DNA from: a virus
DNA length: 48,523 nt
Virus record (IMG/VR): IMGVR_UViG_3300044701_000568
Span: 1-48,523 of that record
Strand: one strand, 5' to 3'
Below are positions 1 through 48,523 of this stretch, piece by piece; within the stretch, counting starts at the first letter, position 1; each line of letters begins with the position of its first letter. Position numbers and translations under genes: made by a program. The notes below the pieces were generated by a model, which saw only the letters and a list, made by a program, of their open reading frames with translations, was not told the origin of the DNA and made no database searches.

Positions 1-40
1 ATAAAAAAGACCTCCCTGTTATTTGGCAGGGAAGTCTTTA
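1..40 (-). terminator. Rho-independent terminator closing the host-gene cassette
   Basis: On the minus strand a 12-bp stem with one mismatch (arms around 6-18 and 27-39, loop 19-26) is followed by a run of six T. It lies about 30 bases after the hli stop codon, so it should end transcripts coming from the porin-petF-hli cassette. Confidence 0.85.
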
Positions 41-70
41 AGCGGCCGACGATATTCAGTTGTATTTATA

Positions 71-190
71 TCACCAAACGCCAGGGATGATCTGACCAGT
101 GGTGAAGTAAGTGCCGATAGCAATGACAAAACCAAGCATTGCCAGACGAGCATTGAGGATCTCTGCCTCAGGGGTGAATCCGAATTTCAT
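71..190 (-). CDS. hli: High-light-inducible protein (short Hli)
   Basis: A 39-residue Hli/Scp protein, the one-helix branch of the chlorophyll-binding superfamily. In cyanobacteria these sit in the thylakoid membrane and protect photosystems under light stress; phage copies are thought to keep photosynthesis going during infection. Residues 8-21 carry the signature order E-x-x-N-A-R-x-A-M-x-G-F (the usual NGR is NAR here), followed by one hydrophobic helix ending in PGVW. The start is supported by AGGAG seven bases upstream. It lies 19 bases after petF and is the last gene before the terminator at 1-40. It is probably co-transcribed with petF. It is shorter than the 67-residue hli at 600-803 and diverged from it. 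Confidence 0.88.
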   Translation of the reverse strand: MKFGFTPEAEILNARLAMLGFVIAIGTYFTTGQIIPGVW

Positions 191-209
191 AATAGTTCTC
201 CTAAATTAG

Positions 210-500
210 TTAAAGGTTTTCTTCTTGTTCAGTTAAAATTACACAATCGCTAACAGGATAAGCAACACAAGTGAGAATGAATCCCTCTTCCATTTGCTCA
301 TCATCCAAGAATGATTGCTCGCTATTATCTACAGTTCCACTGATAAGTTTACCAGCACAGGTAGAGCAAGCGCCAGCACGGCAGGAATAGGGAAGATCAA
401 TTCCTGCCTCGTCAGCAGCATCAAGAATGTATTGGTCATCAGGGCACTCAAAAGATTGTTCAGTGCCGTCAGGTGATTGAAGGGTAATATTAAATGCCAT
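210..500 (-). CDS. petF: Plant-type [2Fe-2S] ferredoxin
   Basis: A 96-residue ferredoxin of the cyanobacterial PetF type, a soluble one-electron carrier that takes electrons from photosystem I to FNR, ribonucleotide reduction, bilin reductases and other sinks. The cluster ligands are visible as C40-x4-C45-x2-C48 ([10 protein letters not shown]) and a fourth Cys in ILTCVAY near residue 78. Length matches the family (about 96-99). The ATG overlaps the TAA of the 28-residue upstream ORF (TAATG), so translation may be coupled; there is no clear Shine-Dalgarno of its own. A sigma70-like promoter at 564-592 would start RNA just upstream. PetF genes are known in cyanomyoviruses. Confidence 0.96.
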
Positions 501-586
501 TAGTATGTTTCAGAAAGTTTTTCTACAGAGTATGCCAGCAAAACTAAAAAGCTGACACCAGTAATTGTAAACAGGATTTCAGTCAT
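500..586 (-). CDS. 28-residue single-pass membrane peptide, unknown function
   Basis: A short [23 protein letters not shown] followed by VEKLSETY: one hydrophobic helix (residues about 4-20) with a charged tail. Its TAA overlaps the petF ATG by one base, which argues that it is translated. Size and topology resemble the tiny subunits of photosystem II and cytochrome b6f, but I do not recognise it as any of them (it does not match PetN, PsbM or PsbN as I know them). A TTGACA element (587-592) lies just upstream of its ATG with a matching -10 inside the ORF, so RNA from that promoter would not contain its start codon; only read-through RNA could make it. Confidence 0.5.
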
Positions 587-592
587 TGTCAA
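564..592 (-). promoter_or_regulatory. Sigma70-like promoter for petF-hli
   Basis: Minus strand TTGACA (592-587), 17-base spacer, TACAAT (569-564). The predicted start near 557 is about 55 bases before the petF ATG and inside the 28-residue ORF. Confidence 0.6.
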
Positions 593-599
593 TCAATTG

Positions 600-803
600 T
601 CAGAAGATGCCGAAAAAGAGTTTGCCAGTGCCAATATAAGAAACGAGCCCAGCAATAATACCGACCATAGCCCAGCGTCCATTATACATCTCCGTAGTTT
701 GCATTGGGGTCATCAGACCTTTGCGATTGTATTCCTGATAGACCATCTCAGGTTCTTTGGCGAACATGTTCATTTGTCCATGTTCATTAGTCGTTACAGT
801 CAT
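600..803 (-). CDS. hli: High-light-inducible protein (long Hli)
   Basis: A 67-residue Hli/Scp protein. The C-terminal half has the full family motif EMYNGRWAMVG followed by a hydrophobic helix and the typical ending SYxxTGK...GIF. The N-terminal 35 residues are a polar extension. In cyanobacteria the family binds chlorophyll or carotenoid and protects photosystem II during assembly and high light. Two starts are possible: ATG at 803 (chosen) and an ATG at 773 preceded by GGA. A sigma70-like promoter at 831-860 fits either. It lies between the 117-residue membrane protein and the 28-residue peptide in the same direction. Confidence 0.93.
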   Translation of the reverse strand: MTVTTNEHGQMNMFAKEPEMVYQEYNRKGLMTPMQTTEMYNGRWAMVGIIAGLVSYIGTGKLFFGIF

Positions 804-830
804 TATCGTTTTATTACGAAGTGTTACAAT

Positions 831-860
831 AGTATATAGGTGAAGGGGGAGTCTTGTCAA
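831..860 (-). promoter_or_regulatory. Sigma70-like promoter for hli
   Basis: Minus strand TTGACA (860-855), 18-base spacer, TATACT (836-831). The -35 box overlaps the stop codon of the preceding membrane-protein gene. The predicted start is about 20 bases before the hli ATG at 803. Confidence 0.65.
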
Positions 861-1210
861 CCCCCCCTGTCAGGAGATTCTAATTGTTTTCTTTTCCTTA
901 CTTGCTTTGCACTCCAAGCAGCGAATGCCATGATAGCAAAGTAGAATAGGTAGTCATCAATCATAACCAAAAAGAAAATAATAGATCCACCTATCCTCAA
1001 ATAGTCCGGCATCGGAATCTTAGTAAAGATCCAACGAACCTGTTTCTCGAAGAGAAAGTATAGTGGTATGAGTGCAGTGACTACAAACTCACTATACGGA
1101 ACTACGAAATACAGAGAGAGCAATACAAAGATTGGAAAGTATTGTCTCTCTGGTATCCTCTTCAAGTATGAAATATATAAATCAATTGATCTCTTGAAGA
1201 GTTTTTTCAT
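857..1210 (-). CDS. Membrane protein of unknown function
   Basis: A 117-residue protein with two or three strongly hydrophobic stretches (about residues 25-52 and 72-98) separated by a basic segment, and a Lys/Arg-rich C-terminus. There is no signal peptide and no motif I recognise. It starts six bases after the porin stop, so it is very probably in the same transcript. Its position among photosynthesis-related genes suggests a role in the host envelope or thylakoid, but this is inference. Confidence 0.7.
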   Translation of the reverse strand: MKKLFKRSIDLYISYLKRIPERQYFPIFVLLSLYFVVPYSEFVVTALIPLYFLFEKQVRWIFTKIPMPDYLRIGGSIIFFLVMIDDYLFYFAIMAFAAWSAKQVRKRKQLESPDRGG

Positions 1211-1216
1211 GTTCTA

Positions 1217-2680
1217 TCAGAACGTGAACTTGGTCTGGATTACACCACCCCACTTGCTGCTGTCCTGGTAACGCTGATTGTTTTCAACGTAGAACAGAGC
1301 GGGAGTGATGCTGATGTTGTCGGTAACTTGGAACTTGTAGAAGAACTCAAGCATCGTAGCATCAGATACACCAACGGTTTCAGCAGAAGGTGCTTGACCG
1401 ACAGCAATACCAGCGGTATTACCAGCAACAAAAGCATCTGCCCACTGAAGACCAACGAACCACGAATCGGAATCAGTGGCATCAGTAGCACCAGGAGCAC
1501 CACTTACGAAATTATATCCGTAACCAGCACTGACAGAAGGAACCCAACCAGATTCAGAAGGTTGCCAATAAGCATTAAGAGCAATGGCATTAGACTCCTG
1601 ACCATCTACCAGGGCACCATTGGCACCTAGTAGACCGTTGTAGGAGCGAGGACGGGTGCCCTCAGAACCGTAACGATAACCAGCACCAACACCCCAGTTA
1701 GATCCTTTGTAACCAACTTGAGCAAGGAAGTTCAGAGCACCATCAGAATCAAAGACACCAGTGGAGCTATCATCACCTTCTTGAGCAACATAGTTTAGAC
1801 CAGCAATGAATCCACCTTTGCCGACATACTGAGCACCAACACCAGCACCAGTTGCCTTGTTATAGACACCAGGAGCACCAGCAACTTGGAAGAAGTCAAG
1901 GATTTCCGACTTATAAGCAGAAGGAACCCATGCCATCTCAGTATTACGGACCTTAGCACCAGCAGTCAGGGTCACACTATCACTCACAGGGAACTGATAG
2001 TAGAGACGATCAAGAACGACTTGATCAGCAGTAGATTCTGCCTTGTCCAATTTGAACAGGGAAGAGCTAGTGCTGAAAGGATCAGTGCTGAAGTTACCAG
2101 AACGCAGACGAGTGCGAAGGAGATCCTTACCACTGAAACTGGTGTCAAAGTTCAGACGGACATCATAATTAAATGCGGTGTTGCCAACGTTTCCACCAGC
2201 ATTAGTTTCAAGTCCAGGAACTCCACCCAGAACAAAGGTTGCTTCACCCTTCAGTTTGGTAGTGGTAGAGAATTGAGTTGCCTCAAGTTGACCTACCTTT
2301 GCTTCCAAACCATCCACACGACCCTTGAGAACAATCAGTTCTTGTTCAAATTCAACAAGAAGTTTACGCAGTTCATCGGTAGTTTCGGTTACACGATCCA
2401 AGCAAGCATTGAGAAGTGCTGCTGCCTCAAAACGAGTCATTGCCTTACCACCACCATAGGTGCCGTTAGGATAACCAGCAACGCAACCATAACGGGATAC
2501 GAGATTGCTGAGTGCCTGATACGCCCAGTCGGTAGGTTGAACATCAGAGAATTGACTGATGCTTGTGACTTGCTCTGACGAAGCATACTGATTTACATCA
2601 GTAAGATTAAGTTCTGCTGCCATAGATGCGGTAGGAATGACCGAAACCGCACCGGCAACAATCAGAGATTGTAGTTTCAT
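1217..2680 (-). CDS. Cyanobacterial outer-membrane porin (SLH domain plus beta-barrel, Som/iron-uptake porin type)
   Basis: A 487-residue protein with the full plan of cyanobacterial porins. A signal peptide of about 22 residues ends in SMA-AE. An S-layer-homology domain follows (about 45-100, FSDVQPTDWAYQAL...GYPNG...TRFEAAALLNACL), then a coiled coil (about 100-135) and a long beta-rich domain of alternating polar and apolar residues with the terminal Phe (TKFTF) expected of outer-membrane barrels. In cyanobacteria the SLH domain anchors the porin to peptidoglycan and the barrel passes ions and small nutrients. It is full-length and intact. A near-consensus promoter sits at 2747-2775. It heads the cassette running to petF and hli. 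A host-derived porin is unusual in a phage. Confidence 0.92.
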   Translation of the reverse strand: MKLQSLIVAGAVSVIPTASMAAELNLTDVNQYASSEQVTSISQFSDVQPTDWAYQALSNLVSRYGCVAGYPNGTYGGGKAMTRFEAAALLNACLDRVTETTDELRKLLVEFEQELIVLKGRVDGLEAKVGQLEATQFSTTTKLKGEATFVLGGVPGLETNAGGNVGNTAFNYDVRLNFDTSFSGKDLLRTRLRSGNFSTDPFSTSSSLFKLDKAESTADQVVLDRLYYQFPVSDSVTLTAGAKVRNTEMAWVPSAYKSEILDFFQVAGAPGVYNKATGAGVGAQYVGKGGFIAGLNYVAQEGDDSSTGVFDSDGALNFLAQVGYKGSNWGVGAGYRYGSEGTRPRSYNGLLGANGALVDGQESNAIALNAYWQPSESGWVPSVSAGYGYNFVSGAPGATDATDSDSWFVGLQWADAFVAGNTAGIAVGQAPSAETVGVSDATMLEFFYKFQVTDNISITPALFYVENNQRYQDSSKWGGVIQTKFTF

Positions 2681-2746
2681 ATATGTGTAGTACTAAACAA
2701 CTATTGGACTCTTGCGAGTAATTGAGGCGTGAGTCACAACATAGGT

Positions 2747-2775
2747 AATATAGGATAGAAGAGTTGGATTGTAAA
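2747..2775 (-). promoter_or_regulatory. Sigma70-like promoter for the porin cassette
   Basis: Minus strand TTTACA (2775-2770), exactly 17 bases, TATATT (2752-2747); five of six matches in each box. The predicted start near 2740 leaves a leader of about 60 bases before the porin ATG. Confidence 0.75.
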
Positions 2776-2783
2776 GGGGGCTT

Positions 2784-2805
2784 GTGCCAGTTTGTTTACT
2801 GGCAC
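2784..2805. other. Perfect inverted repeat between divergent genes
   Basis: Eight-base perfect arms GTGCCAGT (2784-2791) and ACTGGCAC (2798-2805) with a six-base loop lie between the divergent porin and structural genes. Neither side has a T-run, so it is not a standard terminator. It could be an operator or an insulating RNA hairpin. Confidence 0.5.
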
Positions 2806-2812
2806 GACATAC

Positions 2813-2820
2813 CTAAATAC
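2813..2820 (+). promoter_or_regulatory. Possible late promoter (CTAAATAC)
   Basis: CTAAATAC about 28 bases before the ATG of the plus-strand structural gene, at the distance seen for the TATAAATA elements elsewhere in the window. The first base departs from the T4 consensus. Confidence 0.45.
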
Positions 2821-2847
2821 TCAATAGGGTAATAGTAAAAAATACAA

Positions 2848-5800
2848 ATGGCAAAGATCTTTGCGAAATTTGGAGCAGTTAGAGACGAAAATCTCAATGA
2901 TTTAACATCTGGTGAAGTAGCATTAAACATTCTGTTGAACAGAATTAAAGGTGGTGCTGAAAGTTTTACATCAGCAGATTTAGAATTAATCAGAGGTTTG
3001 TTTAGCACTAACGTTACCTCAGGAACTCTTGACTCAGCTGCTGATGCAACTGTAACTGTAACTGGATCAAACGGATTGCAAACTGTCTATGATCCTTTAA
3101 TTACCCTAGCAAATAGATTCGATAGAGCTTATTTTACTACATCAGAACCATATTTTCTTGGCGGTGATGGACCAACCGCTAGATATTTCGACAACAATCA
3201 AATCATTAGATCTGGTGCTGGAGCGACAACAAATTTCTTAGGATTTAATCAGGTTTTCGATACCGAAGATGGTAGAGTAATACCAAATCCAGCTACAGGA
3301 ATAGAACTAGCATCTGATGTAGATAATTTTTGGGAAGAAGGAGATTTTTATTATGGAAATAAAATTAGAAATAAACTTCTCAGTGCATACGGTGGTGTAG
3401 AATGGACTGGGTATTTTAAACCAACAGTGACAGGAAACTGGTCATGGGTTATAAACACTACTGGTTATGTAAAAGTAGAGTTTGATAACAGAGAAGCACC
3501 AAGTAAAGGATTTACTTTTAATCCATCGACAGGAACATTCAAACTTAATGATACTGACTTCAGAAATCCACAAGGATTGACAACTCTAGTTGACCAAACT
3601 AAGTTATCGGATGCTGGTATACCAATATCTGCTAGTATTTCAGGAAACATAACCAATGCTACAGACAAAGGTGTAAATTATGGAAGATTTGGATCAGGAG
3701 GAACTGCTTTTCTGAGTCAAACTACAACTGGGTCGGGAATTTATTTTAATATTGGTAGAGATATTGCAAATGGAAATCTAGTTATTACATCTACATTTCC
3801 CACAACTGGTGGCATTGATGGATATAATGTTGGAGATACATTTACCATAAGTGGATCATTAGTTGGACAAACTGGCAATGATATAACATTAACACTAACA
3901 GATGTTGGTGGATATTATATTTTCAATAGTGTTACTAATCAACAGTTGGGAACAGCAACAATAGGAACAAATAGAGAATTAACTATTAACTTAGGAGATT
4001 TAGTAGCATACGAAGCATATAAATTTAGGATATCATTCTTTATCGATGAAGATTCTGTTGATAAAATGAATGAGATTCAGGTCAGTGGTCCAATCATAAA
4101 GCAAATTATTTTTGATAGAAGACCTCCGGATGTCACTACAACCACATCATCTGCATATGACTTCGACTACAAATATCTTTACGGAGATAGATACTTTGAT
4201 TTTTATAATATTGGAGACTTCAAAAAATTTATAGACTCTTCTATCTCTTCAGGGGGAAGCAGAATAGGCAATAAAAGAGCAGTTGGAGATACAACATCGT
4301 CAGCAGAAGGTAGTCCTGGTGACAAGTATGCAGCACTTCTTAATCTGAATCCAGTAGTTTCATATTACCAAGCACCACTAACAACCTCAGCTGAAGAATT
4401 AATTACAATTAGAACTGGAAATGTATCCAGTTTGACTAGAAATATAGTTCTAGGAAACACCAACCCAACGAATGGGCAACTGCTCCCAAACAAAACTGAA
4501 AATATAGAGATAGGAAACTATGTCGTAGGACCAGGAATACCAATTGGTAGTAGAGTTGTATCAGTAACAATAAATGATTCCGTACTAATTGATAGAACAC
4601 CAACATCAACTACGACTTCAGCAACTTTAAATTTTATTCCACACAAAGGTCTAGTTGGATTTGGTAAAGGAGGATACTATACAGGAAGTGCATCAAATGC
4701 AGATGGATTTGCTTTAGGTCAAAGAGCATTAAGTTCCCTTTCCATAAAATCTGGTTCAGTAATTAATCTAGCAGAAGCAGGAAGTTCGTATGGAAATTTC
4801 TCAAAAGTTATTGGAACTGGATCATTAGGATACCAAACAAATTCCAGTGGATCTAATGCTGTAATTAGCGTAGCAAGAAATCAATTTGGTGCATTAACAT
4901 TTACAATTGTCAATGGAGGAACTGGATACAGTAATTATGATTTGATTACCATTGCAGGAAATTATATTGGTCAACCTGGAAATGATTTAACTTTAGAAAT
5001 TGTCGCATTAAATGATACATTCATTGTAGGAAGACCTGAATATGTGATCAAACCTGGACAAATATTTAAACACGCAGATCTTCCAGCAAGTTCTAAGATA
5101 CAATATACTGATAAATTTACAAACCCAAGTATTAATATCACGAGAACATTTAACGATACTCAAATAATTAAAAGATTATATTCTGCAAGTAATAAAGATA
5201 CCACATATGCTCTAAGCAATAATACAATATTATGGAAAACAAAATTAGTAAACGATTCTGAAATCACAACATTATACAGTGGAGCAAATCCAGGATTAAA
5301 CAAATATTGGTTCATCTATCAGACATTCGGATTAAACAACGATGCCCTAGGTGGATATTGCACTGGAGTATTTGATGCAAGAATAGAACAAAAACTGTCA
5401 ATTATTAATGTAGCAGACGGCAGTGGTAGTGGTTATGTTAGTAATGTGTTACCGGTAGGTGCATCACCAACTCCAGCAACAACCACCACATTAAGCGGTT
5501 CTGGTTTCGGTATGAAAGTATGGTATAAAGCTGCTGGAAATATTACTTATGTTTGGATGGCAGAACCAGGACAAAATTATGAAGCCGGAGACAGAATACA
5601 AATTAATGGTGGAAATAATAATGCTAGATATACAGTTGGATATCCAAACATCACCAGTAATACAATCACATTTAGAGTAAGCGGTTCAGAAATTGAGTTC
5701 AGTAATAATGGATCTGCTGTTAGTGGATACTACGCACACTTATTCCCATCGTTAGCATACAATTCACCAACTAATGATGTTAATGATCTAGTAGGTGAAG

Positions 5801-6342
5801 TAAGAATTTCTAGTGTAGAATACCCAATTCTAGGCAGCGAAAATCCTAGTTCTCTTGGAACCTACCTAGACACTGCAGCTTTAGTTACTCTACAACATGA
5901 ATCTGGTGGTTCAAATGCTGTTCAAAATAACGAAATCAGTTATGTTGATAGTGTAGTAACTAGAATTACATTCACACCTCCTGCATCACCAAATCAAAAC
6001 AAAGAAGTGTGCTTTAGACCAACAGACACCTCTCCACCATTTGCAGCAACATCAAGTGGGTTAACTACATCAAATGAAGTTAAGATGGTTCTGTCATTCA
6101 CTAGTAGTGGTCTTGCGAATGCAGGAACATTCAATCCCGGTAGATTAACTTACGACAATATAACTTTAAACACAAACAGATCCTTAAATGAAGTGGCACT
6201 AGTAAGTAATCCTCTTCCACAGGATATTATATCAGGTTATATTCCGATTACATGCGGCAAAGCTGGTGGAGGAACAGAACAATTTTATCTTCTGCTAGGA
6301 AATACTTATAGTTCAGGTGATGGAGCAGTTGTATCAGGTTAA
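2848..6342 (+). CDS. Large virion structural or fibre protein with PA14-like segment
   Basis: 1164 residues, rich in Asn, Ser, Thr and Gly and low in Cys, as is typical of phage fibres. The N-terminal 100 residues are helical (DLTSGEVALNILLNRI). Residues about 165-215 (EWTGYFKPTVTGNWSW) resemble the start of a PA14-type carbohydrate-binding fold. Later there are several copies of the Gly-rich module (GGTGYSNYDLITIAG, GQNYEAGDRIQINGG) shared with the minus-strand fibre genes. This is the only large gene on the plus strand in the first 26 kb. It converges with the next gene and overlaps it by nine bases. A CTAAATAC element upstream suggests late expression. The exact virion position cannot be read from the sequence. 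Confidence 0.8.
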   Translation: MAKIFAKFGAVRDENLNDLTSGEVALNILLNRIKGGAESFTSADLELIRGLFSTNVTSGTLDSAADATVTVTGSNGLQTVYDPLITLANRFDRAYFTTSEPYFLGGDGPTARYFDNNQIIRSGAGATTNFLGFNQVFDTEDGRVIPNPATGIELASDVDNFWEEGDFYYGNKIRNKLLSAYGGVEWTGYFKPTVTGNWSWVINTTGYVKVEFDNREAPSKGFTFNPSTGTFKLNDTDFRNPQGLTTLVDQTKLSDAGIPISASISGNITNATDKGVNYGRFGSGGTAFLSQTTTGSGIYFNIGRDIANGNLVITSTFPTTGGIDGYNVGDTFTISGSLVGQTGNDITLTLTDVGGYYIFNSVTNQQLGTATIGTNRELTINLGDLVAYEAYKFRISFFIDEDSVDKMNEIQVSGPIIKQIIFDRRPPDVTTTTSSAYDFDYKYLYGDRYFDFYNIGDFKKFIDSSISSGGSRIGNKRAVGDTTSSAEGSPGDKYAALLNLNPVVSYYQAPLTTSAEELITIRTGNVSSLTRNIVLGNTNPTNGQLLPNKTENIEIGNYVVGPGIPIGSRVVSVTINDSVLIDRTPTSTTTSATLNFIPHKGLVGFGKGGYYTGSASNADGFALGQRALSSLSIKSGSVINLAEAGSSYGNFSKVIGTGSLGYQTNSSGSNAVISVARNQFGALTFTIVNGGTGYSNYDLITIAGNYIGQPGNDLTLEIVALNDTFIVGRPEYVIKPGQIFKHADLPASSKIQYTDKFTNPSINITRTFNDTQIIKRLYSASNKDTTYALSNNTILWKTKLVNDSEITTLYSGANPGLNKYWFIYQTFGLNNDALGGYCTGVFDARIEQKLSIINVADGSGSGYVSNVLPVGASPTPATTTTLSGSGFGMKVWYKAAGNITYVWMAEPGQNYEAGDRIQINGGNNNARYTVGYPNITSNTITFRVSGSEIEFSNNGSAVSGYYAHLFPSLAYNSPTNDVNDLVGEVRISSVEYPILGSENPSSLGTYLDTAALVTLQHESGGSNAVQNNEISYVDSVVTRITFTPPASPNQNKEVCFRPTDTSPPFAATSSGLTTSNEVKMVLSFTSSGLANAGTFNPGRLTYDNITLNTNRSLNEVALVSNPLPQDIISGYIPITCGKAGGGTEQFYLLLGNTYSSGDGAVVSG

Positions 6343-7929
6343 TGGATCAGATCCTGCTCCAGTTCCATTATCATTACCAATATCTTTAGTGAGACAAAGA
6401 CTGTAAAACTCTCCATCAATTATACAATCAATTTTGTGTGTAAATCTATACTTCTGTGTATCTATTGCATAAACTTGTGCATTTGATATACCATAATCAG
6501 ATAGATCTAAACGTCTTTGAGTTCCTGAAAGAATTTGAACTCCAGAAAAATACTCACCTGGAGTTCTAGTATTTCCACTAGCAATTTCTATGTATCCATT
6601 GGATGTATCTCCAATACTTAGATTTCCAATTTGCATTTCTTGAGCACTGGCAGATCTAGGAAGATTTGTAATGGGATTCCGCAAAACTTGATACTCCAAG
6701 ATATCAGGTGGTCCCGCAAGTAATGACCATGGCTGTGTATTATCAGAATATGCCCTGAGTTTTGTAATTACAGGTGGATCAACAATAATACTAGAAGCAT
6801 CTTTATTTAAAATATATACACCGGGACTAGTATCCTGAAATAAATCGGATACTTCCGAATTAAATATATCAGTATCTGTAGTTGTTATTACACCCTCACT
6901 TCCAATTTCAGTTACATCAAATAAATTATCTTCGCTAGTCAAGAATTTCTTTTGTCTAAAGAAATTAGCATTATCAAGATATGATTCTAAGTCATCAAAA
7001 TTATCACCAAATGTTCTATTTAATGCTCCACTAGTGAATGTAAAAAACTCGTCTTCAAATACAGGTCTCGCAAGATTCTCTAAATTTTTCTTATTTGTTG
7101 CATTTGATCTCTCAAATATAATATTTTTTGTTGCTAATTCTGAGGTATTAAATCTAAGTTGTTGAATTAATTGAGTTCTACTATAATTTCTACCTACTCT
7201 AAATGTAGTTACGGCATCAGAGAATACAATATAGTATGTCTGGTCGAAAGATACTTGATCCCCAGTCAATACTGTGGGGAATGGAAAAAATTGACTGGTG
7301 CTGTATGGAAAGTAGTCGGTTGGAGCACCAATATCTCCAACCTGAACAAATTCACCTGGATCATTGACATCCTCAAATCCCAGACTTGGATTATTAGGAT
7401 CTATAAGTTCAAGTTTTTGTTTATATCCAACATCAAATATTCTAAGTTGAGTTGTGCTAGAATATTGAGCACGATAAAATTTTTGATTAAGTGCTGTAGC
7501 TACATTAGCAAATAAAGTTCCTTCTAAAGAAACATAAACTTCTGTTTGAGTAAAAGTTACCTGAGGAATTCCATGAGCACCGCTATAAGTTATAACAAGG
7601 GCATCTTGTTGTGCATCTAATAAGTTTCTAGTAATATTAAATATCGATTGAGCAACTCTAAGTTTTACTGGATCTCCATTGCCAAATGTTGCTAGTTTAT
7701 CTCTTTGTTCAAATACAGTTCCAGCATCAGGATCTGATGGGTTAGTAGCGGTAGAGAATACATCCCCAGGTTTAAATATTAATCTTGTTATGTTTGTAGT
7801 ATTTCCAGCAAACACTTGTAAGTCAGCTGGAATAGTAACACCATCAGCAAGATTTTCAAATATTTTATTAGCATCTTCTGCTTCAAATAAGTTTAAAGTT
7901 CTTACAAACCCTTGATTAAGTAATGCCAT
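6334..7929 (-). CDS. Virion structural protein, probable fibre or baseplate component
   Basis: 531 residues without transmembrane segments or recognisable enzyme motifs. Beta-rich, with frequent Phe-Thr-Asn segments such as FFTFTSGALNRTFGDNFDDL. It is the last of five tightly packed minus-strand structural genes, starting with no gap after the stop of the 1641-residue gene, so it is probably translated from the same late messages. It lacks the Gly-rich module of its neighbours. Its 3' end overlaps the convergent plus-strand gene by nine bases. Function is inferred from neighbourhood and composition only. Confidence 0.72.
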   Translation of the reverse strand: MALLNQGFVRTLNLFEAEDANKIFENLADGVTIPADLQVFAGNTTNITRLIFKPGDVFSTATNPSDPDAGTVFEQRDKLATFGNGDPVKLRVAQSIFNITRNLLDAQQDALVITYSGAHGIPQVTFTQTEVYVSLEGTLFANVATALNQKFYRAQYSSTTQLRIFDVGYKQKLELIDPNNPSLGFEDVNDPGEFVQVGDIGAPTDYFPYSTSQFFPFPTVLTGDQVSFDQTYYIVFSDAVTTFRVGRNYSRTQLIQQLRFNTSELATKNIIFERSNATNKKNLENLARPVFEDEFFTFTSGALNRTFGDNFDDLESYLDNANFFRQKKFLTSEDNLFDVTEIGSEGVITTTDTDIFNSEVSDLFQDTSPGVYILNKDASSIIVDPPVITKLRAYSDNTQPWSLLAGPPDILEYQVLRNPITNLPRSASAQEMQIGNLSIGDTSNGYIEIASGNTRTPGEYFSGVQILSGTQRRLDLSDYGISNAQVYAIDTQKYRFTHKIDCIIDGEFYSLCLTKDIGNDNGTGAGSDPLT

Positions 7930-10900
7930 TTAAGTAGTTACCTGTACTGTCCAACCTTTGCTTCTGAGGAATTCTACTGCACCCTGTCCACGTTTGACAG
8001 ATTTATTAATCAATTGCTGAATGCTAGAAACTCTAAATTCCAATGACTGGAAAACGGTGTTTCCAGATTGGTTTACAAATTCAATTGTATTAGAAGTAGT
8101 TATAACATCCAGGTTTGCATATCCCTCACCAACTGTATTTATTTGAGTTACAGTATAATTCAAATCTCCTGCTCTATAATAATCTGCTTTAATAGCAGAG
8201 ACAGTGAATGTAGCAGTCAACGTTGACGCTGTTCCTAGTGCAGGTAATGTAACTGTTAATAACTGATTTAAAGAATATCCTCCATTATCAGGTTTATTTA
8301 CTACAGTTCCTATGATTCCTCCACCAAATCCACCATTAGTGACAGTAACACTTATTTCTGCACCACTACCAGTTGCAGAAGTAGTAGTGTATGTTGCTGT
8401 TCCATTAGTATATTCTCTAACATTACCAAGATTAACCAAGAGATAATTTCCAGACTGCGCTCCGGTCCCTGCAGCATTCATATTCAATACAACTTTGTCA
8501 ACATTAGATTGTTTCGTGAATCCATCTCCACCTTGAACTAAGGCAAGGTTGATTGGATTAAAATTACGACGAACATTAAAACTAACAGTGGCATTTGATG
8601 ATGGTGAAGAAACACCTCCTGTAATTGGAGCACCAAGAGTAACAGTTTCTGATCCGCTTGGTATGCCATATCCAGACCCAGCAAATCCACTTACTATTTC
8701 AGCAGTGGCAACTCCACCACGAACATTTACAGTAAGAACTCTTATTCTTAATCCAGTTCCCGTTCCAGTAACAGAATAAATTGCACCAGCAACATATCCA
8801 GTTGCCATATTATTAGTTCCATCATCACCAGAGCTCACAATACCAACAGTTCCTTGAGGAATACCATCCGCTTCGATTGTAAATGATATGCTTGCTCCTG
8901 TTCCGTTAGCAGAATTTGATCCTGCATTAGTAGAGTCATGAGTAAGAGTATAATTACCAGGAGTTAAAGGAATCGAATTCGATCCGGCAGACCATGAGAA
9001 TGTTCCAGGAATACTTTGAATTACTCCAGGTAAAGAAGAAGGAGAGGCGACTGAGTTTACAGAATCAACAACATTCTTTACAGAATTAACATCTACATCA
9101 ATTGTAAATGTAGCACCAAATCCACTGCCACTACTAGTAGTTGCAACTCCAACATAATTTTTCTTAACCGGAATTAAACTAGCATTAATTGCAGTTCCAG
9201 TTATCTTTCCTCCTAAACTTGTAATGTTACCATTGGAAACTGTTGGATCTGGGGGATCATCAACATCAAGAAGTGTTCCATTAATTGGCGGGAATTGTGA
9301 TGGTCTAGACATATTGCTTCCCTGTAAATTAAGAAGAACACCACCTCTAGGAGAAGCACTATAGTTATCAACAAAATCAAATAGTATTTGATCTATAGCT
9401 GATTCCGATAATTTATTATTTGATATGTCAAATGATATTACTTTGTATAATTTTTTAAAGCATCCCGATATATAATTTGTGAAATTATTATTATTCAATT
9501 GAACATATTTTACATTTGGAGTCGAGTCTGATAGGTTTGGAAATATGCCAGTGGTAGAATCATCTAATCCTGTGGTTGGATTTCTTCCAAATAAATTATT
9601 ACTTAAGTAAAGATATTCAAGATTAGATAAAATAATTCCATCTTCAATTGAGGTAAGTTTATTATTACTAATATCGACATAATATAATTCAGGTTTATCA
9701 GTTAAATTGAATGGACCACTAAATTTATTATCAGATATACGCAAATTACTCAACGCAGTTGCTTGAGAAAACGAAGGTAAAGGTCCGGACCAACCTTGCC
9801 CAGCAGAGTATACTGTTCTCAATGCAGTATTGTCTTCGATATTAGGGAAACTTCCAGTAATTCTACCATTACTTTCCAATCTAAGGAATGACATTTTATC
9901 TTTTAATGGAGCAAATGCATCTGGTTCTATTTCTCCCTTAAAATTAACATTATTAATATTAATATCTACACTAGTAATGTTTGTATTTGTGCTGAATTGA
10001 TCGTTGTATAAAATTTTAGCTGGTTCAGCTTCTTGTATTTTAAGTTGGACTTCTCCAGTTCCTCCAAGTTCTAATGGCACATTCACCACTACGAATTCAT
10101 TATTAACATAATCTATTCCTGGTGAAGTTAATGAGTAAGTAGATATAAATCCAGAAGAATCTGTAACAATTTGAACCTGTGCATTAATGCCACAAAAACT
10201 TCCTTTTCCTGTATCAGTTAAAGAGAATGTACTAGATGGAACAAAATCACCATTATTTGGAGCAATTGCACCGGAAACAACGCTGGTAATATTAATTACT
10301 AGATTCTTATTTAAGTTATTAGTATTAGGTGGATTGAAATTAACTGCACCGAAATGTAATTGATCACTTGTTGTGTAACCAGAACCAGATGATACTATAG
10401 TATAACTGGATGGAAATCCATTTGATCCAACAACAACTTGCACAACAGCTGGTTGTATTGGATTTGAAAGAGTTCCATCATCTTGAACTGAATAAGTTCC
10501 TGGAGTATATCCTGGAGATGATGATCCGTTTTGGTTTTCGATAATGTAACCACCAAGAGGTTCTAGTATTCCACCCGAATCAAATAACTTAACGATCTTT
10601 CTTTTTCCTGGTCTTCCAGATACAATATTATTAGTTGCATAATAATCATAAGCTGTCAAAGCTGGACATCCAAAATATCTTGGTAGATATCCTCTAATGT
10701 CAGAATAACTGCTGTTGTGTGCAGTTAAAGCAGCACAGTTAGCAAACTTAAAATTCTCCAAATCTGATCTAGGATAAGTATTATCAAGAATTTTTATTCT
10801 AGCATCACCACTACCACCAGGAATTGCTATTGTTCCTGTAAGATCTCTTTTATAATCCTCACCACCATCTACAATGGTAGCACTAATAACTTTTCCTGCA

Positions 10901-12855
10901 GATGTTGTAATATTTAAAATCAAACCAGATCCATCTCCTCCGGTTATTGTAACATTACCATTTACATACCCAGAAGTTCCTTGATTTGATACTTCAATTT
11001 CAGTTACTGAACCTCTACCAATATATCCATTCCACTGACTATGAACAGATCTCCTATTAGATCCAAAAGTATGAGAATATGATTGCAGAGAAGTAAAGTT
11101 TGAACAATTTGCAATAGGTAATGCTGTATAAGATGTACTAACGGTTGTTATATTATTTCCGCAGTTAAGAGTAAAGAATTTTTTAGTAGATCCTAGACTT
11201 GTATTTGAAGTCAAACCTAAAGAAACAATACTAGTTAATTCTTCAATACTAAGTGTATTAAATACTCTAAGAACTTCAAATACAGGTTGCTGAGCTGTAG
11301 GATTTCCAAGTGTCGTAGTAGAGACAGTAAAAGTATCCCCAACTTGATATGATTTTCCTGGATCTTTTATTTGAATGAAGGAAATAAATCCATTTGAAAC
11401 TGTTATATCAGCAGTAGCTCCTTCACCACTGCCAGTAATATTAACTACAGGAACATTCTGATAGGTTCCGTTAACAAAACTCTGAGCTCCTCCATTGCCA
11501 GAGAAATTAGTTTTATATCCTTTTGGTGGGAAAGTTTGTCCAGAAGGAGGATCAAATGGATTTCTATCTATGCCACCTTGTCTACCAGCTGGAATAGTTC
11601 TGAAATCATTATTAGTAAAATCAATTGTTGCAATCGAATGAGATCCAGAATTTCCAGATATACCATAAAAAGTTGGAAGTTCTCCATTAGGATTAACACT
11701 ATCGGGATAGAAGTATGCTCCATTAAATAGAGATCTAGAAGCACTCAAGGTAGTTAAAGATCCGAGATTTCTTAAGGTATGCTGTTCAAATCCTGCTTTG
11801 AAACATCCGATAATGTTTAGCGTTCTAATTGTGCTCGGAAAATTTCTGGAAACTTCTTCGCTGAAATATCTTTTCTTAGCATCATTAGAATTAAAGAATG
11901 GATTATTTTGTATCCTTAGGGTCTGAACTGCAGGAGTAAAGAAAACAAAATTAGGACATTCAATAAGACCATTACTTTCAAAGGTCAGTGATGAAAGATT
12001 GATAAGTCTAGACTTTGGAAGTTCTTGAATACTGCAATTACTTAGAGAAAGTGTAGTTATTTCAAGTGGGTTTTTATAAATTTCAATAGTTTTAGATGAC
12101 GAGAAAGGAGATCCATAATTAAAATTAGATGATGAAGAACTCGATATAATATTTGGAAAGTCTTGTATCTGTCCACTACCATCTGTATTATACACCCTCC
12201 AACTAACTGGAGCTCCACCACTATACCCTACCGAAGAAGAAAAATCACGGAAAAATCCTTTGAATCTAATTGGAATTCCTTTCATTACTAATAAAAATTG
12301 TTCAACTCCATTAATTCTTAATTTTATTTTATGTGTTGGAGTTTCGGATGAGAATGTTCTTTGTTGTGGTATGGGTCTTGTTCTCAAAGAACCTATTGAT
12401 AACTTTCCGTTGATGGATACATCAGCTCCATACACAATAGCATCATTAATTGAACTCCAAGAACTTACACGGGAAGTTGAAATATCTCCCCACCTAAGAA
12501 TTGGAGTTTGACCGGAGGATTCCAACAAAGAATATCTAAATGCAGTAGATGATAATGGACCAAGAACTTCTAAGTTTCCTCTAGTTCTAAAATCAACTCC
12601 TGCGGAAGAACTTAACTGACCATTATATGTAAGAACATCAGTAATATATCTATCAAAAGTTCTCCAGATGGGAACATTGAGATTAGATAAAGTCTGCAAA
12701 TCTAGTGTATCAAATCCAGTAAGAGATACTTCACGAATTATATCAATATCTCTAATGTCTAGAGATATGTTAAGCAGTGCCTCTTCTCTATCCGGTATAT
12801 CAGCTAAAGATAGAGGAACTGCGAGACCAAAAATTCTTTCGTTTTTAATTGCCAT
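7930..12855 (-). CDS. Giant virion protein with leucine-rich-repeat segments and Gly-rich modules
   Basis: 1641 residues. Two stretches look like leucine-rich repeats: about residues 255-380 (ITTLSLSNCSIQELP, LINLSSLTFESNGL, VQTLRIQNNPFF) and about 955-1150 (LYYVDISNNKLTSIEDG, LEYLYLSNNLFG, VKYVQLNNNNFTN, VISFDISNNKLSE), with the LxxLxLxxNxL spacing. Between and after them lie many copies of the Gly-rich module (GSGYxxGD...VTITGGDGSG). Leucine-rich repeats usually bind proteins or glycans, so a receptor-contact role is plausible for a tail fibre. It starts two bases after the 1787-residue gene ends and runs into the 531-residue gene. No assembly role can be assigned by sequence alone. Confidence 0.8.
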   Translation of the reverse strand: MAIKNERIFGLAVPLSLADIPDREEALLNISLDIRDIDIIREVSLTGFDTLDLQTLSNLNVPIWRTFDRYITDVLTYNGQLSSSAGVDFRTRGNLEVLGPLSSTAFRYSLLESSGQTPILRWGDISTSRVSSWSSINDAIVYGADVSINGKLSIGSLRTRPIPQQRTFSSETPTHKIKLRINGVEQFLLVMKGIPIRFKGFFRDFSSSVGYSGGAPVSWRVYNTDGSGQIQDFPNIISSSSSSNFNYGSPFSSSKTIEIYKNPLEITTLSLSNCSIQELPKSRLINLSSLTFESNGLIECPNFVFFTPAVQTLRIQNNPFFNSNDAKKRYFSEEVSRNFPSTIRTLNIIGCFKAGFEQHTLRNLGSLTTLSASRSLFNGAYFYPDSVNPNGELPTFYGISGNSGSHSIATIDFTNNDFRTIPAGRQGGIDRNPFDPPSGQTFPPKGYKTNFSGNGGAQSFVNGTYQNVPVVNITGSGEGATADITVSNGFISFIQIKDPGKSYQVGDTFTVSTTTLGNPTAQQPVFEVLRVFNTLSIEELTSIVSLGLTSNTSLGSTKKFFTLNCGNNITTVSTSYTALPIANCSNFTSLQSYSHTFGSNRRSVHSQWNGYIGRGSVTEIEVSNQGTSGYVNGNVTITGGDGSGLILNITTSAGKVISATIVDGGEDYKRDLTGTIAIPGGSGDARIKILDNTYPRSDLENFKFANCAALTAHNSSYSDIRGYLPRYFGCPALTAYDYYATNNIVSGRPGKRKIVKLFDSGGILEPLGGYIIENQNGSSSPGYTPGTYSVQDDGTLSNPIQPAVVQVVVGSNGFPSSYTIVSSGSGYTTSDQLHFGAVNFNPPNTNNLNKNLVINITSVVSGAIAPNNGDFVPSSTFSLTDTGKGSFCGINAQVQIVTDSSGFISTYSLTSPGIDYVNNEFVVVNVPLELGGTGEVQLKIQEAEPAKILYNDQFSTNTNITSVDININNVNFKGEIEPDAFAPLKDKMSFLRLESNGRITGSFPNIEDNTALRTVYSAGQGWSGPLPSFSQATALSNLRISDNKFSGPFNLTDKPELYYVDISNNKLTSIEDGIILSNLEYLYLSNNLFGRNPTTGLDDSTTGIFPNLSDSTPNVKYVQLNNNNFTNYISGCFKKLYKVISFDISNNKLSESAIDQILFDFVDNYSASPRGGVLLNLQGSNMSRPSQFPPINGTLLDVDDPPDPTVSNGNITSLGGKITGTAINASLIPVKKNYVGVATTSSGSGFGATFTIDVDVNSVKNVVDSVNSVASPSSLPGVIQSIPGTFSWSAGSNSIPLTPGNYTLTHDSTNAGSNSANGTGASISFTIEADGIPQGTVGIVSSGDDGTNNMATGYVAGAIYSVTGTGTGLRIRVLTVNVRGGVATAEIVSGFAGSGYGIPSGSETVTLGAPITGGVSSPSSNATVSFNVRRNFNPINLALVQGGDGFTKQSNVDKVVLNMNAAGTGAQSGNYLLVNLGNVREYTNGTATYTTTSATGSGAEISVTVTNGGFGGGIIGTVVNKPDNGGYSLNQLLTVTLPALGTASTLTATFTVSAIKADYYRAGDLNYTVTQINTVGEGYANLDVITTSNTIEFVNQSGNTVFQSLEFRVSSIQQLINKSVKRGQGAVEFLRSKGWTVQVTT
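9400..9990 (-). repeat. Leucine-rich-repeat block within fibre protein
   Basis: About eight consecutive LxxLxLxxNxL-type units can be read in the encoded protein, several with the DISNNKL or YLSNNLF pattern. A shorter, more degenerate block lies at about 11700-12090. Confidence 0.65.
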
Positions 12856-12857
12856 CT

Positions 12858-15800
12858 TTACTGTTGTTCGATGTAGTTTAGAGTTCCAGCAATTGTTGTG
12901 TTAGCAATGTCTCTTGACGTTGCAACAAAGAAGTATGCTGTAGTATTTAGAAGATCAGGCGTAATCGTTTCTCGTTGTGGTCCAAATATCATTGAAAGAT
13001 CTAACTGTTTTGTTTGATATTGATCATCAGTGCCATCGGCAGGGTTCCCTAGATTTCCACCAACATAAAATCTATCCACAACTTCATATGGTCTCAATTG
13101 TGATGTGCTTTGCGTATCAACTAAAGCAGAAGACAGTCTATTCTCAGAGGTGAAGTTTGGCGGAGAACTTTCTTGATCTCCTGTTGTGAGAGATGTTTGT
13201 CCTATCTCACCAACCTCTAATAATTGACCATCAATACTACCATTTTCAAGAGTCACTGAAGGGGATCCAATCCATCTTGGGTTATATGTATTTTGAACTT
13301 GAGAAAATTCACGAATTGTTGGAGAATTAATCCTACAGTTATCTCTCATTTCCATAAAGAAATAGAGAGGATATGGATTAAAGTCAAAAGATTTCTTAGA
13401 CAATCTTCTGAAGGACTCTAGGAATACAGGTATATTATAAATGTAAACATCTGTAGCATTAGTAGCATTTACAAGTCTTCCAGTTAAATTATTGAATACA
13501 TTTGTTCCTGATAGTTTAACAACAGTAAATTGTCCTTGACCTGAGATAGTATATGTAACAAAATCGCTAGCAAATCTAACACCAGATCCTAACTGGGGAA
13601 TATTATCTGGATCATCAAAGTCCACACCATTTTGACTTGGATTTAAATTATTATATCCTATCTCCCCTCCCTGAGCATTGTAATCTAAGAACGGTCCACC
13701 AGCTTTTCTCAAGTAATATGCATTTGCATCAAATGTAGAGTTCACATCAGCAAAAAGTTCAGCAATACTTTTCCCGGATGATTCATCAACCACACTACTA
13801 ATAGAAGATGCCGGAATTTGCTGAACAAAATTAATCTCAGGAGATCCAACAGTAATATTACAATAAGAACATCTTCCACTATTTGTTCCGGGAGGATCGG
13901 GAATACGATAATCTACTGTAAACACTGGAACTCTACCATAATCATATTCAGAAATTTCAAATCCTTCTGCATCTCTGAATAATGCCTCAGCGAATCTTTC
14001 TGCATATAATTTATATTGCTCAGTAAAATTCTCCTGACTTATAACTTCTCCTGTTGCTGGGCGCTCCCATTGAATTGGACTATTTGGAGATGCTTGTGTT
14101 GGTTTAAATGGGGTAATTCCAAGTCTAAAGTCTGCTCGTTGATTTGAACTGAAGGATCCATTATCTACAGAACCTACATTCCTAGGGATTAAAGCAAGAA
14201 TACTATTGTCTTTACCATAAACTGGGAAAGTAGAAGCAGCAATAGACTTATACTGACTCAATCTGCATGGATATCTATAAGTAGTTTGCCTTACCTCAGA
14301 GTCACCAAATCTCTCAAATTTCTGTAGTGCTCTTGGAACTTTATACTGGATTGCCTCAAATACCTGTCCCCCAAGTGATCTTATCAGATTTTCATTGACA
14401 GTCCATAAAGAAACAAGTGTAACACCGATGGCATTTTTATAAGTATCGCCTATTTTAATCTGAGATGAGTAAGTTATACCAGAATTTTCAGCAAAGTCTG
14501 TAGTTCCAGGGAAAGGAATATCTAAGTAAGTTAACCAAACTTTTTCGGCAATCACCTTAGCATTATAATCAAGTTCAAAGAAAAGTAGAGGTTGAATAGT
14601 TAATGGTGTTCCTGTGGATGATGAGGGAGATGGAATGTTAGTAGTAAATGTGTTATTCGATAAATTAATATCAGTAATATAACAATTCTCTACTCCTTGA
14701 GAAAGAAGATATGATTGAGTCCATATTAATCTGTCGGGATCTATAACATCTCCAATTCTCAAAAATCTCATGCGATTTCCTGATGTAAATGGTTGTGATT
14801 TGTCAGGTTCACCATTTACATCCGCAAATCCAAGAACATTTACAAGATTACTACCAGACGATAGAGAAACTTGTCTTCCTAATTTACTAATTTCAAATCT
14901 AGCAGCAACTGTTTGCTGTTGATTAATATAATCTGGAGTTCCATAATCATATATTGCATCTCCATTTCCATCAGTTCCAATTCTTAGCAACTCAAAATAT
15001 CTTTCGTCTCCAACATATCCAGATGATACATTAGTCTGATATGTATGTGCAAAACCTGGACACGCAACACACTTAACCAAAGAAATCTCTGTCAATCCAT
15101 TGGCAGTGAGAGAAAGTTCTCTTGGATAAATGGACTGTTTGTTTTTAATAACTTTTCCTAAGGAATTATAGATAACTGTTTTTGGAAGTAACCCAACTAC
15201 AGTTGTACTTCTAGTCACAGAAGGAGCATTTGGATCTGGTAATCCTGTATTTGGATCAATTGCGGTTGTTTCAGTTGGTGCTATTTTTGGTTCACTAGTA
15301 ACAGAATTAACTTTAATTGTTCCATCATCTCCGCCATCAATATAGCAAGACGTTCCATACTTATACACAAACTGTGGAGTGTCAACCGATGCCGGACCCT
15401 CATTAACAACAGCATACTTAAACTTAAAGTATGGATCACCCATAGAAGGTCTTCCGATGGAATTTTCAATTACTAAAGTATGAACAGCAACCCATCTAGC
15501 TTCATTATTATTGACCGGAACATAAACATAAAATTTAACTCCAATGGCACCATACCATCCGAATTCAATCTTATACATGGTAACGTCTTCTATCTTCAAA
15601 TTCCATCCGGATGGACCATTACCATTAAGTGGATCGCCATTCCACAAATCTCTTGGTATTTTAGTTTCAAATACCGGCTTGTCTATAAGTCCTGAGAAAG
15701 TGCTATCTCCACCACCTTGAGCATCATTATTACTATCAAGTGTTGTTATGATTTGATCGCCATCAAAATATGGTTCTATAGCATCAATTTTTTGTGCTAC

Positions 15801-18221
15801 TGATGTATTTTCATCAGTGAGAATATCTGCATATGTTGACTCTCTAAATGTTTTAAAGTCTGGAGATCCAGGATTTAATATATTTCTTTCCATTACAGAA
15901 TCTGATAATGGAACTACACTTCGTCTCACTATATTAATATTTGCACCTTCCACTTGGAAGACCAGTTCATCAGTGTCATTTGAGATTCCCCATTCCAATC
16001 TAACGGCATTAGTAGTAGCATCTCCAGATGCACGAACACCAAAAGTATATCCACTAATTCTACCGGGTTGATATCTAAATGCTTTTCTTGATATTAAAAA
16101 AGCTCTAGATACAGATGCTGGTCCTGCTCCAGGCAAAGAATCATTGATTGGGGATATTGTTAATCCGATTCCAAAATCAATTCCTATAATATACTTAACA
16201 ATATCAGGTAAATTTTCTACGTCATTGGGAGTCAGTAATCCTTGACCTGGAATAGTTAATTGTAATCTATTTAATTTTTTCCAAGATGTTTCTAACGTAT
16301 CGCACTGATTACATAAATCTCCAAAAGTATTATATGCTTGATTCAAGGGGAAAACTAAATTCCTAAACATCAATCCTGGAGACTTGAACTGCATGTCACC
16401 ATTAATATTAACCGTCGATTTACTAGTTTCGCCAATTACAGTGAAGTAAGTATCATTAGTAGTTCCCGGACGATTTTTCCATTCCGTCCATAAAAATCCA
16501 ACATCTTCATTAAAATGTATAGTTCCATCAAATAAACTATATGTTCTTAATGTTCCTATCGGTTCAACTCCCGGTTTTGGAACTCCATCTACAGTATCAC
16601 CAATGTAATAAATGTTTTCCCCTGCTAAAAATGGACTGATCAGAGCTTCATTATTATCATAGTATGGGAATTGTTTGTTTGTTATTCTAGGATCATCCCC
16701 TAAAACATATTCCAAGTCTGTAGAAGCAAAACTTGCAACGTAAGGAAAGAAGTTTAATGCATACCCAGTATCAGTTAATCCTGAAGTCGCTGCGCCATCT
16801 CCTCTTGCTGGAGATGGTGATGTTGGTTTAAAATAATCATAAAGTAACATTCCTAACTTAATGAAGTTACAAAATTTCTTATGACTTGTACTAGTTACTG
16901 ATGTTGTTGAGGATGGACCTGGAGGATAAGAATAGGAATAAGACTGTGGATATGATCCAATAATAATTGCAGATTCCTCTTTTCCTTCTATGTAAGTGCT
17001 TCTATAGTGCTTTCCGTATTCTCTGTTTCTTCTAGTAACCCATTCAAAGGGACTATTTTCAGATGGATCTGTGCTATAAAAAAGAAAATCATCATTGTCC
17101 AATCCATAAGTAGAAACATTAGAAAATAATCCTAACTGTGTTTCTGCTTTAGGAATTCCAAGAATACTAGAACTAACTTCACTGAATAAAGGAAACTGTT
17201 CTTCTATAGGTAAAACTGGATCAACTTGTCTAGTGTCTCTACGATAAATTGCACCAACGCCAGAGAATTTTCCAACACCTACACTAACCAATGGTTTTTG
17301 ATTTGTTACGGCAAGTGATAAAAATACAGTAGAATCATCTTGAACAGAAGAAACAGATCTAAGTTCATTTGCTGGCACTGTGCTAGCAATAATATTAATT
17401 TGTGCGGGGGTGCTTCCAGAAGCAGTTCCTGTATTTAAAGTTACCGTTCCAGTAACGTATCCTTTACCACCTTGAATGATAGTATAGGAAGCTATTTGAC
17501 CATTACCAACACTATCAACTCTAATTACTAATCCATCACCAGTAGCGGCTTTTACTATATCACCTTGATTATAAGAATTACCAGCAGAAACTATTGCGGG
17601 AACACCTTTACCAGTAACAACCCCAACTAGTTCACCAGTAGGAAGAACTAATTTATTTTTTATTTGCAATTCCGATGTGAATTTAGTTCCTTCTCCGGAA
17701 ACTAACGTTCCAACTCCAGTAATTCTAGCAACAGCATTGTTTAATGGTTGTCCGGATGGGGATGGAATTGTGAATTGTGTTCCTGCTACATAATTACTTC
17801 CACTTGATCCGGTTTTCGGAATGATACTACTTAAAGATCCGGTTAGAGAATCTACAATATAAGTAACAACTCCGTTTCCATCGCCATCAGAAGAGAGAAC
17901 AAAATCCCCACCATTAACAAATCCCCCACCAGGATTTATAACTTCTATAGAAAGTATGCTATCATTTAATATAAAGAAATTTTTTCCAGTTAATCTATAA
18001 TCAATTTGTTTGAAAGTTTTACCCTCATCAGTAAAAACAATTGATGTTGCTTTGGAAGATACTGCTTCAGATGATAAAGTTATATTTTGTTCTGATACAA
18101 GAATTGTTCCGCCAGAGTCTGTTAAAACTTGTCCTGTTTGTAAATTATAAAGTGGTTGATTACTGGGCACAACCGGAGCTGGTTGCTTGTCGTGCCCTAT
18201 TCTAATATCTAATCCAGACAT
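12858..18221 (-). CDS. Giant virion structural protein (paralogue of the 18225-22058 product)
   Basis: 1787 residues. The N-terminal 350 residues hold Gly-rich modules (PGGGFVNGGDFVLSSDGDGNG, GNSYNQGDIVKAATGDG). The rest matches the 1277-residue neighbour at several places: SSILGIPKAETQLGLFSNV, FRYQPGRISGYTFGVR, VTMYKIEFGWYGAIGVKFY, NNEARWVAVH and YGTSCYIDGGDDGT. This makes the two genes paralogues, with the Gly-rich region present only here. It lies in a block of late minus-strand structural genes, separated from its neighbours by two or three bases. It is probably a baseplate or tail-fibre component. No enzymatic motif is visible. Confidence 0.8.
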   Translation of the reverse strand: MSGLDIRIGHDKQPAPVVPSNQPLYNLQTGQVLTDSGGTILVSEQNITLSSEAVSSKATSIVFTDEGKTFKQIDYRLTGKNFFILNDSILSIEVINPGGGFVNGGDFVLSSDGDGNGVVTYIVDSLTGSLSSIIPKTGSSGSNYVAGTQFTIPSPSGQPLNNAVARITGVGTLVSGEGTKFTSELQIKNKLVLPTGELVGVVTGKGVPAIVSAGNSYNQGDIVKAATGDGLVIRVDSVGNGQIASYTIIQGGKGYVTGTVTLNTGTASGSTPAQINIIASTVPANELRSVSSVQDDSTVFLSLAVTNQKPLVSVGVGKFSGVGAIYRRDTRQVDPVLPIEEQFPLFSEVSSSILGIPKAETQLGLFSNVSTYGLDNDDFLFYSTDPSENSPFEWVTRRNREYGKHYRSTYIEGKEESAIIIGSYPQSYSYSYPPGPSSTTSVTSTSHKKFCNFIKLGMLLYDYFKPTSPSPARGDGAATSGLTDTGYALNFFPYVASFASTDLEYVLGDDPRITNKQFPYYDNNEALISPFLAGENIYYIGDTVDGVPKPGVEPIGTLRTYSLFDGTIHFNEDVGFLWTEWKNRPGTTNDTYFTVIGETSKSTVNINGDMQFKSPGLMFRNLVFPLNQAYNTFGDLCNQCDTLETSWKKLNRLQLTIPGQGLLTPNDVENLPDIVKYIIGIDFGIGLTISPINDSLPGAGPASVSRAFLISRKAFRYQPGRISGYTFGVRASGDATTNAVRLEWGISNDTDELVFQVEGANINIVRRSVVPLSDSVMERNILNPGSPDFKTFRESTYADILTDENTSVAQKIDAIEPYFDGDQIITTLDSNNDAQGGGDSTFSGLIDKPVFETKIPRDLWNGDPLNGNGPSGWNLKIEDVTMYKIEFGWYGAIGVKFYVYVPVNNNEARWVAVHTLVIENSIGRPSMGDPYFKFKYAVVNEGPASVDTPQFVYKYGTSCYIDGGDDGTIKVNSVTSEPKIAPTETTAIDPNTGLPDPNAPSVTRSTTVVGLLPKTVIYNSLGKVIKNKQSIYPRELSLTANGLTEISLVKCVACPGFAHTYQTNVSSGYVGDERYFELLRIGTDGNGDAIYDYGTPDYINQQQTVAARFEISKLGRQVSLSSGSNLVNVLGFADVNGEPDKSQPFTSGNRMRFLRIGDVIDPDRLIWTQSYLLSQGVENCYITDINLSNNTFTTNIPSPSSSTGTPLTIQPLLFFELDYNAKVIAEKVWLTYLDIPFPGTTDFAENSGITYSSQIKIGDTYKNAIGVTLVSLWTVNENLIRSLGGQVFEAIQYKVPRALQKFERFGDSEVRQTTYRYPCRLSQYKSIAASTFPVYGKDNSILALIPRNVGSVDNGSFSSNQRADFRLGITPFKPTQASPNSPIQWERPATGEVISQENFTEQYKLYAERFAEALFRDAEGFEISEYDYGRVPVFTVDYRIPDPPGTNSGRCSYCNITVGSPEINFVQQIPASSISSVVDESSGKSIAELFADVNSTFDANAYYLRKAGGPFLDYNAQGGEIGYNNLNPSQNGVDFDDPDNIPQLGSGVRFASDFVTYTISGQGQFTVVKLSGTNVFNNLTGRLVNATNATDVYIYNIPVFLESFRRLSKKSFDFNPYPLYFFMEMRDNCRINSPTIREFSQVQNTYNPRWIGSPSVTLENGSIDGQLLEVGEIGQTSLTTGDQESSPPNFTSENRLSSALVDTQSTSQLRPYEVVDRFYVGGNLGNPADGTDDQYQTKQLDLSMIFGPQRETITPDLLNTTAYFFVATSRDIANTTIAGTLNYIEQQ

Positions 18222-18224
18222 ATA

Positions 18225-21200
18225 TCACTGTTCCTCCCAAGTAATGCTGGCGAGTATGTTCCCGCGAGCTGCGTAATTAGTTCCCTGTAAGTATGTAGAC
18301 TTGGAAGAAGCACAGATATATAATGTCTCCTGAACATCGGTTAATGGGAAAGAAAGATAATCTTTATTGTAATCGAAGTATGGAGAAAGTTGATATTCTT
18401 CTCCAGAATTTGGAGAGAAAATAGTGGTTATAGTAGTTCCAGTTCCTGGAATTGGACTTCTTTGTTCAGTATCTGTTTCGATAGCAGACAATCTTGCCAA
18501 TGTAGAGGTTGGGAATGGTTGAGTCACACCACTCAAATCAGGATTTACTGGAGCTCCATTATCACCAGATGGTCCTCCCCATCTTCCCGCAATTAAGAAT
18601 TTTCCTCTGATGATAATCTCATCAATTGTTACTTCATATGCAGAAAAATAATACTTACCAGTATCTGAAGATCTATCCAAAATTCCTAGTGTAGTGAATG
18701 CCTGACCAGAAGTATCTCCTAGAACAGTATATCTAAACCATCCATATACTCTTTGTCCAGGTTGTAAATAATCTCCACCAGTAACTTGAATGCTTGCATC
18801 AGGAAGAAGAATTCTTTTACCTCTCTTTCCAATATTAATACCATTACTAGCACTAACTGCAAAACTACTTCCAACTCCAGGATTATCAAATGTCTGGAAC
18901 GCAGGAGTTTTAATTAATTCAACAGCTAAAGACTCAGAATCAGATGTAACACCAGTAGCGAGACGAGTTGGATAAATTTGAACTCTATTTCTCACGCCAT
19001 TAATTTCAGTTCTGCACTTAATTCCAACTAGTGGTTGAGGTCTTCTAACAACAAGACTGATACTGCCAGAAGTTGCATTGATAGTCCTAGTCAAATAAAG
19101 TTTTTTATTTACTGGATCCACAAACGATACTCTAACATCTTGATCTGTTGGATTTGTGGTGATGACTTTTGCATTCATATAATAATCACTAATTGGAGGT
19201 CTGTTGGCAGAAGAACCATTTCCAAAAAATTCAGTAGCACTTCCGTTAAATTGTAAATAAGGAGCATTTACATATCCAGATCCAGGAGTATTATCCTGAC
19301 CATTCCCTGCAAATGTATGCATTGCCCCTGCACCACTATGATTAATCTCATCGAATACGTATCTAGATCCGCCAATCTCCTTAAGAGTTTCCGAAGCATA
19401 TGAGAATAGTCTTACAGTTCCTCTATCTCCACCATCAATATAGTATGAAGCACCATACTTGGTTAACTGCTCTGATGTAGATCCATACCCAGACTCACTA
19501 TTAAGTCTACGATCTGCATTTAAATATCCATAAGCATTCTCATTGCCGCCTCCGTAACACATATATGTGATTGGAAGAGTAGCGTTACCAAGTGAAGCAA
19601 CCTTCAACTGGTTAGATGCTCTAAGGTGATGAACTCTCACCCATCTTGCTTCATTATTTTCTACTGGAACATAGGCTAAGAATGTTGCACCAACAGCACC
19701 ATACCAGGAGAATTCAATCTTATACATGGTTACTTTTGTTGGATCTAATTCCCAAATACTATTATAAGTTATTTGTTCATTTGTTGTTGGATCTAATACA
19801 TCAGATCCAGCTTTATTTGATAGAACATTATCACTGTAAACGACTTTAGTTGTTGTTCCGTTTAATTTTTCCTGACTCATTCTGGAGCGAGGAACTCTAT
19901 ACTCATAAACTTTATAATACTTAGGATCCACATTGAACCAAACCCAGTTCTTGTAAAGTCTCTTATTTACATAATTAATTTGTCCTTTAATATCGTCAGT
20001 ATTATTGAAAACAGAATCTATGTATCCAACAGAATTTGTTGCTGCTGACTGAGCAGGAGGATAAACGTATGGGAAAGCACCATCCACATATTGTTCTGGG
20101 AATCCTTCCTGTCCTGGTCTAGTTTCATCACTATATTGACGACCAGCATAGGTTCTTTCATCAGATGGAAGAACAAATACGGTTGGAGTTCTTAATGATA
20201 ATCCAAGATTTACTATCGTAGAATTCTCTCCAGATTCAGAACCAATCGCAGTTCCTAAAGAAACATCAGAACCATTCTGTCTAACTGCATCAAGATCAAA
20301 AACTTCAATATCTCCATATGCTTTCGTGGAATCACTTGCCCATGGATTTGTTGTGTTTCCTGATCCATAAATCTCTTCATTTCCTGGATATCTAGAAAAT
20401 CTTATATACTGATAAATGTTTTGTGATCCACTTACTGTCTCAACTCTTTGCTTTATGTCAAGTTGTCCAGTTGTGAATTCAGAAACATACCAAATACTGC
20501 CATCTTTAACAAGAGCAGAGGATCCAGTATCTCTCAAATCTACATTAACTCCATTTGTTTCAAAAGTAAATCCCTGACCAATTTGTAATAACTCTGCTCC
20601 TGCAGGAACTTTTACTTTTAAATATTTGGATGTATTGCCATCAATAAGATTGACAATTTCATAGTTAACTCTTGCTTTTAATAAAGAAGGATCAAATGCT
20701 GCTGCATGAACCATCACTAATCCATCTCTAAGAAGAGTTAACTCTCCAGCCGAAGATCCAGTTGGACTTGTTGGGATAGAAGAATAGTTAAAATCTGTAT
20801 CAAATTTACCGAGAGCTCTCAGTAAAATATTGTTTAAAAGATTGTCTACTGCGGAAGATGCTCCCGATTCTATAACACCAATACCAGTCGAAGGTATACC
20901 TAATGTAGTTCTAGAAACATAAGTGACACTTCCTATATCACCACCACGACTGATTGTAAGTGGCGTAGTTGTTCTTGTTGTATTTGGAGCATTTCCAGCA
21001 AAAATATCCTTAATGGCATCAAGGATAACATCATATCTTGCTATCTCATCATTTGCTGTTTTAGATCCAATTCCACTTTGGACATATAATGAAACAGTTC
21101 CAGGAACATTTGTATTAAAAAATCTTAATGTATTATAAACAGTAGAAGCATTTCCACCATACTTCAAATCATGTAGAATACCTTCAATAATAAGTCCAGA

Positions 21201-22058
21201 GTCCTTTCTACATTTTGGAGCATCTCCTGCTAAAGTTATACTTGTAGCAGCAAGTTCTTGTAAATATGGTTTGTTAGCCTCAAGTAATCTATACGCAACT
21301 GGATATGTTGGACTGGAAGTTTGGATTTGAGGAATACCAGTCCAAGCATAATCTTGATCTTGTGCCCCAGAAACAGATCCAAATGGAAGAGGATTGTCAC
21401 GAATAATTGATTGTGTTCTTCTTACAACAGTAAAATTATCGCCACGACCATCGTTTCTTGATTCAAAGTAATACCCATCAAATTTATCAAAGATGCCATA
21501 CTTTTTAATTGCTGGATTCTTAATTGCAACTCCAGTAGTAGCATTATCAGTAACAGTATATGGTGCTCTAGTTAGTTTAACACCAAAGGTAGCTGCAGAA
21601 ACACGGCCTGGTTGATACCTAAAGAAACGCTTTGAAGTTAGAATAGTGTATTCATCTGATGGTGCCTCAATCATAGCACCAGCTTCTTCTGCAATGTGAG
21701 TTAAACCCCAATCAGCATCTCCAATTAATCCCGCATACTTTGGTCTGAGAGTGACTCCATCACTTTGAAAAATTTCTGCAGAAGTAAATTGCTCTGGGAA
21801 CTGAGACCATTCTGTTGGGTTAACATCATATGTATTAACATCTGCGAATATACCTAAAGCAACTTCAGATCTAGGAATACCTAAGAGTGACAGAGCAACC
21901 TCAGACTGTTGCTTATTTTGTTCTTCAACCGGAATGGCAGTTTGATCGCTTGCAACAACAACTGGCACAGAATTTGCTGATGTCTGTTGACCAGGAGGAA
22001 CTGGAGCAGTTCTTCCAACTACAACAACAGCGGCATTATTATTTACACCTGTAGCCAT
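18225..22058 (-). CDS. Large virion structural protein
   Basis: 1277 residues, beta-rich and without membrane segments. Blocks shared with the 1787-residue neighbour include LSLLGIPRSEVALGIFADV (about 50-70), FRYQPGRVSAATFGVKL (about 150), VTMYKIEFSWYGAVGATFLA and YGASYYIDGGDRGT. It has a canonical late promoter TATAAATA at 22096-22103, 38 bases before the ATG, and a GAGG Shine-Dalgarno (TCGAGGAATAACC then ATG). It is followed after three bases by the paralogue. The length, late promoter and neighbours support a tail-fibre or baseplate role, which is inference. Confidence 0.82.
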   Translation of the reverse strand: MATGVNNNAAVVVVGRTAPVPPGQQTSANSVPVVVASDQTAIPVEEQNKQQSEVALSLLGIPRSEVALGIFADVNTYDVNPTEWSQFPEQFTSAEIFQSDGVTLRPKYAGLIGDADWGLTHIAEEAGAMIEAPSDEYTILTSKRFFRYQPGRVSAATFGVKLTRAPYTVTDNATTGVAIKNPAIKKYGIFDKFDGYYFESRNDGRGDNFTVVRRTQSIIRDNPLPFGSVSGAQDQDYAWTGIPQIQTSSPTYPVAYRLLEANKPYLQELAATSITLAGDAPKCRKDSGLIIEGILHDLKYGGNASTVYNTLRFFNTNVPGTVSLYVQSGIGSKTANDEIARYDVILDAIKDIFAGNAPNTTRTTTPLTISRGGDIGSVTYVSRTTLGIPSTGIGVIESGASSAVDNLLNNILLRALGKFDTDFNYSSIPTSPTGSSAGELTLLRDGLVMVHAAAFDPSLLKARVNYEIVNLIDGNTSKYLKVKVPAGAELLQIGQGFTFETNGVNVDLRDTGSSALVKDGSIWYVSEFTTGQLDIKQRVETVSGSQNIYQYIRFSRYPGNEEIYGSGNTTNPWASDSTKAYGDIEVFDLDAVRQNGSDVSLGTAIGSESGENSTIVNLGLSLRTPTVFVLPSDERTYAGRQYSDETRPGQEGFPEQYVDGAFPYVYPPAQSAATNSVGYIDSVFNNTDDIKGQINYVNKRLYKNWVWFNVDPKYYKVYEYRVPRSRMSQEKLNGTTTKVVYSDNVLSNKAGSDVLDPTTNEQITYNSIWELDPTKVTMYKIEFSWYGAVGATFLAYVPVENNEARWVRVHHLRASNQLKVASLGNATLPITYMCYGGGNENAYGYLNADRRLNSESGYGSTSEQLTKYGASYYIDGGDRGTVRLFSYASETLKEIGGSRYVFDEINHSGAGAMHTFAGNGQDNTPGSGYVNAPYLQFNGSATEFFGNGSSANRPPISDYYMNAKVITTNPTDQDVRVSFVDPVNKKLYLTRTINATSGSISLVVRRPQPLVGIKCRTEINGVRNRVQIYPTRLATGVTSDSESLAVELIKTPAFQTFDNPGVGSSFAVSASNGINIGKRGKRILLPDASIQVTGGDYLQPGQRVYGWFRYTVLGDTSGQAFTTLGILDRSSDTGKYYFSAYEVTIDEIIIRGKFLIAGRWGGPSGDNGAPVNPDLSGVTQPFPTSTLARLSAIETDTEQRSPIPGTGTTITTIFSPNSGEEYQLSPYFDYNKDYLSFPLTDVQETLYICASSKSTYLQGTNYAARGNILASITWEEQ

Positions 22059-22095
22059 GGTTATTCCTCGATGGTGATTACTAGTTCTCTTCTGT

Positions 22096-22103
22096 TATTT
22101 ATA
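22096..22103 (-). promoter_or_regulatory. T4-type late promoter TATAAATA
   Basis: Exact TATAAATA on the minus strand, 38 bases upstream of the 1277-residue structural gene, in the short spacer after the 1415-residue gene. Confidence 0.8.
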
Positions 22104-22104
22104 A

Positions 22105-25100
22105 TTAGAAACTAATACCAACTATACCTTTTGCGATAGTAAATGTGTTTCTAATAGAGGCATATCCATTGACTGCATTAGTTCCGACAGTGGTTAAAGT
22201 GCCAGTGGCAGCTCCAATAACACCCAATGAATCTTCGGATCTTGCCGAAAGAGTTAGCACATAAGTTGGTCCTGTAGTGACCGCCTTAGTAATGACTTCC
22301 CATATTAGAGTTCCAGTTGCTGTAACATTTGGATTGTAGGTGTGTGAACTGGATATTTTAATATAAGATCCTTGTGATACTGCATCATATAAAACTTTAG
22401 ATACAGTTAATTTATAATTACCCGACTGAACTTCTCCAGAAATAATTGTAAAATTGACATCAGATCCAACATCAACATATCTGATACCAAATGCTCGGTA
22501 TACATTATACTGATTTGGACCGGGAGGATTAGAAGCAATAATTGCATTTGCTCCCGCCTGACCGATATTAAATAAAACTTGACCAATAGTAGGGTCAGTA
22601 GTTGCCAATTGACCATTAATAATTCCAGAAGGTTGATACTGAATTACATCAACTCCATTCAATAATATAGGACTCAGGAAGTTAATAGTTTCTACACCTC
22701 CAGAAACAGAAACTGGTAACACTTGTGCTCTGATATTTACATTTGAAAGATCTACTCCAGAACCATTTTCAATATATTGTAATACTGGAGTGAAATTATC
22801 AGAAGCACCTTGTTGAACAATTAAATTGACGCCATTAAAATCGCTATCATAACTATCAGGAACAGGAATCCATTCGTCGGCAGGACCAAGAATCAAGTTG
22901 TTTAATACGTCAGTTTTACTTGCTCCATAAATTCTTAATCCGGTTCCACAATTTCTGATTGTGCATCCATTAACAGCGAGTACATTTGTCGAGTTGAGAA
23001 TTACTGGTCCAGGGAAATCTCGGAATACACAGCTAGATATGATAGTTGTATCTCCTTCATCAGCAACAATACAAGGAGTTGCAAATCTTTCAACATCAGC
23101 ACCATTGTAGAATACACAACTATCAATTGATAAGTTTTCGGATCCTCCTGCAACTAAAGCAGGACCAGCAGATTGTCTAATTTTAACATTAGTCATCCTA
23201 AAGAACTTACTATTAATTGCATTAATTACTGCATCATTAGTTTGCGTTTCTGTTCCAGTATCAAAGTTTGACAATGGACCAAGAACTTGGAATTTAGCAG
23301 ATCCATCAAATACAATGTCTCCAAGAGAGCAATCTAGAGCACCTTCTGTGCCAACGTCAGAACCATCAAAATTAATAGATTTAAGCATATTACCACGCTG
23401 TCCATCAGCTGATGAACTAGTATCGGTAATTCCCTCAGTATTCCAATATTGTCTATGTAATATAGTAGCATCTGCTAACCCTCTTAGAGTAAATCTATCT
23501 GGGATTACTAATTGTCTAATTAAATATGTTCCTCCAGGAATAACTAGGAAATCTCTTCCATTAAACTTAGCAGAATTGATTGCATTTTGTAATGGTTTAG
23601 TATCATCATGATACATGTAAACACTTTCTGTTCCGATGTTATTATAAAGAGTTACAACATTTTCATCCGGATCAGAAAGTGGTTCTTCCGACCATATAGC
23701 ACCTCTTAAAGTTACTTGATTTGTTGCCAGATTTATATTTAAAATATCCGAAGAAACAAATCCATGTCTATGCTGCCCTGGATAGTTTGGTGAATGTGGA
23801 ATATGGATTTCGTCTTCTCTAGGATTTGATGGGTTACTTCCAAATGAACCATCATCACCTCTTAAACTATTTGTTGTTACGTCATAACTACCGTAATCCT
23901 GATACTGGACGTTGTTTCCACCAGAAAAATACTTTGCACCAACAACCGCAATCAATTTAAAATTATCTCTATTCAATCCGCCAATAAGATCTGTTCTTGC
24001 ATTAAGAGCTGGTTGAAGATCAGATCCTGGGTCAGCAGCTGCAAATCTATATACCAAAACAGATTGGCGAGAATTTTGTCTCTGTAGTGCAATCGTGTTG
24101 TAATTTTCTTCGTTTAAATTATCTGGACTATTGTTAAATACAATTTGATTAGTTGATGGAACGGCACATCCAGAGACATCTCCAGTCTCAGTATCAAATA
24201 CAGCTGTAACATACACATAGCACCAACGATTGCCGGTTGGTAGAGGATTAGATGCAACGGTTGATTGTGGAGCAGGAACAGTTCCAAATTTAGTCGAGAG
24301 ATTTTGTGTGCTGCTTACACCATAAATTTTAACGTTATGATTTGGTTTAAATTTACTGGCGTCTGGAACTGTAACAACAACTCTAGACAATCCACTGATA
24401 TTTACGCTTGTAATTGCGCTGACATTATATCTATTTGGATCACCACTTGCTCCAAATTCTTCCGGAGCACCAAAGTCGGTTTCCGAAGGCAATAGCATAT
24501 TATTATAGTTTACACCATCATTTGTAAACTGCCATCTACCATCTGACTCACTCCATCTTAATGCTGTATCTAAAAGTGATCCTCGGTTTACTTGAATTAC
24601 AGCATCATCATCACCAAGACCAGATGGAATTTCGCTATCTGGTAAATCGGAATTCAATCTAATTAAATTAGTTCCAACAAATAGATCAGACAATCCAATT
24701 TTAGAACCATTAACATTAAGAGATCCTTCAATTACTAGGTCTCCTGTAAATGTGGATTGTCTCTTAGATTCTGATACATTTACAACAAAAGATGCGTTAG
24801 TATTTGCTCCCTGAACAATTGTTACAACATCACCATTCTTATAATTTCCATTACCCTGATTATTAATTGTTACACTACTAACTTGACCAGAATTTGTTGT
24901 AATATTAACGGTTAATCCAGATCCATTTGGTGATGTTGTTGATACAGCAGTTCCATTTGTATAACCAGATCCAGGAACTAAACTGTTTACCGCAACACTC
25001 TTTCCTTGATATGTTGCATTAGGAACATTGGATGATTTAATTACAAATGATGTTGCCGTGTTTATACTTTGAACTATGTAAATTCCATCTAGATGCGGAT

Positions 25101-26352
25101 TACTAGTGTTGAAAATTTTAACCCTATCACCAGCAAGATATTCATGCCCTGTTGCATTTACAGTAGCATTTCTAGTTCCATCGGGATTAACGGTAGATGA
25201 AACTACAATTGATTGAATATTTACTAATTGATATGCAGCATTATTTACATGTAAATTTTGAATACTATCAGTTACATCTCCAGTAGTAAAGTTTGGAGAT
25301 GTATTAATACCCTGATAAATTTCAGATCCTGGAACAGCAGCAGCAACATAATCAAAAGTTCCGCTAGAAGAATTATAACTTAAACTACCAGTGGCAGTAA
25401 ACAAACTGCGAATATCTTGTGTTGTGATACCTGCGTATGATAGTTGTCCTGTTCCAGTATCTAAATTGATACTACCCCAAGAATAAGCATTATCAGTTTC
25501 TGTTAAACCAGTGTTATTTGGATTACCTCCAACTGTGCTAAATCTCTGTCTAATCTGTGAATCTGATACACCAGTAAATCTAATTTGACCAGCATTAGTT
25601 CCAGTTGCACTATAACTTAGTGATCCATATCCAGACACATTAGAAACAGATACTGATTGTCTAATTTCTGTCTGTGTTATACCAGTATATTGAAATATTC
25701 CTGTCGATGCACTATAAGTAAGCGAACCAAATCCACCATTATTACTTGGACTTAATGCTGCACGAAAATCAGATCTCTTTGGACCAACGTATGTAAAGAC
25801 TCCAGAATTATTGTAAGAGAAGGAACCGTATCCAGTTGTCTCAGGATCTCCAGTTTGATTAGCAGTATTGTTTACGCTTAGATCATTGAATTCAATGGCA
25901 GAATCAGCAGAAATAGAAAGTATATTTCCAGAATCATTATAGTTAACAGTAATACCAGTGCCACCTTGAATTAAAGCCGCTACTCTATCATCAACTCTCT
26001 CATTAGTAAAATATAAATTAGTTCCTTCAGCAAGATCAAACGTAGTAAACTGAGAAAGATTAAACTCAGTTGCACCCTGAACTTCTAAATTTCCAGTGAT
26101 AAGAACATTTTTAAATGTTACATCAGATGTTGGAGAAATTGCTTGCGGAAGAGAAGTCCAGGATACCTGTGAACCACCATTAATGGCAGTAAGATACTGA
26201 CCTGTGTTACCATCACTTCCAGTACTATCAATGATAGATCCAGATACCTTCAGATCTTCGCCAGCTGGAATTGTTAGTCCAGTATTAGCAGTAACTTCTC
26301 TTGTTACTGCACCATCTAGCGAAGCTAAACTATTGACTTTAATAAGGGACAT
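22105..26352 (-). CDS. Tail-fibre-like protein with repeat modules and right-handed beta-helix
   Basis: 1415 residues. The N-terminus (MSLIKVNSLASLDGAV) and the following DVTFKNVLITGNLEVQG and TNLYFTNERVDDRVAALI segments are typical of phage fibres. Residues about 170-320 hold four or five repeats of about 35 residues of the form GYGSLSY...TGxIxYTGxTxxxIRQ. A Gly-rich module lies near 455-520. From about 900 onward a pectate-lyase-like beta-helix begins (DDTKPLQNAINSAKF, VIPGGTYLIRQLVIP) with stacked turns such as LSIDSCVFYNG, TTIISSCVFRDF and LAVNGCTIRNCG. Such folds in tail proteins often bind or cut surface polysaccharide. A TATAAATA late promoter lies 32 bases upstream of the ATG. Catalytic residues cannot be assigned. 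Confidence 0.85.
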   Translation of the reverse strand: MSLIKVNSLASLDGAVTREVTANTGLTIPAGEDLKVSGSIIDSTGSDGNTGQYLTAINGGSQVSWTSLPQAISPTSDVTFKNVLITGNLEVQGATEFNLSQFTTFDLAEGTNLYFTNERVDDRVAALIQGGTGITVNYNDSGNILSISADSAIEFNDLSVNNTANQTGDPETTGYGSFSYNNSGVFTYVGPKRSDFRAALSPSNNGGFGSLTYSASTGIFQYTGITQTEIRQSVSVSNVSGYGSLSYSATGTNAGQIRFTGVSDSQIRQRFSTVGGNPNNTGLTETDNAYSWGSINLDTGTGQLSYAGITTQDIRSLFTATGSLSYNSSSGTFDYVAAAVPGSEIYQGINTSPNFTTGDVTDSIQNLHVNNAAYQLVNIQSIVVSSTVNPDGTRNATVNATGHEYLAGDRVKIFNTSNPHLDGIYIVQSINTATSFVIKSSNVPNATYQGKSVAVNSLVPGSGYTNGTAVSTTSPNGSGLTVNITTNSGQVSSVTINNQGNGNYKNGDVVTIVQGANTNASFVVNVSESKRQSTFTGDLVIEGSLNVNGSKIGLSDLFVGTNLIRLNSDLPDSEIPSGLGDDDAVIQVNRGSLLDTALRWSESDGRWQFTNDGVNYNNMLLPSETDFGAPEEFGASGDPNRYNVSAITSVNISGLSRVVVTVPDASKFKPNHNVKIYGVSSTQNLSTKFGTVPAPQSTVASNPLPTGNRWCYVYVTAVFDTETGDVSGCAVPSTNQIVFNNSPDNLNEENYNTIALQRQNSRQSVLVYRFAAADPGSDLQPALNARTDLIGGLNRDNFKLIAVVGAKYFSGGNNVQYQDYGSYDVTTNSLRGDDGSFGSNPSNPREDEIHIPHSPNYPGQHRHGFVSSDILNINLATNQVTLRGAIWSEEPLSDPDENVVTLYNNIGTESVYMYHDDTKPLQNAINSAKFNGRDFLVIPGGTYLIRQLVIPDRFTLRGLADATILHRQYWNTEGITDTSSSADGQRGNMLKSINFDGSDVGTEGALDCSLGDIVFDGSAKFQVLGPLSNFDTGTETQTNDAVINAINSKFFRMTNVKIRQSAGPALVAGGSENLSIDSCVFYNGADVERFATPCIVADEGDTTIISSCVFRDFPGPVILNSTNVLAVNGCTIRNCGTGLRIYGASKTDVLNNLILGPADEWIPVPDSYDSDFNGVNLIVQQGASDNFTPVLQYIENGSGVDLSNVNIRAQVLPVSVSGGVETINFLSPILLNGVDVIQYQPSGIINGQLATTDPTIGQVLFNIGQAGANAIIASNPPGPNQYNVYRAFGIRYVDVGSDVNFTIISGEVQSGNYKLTVSKVLYDAVSQGSYIKISSSHTYNPNVTATGTLIWEVITKAVTTGPTYVLTLSARSEDSLGVIGAATGTLTTVGTNAVNGYASIRNTFTIAKGIVGISF
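25400..25845 (-). repeat. Tandem 35-residue repeats in tail-fibre-like gene
   Basis: Four to five degenerate units in the encoded protein, each with GYGSxSY, TGxxxYxGxT and a closing IRxxxS. The DNA copies are diverged, so these are old protein repeats and not recent duplications. Confidence 0.7.
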
Positions 26353-26383
26353 ATTCTTCCCGCAATATACTATTCCTTCTAGT

Positions 26384-26391
26384 TATTTATA
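26384..26391 (-). promoter_or_regulatory. T4-type late promoter TATAAATA
   Basis: Exact TATAAATA on the minus strand between tRNA-Gly and the tail-fibre-like gene, 32 bases before its ATG. It would start late structural RNA just after the tRNA. Confidence 0.8.
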
Positions 26392-26402
26392 AAGTCATTA
26401 TA

Positions 26403-26473
26403 AGCGGGTGACGGGGATCGAACCCGTGACAAGAGCTTGGAAGGCTCGCATGTTACCGCTACACCACACCCGC
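26403..26473 (-). tRNA. tRNA-Gly (anticodon UCC)
   Basis: A 71-base cloverleaf on the minus strand: acceptor GCGGGTG/CACCCGC, anticodon loop CTTCCAA giving UCC, T-loop GTTCGATCC, discriminator U as usual for tRNA-Gly. CCA is not encoded. It is probably transcribed from the promoter at 26741-26769. Confidence 0.95.
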
Positions 26474-26489
26474 AGAAAAGTCCGAAGAC

Positions 26490-26714
26490 TTAAGTATATT
26501 TCCTGTAAGCAGGAACACCATCAGGATCTAACCATTTGGTGTATTCAAAATCTTCAATTGCAGTTGACATTTGAAGAGAATTATCACATAGATACATGTC
26601 TTTATATCTATTCGTGTAAGAATTCATCTTCTGAATTCTAAAGTCTGGATGACCATTATCTAGTGTACCACATTCAACATAACGATAGGGGAATCTTTCA
26701 AGTAAGATTTTCAT
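26490..26714 (-). CDS. Small phage protein, unknown function
   Basis: 74 residues, basic and Tyr-rich. The C-terminal KWLDPDGVPAYRKYT resembles YWLDPNGVLWYPDY in the 134-residue protein two genes upstream. Its ATG overlaps the stop of the Phd/YefM-like gene (ATGA), the arrangement usual for antitoxin-toxin pairs, but I see no similarity to Doc, YoeB or RelE toxins. It ends 16 bases before tRNA-Gly. An internal promoter at 26741-26769 would transcribe it together with the tRNA. Confidence 0.7.
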   Translation of the reverse strand: MKILLERFPYRYVECGTLDNGHPDFRIQKMNSYTNRYKDMYLCDNSLQMSTAIEDFEYTKWLDPDGVPAYRKYT

Positions 26715-26905
26715 GGAGCATCATCGTGGTCTGTCATCATATCATACCACTCCTTGTCGGCAATGTCAAGAGCTGGAACGGCAGCAACTGCTCTACCATC
26801 AGGCATTCTGATCATAAAGTACTGCTTGTCCTTCTCTATCTTATCCATATACTCTTCAAAGTTTTCTTCAAACTCTTCTTGTGTAACTTCAATTACTTCG
26901 TTCAT
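26711..26905 (-). CDS. Phd/YefM-like antitoxin-family protein
   Basis: 64 residues. Residues 4-45 follow the Phd/YefM pattern: a short strand and helix (EVTQEEFEENFEEYMDKIEK), then a strand, turn and strand reading YFMIRMPDGRAVAAVPA, comparable to VVITxxGxPVAVLVP in the family. Phd/YefM proteins neutralise Doc or YoeB toxins and repress their own promoters through the N-terminal half. The acidic C-terminal tail here is short and no toxin partner is evident, so it may act on a host toxin or serve only as a regulator. The start has AGGA nine bases upstream. It overlaps the 134-residue gene by 17 bases and the 74-residue gene by four. Confidence 0.6.
   Translation of the reverse strand: MNEVIEVTQEEFEENFEEYMDKIEKDKQYFMIRMPDGRAVAAVPALDIADKEWYDMMTDHDDAP
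26741..26769 (-). promoter_or_regulatory. Sigma70-like promoter inside the Phd-like gene
   Basis: Minus strand TTGACA (26769-26764), 17-base spacer, TATGAT (26746-26741), within codons for LDIADKEWYDM. The predicted start near 26733 would serve the 74-residue gene and tRNA-Gly. Confidence 0.55.
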
Positions 26906-27293
26906 GTGTGATATCCTCGTAGTCCTGTAGTATTCCTCGTTTGAAATGTAATTTTAATCGTGGCCATGTTTCCCATGATCCTTTCCAATTTGCCACATGT
27001 ACTTCAACATATTTTGTAATTAAACAGGGAACATATCTACCATGTTGTCCGGTAGGAACCCATTCAAAGTTTAAAAACTTCATCTTGGGATCATATCTTG
27101 GATCGTCCTCTTCAATAATCTCAAATGTATTTGTTCCCCGATAATCAGGATACCATAGAACTCCATTTGGATCTAACCAATAGTCAGTCATTGTGCCACC
27201 AATACCATCTTCAATGTCTTTGGTTTGACACACTACATTTGTAAATTGCTCACCCAAATCATATGATGAGCGAAAATAATCAAACATTCCCAT
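26889..27293 (-). CDS. Conserved cyanophage protein, unknown function
   Basis: 134 residues beginning MGMFDYFRSSYDLG, a protein type I recognise as recurrent in T4-like cyanophages without assigned function. It is rich in Trp, Tyr and Asp (DYWLDPNGVLWYPDYRGT; FEWVPTGQHGRYVPCLITKY). No membrane helix or known catalytic motif is visible. It overlaps the thioredoxin-like gene by 14 bases upstream and the Phd-like gene by 17 bases downstream, so it belongs to one translationally compact operon. Confidence 0.82.
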   Translation of the reverse strand: MGMFDYFRSSYDLGEQFTNVVCQTKDIEDGIGGTMTDYWLDPNGVLWYPDYRGTNTFEIIEEDDPRYDPKMKFLNFEWVPTGQHGRYVPCLITKYVEVHVANWKGSWETWPRLKLHFKRGILQDYEDITHERSN

Positions 27294-27555
27294 GTTTCTC
27301 TACCGTAGCCCTCCAAAAATCAGATGTCATGTTATTAGATCCTTCAACCTTGGCAACAATGACACCATCAATTAAAGCAACTAAAGTTGGTGTGGCAACT
27401 ACACCACAATCATTGGCAAATTGCGTCCATTGATTTCCAACTTTAGCATTGGTGATGGTGATAACATTTTCCCAACCTTCAACTTTCTTTAGTTGTGTCT
27501 CAGCATACATGCATGGACGGCAACCTTCTTGAACAAACAAATGAATATCAGTCAT
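27280..27555 (-). CDS. Thioredoxin-like protein (CRPC)
   Basis: About 91 residues with a compact thioredoxin fold: a first strand (DIHLFVQEG), the redox motif C-R-P-C near residues 12-15, and the cis-proline loop VATPTLVAL about 45 residues later, followed by the last strand GVIVAKVEG. It should act as a cytoplasmic dithiol-disulfide carrier, perhaps feeding ribonucleotide reductase. The second of two adjacent ATG codons is chosen (GGAG seven bases upstream); the first is three bases earlier. It overlaps both neighbours. It is shorter than typical thioredoxin (about 105 residues). Confidence 0.85.
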   Translation of the reverse strand: MTDIHLFVQEGCRPCMYAETQLKKVEGWENVITITNAKVGNQWTQFANDCGVVATPTLVALIDGVIVAKVEGSNNMTSDFWRATVEKHGNV

Positions 27556-27919
27556 CATCTAACTCCACATCATCTACAAGATCTGTTAATCTTTTTATAA
27601 AGTCTTCATCCATAGGAATGAGTTTTTCTTCACCACGATCAATACGATCTACCATTTCAAGCAACTCTTCAAGAAAATACTTTGGATAAGTATCATCTTC
27701 GCCAAGAGATACCCAAAACCATTCAAGACATTCTTGTTCTGGATCGTCATTTTTGAGTAGAGCATAGTCTTTATAGTTTGATCCCATAAGATCAGCCCAG
27801 ATTCTAAATGCTCCACGAATAGATTGCCAACCAGTCATCCAACAATGACCGATCCAATATTCCCACCAGTTGAGGGTGGTTTTGTTTTTGTTTGTTCCCT
27901 TAACTGGTGTGCTATACAT
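27548..27919 (-). CDS. Conserved small phage protein, unknown function
   Basis: 123 residues, with a Trp-rich amphipathic N-terminal half (LNWWEYWIGHCWMTGWQSIRG) and a very acidic C-terminus (VDDVELDDD). No membrane segment long enough to be certain and no catalytic motif. It starts one base after the glutaredoxin stop and overlaps the thioredoxin-like gene, so it lies inside a redox-gene run. Its role cannot be read from the sequence. Confidence 0.75.
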   Translation of the reverse strand: MYSTPVKGTNKNKTTLNWWEYWIGHCWMTGWQSIRGAFRIWADLMGSNYKDYALLKNDDPEQECLEWFWVSLGEDDTYPKYFLEELLEMVDRIDRGEEKLIPMDEDFIKRLTDLVDDVELDDD

Positions 27920-27920
27920 A

Positions 27921-28166
27921 TCAAATCATACAACAAAGTTCTTTTTCTTTTAGATATTTAATTGATTCTTTGCAACCGCCTAGTGGAATGTCCCCTAATA
28001 CGATCTGTGGAAATGTTGCTCCTTTACCAAACTCAGAATAAAACTCTTCTTTTGTAAAGTGCTCTCCCAATTCATAGACAACATAATCTAGACCTTGATG
28101 TTGTGCGATGAAAATAAATTTCTGGCAATGCGAACATCCTGGTTTTGAATAGATTGTTAGACTCAT
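27921..28166 (-). CDS. Glutaredoxin (NrdC-like)
   Basis: 81 residues. Motifs: SKPGCSHCQKF with the C-x-x-C active site at residues about 11-14, TFPQIVLGD with the cis-proline, and GGCKE for glutathione binding. It reduces disulfides with glutathione and is the likely electron donor for the phage ribonucleotide reductase encoded at 35-38.6 kb. The ATG overlaps the talC stop (ATGA). The C-terminal ELCCMI adds two further cysteines. Confidence 0.93.
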   Translation of the reverse strand: MSLTIYSKPGCSHCQKFIFIAQHQGLDYVVYELGEHFTKEEFYSEFGKGATFPQIVLGDIPLGGCKESIKYLKEKELCCMI

Positions 28167-28831
28167 TTGTTTTGTGCTTCGTAATCTTTGTTGAAAGTTT
28201 CAAGTCCCTTATCCGTGAGAACATGACAATACATTTTGTCAAAAATCTCTGGGGGCATAGTAACAACATCGGCACCACTCATAAAACAACGCGAAACACT
28301 ATGCACATCTCGTAAAGAAGCAGCAAGAACCTTGGTATTGATGCCGTGTAATTTATATGTATCAGAAATATTTTGTATCAGTTGAACACCATCAAAAGAA
28401 TTATCATAGACTCTACCAACAAAAGGAGAAACATAAGTTGCTCCTGCTTTTGCTGCTAGAATTGCTTGTGCTACAGAGAAGATAAGAGTTACATTAGTAG
28501 TTATCTTTTTACCATCTGTATTTTCCATGTCTGCAAAATAAGCACATGCCTTTAGTCCTTCTGGTGTGCATGGAAGTTTGATTGTGACATTTGGAGCGAT
28601 AGTAAAGTAATCTACCCCTTGTCGTATCATACTAGCATAGTCATCTGCAACAACTTCTGCAGAGATAGATTCAAAATCAGGAAAACTATCGACAATTTCT
28701 TGAATGACTTCTTGTTGTGTCCTGCCAGATTTTAAAATAAGAGTTGGATTTGTCGTGACTCCATCAATTAATCCGGTAGTATATCTTTTATAGATTGCAT
28801 CAACATCACCTGTATCAAGAAATATTTTCAT
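28163..28831 (-). CDS. talC: Transaldolase (TalC/fructose-6-phosphate aldolase type)
   Basis: 222 residues, the usual length of TalC. It starts MKIFLDTGDVDAIYKR as in the family. Motifs: GVTTNPTLI, IKLPCTPEGLKACAYF with the Schiff-base lysine in the IKLP strand, TNVTLIFSVAQA, and SPFVGRVYD. It transfers dihydroxyacetone units in the pentose phosphate pathway; phage copies are thought to push host carbon toward NADPH and ribose for nucleotide synthesis. An upstream in-frame extension to 28888 exists but the family start fits 28831. It is followed by the glutaredoxin with an ATGA overlap and lies downstream of tRNA-Pro, probably transcribed from the promoter at 29004-29033. Confidence 0.96.
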   Translation of the reverse strand: MKIFLDTGDVDAIYKRYTTGLIDGVTTNPTLILKSGRTQQEVIQEIVDSFPDFESISAEVVADDYASMIRQGVDYFTIAPNVTIKLPCTPEGLKACAYFADMENTDGKKITTNVTLIFSVAQAILAAKAGATYVSPFVGRVYDNSFDGVQLIQNISDTYKLHGINTKVLAASLRDVHSVSRCFMSGADVVTMPPEIFDKMYCHVLTDKGLETFNKDYEAQNK

Positions 28832-28897
28832 GGGGTTACTTTGAATTGTAATATTAAATGACGACATATAATTAAAAAATAACAACAATTAGTTGAG

Positions 28898-28971
28898 TCG
28901 GGATGATAGGATTTGAACCTACGACTTCTCGCTCCCAAAGCGAGTGCTCTACCAAACTGAGCTACATCCCG
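28898..28971 (-). tRNA. tRNA-Pro (anticodon UGG)
   Basis: A 74-base cloverleaf on the minus strand: acceptor CGGGATG/CATCCCG, anticodon stem CTCGC/GCGAG with loop TTTGGGA giving UGG, T-loop GGTTCAAATCC, discriminator A. CCA is not encoded. Its first ten bases overlap the 3' end of the small gene upstream. Confidence 0.95.
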
Positions 28972-29165
28972 ATAGACTCTTTATATAGGAATTGTTCTTT
29001 GAGATTATAGAACAACTTATGGTGTTTTGTCAAGAGGTAATATCCCGTGAGATCCTTACCATTATCAGTCCACCCATAAGAAATAACAGGTTCATTAACA
29101 TCTTGTAGATCAAGTTTACGATCTGTATGAAGATAGTGATTGAAACGCTGGTGGAGGTTGATCAT
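28962..29165 (-). CDS. Small phage protein, unknown function
   Basis: 67 residues, basic and His/Tyr-rich (MINLHQRFNHYLHTD; DNGKDLTGYYLLTKHHKLFYNLKEQF). The stop codon falls inside the 5' end of tRNA-Pro. A consensus sigma70-like promoter lies within its coding sequence (29004-29033). The start is weak: there is no clear Shine-Dalgarno, and a 10-bp hairpin sits 9 bases upstream. I do not recognise the family. Confidence 0.6.
   Translation of the reverse strand: MINLHQRFNHYLHTDRKLDLQDVNEPVISYGWTDNGKDLTGYYLLTKHHKLFYNLKEQFLYKESIGM
29004..29033 (-). promoter_or_regulatory. Consensus sigma70 promoter for tRNA-Pro and talC
   Basis: Minus strand TTGACA (29033-29028), 18-base spacer, TATAAT (29009-29004), both boxes perfect. 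It lies inside the 67-residue gene, about 25 bases before tRNA-Pro at the predicted start. Confidence 0.75.
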
Positions 29166-29174
29166 AATTTGCTT

Positions 29175-29202
29175 GCTTCTGTCAGTATTTTATGACAGAA
29201 GC
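29175..29202. other. 10-bp perfect hairpin upstream of small gene
   Basis: Arms GCTTCTGTCA (29175-29184) and TGACAGAAGC (29193-29202) with an eight-base loop. It has no T-run on either strand. On the minus strand it lies 9 bases before the ATG at 29165, so it may stabilise or attenuate that message. Confidence 0.5.
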
Positions 29203-29243
29203 GTGTGAAAATCAAGACATTCTAAAGGAATTTTATTATATCT

Positions 29244-29495
29244 TTATCTTTCTTCAAAGTCAAGACGACGCACCTTACGCTTGCGTCTCTGCTCCTGAAA
29301 CTCCAAATCCTGTCTTGTTAGAACTGAATTTTGGTGACGAGGTTTTGCCCCCGAGATTATTTCTACTAGGGACAGGTCCAGTCCACTGATGTTGCCACCA
29401 CGGATGGATGTAAGGTTCGGACATTGGCAACTGCGTAACTGGGATGGGTGCTCCTCTAATACTTTCCCGCAGCTCTTGCATCTGATAGTTAACAT
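29244..29495 (-). CDS. Small zinc-finger-like conserved cyanophage protein
   Basis: 83 residues. The N-terminal CKSCGKVL and, about 15 residues on, RSCQCPN supply four cysteines in a zinc-ribbon-like arrangement. It ends in a strongly basic then acidic tail, EQRRKRKVRRLDFEER, which I recognise as a recurrent cyanophage protein of unknown function. A TTG codon lies two codons earlier; the ATG is preferred. Most of the gene (29275-29495) is also read in another frame by the 94-residue ORF on the same strand. Confidence 0.8.
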   Translation of the reverse strand: MLTIRCKSCGKVLEEHPSQLRSCQCPNLTSIRGGNISGLDLSLVEIISGAKPRHQNSVLTRQDLEFQEQRRKRKVRRLDFEER

Positions 29496-29559
29496 TTTCA
29501 AGCATTCCTTTTATGTCGTCAAGTTCTTTACGAATTTTTAAATAGCGTTCTTTATCCAT
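29275..29559 (-). CDS. Small coiled-coil protein overlapping the zinc-finger gene
   Basis: 94 residues starting MDKERYLKIRKELDDIKGML, a short coiled coil, then a Pro/Trp-rich part (SEPYIHPWWQHQWTGPVPS). The in-frame extension upstream only translates tRNA-Val and was left out. The N-terminal 21 codons are outside the overlap and look like genuine protein; the rest shares DNA with the zinc-finger gene in another frame. It starts 16 bases after tRNA-Val. Either both frames are used or the C-terminal part here is an unselected read-through. Confidence 0.5.
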   Translation of the reverse strand: MDKERYLKIRKELDDIKGMLENVNYQMQELRESIRGAPIPVTQLPMSEPYIHPWWQHQWTGPVPSRNNLGGKTSSPKFSSNKTGFGVSGAETQA

Positions 29560-29575
29560 ATTATATATTGGACTA

Positions 29576-29647
29576 TGGGCGATACTGGATTTGAACCAGT
29601 GACCATCTCCGTGTAAAGGAGGCACTCTACCGCTGAGTTAATCGCCC
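29576..29647 (-). tRNA. tRNA-Val (anticodon UAC)
   Basis: A 72-base cloverleaf on the minus strand: acceptor GGGCGAT/ATCGCCC, anticodon loop TTTACAC giving UAC, T-loop GGTTCAAATCC, discriminator A. CCA is not encoded. Confidence 0.95.
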
Positions 29648-29864
29648 TAGAGGGTGGTGAGATTCTATCATACTCACAATCGGGAAGGTCTCACTGATAG
29701 TAAGTGTTTTCCCAATACTTTCGGACTCCTTGATAGTGGATTCTCATACCTCTAGTCTCCTAGTCGTATGGCGGGTATCACCCCTGTCCTAATCTACATT
29801 ACCCAGTGCTTGACCACATAGGTTATTCTGTCACACCCAGGAGAAACCCGTCAGTTTCTCCAAG
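29648..29864 (-). other. Unassigned structured spacer between tRNA-Val and tRNA-Arg
   Basis: 217 bases without a long ORF or a recognisable tRNA. Visible structures on the minus strand are a perfect 8-bp hairpin right after tRNA-Arg (29840-29861, GGAGAAAC/GTTTCTCC) and a hairpin at 29745-29770 (CATAC and CTAG paired steps around a GAGA loop). GTGAG/CTCAC arms lie near 29657-29677. An 18-codon ORF (ATG at 29747, MRIHYQGVRKYWENTYYQ) has GAGG just upstream. It is not tmRNA: I see no tRNA-like acceptor half. It could be a small RNA, a processed tRNA-operon spacer or a leader peptide. Confidence 0.4.
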
Positions 29865-29938
29865 CGTCTCGGACAGGACTTGAACCTGTGACCAACTGCT
29901 TAGAAGGCAGATGCTCTATCCAACTGAGCTACCGAGAC
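29865..29938 (-). tRNA. tRNA-Arg (anticodon UCU)
   Basis: A 74-base cloverleaf on the minus strand: acceptor GTCTCGG/CCGAGAC, anticodon loop TTCTAAG giving UCU, T-loop GGTTCAAGTCC, discriminator G. CCA is not encoded. A promoter lies directly upstream at 29947-29975. Confidence 0.95.
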
Positions 29939-29946
29939 ATGAGACA

Positions 29947-29975
29947 ATCTTACCATAGACTGGTCGGATTGTCAA
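29947..29975 (-). promoter_or_regulatory. Sigma70-like promoter between tRNA-Tyr and tRNA-Arg
   Basis: Minus strand TTGACA (29975-29970), 17-base spacer, TAAGAT (29952-29947). The -35 box abuts the 3' end of tRNA-Tyr. The predicted start would lie at or next to the 5' end of tRNA-Arg. Confidence 0.55.
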
Positions 29976-30057
29976 TGGGCAGGGAGGGATTTGAACCCCC
30001 GTAGGCAGAGCCAGTGGATTTACAGTCCACCTCCATTAACCACTCGGACACCTACCC
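29976..30057 (-). tRNA. tRNA-Tyr (anticodon GUA)
   Basis: An 82-base class II tRNA on the minus strand: acceptor GGGTAGG/CCTGCCC with one G-U pair, anticodon stem GTGGA/TCCAC with loop CTGTAAA giving GUA, long variable arm, T-loop GGTTCAAATCC, discriminator A. CCA is not encoded. Confidence 0.93.
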
Positions 30058-30143
30058 TAGAGACCTCCCTGTTTGTGCTTCAATGAGAGGCATGGGAGGG
30101 GCGAGACTGACGCGAGGTTTGGACCCCCGCTGCTCATGAAATA

Positions 30144-30172
30144 ATAGTAACAGATCACTCCTGGTTTGTCAA
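30144..30172 (-). promoter_or_regulatory. Sigma70-like promoter for the tRNA cluster
   Basis: Minus strand TTGACA (30172-30167), 17-base spacer, TACTAT (30149-30144), overlapping the 3' end of the 147-residue gene. The leader to tRNA-Tyr is about 80 bases and can form a CCTCCC/GGGAGG hairpin. Confidence 0.7.
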
Positions 30173-30598
30173 GGGGCAATCTGGAACCCATGGGGCACAG
30201 AGTCGGATCTCTCCTCCCAGTGCCTGACACTCCTTAGTATAGCACACAGACTTGTCCACTGGTGCCTCTGAGTATCGTGGTGATGGAATCCTAACAGATC
30301 CATCGTCTCCTGTCAAGCGTTCGTATCTACGAATTGCTTCATCAACTTCTAGTTCTACCTTAGCATCCAATTGTTTTTGATGATCTACTGGATCTGGAAT
30401 GTCATTCTTAAGTCCTAGTTTTTCAATGAGTGCTGTGTATATTTTCCAGAGTTGCTTCTCATCTATTTTAAAATGATCAGAAAATCCAGCAATGATTAAA
30501 GCAATAATTGAAATAATAATGAATCCTTTTATGTGCTTTGGATTTAAAGTTGGCAATACTTTAAACTTTCCTTCTTTGAATTCAAAAAGTTTAAACAT
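30155..30598 (-). CDS. Membrane-anchored protein, unknown function
   Basis: 147 residues. A basic N-terminus is followed by one transmembrane helix (about residues 26-41, IKGFIIISIIALIIAGF) and then a charged segment. The end is cysteine-rich (CYTKECQALGGEIRLCAPWVPDC) and would form disulfides if it faces the periplasm. The ATG lies inside the last codons of the preceding gene (eight-base overlap) with GAGG five bases upstream; the two are probably translated together from the late promoter at 30940-30947. Topology and late control would suit an envelope or lysis function, but I see no homologue. Confidence 0.75.
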   Translation of the reverse strand: MFKLFEFKEGKFKVLPTLNPKHIKGFIIISIIALIIAGFSDHFKIDEKQLWKIYTALIEKLGLKNDIPDPVDHQKQLDAKVELEVDEAIRRYERLTGDDGSVRIPSPRYSEAPVDKSVCYTKECQALGGEIRLCAPWVPDCPLTNQE

Positions 30599-30911
30599 TG
30601 TCCTCATCCATATTAGTCAGAAAATCTTCAAGTGCTTGATCTAAAGCATCTTTGGGAGATGTGTATCTTCCTTTGTCTCTAAGTTTTTTAGTATCAAAAG
30701 TTAGAGTTGGAGTCACAGATCCGTCTCTCTCTACTTTAACTTTTGCTCCAAAGATAGTTCCTTTGGGTTGAATGTTTAAGGTGTCAGCAGAGTCTAAAGA
30801 AACTTTTATCTTATCGTTCTCTGCTTTTAAATATCCTGACTTAGCAAGGACATCAACTACATCTCGCTCCCCAGGTAATTCATTATCATCTAGTTGATTA
30901 AATTTTGTCAT
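30591..30911 (-). CDS. Small late protein, unknown function
   Basis: 106 residues, charged and without membrane segments. The central part (LNIQPKGTIFGAKVKVERDGSVTPTLTF) reads as beta strands. A late promoter AATAAATA lies 29 bases upstream, and a GC-rich hairpin (30917-30937) separates the promoter from the ATG. It overlaps the next gene by eight bases. I do not recognise it. Confidence 0.75.
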   Translation of the reverse strand: MTKFNQLDDNELPGERDVVDVLAKSGYLKAENDKIKVSLDSADTLNIQPKGTIFGAKVKVERDGSVTPTLTFDTKKLRDKGRYTSPKDALDQALEDFLTNMDEDNV

Positions 30912-30916
30912 AGAAA

Positions 30917-30937
30917 GGGGAGGTGATCAGTCTCCCC
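30917..30937 (-). other. Hairpin overlapping the late transcript start
   Basis: Minus strand GGGGAG and CTCCCC arms around a nine-base loop, then TTTCT and the ATG at 30911. RNA begun at the late promoter (about 30934) would lose part of the 5' arm, while read-through RNA would form the whole hairpin, possibly as a weak terminator. Confidence 0.5.
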
Positions 30938-30939
30938 AC

Positions 30940-30947
30940 TATTTATT
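30940..30947 (-). promoter_or_regulatory. Late promoter AATAAATA
   Basis: AATAAATA on the minus strand 29 bases before the ATG of the 106-residue gene; it differs from the T4 consensus only at the first base. Confidence 0.65.
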
Positions 30948-30953
30948 ATATAA

Positions 30954-31316
30954 TTAGACCCTACTATAGCAAACACTGGCGACTCCTTGCCCTGGATGAG
31001 CAATAGAAGAGAACGCACCATAAGACAAGTCAAGGGAGCGACCAGCAACGAACGGTCCTCTGTCATTCACATACACAATTACCGACTTACCATTAGATTG
31101 ATTCGTAACCCGTAGTTTCGTTCCAAATGGTAGCCATTTATGTGCTACTGATTTTCCATAAGCGTTGAAGCGTTCACCATTAGCAGTAGTCCTGCCATGA
31201 TATCCATCACCGATTCCATAATGTGAAGCGAGGGAACATCCGCTCGCTGCCTTTGCTTGAAGGGGTGCTAGTCCCGTAACAGCAACGGCAAGAATTGAAA
31301 GTGTTTTAAGAAGCAT
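30954..31316 (-). CDS. Secreted RlpA-like (double-psi beta-barrel) protein
   Basis: 120 residues. A signal peptide of about 23 residues ends AKA-AS. The rest is the RlpA core domain: ASHYGIGDGYHGRTTANGE, then LPFGTKLRVTN, GKSVIVYVNDRGPF and the family signature RSLDLSYGAF. In bacteria RlpA domains bind or cleave glycan strands lacking stem peptides. The protein is almost only this domain (no SPOR domain). The cysteine after the signal peptide (ASGC) is a poor lipobox, so a free periplasmic protein is more likely. A TTGACA-N17-TACTAT promoter at 31448-31476 and a structured leader of about 125 bases precede it. The longer in-frame start at 31406 lies within that leader and was rejected. Confidence 0.88.
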   Translation of the reverse strand: MLLKTLSILAVAVTGLAPLQAKAASGCSLASHYGIGDGYHGRTTANGERFNAYGKSVAHKWLPFGTKLRVTNQSNGKSVIVYVNDRGPFVAGRSLDLSYGAFSSIAHPGQGVASVCYSRV

Positions 31317-31351
31317 TAATTTGTATTGAACTCTACATCCCAATAGAAGGG

Positions 31352-31376
31352 GGGTATACCGCCCCTCTCGGGGGGC
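31352..31376 (-). promoter_or_regulatory. Leader with two competing hairpins before the rlpA-like gene
   Basis: In minus-strand RNA the segment reads GCCCC-CCGAGA-GGGGC (31376-31361) followed by an overlapping GGGG...CCCC pair down to about 31352. The two stems use the same GGGG and exclude each other. This could be attenuation or mRNA protection. Confidence 0.4.
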
Positions 31377-31447
31377 ACCTTCCTGGGCTCTAAATGTCAC
31401 ACTCAAAGTCTAATGATAAAGAGGTCTGGTGTGTTACAGACCCTTAC

Positions 31448-31476
31448 ATAGTATGGCATATTTAGTCATTTGTCAA
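31448..31476 (-). promoter_or_regulatory. Strong sigma70-like promoter for the rlpA-like gene
   Basis: Minus strand TTGACA (31476-31471), 17-base spacer, TACTAT (31453-31448). A perfect six-base-arm hairpin (31423-31442, GGTCTG/CAGACC) lies at the predicted 5' end of the RNA. Confidence 0.75.
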
Positions 31477-31477
31477 G

Positions 31478-31485
31478 CTAAATAG
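31478..31485 (+). promoter_or_regulatory. Possible late promoter (CTAAATAG) for the plus-strand island
   Basis: CTAAATAG 25 bases before the ATG at 31511; the same CTAAATA core precedes the other plus-strand gene at 2813. It overlaps the minus-strand -35 box. Confidence 0.35.
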
Positions 31486-31510
31486 TCCAGATTGAAAACT
31501 GGCACACACC

Positions 31511-31663
31511 ATGTATCAGCTACGAGAGAATGACATTCACAGACTAATTACTGCCTGTAAGCACTATCAAAACGAGACTGGATCTGAGTTTGTCTGGGCA
31601 GAGTATCAAAATTTAGTTGACAAATTAAAATTATATCTTGAGCAAAACTTATCACAATCATAA
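31511..31663 (+). CDS. Small protein, unknown function
   Basis: 50 residues, MYQLRENDIHRLITACKHYQ then a helical, Leu/Gln-rich tail. It is the first of four compact plus-strand genes. It has no signal or membrane segment. The ATG follows ACACACC with no clear Shine-Dalgarno, but the ORF is the only one fitting the start of the island and its composition is protein-like. Function unknown. Confidence 0.6.
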   Translation: MYQLRENDIHRLITACKHYQNETGSEFVWAEYQNLVDKLKLYLEQNLSQS

Positions 31664-31684
31664 AACATTTTAATCATAAAATGT

Positions 31685-31879
31685 ATGCCAAGAGAATGGA
31701 ACACTCCGATTAGAGAGCCTTGGAATGCTCCTATTCACAACACACTAAAGGCAATAGACAACCACACTCAAGAGTATTTTAAGAGTGGTGATGAATGGCA
31801 TCTAGAAAAAGCAGATATGCTTAGAAATTATCTTCACGAACTGAAGACTTGGATACACAAACAAGAGGGTAGATCATGA
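31685..31879 (+). CDS. Small protein, unknown function
   Basis: 64 residues, Trp- and His-rich (MPREWNTPIREPWNAPIHNT), with an internal repeat of the form W-N-x-PI-x-x. The second half is helical and charged (EKADMLRNYLHELKTWIHKQ). Its stop overlaps the ATG of the next gene (ATGA). An ATG four bases upstream is in another frame and closes quickly. It is not a family I recognise. Confidence 0.68.
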   Translation: MPREWNTPIREPWNAPIHNTLKAIDNHTQEYFKSGDEWHLEKADMLRNYLHELKTWIHKQEGRS

Positions 31880-32025
31880 TTCAAGATTTTCCATGGGGAG
31901 TAGTAATTATCTTAGGCATGGGATTAATATTTACTGCCTATATCATTTACTACATATTAAGATTAGCATATTTGGAGACTAAAGATGTATCAATACAAGA
32001 TCAAGAAGATCAACAGGGTCATTGA
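31876..32025 (+). CDS. Small single-pass membrane protein
   Basis: 49 residues with one hydrophobic helix (about residues 8-32, GVVIILGMGLIFTAYIIYYI) and an acidic, Gln-rich tail. The ATG overlaps the previous stop codon by the ATGA pattern. The last 41 bases are shared with the start of the nuclease-like gene in another frame. This coupling suggests both are made together. It may be a membrane partner of the nuclease, but that is inference. Confidence 0.6.
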   Translation: MIQDFPWGVVIILGMGLIFTAYIIYYILRLAYLETKDVSIQDQEDQQGH

Positions 32026-32323
32026 TGGTGACACTATTGATGTTGATATTGATCTGGGTTTTAGTATCACACTCTCTCAAAGAGTAAGATTAAAAGATAT
32101 TGATGCTGCTGAAACTAGAACAACAAACCTAGCAGAAAAAGCAGAAGGTCTAGCAGCAAAAGCATGGCTAGAAAAAGAACTCTCCCGTGAAGGAGAGTGG
32201 ATTATTGAAACAACAAAAGAGGACAAGTATGGAAGAATACTTGGCACTCTTTATCTTGTTGGTGATCCCGTCACATTAAATGAAAGGATGTTGAATGAAG
32301 GTATTGCTAAACCTTATTCGTAA
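31985..32323 (+). CDS. Thermonuclease-like protein (staphylococcal nuclease homologue)
   Basis: 112 residues of the SNase fold. Motifs: VIDGDTIDVDIDLGF (metal-binding Asp), RVRLKDIDAAETR with the catalytic-type Arg, Asp and Glu in order, and DKYGRILGTLYL with the second Arg, then LNEGIAKPY. The family cleaves DNA and RNA with calcium. Cyanophage genomes commonly carry such a gene; the role could be host DNA breakdown. There is no signal peptide, so it should act inside the cell. Its start lies inside the membrane-peptide gene and its end overlaps the convergent 379-residue gene by ten bases. Confidence 0.9.
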   Translation: MYQYKIKKINRVIDGDTIDVDIDLGFSITLSQRVRLKDIDAAETRTTNLAEKAEGLAAKAWLEKELSREGEWIIETTKEDKYGRILGTLYLVGDPVTLNERMLNEGIAKPYS

Positions 32324-33453
32324 AAGTCGGCAGCACCAAAATCATCTGTGTAATTTGGAATCTCAAAGTCAATCACTGGTGGTGAAATCTGAGGATCATC
32401 ATAGTATAGATTATCATCAAATGGTGGAATCTCTTCGTGCCAATGATCTCCTGGATTTTGCTCTATGAATCTTCCAATGAAATCATCGTAATGCTCACTA
32501 GGAGAAGCATCATTTTCAGCATTATTGTGAGGCCCTGAATTACCTGGAGCATCATCATCTCCATTTCCCCATCCGTTGTCTTGATGGTTATCAGGTTTTC
32601 CTCCACCTCCTCCATTGCCAGGAGAATTTTCCGAATCATTATTTTGTCCTCCATCATTCTTTGAATCGCCTGGAGGTTGGTTTGGTTCGGGGTCTTGTCC
32701 ATCTTGGTGATTACCTTTACCTGGATTATCGGATGCTCCTGTCTCTCCATCCCATGGCGAGTTACCGACTTCTTTATCATTACCAGGATTACCTTTGCCT
32801 GGATCTTCAGGATCAGGCTCCTCAGGATCCTCTGGGTCTGGGTCTTCTGGATCTTCAGGATCAGGCTCCTCAGGATCTTCAGGATCCTCTGGGTCAACTG
32901 GTGGGTCCACAGGAGGATCTACAGGGGGGTCCACAGGCGGATCAACGGGTGGTTCAACAGGAGGGTCTATAGGCGGATCAACTGGCGGAACAGGGGGGTT
33001 CACAGGAGGATCAACTGGTGGGGCAGGGGGGTCTACAACTTGTTCTTGTTCTGGTAGATCGCCAACAACAATGCTGTCGTCAACATTATTCCCACTCCCA
33101 AAAGATATAGTATCAAGATTAAAAGAGATGTCATTTTTTCCAACGGGTGTAATGTCTATTCCATAAGCTTTAAATGCTTCTGCTGGAGTGATACTAGTTG
33201 GGATAATAGTATCTCCAGAAGATCCAAAGGATTCTAATGCTGGATTGGAAAAATCAATTCCTGCCGTAACTTCAACTTCACCTACATTAATTGATGGAGC
33301 ATCTTCTACTGGTGTAGTGATACTTACATCACCAACTGGTGTATATCCACCAGGGAAACGAGCAGCAGCAGTAGGATCATGTGGTATTTGATCCTGAGAT
33401 TGCTGACTCGTCTTGAGTGTTTCTTCGCCTTGTAATCCTAACTGATCTTCCAT
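32314..33453 (-). CDS. Proline/acid-rich repeat protein, probable late structural protein
   Basis: 379 residues. Residues 1-135 are ordinary. About 140-185 is a run of PPVDPP-type repeats, about 185-220 a run of DPEDPEEP-type repeats, and about 220-310 is Gly, Asn and Asp-rich; the end is acidic and aromatic (HWHEEIPPFDDNLYYDDP). Such a stalk-like proline region could be a rigid spacer in a fibre or an extended display arm. A late promoter (33473-33480) lies 20 bases upstream. It follows the lysozyme gene. It has no membrane segment or catalytic motif. Confidence 0.75.
   Translation of the reverse strand: MEDQLGLQGEETLKTSQQSQDQIPHDPTAAARFPGGYTPVGDVSITTPVEDAPSINVGEVEVTAGIDFSNPALESFGSSGDTIIPTSITPAEAFKAYGIDITPVGKNDISFNLDTISFGSGNNVDDSIVVGDLPEQEQVVDPPAPPVDPPVNPPVPPVDPPIDPPVEPPVDPPVDPPVDPPVDPPVDPEDPEDPEEPDPEDPEDPDPEDPEEPDPEDPGKGNPGNDKEVGNSPWDGETGASDNPGKGNHQDGQDPEPNQPPGDSKNDGGQNNDSENSPGNGGGGGKPDNHQDNGWGNGDDDAPGNSGPHNNAENDASPSEHYDDFIGRFIEQNPGDHWHEEIPPFDDNLYYDDPQISPPVIDFEIPNYTDDFGAADFYE
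32800..33040 (-). repeat. Short in-frame DNA repeats coding PPVDPP and DPEDPE runs
   Basis: Repeats of 12-15 bases. The 5' part of the gene codes PPVDP units and the 3' part DPEDPEEP units. Third positions vary widely, so the repeat is maintained at the protein level. It is not a CRISPR array: there are no unique spacers. Confidence 0.8.
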
Positions 33454-33472
33454 AATTTTGCCTATATAGAAC

Positions 33473-33480
33473 TATTTATT
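33473..33480 (-). promoter_or_regulatory. Late promoter AATAAATA
   Basis: AATAAATA on the minus strand 20 bases before the ATG of the repeat-protein gene, directly after the lysozyme stop codon. Confidence 0.6.
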
Positions 33481-33981
33481 TTATGTTGACCATAAAGCAC
33501 CTTCTGCTTTTCTTCTTCTCATCAGTCCTGCTTCTACCTTAGTGCCAGGATTACGATACAACGCTAATGCTCCTGGAACATCATTCCATCTTCCAGATTG
33601 TAATGCCTGAGTGATTGTTTTGAAGTCAGGACTTCCATAGAAGTTAGCGCCAAGATTATAAGCAAAAGATAATAGTGCTCCTCGTTTCTTATCGCTCATC
33701 TGATCCCAGTAAGGAATCTTTTTCAACTTAGGAATGAACTGAGTTTTGATTTGATTAATTAAAAGATCATCTGCTTCTTTTTGTGTGATCTTATCAGTAA
33801 TTTTAAATGGTTTCCCATCAAAGTTTCGTGTGCTTCCCCATCCTATGGTGATAGGAAGTCCTCCAGTGTATGGATCGTAGTAGGCATCTAATTCACATCC
33901 CTCAAATTCCTTAATTAAAGCAACACCAACCAAAGGAACTTCATCAGGATTGTTTGCCCGATTGGAATTTATGGTTGGCAT
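33481..33981 (-). CDS. Endolysin, GH24 lysozyme (T4 lysozyme type)
   Basis: 166 residues, close to T4 lysozyme (164). The catalytic Glu is in LIKEFEGCELDAYYDPY, followed by GLPITIGWGST with the Thr/Ser region of the active site. LLSFAYNLGANF and GLMRRRKAEGALW are the usual GH24 late motifs. It cuts the beta-1,4 bond between MurNAc and GlcNAc. There is no signal peptide, so a holin is needed for access. It starts two bases after the peptidase stop and belongs to the late operon that begins at 35016. Confidence 0.95.
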   Translation of the reverse strand: MPTINSNRANNPDEVPLVGVALIKEFEGCELDAYYDPYTGGLPITIGWGSTRNFDGKPFKITDKITQKEADDLLINQIKTQFIPKLKKIPYWDQMSDKKRGALLSFAYNLGANFYGSPDFKTITQALQSGRWNDVPGALALYRNPGTKVEAGLMRRRKAEGALWST

Positions 33982-33983
33982 GT

Positions 33984-34682
33984 CTACTTTTTTGCTTCAA
34001 AGATTCTACCCCAACCATCACTACCTTTGGGACACCATCGCTTCGCCAGTTCAGATCTCTTATACACAGCACCCTTGCCATTGGTTACGGGTCCAGTATA
34101 ACCATCATTGAGACTTCCATAAGGATCATTCACAACATAGTCTTCACCTTTCTTGCCGATGACTACAGCCATGTGCCCACCAGTAGGAGCAGATAAAGGA
34201 CCACGATGATAGAACCCGATAACAACAGGTCTCCCAGCAGCAAGCTGACGATCAAGTTCGGCAAAATTAAGATTATACTCAAAGCGTGAATCAATTCCAA
34301 AATCTTTAAGAACTTTGGTTTGAACTGAGTGATCAGTTGAGTCGCCAATAGCGAATACCTTTCTAACATAGGCATCATCTCCCTTGGGACCAGGCAATGA
34401 TCCTGGTTTGAAATACTCTAGTGCCATAGCACAGGCAGATGAATTACAGGTTCTCTGGGCATCTCTGTAGTTATCTGTCTGTGGAAAGAATGGCACATCT
34501 AATACTGATGGCACTGCTGGAGCTACTGCTTTTTCTCTGAATGTTTTAACCCACTCAGCAGTATCTTCCATTTCTTCTGGTGCCTTTGCTTCAAGCACCT
34601 TCTCAAGTAATTCTACTCCAGCAATATGCTTTGGATTCTTTTCATCGTAATGCTTAAAAAAGTTATGTAAATCAATTTTCAT
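33984..34682 (-). CDS. C39-like cysteine peptidase
   Basis: 232 residues. Residues about 60-230 form a papain-like C39 domain: LDVPFFPQTDNYRDAQRTCN with the catalytic Cys in TCNSSACAMAL, His in TGGHMAVVIG and Asp/Asn in YVVNDPYGS. Phage proteins of this family may cut murein peptide cross-links or process proteins. The N-terminal 60 residues are helical. The ATG at 34682 has GGAG six bases upstream; the TTG at 34694 was rejected. It overlaps the nuclease-like gene by 11 bases and is followed by the lysozyme. The pairing suggests a two-enzyme lysis set, which is inference. Confidence 0.85.
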   Translation of the reverse strand: MKIDLHNFFKHYDEKNPKHIAGVELLEKVLEAKAPEEMEDTAEWVKTFREKAVAPAVPSVLDVPFFPQTDNYRDAQRTCNSSACAMALEYFKPGSLPGPKGDDAYVRKVFAIGDSTDHSVQTKVLKDFGIDSRFEYNLNFAELDRQLAAGRPVVIGFYHRGPLSAPTGGHMAVVIGKKGEDYVVNDPYGSLNDGYTGPVTNGKGAVYKRSELAKRWCPKGSDGWGRIFEAKK

Positions 34683-35016
34683 TTTTGTCTCCAAATAATT
34701 GAATGTAATACTCTGCGTCTACTACAACTAGTGGTTTCTTACCATTCTTTTTCATAATAACAATAGGTTCATAGTCACCACAATTAGCGGATGCCTGCTC
34801 ATATGCTTCCCAGATATTTAGTTTCTCCACATTTTTACACTCAATGCTGTGAGGAAACTTTGACCTAGCAGCACGAGCCATAATGAGATCTTCTCCACCA
34901 GCACCCATGCTACGTGATTCAATATCTTCTGGGTGAACATCAAGCATCTCAATGAGTTTATCTCTCACCCATTGTTGAAGTCTACGTCCCTTTGCCTTTG
35001 CTGATTGTGGGCGCAT
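34672..35016 (-). CDS. PD-(D/E)XK nuclease-like protein (Holliday-junction-resolvase-like)
   Basis: 114 residues. After a basic helix (KAKGRRLQQWVRDKLIEML) come the order of motifs of the PD-(D/E)XK fold: SRSMGAGGEDLIM with the metal-binding Asp, and HSIECKNVEKL with E-x-K. Then a helix and the strand PIVIMKKNGKKPLVVV follow. Close families include archaeal-type resolvases and phage recombination nucleases. Its substrate is unknown. The start has GGAGG nine bases upstream, which lies in a hairpin overlapped by a late promoter (35021-35050). It is the first gene of the operon with the peptidase and lysozyme. Confidence 0.75.
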   Translation of the reverse strand: MRPQSAKAKGRRLQQWVRDKLIEMLDVHPEDIESRSMGAGGEDLIMARAARSKFPHSIECKNVEKLNIWEAYEQASANCGDYEPIVIMKKNGKKPLVVVDAEYYIQLFGDKNEN

Positions 35017-35020
35017 AATA

Positions 35021-35045
35021 AAATACCTCCGTCATGGAGGTATTT
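35021..35045 (-). promoter_or_regulatory. RBS-sequestering hairpin overlapped by a late promoter
   Basis: Ten-base perfect arms (35021-35030 and 35036-35045) with a five-base loop. On the minus strand the 3' arm contains the GGAGG (35030-35026) that serves the ATG at 35016. The minus-strand sequence ATAAATA (35047-35041) overlaps the 5' arm. With T4 late spacing the RNA would begin near 35035, in the loop, so late RNA lacks the 5' arm and leaves GGAGG free. Read-through RNA from nrdB would hide it. The hairpin may also slow or end read-through RNA. Confidence 0.7.
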
Positions 35046-35048
35046 ATC
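35041..35048 (-). promoter_or_regulatory. Late promoter GATAAATA
   Basis: GATAAATA on the minus strand, 25 bases before the ATG of the nuclease-like gene that heads the lysis operon. Confidence 0.65.
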
Positions 35049-35185
35049 TAGTCAATTGAACCAGGGATCTGGAATTTTTCCATTAGAATCTTCAGCATCC
35101 ACCTTTGTTGATAATTTAGATTCTCTATGTTTTGCTGCTGTTCCTTCAGTCTTTTCAGTATCTTTTCTAGTTTTTTCTTTTTCAC
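35048..35185 (-). CDS. Possible 45-residue coiled-coil protein with GTG start
   Basis: A GTG at 35185 overlaps the nrdB stop (GTGA) and opens a 45-codon frame rich in Lys, Leu and Gln (KKKKLEKILKRLKEQQQ ... MEKFQIPGSID), an amphipathic helix. It ends exactly at the late promoter before the nuclease gene. A second frame of the same DNA is also open (ending KIPDPWFN) and continues from inside nrdB, so the choice of frame is not certain. Confidence 0.45.
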   Translation of the reverse strand: MKKKKLEKILKRLKEQQQNIENLNYQQRWMLKILMEKFQIPGSID

Positions 35186-36354
35186 AATTTGAAACCAGCA
35201 AATGTATCTTTCTTGATATCCTGCTTAATACCACCGATAACATAACTTTCTACCTCTGTTTCTTGTGGGGCAACTTGAACTTGTCCTGAATTAAACCAAT
35301 GTTCTGTCCATGGAAGTGGATTGTTCTTAGCAGAAATATCATAGATGGGTTTCAAACCAATTGCTTTCATGCGACGATTAGCAGTCCATTGAACATATTG
35401 CTGGAGCAGTTTAGAATTAAGACCAATCATAGATCCATCTTTGAACAGGTAATCCGCCCATGCTTCCTCCTCAGCAACACAATCTTTGAACATCTGAATA
35501 ACATTCTCTTCTTCTTCATCCGCAATCTTAACCATATCAGGATCATCACCAGCTAACCATTTGTTGATAACCTTTTGTGTGATGGTCATGTGCTGTGCTT
35601 CATCTCGGGCAATAAGTTTGATGATCTTCGCATTACCTTCCATCTTCTGACGTTCAGCAAAAGCAAAAGAGCAAGCAAATGAAACATAAAAACGAATTGC
35701 CTCTAGAATATAAACGTTTACCATAGCGCGATAGAGTTTGCGCTTGACCTCATACAACTCACTAGTTGCTGCTGGGACACCCTCTAAGGCGTGTTGCCAT
35801 TGATTACCTGCGCCCCACTGCTGAGCTGCCTGAACAAAGTCATCGTATGCTCCAGTGACGCTCTGGGCACGTTCTAGGATCTTCTCATCAGTCAGGATGT
35901 GATCAAAGACATCAGAAGGATCTGAATATACATTCTTGATGATGTATGTGTAGGAGCGACTATGAATCATTTCCATAGTCTGCCAGATATTCATGGCAGA
36001 TTCTAGTTCTGGAATAGAGCAGTAAGGAATAAATGCCATGCCAGGTGCTCTACCCTGAAGAGAATCAAGCATGATCTGATACTTCAGATTAGAAGTAAAG
36101 ATGTGCCTCTCAGTATCAGTTAGTTGCTGATAGTCAGCACGATCCTTGTTAAGCGATACCTCTTGAGGACGCCAGAAGAGTGACAACTGCTTGTCTGTTA
36201 ACTTATCAAAGTCAGCATACCTAAAATTATCGTATCTCTGAAGACCCTGTGGAGCACCAAAGAACATAGGTTGCTTGGTGGTATCCACAGAGTTGGTATT
36301 AAGAACTGTCATACCTTTAATGTCTTCGTTGAGTTTAAATTTTACAGCTGTCAC
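35182..36354 (-). CDS. nrdB: Ribonucleotide reductase class Ia, beta subunit
   Basis: 390 residues, usual for NrdB. Iron ligands and the radical site are visible: D97 in KYQIMLDSLQGR, E128 and H131 in EMIHSRSYTYI with the radical tyrosine Y135, and the second set in FAFAERQKMEG and ARDEAQHM. It supplies the tyrosyl radical for NrdA to reduce ribonucleotides to deoxyribonucleotides. The start lies 20 bases inside the end of nrdA, so the two are translationally coupled. Reductants would come from the glutaredoxin and thioredoxin-like genes at 27-28 kb. The C-terminus KDTFAGFKL differs from bacterial tails, which set NrdA binding. Confidence 0.97.
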   Translation of the reverse strand: MTAVKFKLNEDIKGMTVLNTNSVDTTKQPMFFGAPQGLQRYDNFRYADFDKLTDKQLSLFWRPQEVSLNKDRADYQQLTDTERHIFTSNLKYQIMLDSLQGRAPGMAFIPYCSIPELESAMNIWQTMEMIHSRSYTYIIKNVYSDPSDVFDHILTDEKILERAQSVTGAYDDFVQAAQQWGAGNQWQHALEGVPAATSELYEVKRKLYRAMVNVYILEAIRFYVSFACSFAFAERQKMEGNAKIIKLIARDEAQHMTITQKVINKWLAGDDPDMVKIADEEEENVIQMFKDCVAEEEAWADYLFKDGSMIGLNSKLLQQYVQWTANRRMKAIGLKPIYDISAKNNPLPWTEHWFNSGQVQVAPQETEVESYVIGGIKQDIKKDTFAGFKL

Positions 36355-38641
36355 AATCTTCCTCCTGTGAATTTAGAATTTCGTTTAACATATCTTCTAT
36401 GCTTGTTAGTTGTTCCTTATCGTGATCATCCTTTTCCTTTTGGAGATCATTTGTATTCTGGTAGTAAGATGTTTTCCAACCATACTTATAAGTTGTTAGG
36501 AAATCATTTGCCATCACTGAAGTAGGAACTTCATTATCCGGATAATGCTCCGGATTATAGGACCAGTTTCCAGAAATCGCTTGATCAAAGAATTTTTGGA
36601 TAACAGCGACAATATTAATATACCCAGAATTGCTAGGCATATCCCAAAGGAGCGTATAGTTATTCTTAAGAGTTTGATACTGAGGGACAATCTGCTTGAG
36701 TGGACCCTTCTTTGATTTCTTAACGGACAAGTAACCGCGAGGTGGTTCAATTCCATTTGTTGCGTTTGACACAACGGAACTGCTTTCCGATGGCATTTGT
36801 GCGGACAATGTTGAGTGCCTGATACCGTGAGCCAAGATGGATGTTCTAAGACTTTCCCAATCATATGAATACTCCGGTGCTACCAATTCATCAACATCTC
36901 TCTTGTATGTATCAATCGGAAGAATGCCATCAGCATACTTAGTTCTAGAGAATCCTTCACATGCTCCTTTCTCAATTGCGATTTGATTAGAAGCCTTGAG
37001 TAGATAATACTGGAATGCCTCAGTCAGTTTGTGAACTTCAGTGAGAGCATTGTCATCATCATACTTGTAACCACACTTTGCCAGGTAGTGAGCTAGACCA
37101 ATATAACCAACGCCAAGAGAACGACGGAACTTAGTGCTGCGCTCTGCTGCCTTAACTGGATAGTTTTGATAATCAATCAGTTCTTCCAGACCGCGAACAG
37201 ACAGATCACAGAGTTCTTCCAGATCATCTAGATGCTTCAGTTTACCAACATTCACAGCAGAGAGAATACACAGAGCAATCTCACCATCGGGATCGTCAAT
37301 GTGTTGAATAGGATCTGTAGGAAGAGTGATCTCCTGACAAAGATTACTCATGTAAACTTTATCTTTGAATGAAGAGTGAGAGTTACAATGGTCAATGTTC
37401 ATGATATAAACACGACCAGTCTCAGCACGTTCTTTGAGAAGATCTAGAATCAGTTCCTGTGCCCGAACAGTCTTTCTTGGAAGAGACTGATCTCGTTCAT
37501 AAGACTCATACAAATCGTCAAATCTATCAGTGCCAAAAGCATCATACAAACGAGGAACGTCATGTGGACTGAAGAGAGAAATCTCTCTATCTTGGATGAA
37601 ACGTTCATAGAAGAGTTTAGAGATCTGGATACTATAATCTAGCTTACGAACTCTGTTATCTTCAGTTCCCTTATTATTTTTTAACACAAGGATATCTTCT
37701 ATCTCTTGGTGCCAGATTGGAAAGTGGACAGTAGCACTTCCACCACGAATCCCGTTTTGTGTACAGCATCTGACAGTTGACTCAAACTTTTTGAGGAATG
37801 GGATAACGCCTGTATGAGCAACTTCTCCGCCCCTGATCTTACTGTTGATGCCACGAATTCTGCCTGCGTTGATGCCGATGCCCGCCCTTTGAGCAACATA
37901 GCGACCAATAGCCATGTCGCTGCTGAAGATGCTATCAAGGGTGTCATCAGAATCAACCAACACACAACTAGCGAATTGTCGCAGAGGCGTCCTAACTCCT
38001 GCCATGATTGGCGTAGGAATGTTGATCTTGTGCTTGCTGATTGCGTCGTAGTATTTTTTGACATAGTACAAACGTGATTCTGGTGGGTAGTTTGCGAACA
38101 ATGTGGTAGCAATCAGAATGTACATATACTGGGGAGTCTCATAGAGAGACCCAGCACTACGATCTTGAACAAGATACTTATCAACAACCTGCCTTAGTCC
38201 AGCATAGGTGAATAGTAGATCCCTATCATGATGAACATAAGAATCAATCTTGTCCCATTCTTCCATAGAATATTTACCAAGAAGTTCCCCGTCATAAATG
38301 CCTAGGGATACACCGCCAACAAGATGATCATGAACATTGGGGAATCCTACTTTCCAACCAGATCCAAAGACCTGCTTATATAGGCCGTACAACAAAAGAC
38401 GAGCAGCAACAAACTGGTAGTTTGGATTATCAAGGCTGATAAGGTCACTAGCTGACCGAACCAAGATTTCTTGGATTTCATTTGTAGTAATACCATCATA
38501 AAATTGAATACCTGAATTCATCTCAACTTCGGAAGATGAGACGCCAGACAAACCATCACAAGCAGACTCAACCATCTTGTGAATCTTTTCAATATCCAGT
38601 TGTTCTACATTACTACTACGCTTCTTTACAGAAATGCTCAT
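36335..38641 (-). CDS. nrdA: Ribonucleotide reductase class Ia, alpha subunit
   Basis: About 768 residues. It has an N-terminal ATP-cone (SVKKRSSNVEQLDIEKIHKM) and the active-site set: C in FASCVLVDSDDTLDSIF, the N-x-C-x-E in SNLCQEITLP, C in ALCILSAVN, the radical-path Tyr pair in TSYYQNTND and the C-terminal redox pair in EEDCDSCKI. It reduces all four ribonucleotides together with NrdB. The ATG at 38641 (ATGA overlap with the primase stop, GGA upstream) is preferred; an ATG four codons earlier at 38653 is the alternative. A consensus promoter at 39657-39685 would transcribe primase, nrdA and nrdB. Confidence 0.97.
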   Translation of the reverse strand: MSISVKKRSSNVEQLDIEKIHKMVESACDGLSGVSSSEVEMNSGIQFYDGITTNEIQEILVRSASDLISLDNPNYQFVAARLLLYGLYKQVFGSGWKVGFPNVHDHLVGGVSLGIYDGELLGKYSMEEWDKIDSYVHHDRDLLFTYAGLRQVVDKYLVQDRSAGSLYETPQYMYILIATTLFANYPPESRLYYVKKYYDAISKHKINIPTPIMAGVRTPLRQFASCVLVDSDDTLDSIFSSDMAIGRYVAQRAGIGINAGRIRGINSKIRGGEVAHTGVIPFLKKFESTVRCCTQNGIRGGSATVHFPIWHQEIEDILVLKNNKGTEDNRVRKLDYSIQISKLFYERFIQDREISLFSPHDVPRLYDAFGTDRFDDLYESYERDQSLPRKTVRAQELILDLLKERAETGRVYIMNIDHCNSHSSFKDKVYMSNLCQEITLPTDPIQHIDDPDGEIALCILSAVNVGKLKHLDDLEELCDLSVRGLEELIDYQNYPVKAAERSTKFRRSLGVGYIGLAHYLAKCGYKYDDDNALTEVHKLTEAFQYYLLKASNQIAIEKGACEGFSRTKYADGILPIDTYKRDVDELVAPEYSYDWESLRTSILAHGIRHSTLSAQMPSESSSVVSNATNGIEPPRGYLSVKKSKKGPLKQIVPQYQTLKNNYTLLWDMPSNSGYINIVAVIQKFFDQAISGNWSYNPEHYPDNEVPTSVMANDFLTTYKYGWKTSYYQNTNDLQKEKDDHDKEQLTSIEDMLNEILNSQEEDCDSCKI

Positions 38642-39630
38642 ACTTTTTTCCATGCGTTAAAACGAATTTGTGCTTCTAGTCCTTTGTAGGTATTTGATTC
38701 TACCACAGACTGAACGTTATGTCCAGCCATCACCATGTCATTAATATCCTTCTCGGTGATTGAAGAAGGCCAGATGACTACCGGATCTCCGTGCTGTATG
38801 GTTTTAGCAATCTTAGCACAGATCTCTCTGTTGCGTGGTTCGTTGTCGTATACGAAGACGAACTGACAATTATAATTGCTAAGTTCAACATCGCTACCAC
38901 ACATAGCAATGCTGTTTCCAATGAAGGTGGAATCAAACGGACCTTCTGTGACATATACTAATTCCTCTTTGTTTACTTTATCAAGACCATAAACCTTGGG
39001 TTTACTCTCATCAAGAATGATTGTAATGTATCTCATCTTTGCTTTAGGAGCAAGAGATCTACCTTGATATCCAAAGAGTTTACCTGTTTCGTCCCTAAGA
39101 GGAATTATAATACGTGGACTATCCTGTTTAAGATTATCAAATGATTTCTTAATGGTGTTGGTCCATTGTTTGAATTTGGGACAATAGTAGAAACTATCTA
39201 AATCTTTAATTTGTCTGTTTGTGAGGTATTCCCTTGCGGGATGTGTTGTATTTAGTTCTGAAATTTTCTCTAGATCAATATCAACTTGTGTTGATTTGAA
39301 GATTGGTGTATCAAAGTCTAGATCATTGATGGTTGACTTTCGCTTAGGTTTAGTTGTATTGCTTTTATACTTCTCCATGATGTATTCATCATGAAGCATC
39401 TGATTATTATCTTTGAGAAAGTTAGCAAGATTCCTACCGGCACCACAATTGTGGCACTTAAAGATCATCTCATTCTGAATGCGAAAGAAGTATCCCCGTG
39501 CTTTATCTTGACGCTTCTTACTATCGCCACAGTAAGGACAACGAAAGTTATACAGATTGGTCTTCTTCTTTGAAAAATTTTGGAGTTGCGGAGAAACTAA
39601 TTGTATATACTTAACATCAAGATAACTCAT
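38638..39630 (-). CDS. DNA primase (T4 gp61 type)
   Basis: 330 residues. Zinc-binding pairs FRCPYCGDSKK and IFKCHNCGAG lie in the first 65 residues (CHC2-type finger), followed by the primase core with GYQGRSL and a TOPRIM-like strand-loop LVYVTEGPFDSTFIGN, where Glu binds metal. With the gp41 helicase encoded at the end of the window it should form the primosome that lays down RNA primers on the lagging strand. Length equals T4 gp61 (about 342). It starts in an ATGA overlap with the upstream coiled-coil gene and ends overlapping the nrdA start. Confidence 0.93.
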   Translation of the reverse strand: MSYLDVKYIQLVSPQLQNFSKKKTNLYNFRCPYCGDSKKRQDKARGYFFRIQNEMIFKCHNCGAGRNLANFLKDNNQMLHDEYIMEKYKSNTTKPKRKSTINDLDFDTPIFKSTQVDIDLEKISELNTTHPAREYLTNRQIKDLDSFYYCPKFKQWTNTIKKSFDNLKQDSPRIIIPLRDETGKLFGYQGRSLAPKAKMRYITIILDESKPKVYGLDKVNKEELVYVTEGPFDSTFIGNSIAMCGSDVELSNYNCQFVFVYDNEPRNREICAKIAKTIQHGDPVVIWPSSITEKDINDMVMAGHNVQSVVESNTYKGLEAQIRFNAWKKV

Positions 39631-40055
39631 CTAGCATGGGGGGTCGTCGTCTCTCTATTATAGTGACTCTCCATCATGTTGTCAACAAAGGTTGGGACAA
39701 TTGCTGAAGCGGCCCCAATGACCAACACAGCAAGGGATCCTATGGTAACTGCCTGCCATCTGAATTTCAATAGATCATCAATTGTTTTTTCAACAGATTC
39801 TAATCTACCAATGACTTGATTATGTTCTCTTGAATTTTGATGCTTAACATCTTCAATCATTTTAACAATGAGTTCATCTGTTCTCACACTTTGTTCTAAT
39901 TTTTCATCATGTTTGGTTAGTATAGTGGCAATCTTATTATTAGATTCACCTATCTTGTCCACTGCTGCTTCTAGTTTATCTATCATCTGCTTTGATAAAT
40001 CTTCGTAGATCTCAAACTTAGATGACAAAACTTCTAACTTTGCTTTTCCAAACAT
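39627..40055 (-). CDS. Coiled-coil protein with C-terminal membrane helix
   Basis: 142 residues: a long heptad-type region (about 5-92, KLEAAVDKIGESNNKI, IGRLESVEKTIDDLL) and one transmembrane helix (about 100-122, AVTIGSLAVLVIGAASAIV), then about 20 polar residues. The plan is like XhlA-type lysis accessory proteins of other phages, but sequence identity is not evident. Its last codons contain a perfect consensus sigma70 promoter for the primase-nrdAB genes. Function is unknown. Confidence 0.72.
   Translation of the reverse strand: MFGKAKLEVLSSKFEIYEDLSKQMIDKLEAAVDKIGESNNKIATILTKHDEKLEQSVRTDELIVKMIEDVKHQNSREHNQVIGRLESVEKTIDDLLKFRWQAVTIGSLAVLVIGAASAIVPTFVDNMMESHYNRETTTPHAR
39657..39685 (-). 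promoter_or_regulatory. Perfect consensus sigma70 promoter for primase-nrdA-nrdB
   Basis: Minus strand TTGACA (39685-39680), exactly 17 bases, TATAAT (39662-39657). All twelve bases match the bacterial consensus. It lies in the 3' end of the coiled-coil gene; the predicted start is about 20 bases before the primase ATG. Confidence 0.8.
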
Positions 40056-40072
40056 GTCTCCTAGTTGTTTTA

Positions 40073-40762
40073 CTAAACGTTACGGATAGCAAAGTCAAGA
40101 GCACTTTGATATGACGAAGCGTTCTTGTTGAGCATATAACGGAAGGCATGTTGATTGTCGCCTTCTAGTCCAGCATATGCTGCGGCAATTTTTCTAGCAG
40201 AGAATTGATCCAGGTTCTGAACTCCTCCGTCAGCAAACTGAATCTTTGCGTATGATGTTTCTGATGTGTTTGTTGGTTTGGTTGCTACATCAACAGCAGC
40301 ATCAAGAACATCGTTATATTCTAGAATCATATTAGTAGTCATTTCAACTTCCTCTTTTTTGAGTTTTTGTGTTTGCGAAGACGCCTTCTTTTTGAAGTCT
40401 TGAAGTCTCGCCTTCATCAAGGTATCCATTTCTTTTGTCTTATTAATCATTTTCTTTTTCGCTTCATCCTTCTTTTTCTGAAGATCCTTCTGGCGATTGA
40501 GCTTCTTCATCTGCCCAATCTGCTTCTGAGCTCTCTCAGTTTCTGATGGGACTGCTTCGGAAATAATAGTTCCTTCTACTTGCTCTTTCATTTTTTTACG
40601 TTGAATGCGTGATAGTAAAGTTTTTGCGCCTTTAGATCTTCCATCAACAAAGTCTTTTTTATTATTATTTTTCCACGTTCTATGTTTACGTGGATTCACA
40701 ATAACTAAAGAGGGGGGAATCTCCATACCTTTAATACCAGGAGAACTAGCATTGTTAATCAT
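40073..40762 (-). CDS. Lysine-rich protein, unknown function
   Basis: 229 residues. The N-terminal part is short and ordered, the middle (about 50-140) is a highly charged Lys/Gln/Glu helix (KKLNRQKDLQKKKDEAKKKM), and the last 80 residues look globular (SARKIAAAYAGLEGDNQHAF). A long basic helix in a phage might bind DNA or serve as a scaffold. It overlaps the 118-residue gene by four bases. Not recognised beyond that. Confidence 0.72.
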   Translation of the reverse strand: MINNASSPGIKGMEIPPSLVIVNPRKHRTWKNNNKKDFVDGRSKGAKTLLSRIQRKKMKEQVEGTIISEAVPSETERAQKQIGQMKKLNRQKDLQKKKDEAKKKMINKTKEMDTLMKARLQDFKKKASSQTQKLKKEEVEMTTNMILEYNDVLDAAVDVATKPTNTSETSYAKIQFADGGVQNLDQFSARKIAAAYAGLEGDNQHAFRYMLNKNASSYQSALDFAIRNV

Positions 40763-41115
40763 ATGAGATTTAACTCCTCAAGACAACGTTGATCTACTTC
40801 ATTATTTAGTGATTCAGGTAATCTATCTAAGAAGCGCATGAACGCTTTTAACATAGACCAATATTGTTTTTCAACTTTATAAAATAACAATGGTGTGGCA
40901 GCATCATCAAATACATTATACATGACGATGATGTGATTTAGAATTAAATGTGTCTTCAGTTCGCCTGTTGTTTCAAAGCGTTTGAAGAGGCGCTTAATGT
41001 ATTTGATACGATTAAGATCCTCTTCAAAGTCTTCTTTTGTTACTGCCGTGGGATTGTAGTAATGTTTAATAGCGAACATCTCCCAGTTGTCTGGGTTCAA
41101 TTCATGAAAGTTCAT
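40759..41115 (-). CDS. Conserved small phage protein, unknown function
   Basis: 118 residues, mainly helical (MFAIKHYYNPTAVTKEDFEE, RIKYIKRLFKRFETTGELKT), with no catalytic motif or membrane segment. It is the type of protein often found near replication genes of T4-like cyanophages. It sits between the Ig-like structural gene and the Lys-rich gene with no space. I give no function. Confidence 0.78.
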   Translation of the reverse strand: MNFHELNPDNWEMFAIKHYYNPTAVTKEDFEEDLNRIKYIKRLFKRFETTGELKTHLILNHIIVMYNVFDDAATPLLFYKVEKQYWSMLKAFMRFLDRLPESLNNEVDQRCLEELNLI

Positions 41116-41119
41116 TTAA

Positions 41120-41839
41120 TTATGGTGTTACGTCAACAAGTTTTAATGTAGCAGCATTGGAAGTAACTTCTTCAGCACCATTGTTTGAAGCAACCTTAAC
41201 TCTATACTGATAGTTATTCAGGTCAAGATCTGTCAGTGCTCCAGCAACAACAGTAAGTGTTGCTGTTGTGAATCCAGTATAAGCACTTGAATCAAGTGTT
41301 GAAGTAATGTTAACCCAACGTGTCTGATCTGCTGCCTTACGCTGCCACTGATACTCTAGAGTTCCACCTTCGGTAACTGCTGCTGTCACAGCAAATGTTC
41401 TCAGAACAGATGGAACTTCAATATCTGATGTTCCGTTACCAACGTTAACTGGTTGAGCAGAAATACTGATAACTGGCATTGGAGCATCAGCAGCAATATC
41501 ATCATCAGCATCACCAGTGTTAGCAGGTGCTGATCCCATTGAAACCAACTGCTGTGCCTTGTGGCGTGTCTCGCCAGCAGCATCTGTATATGTCATATAC
41601 TCCCACCAACCAGGGGAGTTCAGACCTCTAGAAGTGTTTGCTTCAAGAGTTGCTTCAGACTCGTCAACAAATACAACTCTACGAGCAGCAGTAGCATAAC
41701 CCTGTGCTCCAGTGACTACACTATCACCATCGGTGATTAAAGTATTGTCGTGGTCATACTTATCTACAGAGTTTTTTTCTGTAGTGCTAAGAACTTTTAA
41801 ACTTTGTGCGTCTGTTTCAGCACGGCTATACAGAGACAT
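41120..41839 (-). CDS. Structural protein with Ig-like domain
   Basis: 239 residues. The N-terminal half (SLYSRAETDAQSLKVLSTTE; RRVVFVDESEATLEANTSRG) is a type common in cyanophage structural proteins. The C-terminal half (about 130-235) is an immunoglobulin-like beta sandwich (FAVTAAVTEGGTLEYQWQRK, LDLNNYQYRVKVASNNG). Ig-like domains on phage particles are thought to bind surface sugars. A canonical late promoter TATAAATA (41868-41875) starts right after a terminator. The virion position is unknown. Confidence 0.82.
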   Translation of the reverse strand: MSLYSRAETDAQSLKVLSTTEKNSVDKYDHDNTLITDGDSVVTGAQGYATAARRVVFVDESEATLEANTSRGLNSPGWWEYMTYTDAAGETRHKAQQLVSMGSAPANTGDADDDIAADAPMPVISISAQPVNVGNGTSDIEVPSVLRTFAVTAAVTEGGTLEYQWQRKAADQTRWVNITSTLDSSAYTGFTTATLTVVAGALTDLDLNNYQYRVKVASNNGAEEVTSNAATLKLVDVTP

Positions 41840-41867
41840 TTACGATACTCCAGCGTTTCCTAAAATA

Positions 41868-41875
41868 TATTTATA
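41868..41875 (-). promoter_or_regulatory. T4-type late promoter TATAAATA
   Basis: Exact TATAAATA on the minus strand, 29 bases before the ATG of the Ig-like gene. Its first T is also the last T of the terminator T-run. Confidence 0.85.
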
Positions 41876-41900
41876 AAAAAAAGAGGAACCGAAGTTCCTC
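41875..41900 (-). terminator. Rho-independent terminator with UUCG loop
   Basis: Minus strand GAGGAAC-TTCG-GTTCCTC followed by eight T: a 7-bp perfect stem closed by the stable UUCG tetraloop. It should stop transcripts from the 42-43 kb genes. The stop codon of the 50-residue gene lies in its 5' arm. Confidence 0.9.
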
Positions 41901-42051
41901 ATTTAACTAACATCTTTTTCAAGAAGTTTGTGGTAAAATCTATTACCGTATTTTCTTTGAATCTTTTTGTCTTTCCAAGATACTCAGAAAAACTGAGGAG
42001 CAGTGCCAATACAACACTCACTCCCCAATTTGCTAACAAACATTCTATCAT
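41899..42051 (-). CDS. Small membrane protein, candidate holin or envelope protein
   Basis: 50 residues: one hydrophobic helix (about 10-24, GVSVVLALLLSFSEYLG) and a basic, amphipathic C-terminal half (KTKRFKENTVIDF). The ATG overlaps the stop of the previous gene (ATGA), and its stop lies in the terminator hairpin, so it is the last gene of a late unit. Size, charge and single helix would fit a small holin, but many small phage membrane proteins look alike. Confidence 0.65.
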   Translation of the reverse strand: MIECLLANWGVSVVLALLLSFSEYLGKTKRFKENTVIDFTTNFLKKMLVK

Positions 42052-42221
42052 GCTTGTGGTTTGAACAGAAGTTCCTTAACAGTTTCTAGAATTGTATTAT
42101 CAATGCTATTGTCAGTAGTTGAGACATACTTCTCAAGAAGAGAAATAACGAGATTCTTAACTGCTTCTGATGTTGCGAGTTTGAGTAAAAATGGTTTTAC
42201 TAATGCTACGAATGCGTCCAT
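42048..42221 (-). CDS. Small helical protein, unknown function
   Basis: 57 residues, amphipathic helices (MDAFVALVKPFLLKLATSEA, NLVISLLEKYVS). The ATG at 42221 has GGAG six bases upstream and is preferred over the ATG four codons before it. A late element (42249-42255) lies 28 bases upstream. It overlaps the 50-residue membrane protein; the pair is probably a functional unit. Confidence 0.65.
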   Translation of the reverse strand: MDAFVALVKPFLLKLATSEAVKNLVISLLEKYVSTTDNSIDNTILETVKELLFKPQA

Positions 42222-42247
42222 GATGTTCTCCATAAGAGTCGGGATAA

Positions 42248-42499
42248 TTATTTATCCTTTTTATTCTTTGCTTTCCAAGCAGTAGCATATGCGATTGACT
42301 TTTCCTTGTCGGATAGTCCATCCTTAGAGTAACCTTTCTTAATATGCTTCACCATTCTTTCATACTTTTTGCCGGGAGGTGCCTTCTCTTCAATAGGTTC
42401 TACTTCTTCTTTCTTAACAGATGCCTGCTTGATATACTTTTTGTGATCAGATGATGACTTTTTATATTCCGCAGAATTTTCGTTTGGAATATTAGGCAT
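42248..42499 (-). CDS. Lysine-rich small late protein
   Basis: 83 residues, very basic (YKKSSSDHKKYIKQASVKKE), ending YATAWKAKNKKDK, with an acidic-proline patch (EEVEPIEEKAPPGKK) in the middle. The WKxKN tail is common to small proteins of T4-like cyanophages. The ATG is preceded by GAGG at two bases, which is close. Its last codons contain the late promoter for the next gene. Not identified. Confidence 0.68.
   Translation of the reverse strand: MPNIPNENSAEYKKSSSDHKKYIKQASVKKEEVEPIEEKAPPGKKYERMVKHIKKGYSKDGLSDKEKSIAYATAWKAKNKKDK
42249..42255 (-). promoter_or_regulatory. Late promoter ATAAATA in a small palindrome
   Basis: ATAAATA on the minus strand within GGATAAATAATTATCC, an inverted repeat with GGATAA/TTATCC arms, at the 3' end of the 83-residue gene and 28 bases before the next ATG. 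Confidence 0.6.
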
Positions 42500-42507
42500 C
42501 ACCTCAA

Positions 42508-43230
42508 CTACTTTTTTGCTTCTTCAATCTCCTGACGAAGTTCTGCTTCTTCCTTCATTGCCTTCTTCTTATTGATGACGGCACTTACTTTCTTACGACG
42601 GGCATGTAGATACTTGTCAGACTTGTCATGATCACCATCGTTATCAATATCCTTATCTTCTTTACCTACAGGATCCATCTTCTCAGTGATGATCTCTTCA
42701 GCAAGAATTCTATCTGCGAAGTATTCAACATCCTCTTTCTTCATTGGAACGCACTTGTCCTTTCCATTCTCAGTGCCAGCATACTTATATCCTTTCCAGC
42801 AAGCCTTGCCGTCAGCACCTTTCTCTTTCTCAAGAACGAGAGTATAGTTATCAAACTCAATCTCATACATCTCTTTCTTCATCATCTTCTTCCAAGAAGA
42901 CTTCTTATCCATCTTCTCTCCCTTCCCTTCCTTCTCACCCTTGCCATGCTCAGGACCGCAAGATTCATCCATCTTCTTCTCGCACTTAGAGCAACCCTTA
43001 CCATGACAGGATTCACATTCTTTTTTGTATCCCTCTGCTGTTACGCCAGGAGCAGACTCCATGCCAACATACTTGGTGGGTTTTTTAATTTCTTTCTTTT
43101 TGAGAGTAGTATTCTCAATCTCTGCGCCATGAGATTGTGGATCCATTCCATCAAATACTTCTGCTACATCTACAGGTTTGCCAAGGAAACTTGACATAAG
43201 GGATTCAGTAAGAGCGTCTCTTTTTGCCAT
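42508..43230 (-). CDS. Late charged protein with zinc-knuckle-like motif
   Basis: 240 residues. Residues about 70-85 read KKECESCHGKGCSKCEKK, a DnaJ-type C-x2-C-x-G-x-G-C-x2-C zinc pattern. Further on CWKGYKYAGTENGKDKCVPM gives two more cysteines. The rest is Lys/Glu-rich with KEDKDIDNDGDHDKSDKYLH near the end. Highly charged, low-hydrophobic proteins of this kind in T4-like cyanophages may be prohead or scaffold components, but this is uncertain. A canonical late promoter lies 27 bases upstream. Confidence 0.7.
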   Translation of the reverse strand: MAKRDALTESLMSSFLGKPVDVAEVFDGMDPQSHGAEIENTTLKKKEIKKPTKYVGMESAPGVTAEGYKKECESCHGKGCSKCEKKMDESCGPEHGKGEKEGKGEKMDKKSSWKKMMKKEMYEIEFDNYTLVLEKEKGADGKACWKGYKYAGTENGKDKCVPMKKEDVEYFADRILAEEIITEKMDPVGKEDKDIDNDGDHDKSDKYLHARRKKVSAVINKKKAMKEEAELRQEIEEAKK

Positions 43231-43256
43231 TGTATCTAAGTGTGTTCTTCGTTTAT

Positions 43257-43264
43257 TATTTATA
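43257..43264 (-). promoter_or_regulatory. T4-type late promoter TATAAATA
   Basis: Exact TATAAATA on the minus strand 27 bases before the ATG at 43230; it overlaps the stop region of the 67-residue gene. Confidence 0.82.
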
Positions 43265-43463
43265 CTTCTCGGATATCTTTAACCCAAGCGCGGAACATCT
43301 CTCCCTCCTCAGTGACAGCAATCACATAGTTAACTCCACTACGATGGATTGTTCCCGTTTGACCAGTCGTATTAGACATGATCACATCTCCCTCCTGAAA
43401 GATACCTTTGTGTCTGTATCTCTGGTGAGTTGATTCCTGTCTTAGTTGTTTAAAATTTTTCAT
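43260..43463 (-). CDS. Small conserved cyanophage protein, unknown function
   Basis: 67 residues. GDVIMSNTTGQTGTIHRSGVNYVIAVTEEGEMFRAW forms a small beta-barrel-like, KOW-type pattern (GDxV...G..G), common in T4-like cyanophages. Its ATG overlaps the stop of the NMNAT-like gene, so it is the last gene of the operon at 43260-47051. Confidence 0.78.
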   Translation of the reverse strand: MKNFKQLRQESTHQRYRHKGIFQEGDVIMSNTTGQTGTIHRSGVNYVIAVTEEGEMFRAWVKDIREV

Positions 43464-44011
43464 TTCAATCCCATTCCTTCCCTTACAGCGTTGTATAACG
43501 ATAAAGTATTTGCTTGTCCTAACGTTTTAGGAATACCTTTCCTAAAAGTAAGCAGATCCATTTCTTTTGCTGCTTCTCTCATCTTACTAGCAGACATACC
43601 AGTAGCACCAGGAGCATCAGGATCTCGTTCACCAGCAGATACAACTTCCAAGTGTCTATATGTATATTCAACACCATTATATCTACTAATTAAACTTTCA
43701 TATTCCGGAACTCTATCAGATCCAGCAATCAATGTCAAGTCTTCATATGTTCCTTGATATTTTTGAAGTAATTTTATGATAGTATTAATATCTTTATCAT
43801 AGATGATATGGTCTTTATATTGTGGAAACATAAGATGCATATATTGGACCTTTAAATCTGATGGCAATGGATCCGTTGGTTTTTTCTGAGTGTGCGACGG
43901 GTAGATAAAGTAGTCATCCCTCTTAGCAATTCTTGCTACCGCATCAATCAATTTTTCGTGACCGATTGTTGGAGGATTAAATCTACCCCAGGCAACTACT
44001 ACTCTGCTCAT
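43460..44011 (-). CDS. NMN-adenylyltransferase-like / cytidylyltransferase-like protein
   Basis: 183 residues. The N-terminal strand VVVAWGRFNPPTIGHEKLID is the nucleotidyltransferase GxFxPxTxGH motif, with I-G-H for nucleotide binding. Near the C-terminus GMSASKMREAAKEMD is the counterpart of the ISSTxxR motif. The family joins ATP or CTP to phosphate esters; NMN adenylyltransferases make NAD. The substrate cannot be told from the motifs. It follows the KWDG ligase-like gene with a one-base overlap (TAATG). Similar genes in cyanophages are sometimes called cytidylyltransferases. Confidence 0.82.
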   Translation of the reverse strand: MSRVVVAWGRFNPPTIGHEKLIDAVARIAKRDDYFIYPSHTQKKPTDPLPSDLKVQYMHLMFPQYKDHIIYDKDINTIIKLLQKYQGTYEDLTLIAGSDRVPEYESLISRYNGVEYTYRHLEVVSAGERDPDAPGATGMSASKMREAAKEMDLLTFRKGIPKTLGQANTLSLYNAVREGMGLK

Positions 44012-45222
44012 TAGTCTCCAGCAACCCAGTTCTTAGATACATTAAAGTTAGCAACGCTAAATGATAATCTATCCACTAACTTAACCGCATTGGTTCCATT
44101 GCTGATAGCAACATAACCTTCAGGAGCAGTTATCTTATATCCATCTTCAGTTCTAAGGTAAGTTCCAAACTGCTCACCCTTCTCAAGTTTACGAACAAAA
44201 AAGTTCTTAGCATTCTGTAATGTAGTATATAGTCCAACCGCCTTGAGTAAAGCAGTTTCATTTGATTCAATGAAATCTAATCCAGCGTATAACTTAGCGA
44301 GTTTAGCGGCTTTTGCTTTTGGTGTCTTAACTTTATCCGCTGCTTTCTTTACCTCATCTTGAAAATATTTCTTAAAGTCATCAACAAATTTCTTAGCACT
44401 ACTCACTCTTCGTCCCTGACGAACGTATGTGTTGAAATAAATTTTCAGTCTTGGTCCTACAGTCAGTTGATCGTTCTCTTCAATCTGCTTGGCAACTTCA
44501 TCTAAAAAATTTCCAGCAACACGAATAAGACTAGCTCCAGCAGTTTTCATTCGCATGAGTCTTTGCTTCTCTTGCTTTGTGATGAGAGTATCTTTTCCAA
44601 GTTGTCCAGTCTCAGCAGAGAGAACTAAAACATCTGGGCTTTTGTTTAACTTAGATATATCATATCCAAATGTAGCATTTAAATTTTCAACTGAGTTACC
44701 TTTATATGTGGTATGAAATACCACACCTATCTTTGCTCGCTTTGCTTTTTCATAAAATGGAGATCCTTCTGGAATAGCATATGTGATGGTATTAGGTTGA
44801 AATGTGATACATCTTTTACCATCAATGGTTTCGTATTTTTTGTCGTCAGTAAAAAGTAAATCTCCTTGAGCAACTCCTGTAATTCCAAGCGCAGGAAAAT
44901 ATTTTAAAGCATCCTTAAGTTTAGATACCAATCCAGGAGCATGTCCATGATTCCTATCAACATCCTCCGGAGTTATGTTTATTTTTGCGTCCTTATTAAA
45001 TACAGATTTTGTTCCCACAAAGAATTGATCTGTTCCAGGATACATACCACAAAATATAGCTGGAGCCCCATCCCATTTGGTTGTAATTTTAAAATTATTG
45101 TTTCCCTGTCCAGTAAAAGTTTTAGCAAGTAGATCTAAAAATTTAAACGCATCACTCGCACCTTGCTTACCATCAAGCAAGATACTATCTTCTAAATGTT
45201 CTAGGTGTGTGTTCTTACTCAT
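44011..45222 (-). CDS. Nucleotidyltransferase/ligase-like protein (KWDG motif)
   Basis: 403 residues. ITTKWDGAPAIF (K49-W-D-G52) has the K-x-D-G lysine motif I of DNA/RNA ligases and capping enzymes. Further blocks follow in the expected order: FFVGTKSVF, GVAQGDLLF (about 116-124, motif III-like) and IGVVFHTTYKG (about 165-175, motif IV-like, compare EGVV). The C-terminal half has no usual OB-fold motif that I can see. If active it would form a lysine-AMP intermediate. It starts in an ATGA overlap with the 610-residue gene and runs into the NMNAT-like gene. The motif assignment is visual; it could also be a non-catalytic relative. Confidence 0.65.
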   Translation of the reverse strand: MSKNTHLEHLEDSILLDGKQGASDAFKFLDLLAKTFTGQGNNNFKITTKWDGAPAIFCGMYPGTDQFFVGTKSVFNKDAKINITPEDVDRNHGHAPGLVSKLKDALKYFPALGITGVAQGDLLFTDDKKYETIDGKRCITFQPNTITYAIPEGSPFYEKAKRAKIGVVFHTTYKGNSVENLNATFGYDISKLNKSPDVLVLSAETGQLGKDTLITKQEKQRLMRMKTAGASLIRVAGNFLDEVAKQIEENDQLTVGPRLKIYFNTYVRQGRRVSSAKKFVDDFKKYFQDEVKKAADKVKTPKAKAAKLAKLYAGLDFIESNETALLKAVGLYTTLQNAKNFFVRKLEKGEQFGTYLRTEDGYKITAPEGYVAISNGTNAVKLVDRLSFSVANFNVSKNWVAGD

Positions 45223-47051
45223 CTTAGGACAGTTCTGATTCCCTTTACTTCCATTTTATTTTTTATTTGTTTATAAAATTGTTTAAAATCAGTCGTGATG
45301 AAAACTTGGAACTGAGGAGACGCAGTGATGGCCCCTTTATATCTTACCTCCAAATTTAACAAAGGAAGATTATCAAGTCTCATAGTGTAATACAATTTGG
45401 CAGCGGATGCCGTAGGTTCAAATGCTTGACTCTTACCATTCCAAGTTTCTAACACCATAGCACCAGGCTTCTTAATAGCACTAGGATTACCAATTGAGTT
45501 TATTCCCGAAGAAAACATAATATTAAAAATTTCTTTCATCAAAGCTGTGCTCTTTTCATCAACTTTTCCCACAACAATTTTTCCAGTTCTCTTATCAATA
45601 CTTCCCGTTCCAGTAATCAAACTAAAATAGAAGTGGGAATTTTTGACGTATTCGTTAATATCTAATCTAAAAGCAAGATCTAAAAATTCCCTAAAGTTAT
45701 TAGGGTCTGACATCACACGACGAAATACTTTATCTAAAGTTTCAAAGAAAAAATTATTGGGATATTTTGTTCCTCTATATTCTTTTCCTGTAAGTGAAGC
45801 ATTTTTATCATCTCCAGAGAGAGCATTGTTTAATTTAGTTTTCCAATCAGAAGCAGGTTTTGTGGGCCAGTTTGTTGGTTCTACATTATCACCTAATTTT
45901 TTTCCAGGAGGAAACAATGGAGGTGGTCCAAGTTTTACCATATAAACTTGCTTCCAAAAATTTTCTTCAGCAGTTTTCATCTCATTTTTTTCATTGCTCT
46001 GTGCTTTCAAATAAAGGTATCCAGCTTTTTGCTTACCACTTGCAGAAGCTTCACCAACCAAAGGTTTATTTAAAAGAGTTGGGTCATCATTCAAACCCGA
46101 TTTTTTCTTTAAAGATATTCCCCAGTAATATTCAACACTATCTTTAGTAAATTTTATAATTAAATCGGACGAATTGTATGCTTTAATTAATTGATCTTTA
46201 GTAGGATCTTTTCCTTGCAACCCAGCTCGCTTGAGTTCAGCGTCCCATTTAGAACCTGTTTGAAATACTTTATTCACATTAGCATTATTTTTTCTCATTA
46301 AAAAATTAACCCAGTTAGAGACAGAAAGTGCTTTTGCTAAATTTACAATATCTCCCTCAATTAATTTTGCTTCTTTGTTACTATGCCCTATAACTTGTGT
46401 ATAATTTGAATGAATTTCTTTAGTAATTTTATTAAGTGCTTCATTTCTATCAGCAACATTCATCGTATTGATGTTTGATACCGGAATAATTTTACCCATA
46501 GCAATCAAAGTTCCAGTCATCAATTCATGAGGATCTCCTTTATCCGATGTAAGACCCTTCGCATAGATCACAAAAAGATTGATTGGACTACCTTCTATAT
46601 TTCCATCTTCATTGTATTTAAATGCTCTCAAATAAATTGTGTTTGCTCCGTCAGAGTAAGATGCGTTTCTAGTAAAAGCCCAATCTTCAACAACAACATT
46701 CATTAAATTCATCGCAAAGTATGACTGATATTCTAGTCTAATACTTTCCAAGTGTGGTCCCATAGCATTCCACACTTTACTCAATACATTATTTCTCTGA
46801 TTGTTATTGTGAACAGTTATTTTTAATCCGTATCCAGACTTTTCCAACTTCCCAACAGACCTATTGTTATCTACTGGATGAGTATAGGCAAAATCATCAT
46901 CAGATAAACCACTATTGTGTTGAGAAATTACTTTAGCAATATCAATTCTCTCAGCAATAATTTTAGATTGTCTCTCGTAAAATTTTTTGGCAACATCCGA
47001 TGATGGACTTATTTTCCCGACATTATTTCTAGTAAGTTTTTTTACTGCCAT
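45219..47051 (-). CDS. Large late protein of unknown function, possible nuclease
   Basis: 610 residues beginning MAVKKLTRNNVGKISPSS; the in-frame extension to 47165 is only tRNA-Ser read as protein. Near residues 270-350, TGSKWDAELKRAG, SSDLIIKFTKDSVEYYWGISLKKKSG and DPTLLNKPLVG recall a PD-(D/E)XK arrangement (Asp, then a strand with S-L-K-K-K), so a nuclease is possible. The rest is not recognised. A late promoter (47077-47084) lies 26 bases upstream. It is the first gene of a four-gene operon with the KWDG protein and the NMNAT-like protein. Confidence 0.75.
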   Translation of the reverse strand: MAVKKLTRNNVGKISPSSDVAKKFYERQSKIIAERIDIAKVISQHNSGLSDDDFAYTHPVDNNRSVGKLEKSGYGLKITVHNNNQRNNVLSKVWNAMGPHLESIRLEYQSYFAMNLMNVVVEDWAFTRNASYSDGANTIYLRAFKYNEDGNIEGSPINLFVIYAKGLTSDKGDPHELMTGTLIAMGKIIPVSNINTMNVADRNEALNKITKEIHSNYTQVIGHSNKEAKLIEGDIVNLAKALSVSNWVNFLMRKNNANVNKVFQTGSKWDAELKRAGLQGKDPTKDQLIKAYNSSDLIIKFTKDSVEYYWGISLKKKSGLNDDPTLLNKPLVGEASASGKQKAGYLYLKAQSNEKNEMKTAEENFWKQVYMVKLGPPPLFPPGKKLGDNVEPTNWPTKPASDWKTKLNNALSGDDKNASLTGKEYRGTKYPNNFFFETLDKVFRRVMSDPNNFREFLDLAFRLDINEYVKNSHFYFSLITGTGSIDKRTGKIVVGKVDEKSTALMKEIFNIMFSSGINSIGNPSAIKKPGAMVLETWNGKSQAFEPTASAAKLYYTMRLDNLPLLNLEVRYKGAITASPQFQVFITTDFKQFYKQIKNKMEVKGIRTVLR

Positions 47052-47076
47052 TCCTACAAGTACAATGCCACAGGAA

Positions 47077-47084
47077 TATTTATT
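47077..47084 (-). promoter_or_regulatory. Late promoter AATAAATA
   Basis: AATAAATA on the minus strand 26 bases before the ATG at 47051, immediately after tRNA-Ser. Confidence 0.65.
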
Positions 47085-47087
47085 AAG

Positions 47088-47171
47088 CGGAAAGGGTGGG
47101 ATTTGAACCCACGGTGCTACTAACACGGCAGTTTTCAAGACTGCTGCCATAAACCACTCGGCCACCTTTCC
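47088..47171 (-). tRNA. tRNA-Ser (anticodon UGA)
   Basis: An 84-base class II tRNA on the minus strand: acceptor GGAAAGG/CCTTTCC, anticodon loop CTTGAAA giving UGA, long variable arm, T-loop GGTTCAAATCC, discriminator G. CCA is not encoded. Confidence 0.95.
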
Positions 47172-47177
47172 AATAAA

Positions 47178-47351
47178 TCACCAATGCCTGATGACACCAG
47201 CGATAATATAACAATTAGTTATAAAGTATGTAGCGAACAAAAATGTTCTCATGATGGCAACGGCATCAGATTCTTTATCACAATCACTTGCTTTTTGACC
47301 TAATGCCTTTGCCCATATACGCCAGAGGCGTCTACAGGTCGCCTTCTTCAC
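47178..47351 (-). CDS. Small membrane protein with GTG start, conserved in cyanophages
   Basis: 57 residues: a basic head (KKATCRRLWRIWAKALG), a short acidic linker and one transmembrane helix (about 35-54, FLFATYFITNCYIIAGVI). The start is GTG at 47351 with GAGA four bases upstream, inside the end of mazG (20-base overlap). I recognise the RRLWRIWAKALG head as recurrent in T4-like cyanophages. It lies six bases upstream of tRNA-Ser. Confidence 0.75.
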   Translation of the reverse strand: MKKATCRRLWRIWAKALGQKASDCDKESDAVAIMRTFLFATYFITNCYIIAGVIRHW

Positions 47352-47736
47352 GATTCTCAGAGTAGTAGATATCAAACTGACCACCAGGATAACGCTTCTC
47401 AAGTTTCTTCACATTGCGCTCAAGAACTTCCTCAAAGGAAACTCCAAGTGCCAGAGTTGCTTGAGCAACATACCACATGATGTCACCGAGTTCAATGATC
47501 AGATGCTCGCGGTTATCTTCATTAAAAGGTTTGCCTTGGAAGATCATCTTCTTAACGATCTCAAGAAACTCACCACCCTCAGCATTAATGCCAACGCCAG
47601 CAGTAAGCAGTCGTTCAATATTGGCACCCTTACGATCCAACTCAACGAGACGATCAGAGAGGGCAACAAAATCTGTTGAAGCATCAGAAGTAACTGCGTC
47701 AACAAATGTTTCGTATCGTTTGAAATCAATGTTCAT
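47332..47736 (-). CDS. mazG: MazG-like nucleotide pyrophosphohydrolase
   Basis: 134 residues. Metal-binding helices are visible: EGGEFLEIVKKMIF and ELGDIMWYVAQATLALG, that is E-x2-E and E-x2-D, followed by SFEEVLERNVKKLEKRYPGG, all as in MazG. The enzyme splits NTPs or dNTPs to monophosphate and pyrophosphate. In cyanophages it may recycle host nucleotides or alter (p)ppGpp; the sequence cannot decide. It starts two bases after the helicase stop and overlaps the small membrane protein. Confidence 0.93.
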   Translation of the reverse strand: MNIDFKRYETFVDAVTSDASTDFVALSDRLVELDRKGANIERLLTAGVGINAEGGEFLEIVKKMIFQGKPFNEDNREHLIIELGDIMWYVAQATLALGVSFEEVLERNVKKLEKRYPGGQFDIYYSENREEGDL

Positions 47737-47738
47737 GT

Positions 47739-48523
47739 TTAATAAAATTCAGAAAATTTACTTATCCTGTTCTTGTTGTCAAAGACTCCAACATTCGCAT
47801 CCTCTTCTAGGAAATCAAGATCAGATGCTAGGTCGCTGTCATCTCCAACATTATAGAGCTTCATCTTCGCTCTGTCAATACCCACTTTGAACTTTCGTTT
47901 GTCTGTGGGATCGTTGTATCTGTTCTTCAACTGCTTCACCATGATGGTGCCTTCCTGTTCTAATTCCTCTGTGGAGATTAAAGCAAACATAAAGTCAGCA
48001 GTAGCAGGAAGACCGAATGATTCGGAAGTGTCAGTCAGTTCCAGATCAGTATTACCAAATCCAGAACGAGTTGTCTGTGTAGCAGAGACCAAAGGCACCT
48101 CATACTTCACAGCAAGACCACGAAGTTCTTCAGCAATAGACTTCACGAAAGTGTAAGAGTTCACAATGGAACCTTTGAGTCTTGCTGAGTTACAGATGTT
48201 GAGATAGTCAACAAAGATGATATCCGGTTTGAATTCTTTCTTAAGAGAAAGTTCATTCAGCAATGCTTGGAAGTGTCCAGCATGTGCTGATGCTGTTGGA
48301 TACTCTTTGATGATCAATCTACCACGAGTCTTGCGACTCAGTTCTTCAACAGAACTTTTGAAACGATGCTCAGGAATGCTCACCAGATCCTTGATGTTAG
48401 TGTCAAGAAGGTGGGCGTCAATCCGTTCAGCAATCTTTTCCTCTGCCATCTCTAGAGTGATGTAGAGGACGTTGTAACCATCCATCAAACACGATCCTGC
48501 CATGTGGCACATGAACAGAGATT
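47739..48523 (-). CDS. Replicative DNA helicase, T4 gp41 type (3' part only)
   Basis: About 261 residues visible; the frame is open to the window edge, so the N-terminal part is missing. The visible start SLFMCHMAGSC follows a Walker A motif lying outside the window. Walker B is DIIFVDYLNIC, then the DnaB-type signature LVSATQTTRSGF (Gln sensor) and VKQLKNRYNDPTDKRKFKVGID with the arginine finger region. It unwinds DNA ahead of the polymerase and pairs with the primase at 38.6-39.6 kb. The stop at 47739 directly precedes mazG. Confidence 0.95.
   Translation of the reverse strand, partial: SLFMCHMAGSCLMDGYNVLYITLEMAEEKIAERIDAHLLDTNIKDLVSIPEHRFKSSVEELSRKTRGRLIIKEYPTASAHAGHFQALLNELSLKKEFKPDIIFVDYLNICNSARLKGSIVNSYTFVKSIAEELRGLAVKYEVPLVSATQTTRSGFGNTDLELTDTSESFGLPATADFMFALISTEELEQEGTIMVKQLKNRYNDPTDKRKFKVGIDRAKMKLYNVGDDSDLASDLDFLEEDANVGVFDNKNRISKFSEFY
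47755..47782 (-). promoter_or_regulatory. Possible sigma70-like promoter for mazG
   Basis: Minus strand TTGACA (47782-47777), 16-base spacer, TAAATT (47760-47755), inside the 3' end of the helicase gene. The -10 box is weak. Confidence 0.35.

Follow-up and report, generated by a model that had tools for sequence, protein, structure and literature searches.

The nuclease gene of this locus lies directly downstream of nrdAB on the same strand, which raises the question of how it could be kept off the message of its upstream neighbours and what part the hairpin in its leader plays in this. The window, i.e. the whole stretch of 48,523 nucleotides that was analysed, is an IMG/VR fragment of a virus of marine cyanobacteria and contains 11 matches to ATAAATA, all of them on the minus strand, which is also the strand of the nuclease gene and of nrdAB. 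Cyanophage S-PM2 is the nearest annotated relative at the site of the nuclease leader. We presume, with a probability of roughly 0.83, that the nuclease gene is switched by an occlusion hairpin embedded in its late promoter, whereby the late start, the read-through, the silence of the gene on read-through RNA and the termination are inferred from sequence and calculation. The features of the locus are compiled in the following table.

Features of the nuclease leader and of the neighbouring genes in the window (all on the minus strand)
Feature	Position	Strand	Remark
Late promoter element GATAAATA	35041..35048	-	at -13 to -6 if spaced as in T4; TAAATA unchanged throughout the alignment of 58 leaders
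Hairpin 5' arm AAATACCUCC	35036..35045	-	overlaps late promoter; pairs counted in the alignment
Loop AUGAC	35031..35035	-	late RNA predicted to begin at 35035, taking the spacing of T4
Hairpin 3' arm GGAGGUAUUU	35021..35030	-	Shine-Dalgarno sequence GGAGG at 35026-35030
U-rich spacer UAUUUUAUU between Shine-Dalgarno sequence and start	35017..35025	-	in most relatives a run of at least 5 U, terminator-like
Gene that opens the late unit, putative nuclease of 114 aa (PD-(D/E)XK / Holliday-junction resolvase-like)	34672..35016	-	PHROG 244
C39-like peptidase	33984..34694	-	lysis-associated PHROG
Phage lysozyme, third gene	33481..33981	-	PF00959
nrdB (upstream nrd unit, last large gene)	35182..36354	-	whole hairpin would be contained in read-through RNA

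The minus-strand RNA across the leader reads CUAGAUAAAUACCUCC-AUGAC-GGAGGUAUUUUAUU-AUG and comprises a perfect stem of 10 bp with a loop of 5 nt (in the DNA CTAGATAAATACCTCCATGACGGAGGTATTTTATTATGCGC, with AAATACCTCC and GGAGGTATTT as stem and ATGAC as loop). The ATG of the nuclease gene (35016-35014) is separated by 9 nt from the last G of GGAGG, and the late consensus lies inside the 5' arm. The first-pass annotation had described a perfect 10-bp hairpin that contains GGAGG and is overlapped in its 5' arm by the late element, and this description is exact, its coordinates being confirmed in the sequence. The stem by itself is only mildly unusual for the window, in which stems that are perfect over 10 bp or more and close on a loop of 3-8 nt occur twice compared to 0.45 expected from shuffles. 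A search against Rfam yielded no relevant match. The predicted late RNA begins exactly with an AUG (35035-35033, minus strand) that would open a short leaderless reading frame. This loop AUG was rejected as a start codon since it does not share the frame of the nuclease gene, lacks a Shine-Dalgarno sequence and is not conserved in relatives.

RNA reading through from the presumably early or middle nrd genes would carry both arms, fold and hide GGAGG, and the nuclease gene would be silent on this RNA. With the late sigma factor of the phage, transcription would begin in the loop; the resulting RNA would lack the 5' arm, would thus not fold and would expose GGAGG. The position of this start is predicted from T4, where the late element has been placed at -13 to -6 (PMC1524935). 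Applied to the element of the nuclease leader, the same spacing puts +1 at the first base of the loop, which agrees with the late start at about 35035 proposed in the first-pass annotation.

The computed accessibility of the Shine-Dalgarno sequence is consistent with such a switch. Opening it was calculated to cost 12.5-13.5 kcal/mol in the read-through RNA and about 1 kcal/mol in an RNA beginning at 35035, and a calculation on a slightly different stretch gave 13.7 versus 2.5 kcal/mol. In RNAs starting at 35037-35040 the Shine-Dalgarno sequence is still about 5-6 kcal/mol from being free. Over 92 leaders, in which +1 was set by the same T4-spacing rule, the median cost was 11.5 kcal/mol for the read-through and 2.5 kcal/mol for the late RNA, while little switching was predicted for three leaders (L032, L042, L011). 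According to these calculations strong sequestration is confined to RNA carrying the 5' arm, as it had been proposed that GGAGG is left free in the late RNA.

Using the nuclease protein as query, 80 IMG/VR loci were fetched, and 59 of these contain TAAATA followed by C or T at no more than 45 nt from the start. Considering all loci, some of which had been collected with a DNA pattern and thus favour the element, TAAATA is present in the expected interval in 91 of 114 distinct 48-nt leaders. Since the late element is absent from the searched interval in 23 of the 114, the arrangement is, judged from these leaders, not universal before the nuclease gene.

When 58 leaders were aligned, 89.9% of the cells were paired and 24 cells were changed on both sides, although these counts do not represent independent events since the leader sequences are related. 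Neither the paired fraction nor the covariation score was as high in any of 500 shuffles. Both are best at slide 0, and the pairing falls to 55-60% when the partner is slid by one column. The number of pair types in this alignment showed no excess over shuffles. The paired changes which the first-pass annotation had suggested looking for in relatives were hence detected. Furthermore, in a pattern scan for which no ATG was demanded, the last G was followed at 8-9 nt by the start in 45 of 61 distinct elements, which is the spacing expected of a Shine-Dalgarno sequence.

A blind detector was applied to the complete genomes of T4, S-PM2, Syn9, Syn1 and P-SSM2 and to two long IMG/VR contigs. Its class A comprises stems that start in the late element and have a dG of at most -6, with a Shine-Dalgarno sequence in the 3' arm at 4-12 nt from the ATG. 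Among the 50 late-promoter genes of T4 the detector returned only genes 49 and e, both of which have been listed with a sequestered ribosome-binding site (PMC3014915). From the 42 late-promoter genes of S-PM2 it returned only the same nuclease gene. Both IMG/VR contigs returned the nuclease gene, one of them together with a second gene (869 aa), and no class-A match was found in Syn9, Syn1 and P-SSM2. Since the detector yields 0-2 matches per genome compared to 0.00-0.07 expected after leader shuffling, the combination of stem, late promoter and Shine-Dalgarno sequence is not chance. The exact pattern TAAATACCTCC proved too narrow a query for the complete genomes. An occlusion switch similar to that of T4 gene e, as proposed by the first-pass annotation, is well supported by the conservation, the compensatory changes, the blind scan and the computed accessibility.

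The hairpin of T4 gene e (ATAAATACCTTC...AGGAGGTATTATG) has nearly the same arms, the same overlap with the promoter and a similar cost of opening the Shine-Dalgarno sequence (about 14 versus about 4 kcal/mol in the same calculation), and its occlusion cuts lysozyme synthesis 100-fold (PMC3014915). However, gene e is served by two late promoters, has a spacer of 4 nt and lacks a U-run, and in T4 the lysozyme gene itself comes first, whereas it is the third gene behind the nuclease gene here. T4 gene 49, encoding endonuclease VII, is the closer parallel. Its late element lies in the 5' arm, the Shine-Dalgarno sequence (AAGG/GGG) in the 3' arm and the start just after it; its product resolves branched DNA, and it was found by the same blind scan. 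It differs in that endonuclease VII (PF02945) and the PD-(D/E)XK-like protein belong to different families and in that the T-run of the T4 tail GGGTTTATT is shorter. The endonuclease VII domain is present in T4 and S-PM2 and absent from nine other tested records. In the case of T4 I-TevI, whose ribosome-binding site is hidden inside an early unit, the late RNA likewise lacks the 5' part responsible for this, and for Aeh1 mobE promoter and RNA structure have been described as similarly arranged (PMC2988022). However, both of these are mobile genes, whereas the nuclease of the present locus is not a known homing enzyme. The logic of genes e and 49 would thereby be extended to marine cyanophages, for which a review that examined syn9, S-PM2 and P-SSM2 listed no apparent gene e (PMC3014915).

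The nuclease activity of the first gene product is putative and inferred from family labels. The protein matched PHROG 244 (E=6e-24), which is labelled RusA-like Holliday junction resolvase. Within Pfam just PDDEXK_15 (PD-(D/E)XK phage endonuclease) was hit below the cut-off, without a RusA match, and no sequence relative was found in the PDB. A structure prediction based on an alignment of IMG/VR loci only was of low confidence (mean pLDDT 57) and gave no fold match in the PDB. By inspection, an invariant GED...ECK pattern fits the PD-(D/E)XK nuclease superfamily.

Beyond occlusion, the sequences suggest that in most relatives the hairpin doubles as an intrinsic terminator and is thus part of a double lock that the late RNA would escape. 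Neither this terminator-like U-run nor the parallel to gene 49 had been recognised in the first-pass annotation. Where the 3' arm runs into a U-run the hairpin would probably terminate part of the read-through transcription, and late RNA would avoid this because it has no 5' arm. A run of at least 5 T in the 9 nt before the ATG was found in 27 of 37 protein-fetched leaders compared to 11 of 414 genes with a Shine-Dalgarno sequence drawn from six cyanophage genomes or contigs. The S-PM2 copy was called terminator-like. In six genomes or contigs, only 5 of 68 terminator-like hairpins that lack TAAATA lie at 12 nt or less from a start.

Occlusion and termination nevertheless appear to be separable, since there are class-B elements without a Shine-Dalgarno sequence to hide, and since a subclade without U-run (L026, L035, L039, L057, L059) keeps the stem over an AGAG-type Shine-Dalgarno sequence by a paired change from C-G to U-A, which points to occlusion being kept without terminator features. 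Most copies look as if they had both functions. The hairpin that holds the late promoter in class-B elements carries GGAG on its 5' side and CTCC on its 3' side, and is followed by a T-run and the ATG.

The window itself contains a class-B hairpin at a late promoter (30909-30946, minus strand; ATAAATAGTGGGGAGACTGATCACCTCCCCTTTCTATG) with bases resembling a Shine-Dalgarno sequence in the 5' arm and CTCCCC in the 3' arm, which suggests a terminator that overlaps with a late promoter and precedes a start codon without Shine-Dalgarno sequence. Similar elements were found in S-PM2 (117801) and in one contig (G002, 11061), and class-B elements recur (L415, L420, L430, L435, L449 and others) before small membrane-like and other proteins. 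The leaders without U-run (L026, L028, L032, L035, L039, L055, L057, L059) have an AU-rich stem and a weak AGAG-like Shine-Dalgarno sequence, and several of them are preceded by another inverted repeat, ACCCTG...CAGGGT.

Chance, or a constraint on a palindrome at the DNA level without any function of the RNA, could account for the stem taken alone, which is unremarkable given the frequency of such stems in the window. Based on the covariation, however, and likewise on the fixed spacing of the Shine-Dalgarno sequence, the recurrence in many phages and the fact that T4 genes e and 49 were recovered blindly, this explanation is hardly credible. It could also be assumed that the hairpin serves the nrd unit solely as an intrinsic terminator, which holds promoter and Shine-Dalgarno sequence for the sake of compactness while the occlusion is functionless. 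The U-run of most relatives would fit this assumption, as would the class-B hairpins, which look like pure terminators (one of them at 30946), and column pair 6-29, at which 19 of 57 leaders do not have the A required for pairing, mostly because a T lengthens the U-run. The same holds for one leader (L160, same contig as L072) in which the retained hairpin is followed by AUG-UAA and then by a separate free Shine-Dalgarno sequence and the real start. On the other hand, the subclade without U-run retains the stem by compensatory change, and T4 gene e shares the layout without a U-run, its occlusion being established (PMC3014915). The window's own tail is weak, with a short U-run, a simple terminator scan did not call the hairpin, and the computed cost of opening the Shine-Dalgarno sequence exceeds 9 kcal/mol in most leaders. 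Taking this into account, a function as terminator only seems quite improbable.

A further reading concerns the purpose of the switch, which might exist to delay lysis by keeping the downstream C39 peptidase and lysozyme genes silent until late; the first-pass annotation had accordingly taken the hairpin to suggest a conserved means of timing lysis. The late element is present in each of the 37 distinct leaders that have lysis genes downstream, the gene with the same arrangement in T4 is the lysozyme gene e, and hairpins of this kind precede lysozyme genes in several further contigs (L258, L342, L345, L352, L395, L399, L412). However, the element is also present in 34 of 57 leaders without a downstream lysis gene, a count partly enriched by pattern-fetched loci, and the hairpin hides the Shine-Dalgarno sequence of the first gene only, the peptidase and lysozyme genes having starts of their own. 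Moreover, in two loci (L030, L036) a fused lysozyme-C39 gene overlaps the nrdB stop (ATGA) without hairpin or late promoter, while the nuclease gene keeps its hairpin. Lysis timing as the purpose is thus doubtful, and the earlier claim could not be upheld, given that the element stays with the nuclease gene where lysis genes are missing and that lysozyme genes joined to nrd do without it.

The fused gene is located about 2.1-2.4 kb upstream of the nuclease gene and may be translated from nrd RNA, since it overlaps the nrdB stop and lacks a late promoter. In loci without the element the start of the nuclease gene often overlaps or closely trails the preceding gene. Due to this arrangement, the two loci with the fused gene and the retention of the element without lysis genes downstream, the element tracks the nuclease gene as first gene of a late unit; in most relatives this gene adjoins nrdB or sits nearby. 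The timing by the promoter-embedded occlusion hairpin most likely serves the nuclease and not cell lysis as such, and delayed lysis may be a by-product.

Among the matches listed in pattern scans of IMG/VR, the same layout also precedes genes encoding a head-tail adaptor (PHROG 211), endolysin, T4-like lysozymes, homing endonucleases (L360, L283, L322) and proteins of unknown function. We lean slightly towards the view that the double-lock element is widespread in marine T4-like phages. A single hairpin would then act as intrinsic terminator, shutter of the ribosome-binding site and late promoter, a start in the loop would disable both locks, and the element could be placed before genes for a nuclease, a neck protein, an endolysin or homing endonucleases. 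This suggests that T4-like phages keep DNA-cutting enzymes, and not lysis enzymes alone, off their early messages. The element is supported by covariation and can be found by pattern, and the idea that terminator, promoter and ribosome site are merged within about 30 bases is directly testable.

Further along the window, a 379-aa protein without Pfam or PHROG match (32314-33453, minus strand), which is preceded by ATAAATA at 33479, contains long repeats rich in Pro, Asp and Glu.

Follow-up and report, generated by a model that had tools for sequence, protein, structure and literature searches.

Relationship to known systems

The closest described counterparts of the locus analyzed here (positions 43260-47051 of a 48,523-nucleotide viral contig, IMGVR_UViG_3300044701_000568, hereafter the window) are RNA ligases, HinP1I-like nucleases, T4 internal proteins, and phage RNA repair sets. 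T4 RNA ligase 2, the Naegleria RNA ligase, and the trypanosome editing ligase have the same predicted adenylation-domain fold as the 403-aa DUF6267 protein and the same order of motifs, KxDG, an acidic residue at the putative motif III, EGxV, and K. DUF6267 differs from T4 Rnl2-type ligases in lacking detectable sequence similarity to them, in a helical domain inserted ahead of EGxV, in having no domain after motif V, and in motif III, which is E in RNA ligases and D (D121) in DUF6267. The nucleases HinP1I and MspI share the predicted fold of residues 172-596 of the 610-aa protein and its D...xK arrangement; their xK motif carries E, Q, or N where the 610-aa protein has S, and the latter further differs by its length of about 600 residues, an extra N-terminal domain, and the absence of a methyltransferase among the genes of its operon. 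The T4 proteins IPI, IPII, IPIII, and Alt, like relatives of the proteins studied here, combine a shared N-terminal tag of 9-12 residues with variable cargo; unlike in T4, the cargo consists of nucleic-acid- and nucleotide-processing enzymes, and the window's own enzymes are untagged.

Phage RNA repair sets, composed of an ATP-grasp RNA ligase, the RlaP pol-beta transferase, and a polynucleotide kinase, resemble the present case in that an RNA-ligase fold occurs together with kinases and nucleotidyltransferases, and include precedents for an RNA ligase joined to a nuclease; the available text of the source contains no mention of capsid loading (PMC7824862). Cytidyltransferase/NMNAT-like virion proteins have already been reported in the cyanophages S-CBWM1, S-SZBM1, S-SCSM1, and S-CREM2, and the accessible parts of these reports name neither a targeting sequence nor a ligase or nuclease partner.

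Organization of the locus

The phage is a marine T4-like cyanophage. The four overlapping genes annotated initially are confirmed; they lie on the minus strand and encode proteins of 610, 403, 183, and 67 aa, with neighbors sharing 4, 1, and 4 bases (ATGA, TAATG, ATGA). The 610-aa gene likely starts with the ATG at 47051, because a 648-aa version with a GTG start runs into tRNA-Ser (47087-47171). The features considered below are as follows.

45219-47051, minus: 610-aa ORF, predicted HinP1I/MspI-like PD-(D/E)xK (here D...SxK) nuclease fold at residues 172-596 (VIA)
46104-46166, minus: codons of the core D296-K316 (D...GISLKK)
44011-45222, minus: 403-aa ORF (DUF6267), modeled nucleotidyltransferase fold of RNA-ligase-like type, interrupted by a helical domain (residues about 216-348)
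45076-45078, minus: K49 codon, candidate adenylated lysine (motif I, KWDGAP)
44110-44121, minus: E368-V371 codons (EGxV, motif IV-like)
44080-44082, minus: K381 codon (motif V-like)
43460-44011, minus: 183-aa ORF, HIGH-superfamily nucleotidyltransferase, cytidyltransferase/NMNAT-like (PF01467, E 4.4e-7; phrog_3041, E 2.8e-55)
43958-43987, minus: GRFNPPTIGH codons (read from the sequence)
43260-43463, minus: 67-aa ORF, detached C-terminal domain of the transferase (phrog_4808, E 3.9e-31; phrog_395, E 9.8e-12)
43257-43264, minus: exact T4-late-type promoter element TATAAATA
42508-43230, minus: 240-aa lysine/glutamate-rich protein, next transcription unit (phrog_4359, E 2.9e-43)

The proposal that one late promoter serves all four genes fares poorly: the exact TATAAATA element precedes the 240-aa gene rather than the 610-aa gene, ahead of which there is only AATAAATA at 47084, with one mismatch, a class counting 56 members on the same strand of the window. 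The neighborhood contains the replication genes gp41 and gp61 and head proteins, and the S-SZBM1 counterpart in the place of the 240-aa protein, S-SZBM1_139, was detected in virions (PMC9146016). The window's operon encodes no PNK, phosphatase, or recognizable active pol-beta enzyme, nor was a PNK-HAD, RtcB, or 2H enzyme found in it.

A predicted ligase fold in DUF6267

The 403-aa protein belongs to the Pfam family DUF6267 (PF19782, E 1.9e-128), which has no assigned function in Pfam and on which no paper was found in the literature searched. The family is present in 466 of 50,697 phage records, nearly all of them abundant marine phages. The predicted structure (pLDDT 88) matches the Naegleria RNA ligase 6vt0 with a VIA Z of 10.0 (182 residues, 3.8 Å) and T4 Rnl2 1s68 with a Z of 8.7. 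Among the VIA matches listed, 50 of 50 are covalent nucleotidyl-transfer ligases, and RNA ligases rank above DNA ligases. The protein had been called ligase-like, and at the level of the predicted fold this description holds. Foldseek alone gave weak PDB matches, none at E 0.001. PDB sequence searches found no ligase, distant relatives being able to escape such searches, and none of 50 DUF6267 sequences matched a Pfam ligase family at E up to 10 among the families listed (best 25 of 53).

Seven residues, K49, D51, G52, E368, G369, V371, and K381, are invariant in 50/50 relatives; the K-x-D-G lysine pointed out earlier is thus confirmed as K49 of KWDGAP. We take KxDG, EGxV, and K381 to represent motifs I, IV, and V, the last consisting of one lysine plus R385. 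D121, likewise found in all 50, stands at the putative motif III, a position placed by order and fold only. Judged on the model, DUF6267 very probably has a ligase fold. Ligase activity is predicted as the somewhat favored outcome, and the odds that its main substrate would be RNA, not DNA, are about even.

The nuclease-fold protein and its variable gene slot

The model of the 610-aa protein (pLDDT 90.1) matches HinP1I (VIA Z 8.6), MspI (6.4), and the Dna2 nuclease (5.4), while residues 8-171 resemble pol-beta-type nucleotidyltransferase folds (GLD-2, VIA Z 6.7). With Foldseek alone, no PDB structure matched at E 0.001 (TMt 0.48 against 1ynm), PDB sequence searches found no nuclease, and no Pfam nuclease family was matched by 31 sequences of the family at E up to 10 (all 21 families listed). 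Four residues, E176, D296, S313, and K315, are invariant in 31/31 sequences. The PD-(D/E)XK-like stretch noted initially corresponds to D296...S313-L-K315 within a HinP1I-like fold; serine occupies the D/E place of (D/E)-x-K, a change known within the PD-(D/E)xK superfamily. A nuclease fold is strongly indicated by the model, and nuclease activity is predicted as probable.

The gene preceding DUF6267 is hypervariable among phages, and several of the families found there keep an E..D..SxK skeleton. For instance, a second family has E113-D214-S260-K262 (72/72, 73/73, 75/75, and 75/75, respectively), and a third has E108-D206-S220-K222 (10/10 each). The 610-aa type itself occurs in only 8 of 176 DUF6267 loci; elsewhere, nuclease families with little or no relationship to it mostly take its place, and S-PM2 has no gene of this kind. 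Homologs of the HIGH-superfamily transferase are found in 139 of the 176 loci, and in S-PM2 a single frame joins ligase and transferase. Of the suggestion that the genes form one system kept together, the ligase-transferase linkage is supported and the fixed four-gene set is not. Other neighbors of DUF6267 in relatives include enzymes of repair type, namely an adenylate kinase (PF00406, E 1.8e-40) and a Zeta/AAA_33-type kinase (E 1.2e-11), and some phages carry a lone DUF6267.

The transferase and the 67-aa protein

The 183-aa protein contains GRFNPPTIGH, the HIGH-type motif. It had been described as NMN-adenylyltransferase-like; membership in the HIGH superfamily is upheld, NMNAT identity is not, since PF01467 alone passes and the NMN adenylyltransferase model TIGR00482 gives 22.3 bits against a cut-off of 112.45. 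The label KOW-like for the 67-aa protein lacks Pfam support. In phrog_395 this domain is joined to the cytidyltransferase, and the two are fused in many relatives.

Capsid targeting sequences in relatives

The N-termini of T4 ipII and ipIII, MKTYQEFIAEA, were the source of a search pattern, and distinct N-termini matching it were counted. Against a background of 1/576, the pattern occurs in 25/64 DUF6267 proteins, 21/70 transferases, 10/17 adenylate-kinase-like and 3/15 Zeta-like proteins, and in only 3/99 of all nucleases upstream of DUF6267; the Melnitz nuclease starts with MQGFKTFLSEA. The tag occupies the 9-12 N-terminal residues, with aromatic residues at positions 4 and 7, an aliphatic one at 8, and E at 10. 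In T4, genetics assigned residues 4 and 7 to targeting and 8 and 10 to processing (PMC9026906), and these are the positions conserved in the relatives. The presence of this capsid targeting sequence on ligase and transferase relatives, and on those of the kinases nearby, is new here. Most DUF6267 proteins lack it, with five or fewer residues preceding the core in 88/163; in the cyanophage isolates checked it is kept by the transferase only, and none of the 204 HTVC008M ORFs matches the full pattern. The window's 610-, 403-, and 183-aa proteins do not match the pattern, and the N-terminus of the 67-aa protein (MKNFKQLRQES) is a half match. Because the window's own three enzymes are untagged, packaging is a statement about relatives and not about this phage.

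In the cases checked, virion proteomics from the literature fits the tag. The transferase was detected in virions of S-SM1 (PMC3037559), S-SZBM1 (PMC9146016, Table 1), and S-CREM2 (PMC10665884, Table 3), where it starts with MKKFSAFLNEA, MRFRQFIIEA, and MKNFSSFLTEA, respectively. In S-CREM2 the pattern is found in 5/52 virion proteins versus 1/173 other ORFs (Fisher 0.003). No DUF6267 has been seen in virions so far, and the copies covered by the S-SZBM1 and S-CREM2 proteomes are untagged: the S-SZBM1 list (30 proteins) includes neither DUF6267 nor the nuclease, both untagged, and DUF6267 is absent from the S-CREM2 list (52 proteins). The authors of two virion proteomes caution that such enzymes could be contaminants. 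We consider it quite likely that the tagged relatives are packaged.

Proposed function and alternatives

We propose, with a probability of about 0.5, that the locus is a nucleic-acid end-processing module whose relatives are partly loaded into the head and ejected. DUF6267 would adenylate itself on K49 with ATP and transfer AMP to 5'-phosphate ends, sealing breaks in RNA (in tRNA first of all) or nicks in DNA. The transferase may act as its partner, as suggested by the S-PM2 fusion, and the hypervariable nuclease would cut DNA foreign to the phage, that of the host or of a competitor. For a large share of the family, module members would enter the head via the T4-type N-terminal sequence, be trimmed of it by the prohead protease, and pass into the next cell on ejection; attack and repair could then start ahead of phage gene expression. 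In the window's phage, since none of the three large proteins is tagged, the probable site of action is the cell that produces the virions, unless the enzymes act by way of the 67-aa protein with its half tag. Points against the proposal are the lack of ligase or nuclease matches in the sequence-level searches, the deviations in motifs III and V, the lack of partners such as a PNK or phosphatase in the window's operon, the missing tag on the window's enzymes and on most DUF6267 proteins, the absence of DUF6267 from the virion lists, and the contamination caveat.

The untagged window copies, and neighbors such as gp41, gp61, and head proteins, would also suit a set confined to the producing cell, where it would handle ends or branches of phage DNA ahead of packaging or while it proceeds, the tags of relatives being incidental. 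This is unlikely, as at least four enzyme families unrelated to each other carry the tag far more often than the background does, the transferase occurs in three virion proteomes, and hypervariability is unexpected for a packaging nuclease. In relatives, the tag accounts for the "late" timing better than the end processing before packaging proposed initially. The same late neighborhood with head proteins, and prohead-core loading as for T4 internal proteins, could instead mean that neither DUF6267 nor the nuclease-fold protein is active and that both serve structurally in head assembly; this is improbable, given that conservation in these otherwise highly divergent families is highest at the catalytic-type residues.

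Somewhat less improbable than a structural role is an economy of NAD and AMP, with the transferase as a true NMNAT restoring NAD in infection or against NAD-depleting defense, and DUF6267 as an accessory AMP-transferring (e.g., protein-modifying) enzyme rather than a polynucleotide ligase. The HIGH-superfamily match, the name NMNAT-like given to virion copies in cyanophage papers, the adenylate kinase adjoining DUF6267 in relatives, and the S-PM2 fusion are consistent with it; the NMNAT score far under cut-off and the closest listed folds of DUF6267, polynucleotide ligases with RNA over DNA, argue against it, and it leaves the nuclease unexplained. Lastly, the variable nuclease might be a restriction enzyme that tells self from non-self, the phage being protected because its own genome lacks the recognition site. 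Four-base palindromes are indeed markedly scarce in a phage-specific manner (GTAC in the window, 17 observed versus 132 expected; near-absent CGCG and TCGA in HTVC008M, and CGCG and GATC in Melnitz). Across 122 loci (7381 pairs), however, avoidance tracks phage relatedness: in related pairs (DUF6267 82-90% identical) its mean correlation is 0.74 with unrelated nucleases (82 pairs) versus 0.82 with similar ones (59 pairs). Avoidance is thus shared by related phages with unrelated nucleases, and 17 GTAC sites persist in the window; the idea was not supported and is very improbable.

Returning to the end-processing module, we tentatively suggest, at somewhat less than even odds, that Kyanoviridae load their capsids with an exchangeable kit of a hypervariable restriction-type nuclease, DUF6267 as a sealing enzyme of RNA-ligase type, and nucleotide transferases and kinases, in which a mobile T4-type tag moves between unrelated genes. 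The kit would leave the capsid alongside the DNA, attacking foreign DNA and mending RNA or DNA breaks in advance of any phage gene expression. The predicted ligase fold gives DUF6267, to which no function had been assigned, a testable one. The tag signature allows testing from sequence which proteins of marine phages get injected, a question hitherto dependent on proteomics with its doubts about contamination.

Organization of the locus

The window belongs to a T4-like cyanophage contig. Along the minus strand of the window, in order of decreasing coordinates, the last part of the gp41 helicase gene is followed by MazG, a tRNA-Ser gene, the genes for the 610-, 403-, 183-, and 67-aa proteins, and a gene for a 240-aa protein. 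The four genes reported as overlapping in the initial annotation do overlap, by 4, 1, and 4 bases, respectively, and the 403-aa gene is identical in record IMGVR_UViG_3300047510_001256. Two further features are relevant here:

47087-47171, tRNA-Ser(TGA), between MazG and the 610-aa gene
43264, minus strand, exact late-type element ahead of the 240-aa gene

A single late promoter had been proposed for the set. A late-type element with one mismatch does lie upstream of the 610-aa gene, but the exact element precedes the 240-aa gene instead. Since the one-mismatch class has 56 members on the same strand of the window, we regard a common late promoter for the operon led by the 610-aa gene as plausible only. 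A longer, GTG-start reading of the 610-aa gene overlaps the tRNA gene. Late proteins of these phages that differ in other respects share a short acidic motif like DKDIDNDGDHDKSDKYLHARRKK (window 42508-43230; 10560-11126 and 6922-8343 of the related loci L260 and L261), possibly a core-binding or scaffold element. The 84-aa protein encoded at 42248-42502 matches only parts of phrog_30733 and phrog_12887, and its C-terminal end, YSKDGLSDKEKSIAYATAWKAKNKK, looks like a modular tail motif.

DUF6267 as a predicted ligase

The 403-aa protein belongs to the Pfam family DUF6267 (E 1.9e-128), a name not found in the literature searched, and sequence searches with this family gave no link to a known enzyme. 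Its structure, predicted from 46 sequences with a mean pLDDT of 88, gave weak and mixed Foldseek matches in PDB among at most the 50 best listed, with ligases recurring. A DALI-like comparison (VIA) retrieved the Naegleria RNA ligase (Z 10.0, 182 residues, 3.8 A), T4 Rnl2 (8.7), trypanosome REL1 (8.6), and T4 Rnl1 (8.0). All 50 of the best matches listed are ligases, with RNA ligases on top, and the top ones, at Z 8-10, represent one superfamily; in this comparison helical models score high and a Z below 8 may reflect merely a common arrangement. The K-x-D-G lysine motif and the ligase fold suggested for this protein are both borne out, the latter as a prediction: K49-x-D-G, Q119-x-D121, E368-G-x-V371, and K381 are invariant in 50/50 sequences of an alignment in which relatives are 32-71% identical to the window protein. 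In this alignment the window protein stands for L007, with which it is identical, and is joined by 49 others of the 53 representatives (L084, L172, and L176 were left out); a second version lacks L002-L005 of its 50 rows. The database listings covered 60 of 466 DUF6267 records and, for a second set, all 56. The model has an inserted helical domain, about 130 residues long, ahead of the EGxV motif; most of this domain is missing from the short DUF6267 forms of about 300 aa. We conclude that DUF6267 has a predicted ligase-type nucleotidyltransferase fold, with chemistry that is likely to be intact. The only PADLOC match to DUF6267, partial and weak (E 0.009), was disregarded; the 610-aa and 183-aa proteins had no PADLOC match.

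A variable slot for putative nucleases upstream of DUF6267

The PD-(D/E)XK-like stretch noted in the 610-aa protein corresponds to a predicted restriction-type fold. In a model with pLDDT 90, HinP1I (Z 8.6) and MspI (Z 6.4) are among the at most 50 VIA matches listed for residues 172-596, and D296 and S313-x-K315 are invariant. Altogether E176, D296, S313, L314, K315, and K316 are unchanged in 31/31 sequences (the window and 30 of 33 representatives, L002, L007, and L250 being left out). The N-terminal part, residues 8-171, resembles in fold both pol-beta-type transferases, GLD-2 among them (VIA, Z 6.7), and small alarmone synthetases (VIA); inspection by eye found no intact catalytic signature in this part.

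The upstream gene could be named in 151 loci, where it falls into one loose BLAST cluster (115), the 610-aa cluster (8), and small groups. The E, D, and SxK residues form an invariant skeleton in two large upstream families and a third: family 1 retains E113 in 72/72, D214 in 73/73, and S260 and K262 in 75/75 sequences each, and family 3 has all four residues in 10/10. Because this skeleton is invariant in these families, we read the position before DUF6267 as a rapidly changing putative restriction-type nuclease in many, though not all, of the phages; no recognizable nuclease was found there in S-PM2, S-SSM7, or P-SSM5. A simple core-motif search matched 69/139 upstream genes versus 3/501 control ORFs, which leaves half of the upstream genes unproven as nucleases by that test, and 21/52 when representatives at 45% clustering were counted. 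The upstream gene of the related locus L159 had no such core by eye. Profile-profile comparison did not join all upstream families: among 21 groups at a probability of at least 80, only {0,3,10,15}, {2,4,14}, and {6,11} join, and the two largest, 0 and 1, are not linked (3.3%).

Avoidance of restriction sites

The window contains 17 GTAC sites versus 132 expected, and in other phages other four-base palindromes are almost completely missing. If phages were immune to their own nuclease through loss of its sites, avoidance would be expected to track the nuclease. Among 7381 pairs of 122 loci it tracks phage relatedness: the mean avoidance correlation of related pairs is 0.74 with unrelated nucleases (82 pairs) and 0.82 with similar ones (59 pairs). 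Self-immunity through site loss is therefore not supported, and avoidance follows lineage. A small nuclease effect may exist: at 50-75% relatedness the correlation is slightly higher for pairs with partly similar nucleases (0.42) than otherwise (0.23). GGCC (10 of 27 expected) and TCGA (31 of 76) are also infrequent in the window. In related phages the missing palindromes are different ones, chiefly CCGG, which is not avoided in the window. Melnitz-1 carries a gene annotated as an HhaI-type methylase (L262, 2758-3975), and its genome is almost devoid of CGCG and GATC.

Linkage to the transferase

Linkage in relatives holds for the smaller genes and is rare for the 610-aa gene: of 176 DUF6267 loci, many of them contig ends, 139 have a phmmer match to the 183-aa transferase family, 103 to the 67-aa family, and 8 to the 610-aa family. 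Phmmer counts are used since iterated profiles of these small genes were mixed through fusions. Downstream of DUF6267 lies a gene for a HIGH-superfamily transferase, which often includes the 67-aa domain as a fusion; other lineages have an adenylate kinase there, a Zeta/AAA_33-type kinase, or a larger kinase-transferase protein with a pol-beta-like stretch recognized by eye. In S-PM2 one frame, interrupted in an older record, carries both ligase and transferase, which supports their joint action. PHROGs and several records label the 67-aa family ribonucleotide reductase alpha subunit or NrdB, although it forms the C-terminal domain of the transferase.

Predicted capsid-targeting N-termini

MKTYQEFIAEA is the N-terminus of T4 internal proteins II and III. 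According to PMC9026906, packaging in T4 needs no more than the first ten residues, positions 4 and 7 serving targeting and 8 and 10 processing; gp21 is described as cleaving after L/I-x-E. Of the 163 DUF6267 proteins with a recognizable core, the core histidine is preceded by exactly 14 residues in 42 and by 5, the length class of the window protein, in 79. The 29 distinct ten-residue extensions retain F4 (25), F/Y7 (25), L/I8 (24), and E10 (20). A pattern anchored on T4 matched 25/64 distinct N-termini of DUF6267 and 21/70 of transferases, 10/17 adenylate-kinase-like proteins, 3/15 Zeta-like kinases, 11/368 other downstream genes, 3/99 upstream nucleases, and 1/576 background genes; these counts are partly post hoc, since the pattern was fixed after inspection of the family N-termini. 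As the tag is common to unrelated proteins, it does not reflect common descent of whole genes.

In Melnitz-1, the nuclease (MQGFKTFLSEA) and the adjacent DUF6267 (MINFSKYITED) are both tagged and account for two of the six matches among 217 ORFs. The others include an annotated DNA polymerase gene, by look a clamp loader, and a baseplate-like gene, so a single match is no proof of targeting. HTVC008M has shortened variants and no full match, and the window 610-, 403-, and 183-aa proteins carry no tag. The 67-aa protein begins with MKNFKQLRQES and its relatives with MKSLKELLQQS, MKSFKEVFEQS, and MKDFKEIKKAA; K2 and F/L4 are retained and the processing site is mostly lost. Since a T4 protein altered at residue 10 can still be targeted, though unprocessed (PMC9026906), one may speculate by analogy that the 67-aa domain carries the transferase into the head.

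Agreement with virion proteomes

Transferases are reported from virions of S-SM1 (PMC3037559; MKKFSAFLNEA), S-SZBM1 (PMC9146016, Table 1; MRFRQFIIEA), and S-CREM2 (PMC10665884, Table 3; MKNFSSFLTEA). The same virion tables of S-SZBM1 and S-CREM2 do not contain their untagged DUF6267, nor does that of S-SZBM1 contain its untagged upstream gene. In S-PM2, whose transferase follows an untagged DUF6267 as a fusion, GC190 is reported as not detected in virions (PMC3037559). The unchanged pattern matched 5/52 proteins detected in S-CREM2 (ORFs 6, 13, 14, 136, and 154) versus 1/173 other ORFs (Fisher 0.003). Detected proteins were taken at annotated starts and other ORFs at any start within 30 codons, a rule that favors the latter and works against the result. 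These data agree with the tag working outside T4, the evidence being transferases and not a ligase or nuclease in the virion.

The S-CREM2 virion SAM hydrolase, a 78-aa protein, and an APH-like kinase are also tagged (L269, 3837-5081, 10310-10546, and 10579-12846), as is ORF136 (L271, 7301-8014). In the Cas9-like virion protein ORF12, the stretch LRFASFMAEA lies about 16 residues in, perhaps because the start is misplaced.

Possible function and relation to RNA repair

In the literature covered (titles and abstract openings, subscription papers being mostly outside), no tagged ligase or nuclease is described in these phages. Beyond the observed genes, overlaps, families, predicted folds, conserved residues, linkage, tag statistics, and proteome agreement, we suggest that DUF6267 would adenylate itself and then seal ends, that the nuclease would cut DNA in a metal-dependent manner, that both could serve one task, and that the enzymes may be injected into the cell. 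Phage RNA-repair sets, as described in PMC7824862, combine RNA ligases, kinases, and pol-beta transferases, some ligases being joined to nucleases. The parts of the locus thus match a known kind of system; new relative to the sets described there are DUF6267 as a family and those of its forms that bear a capsid-targeting tag.
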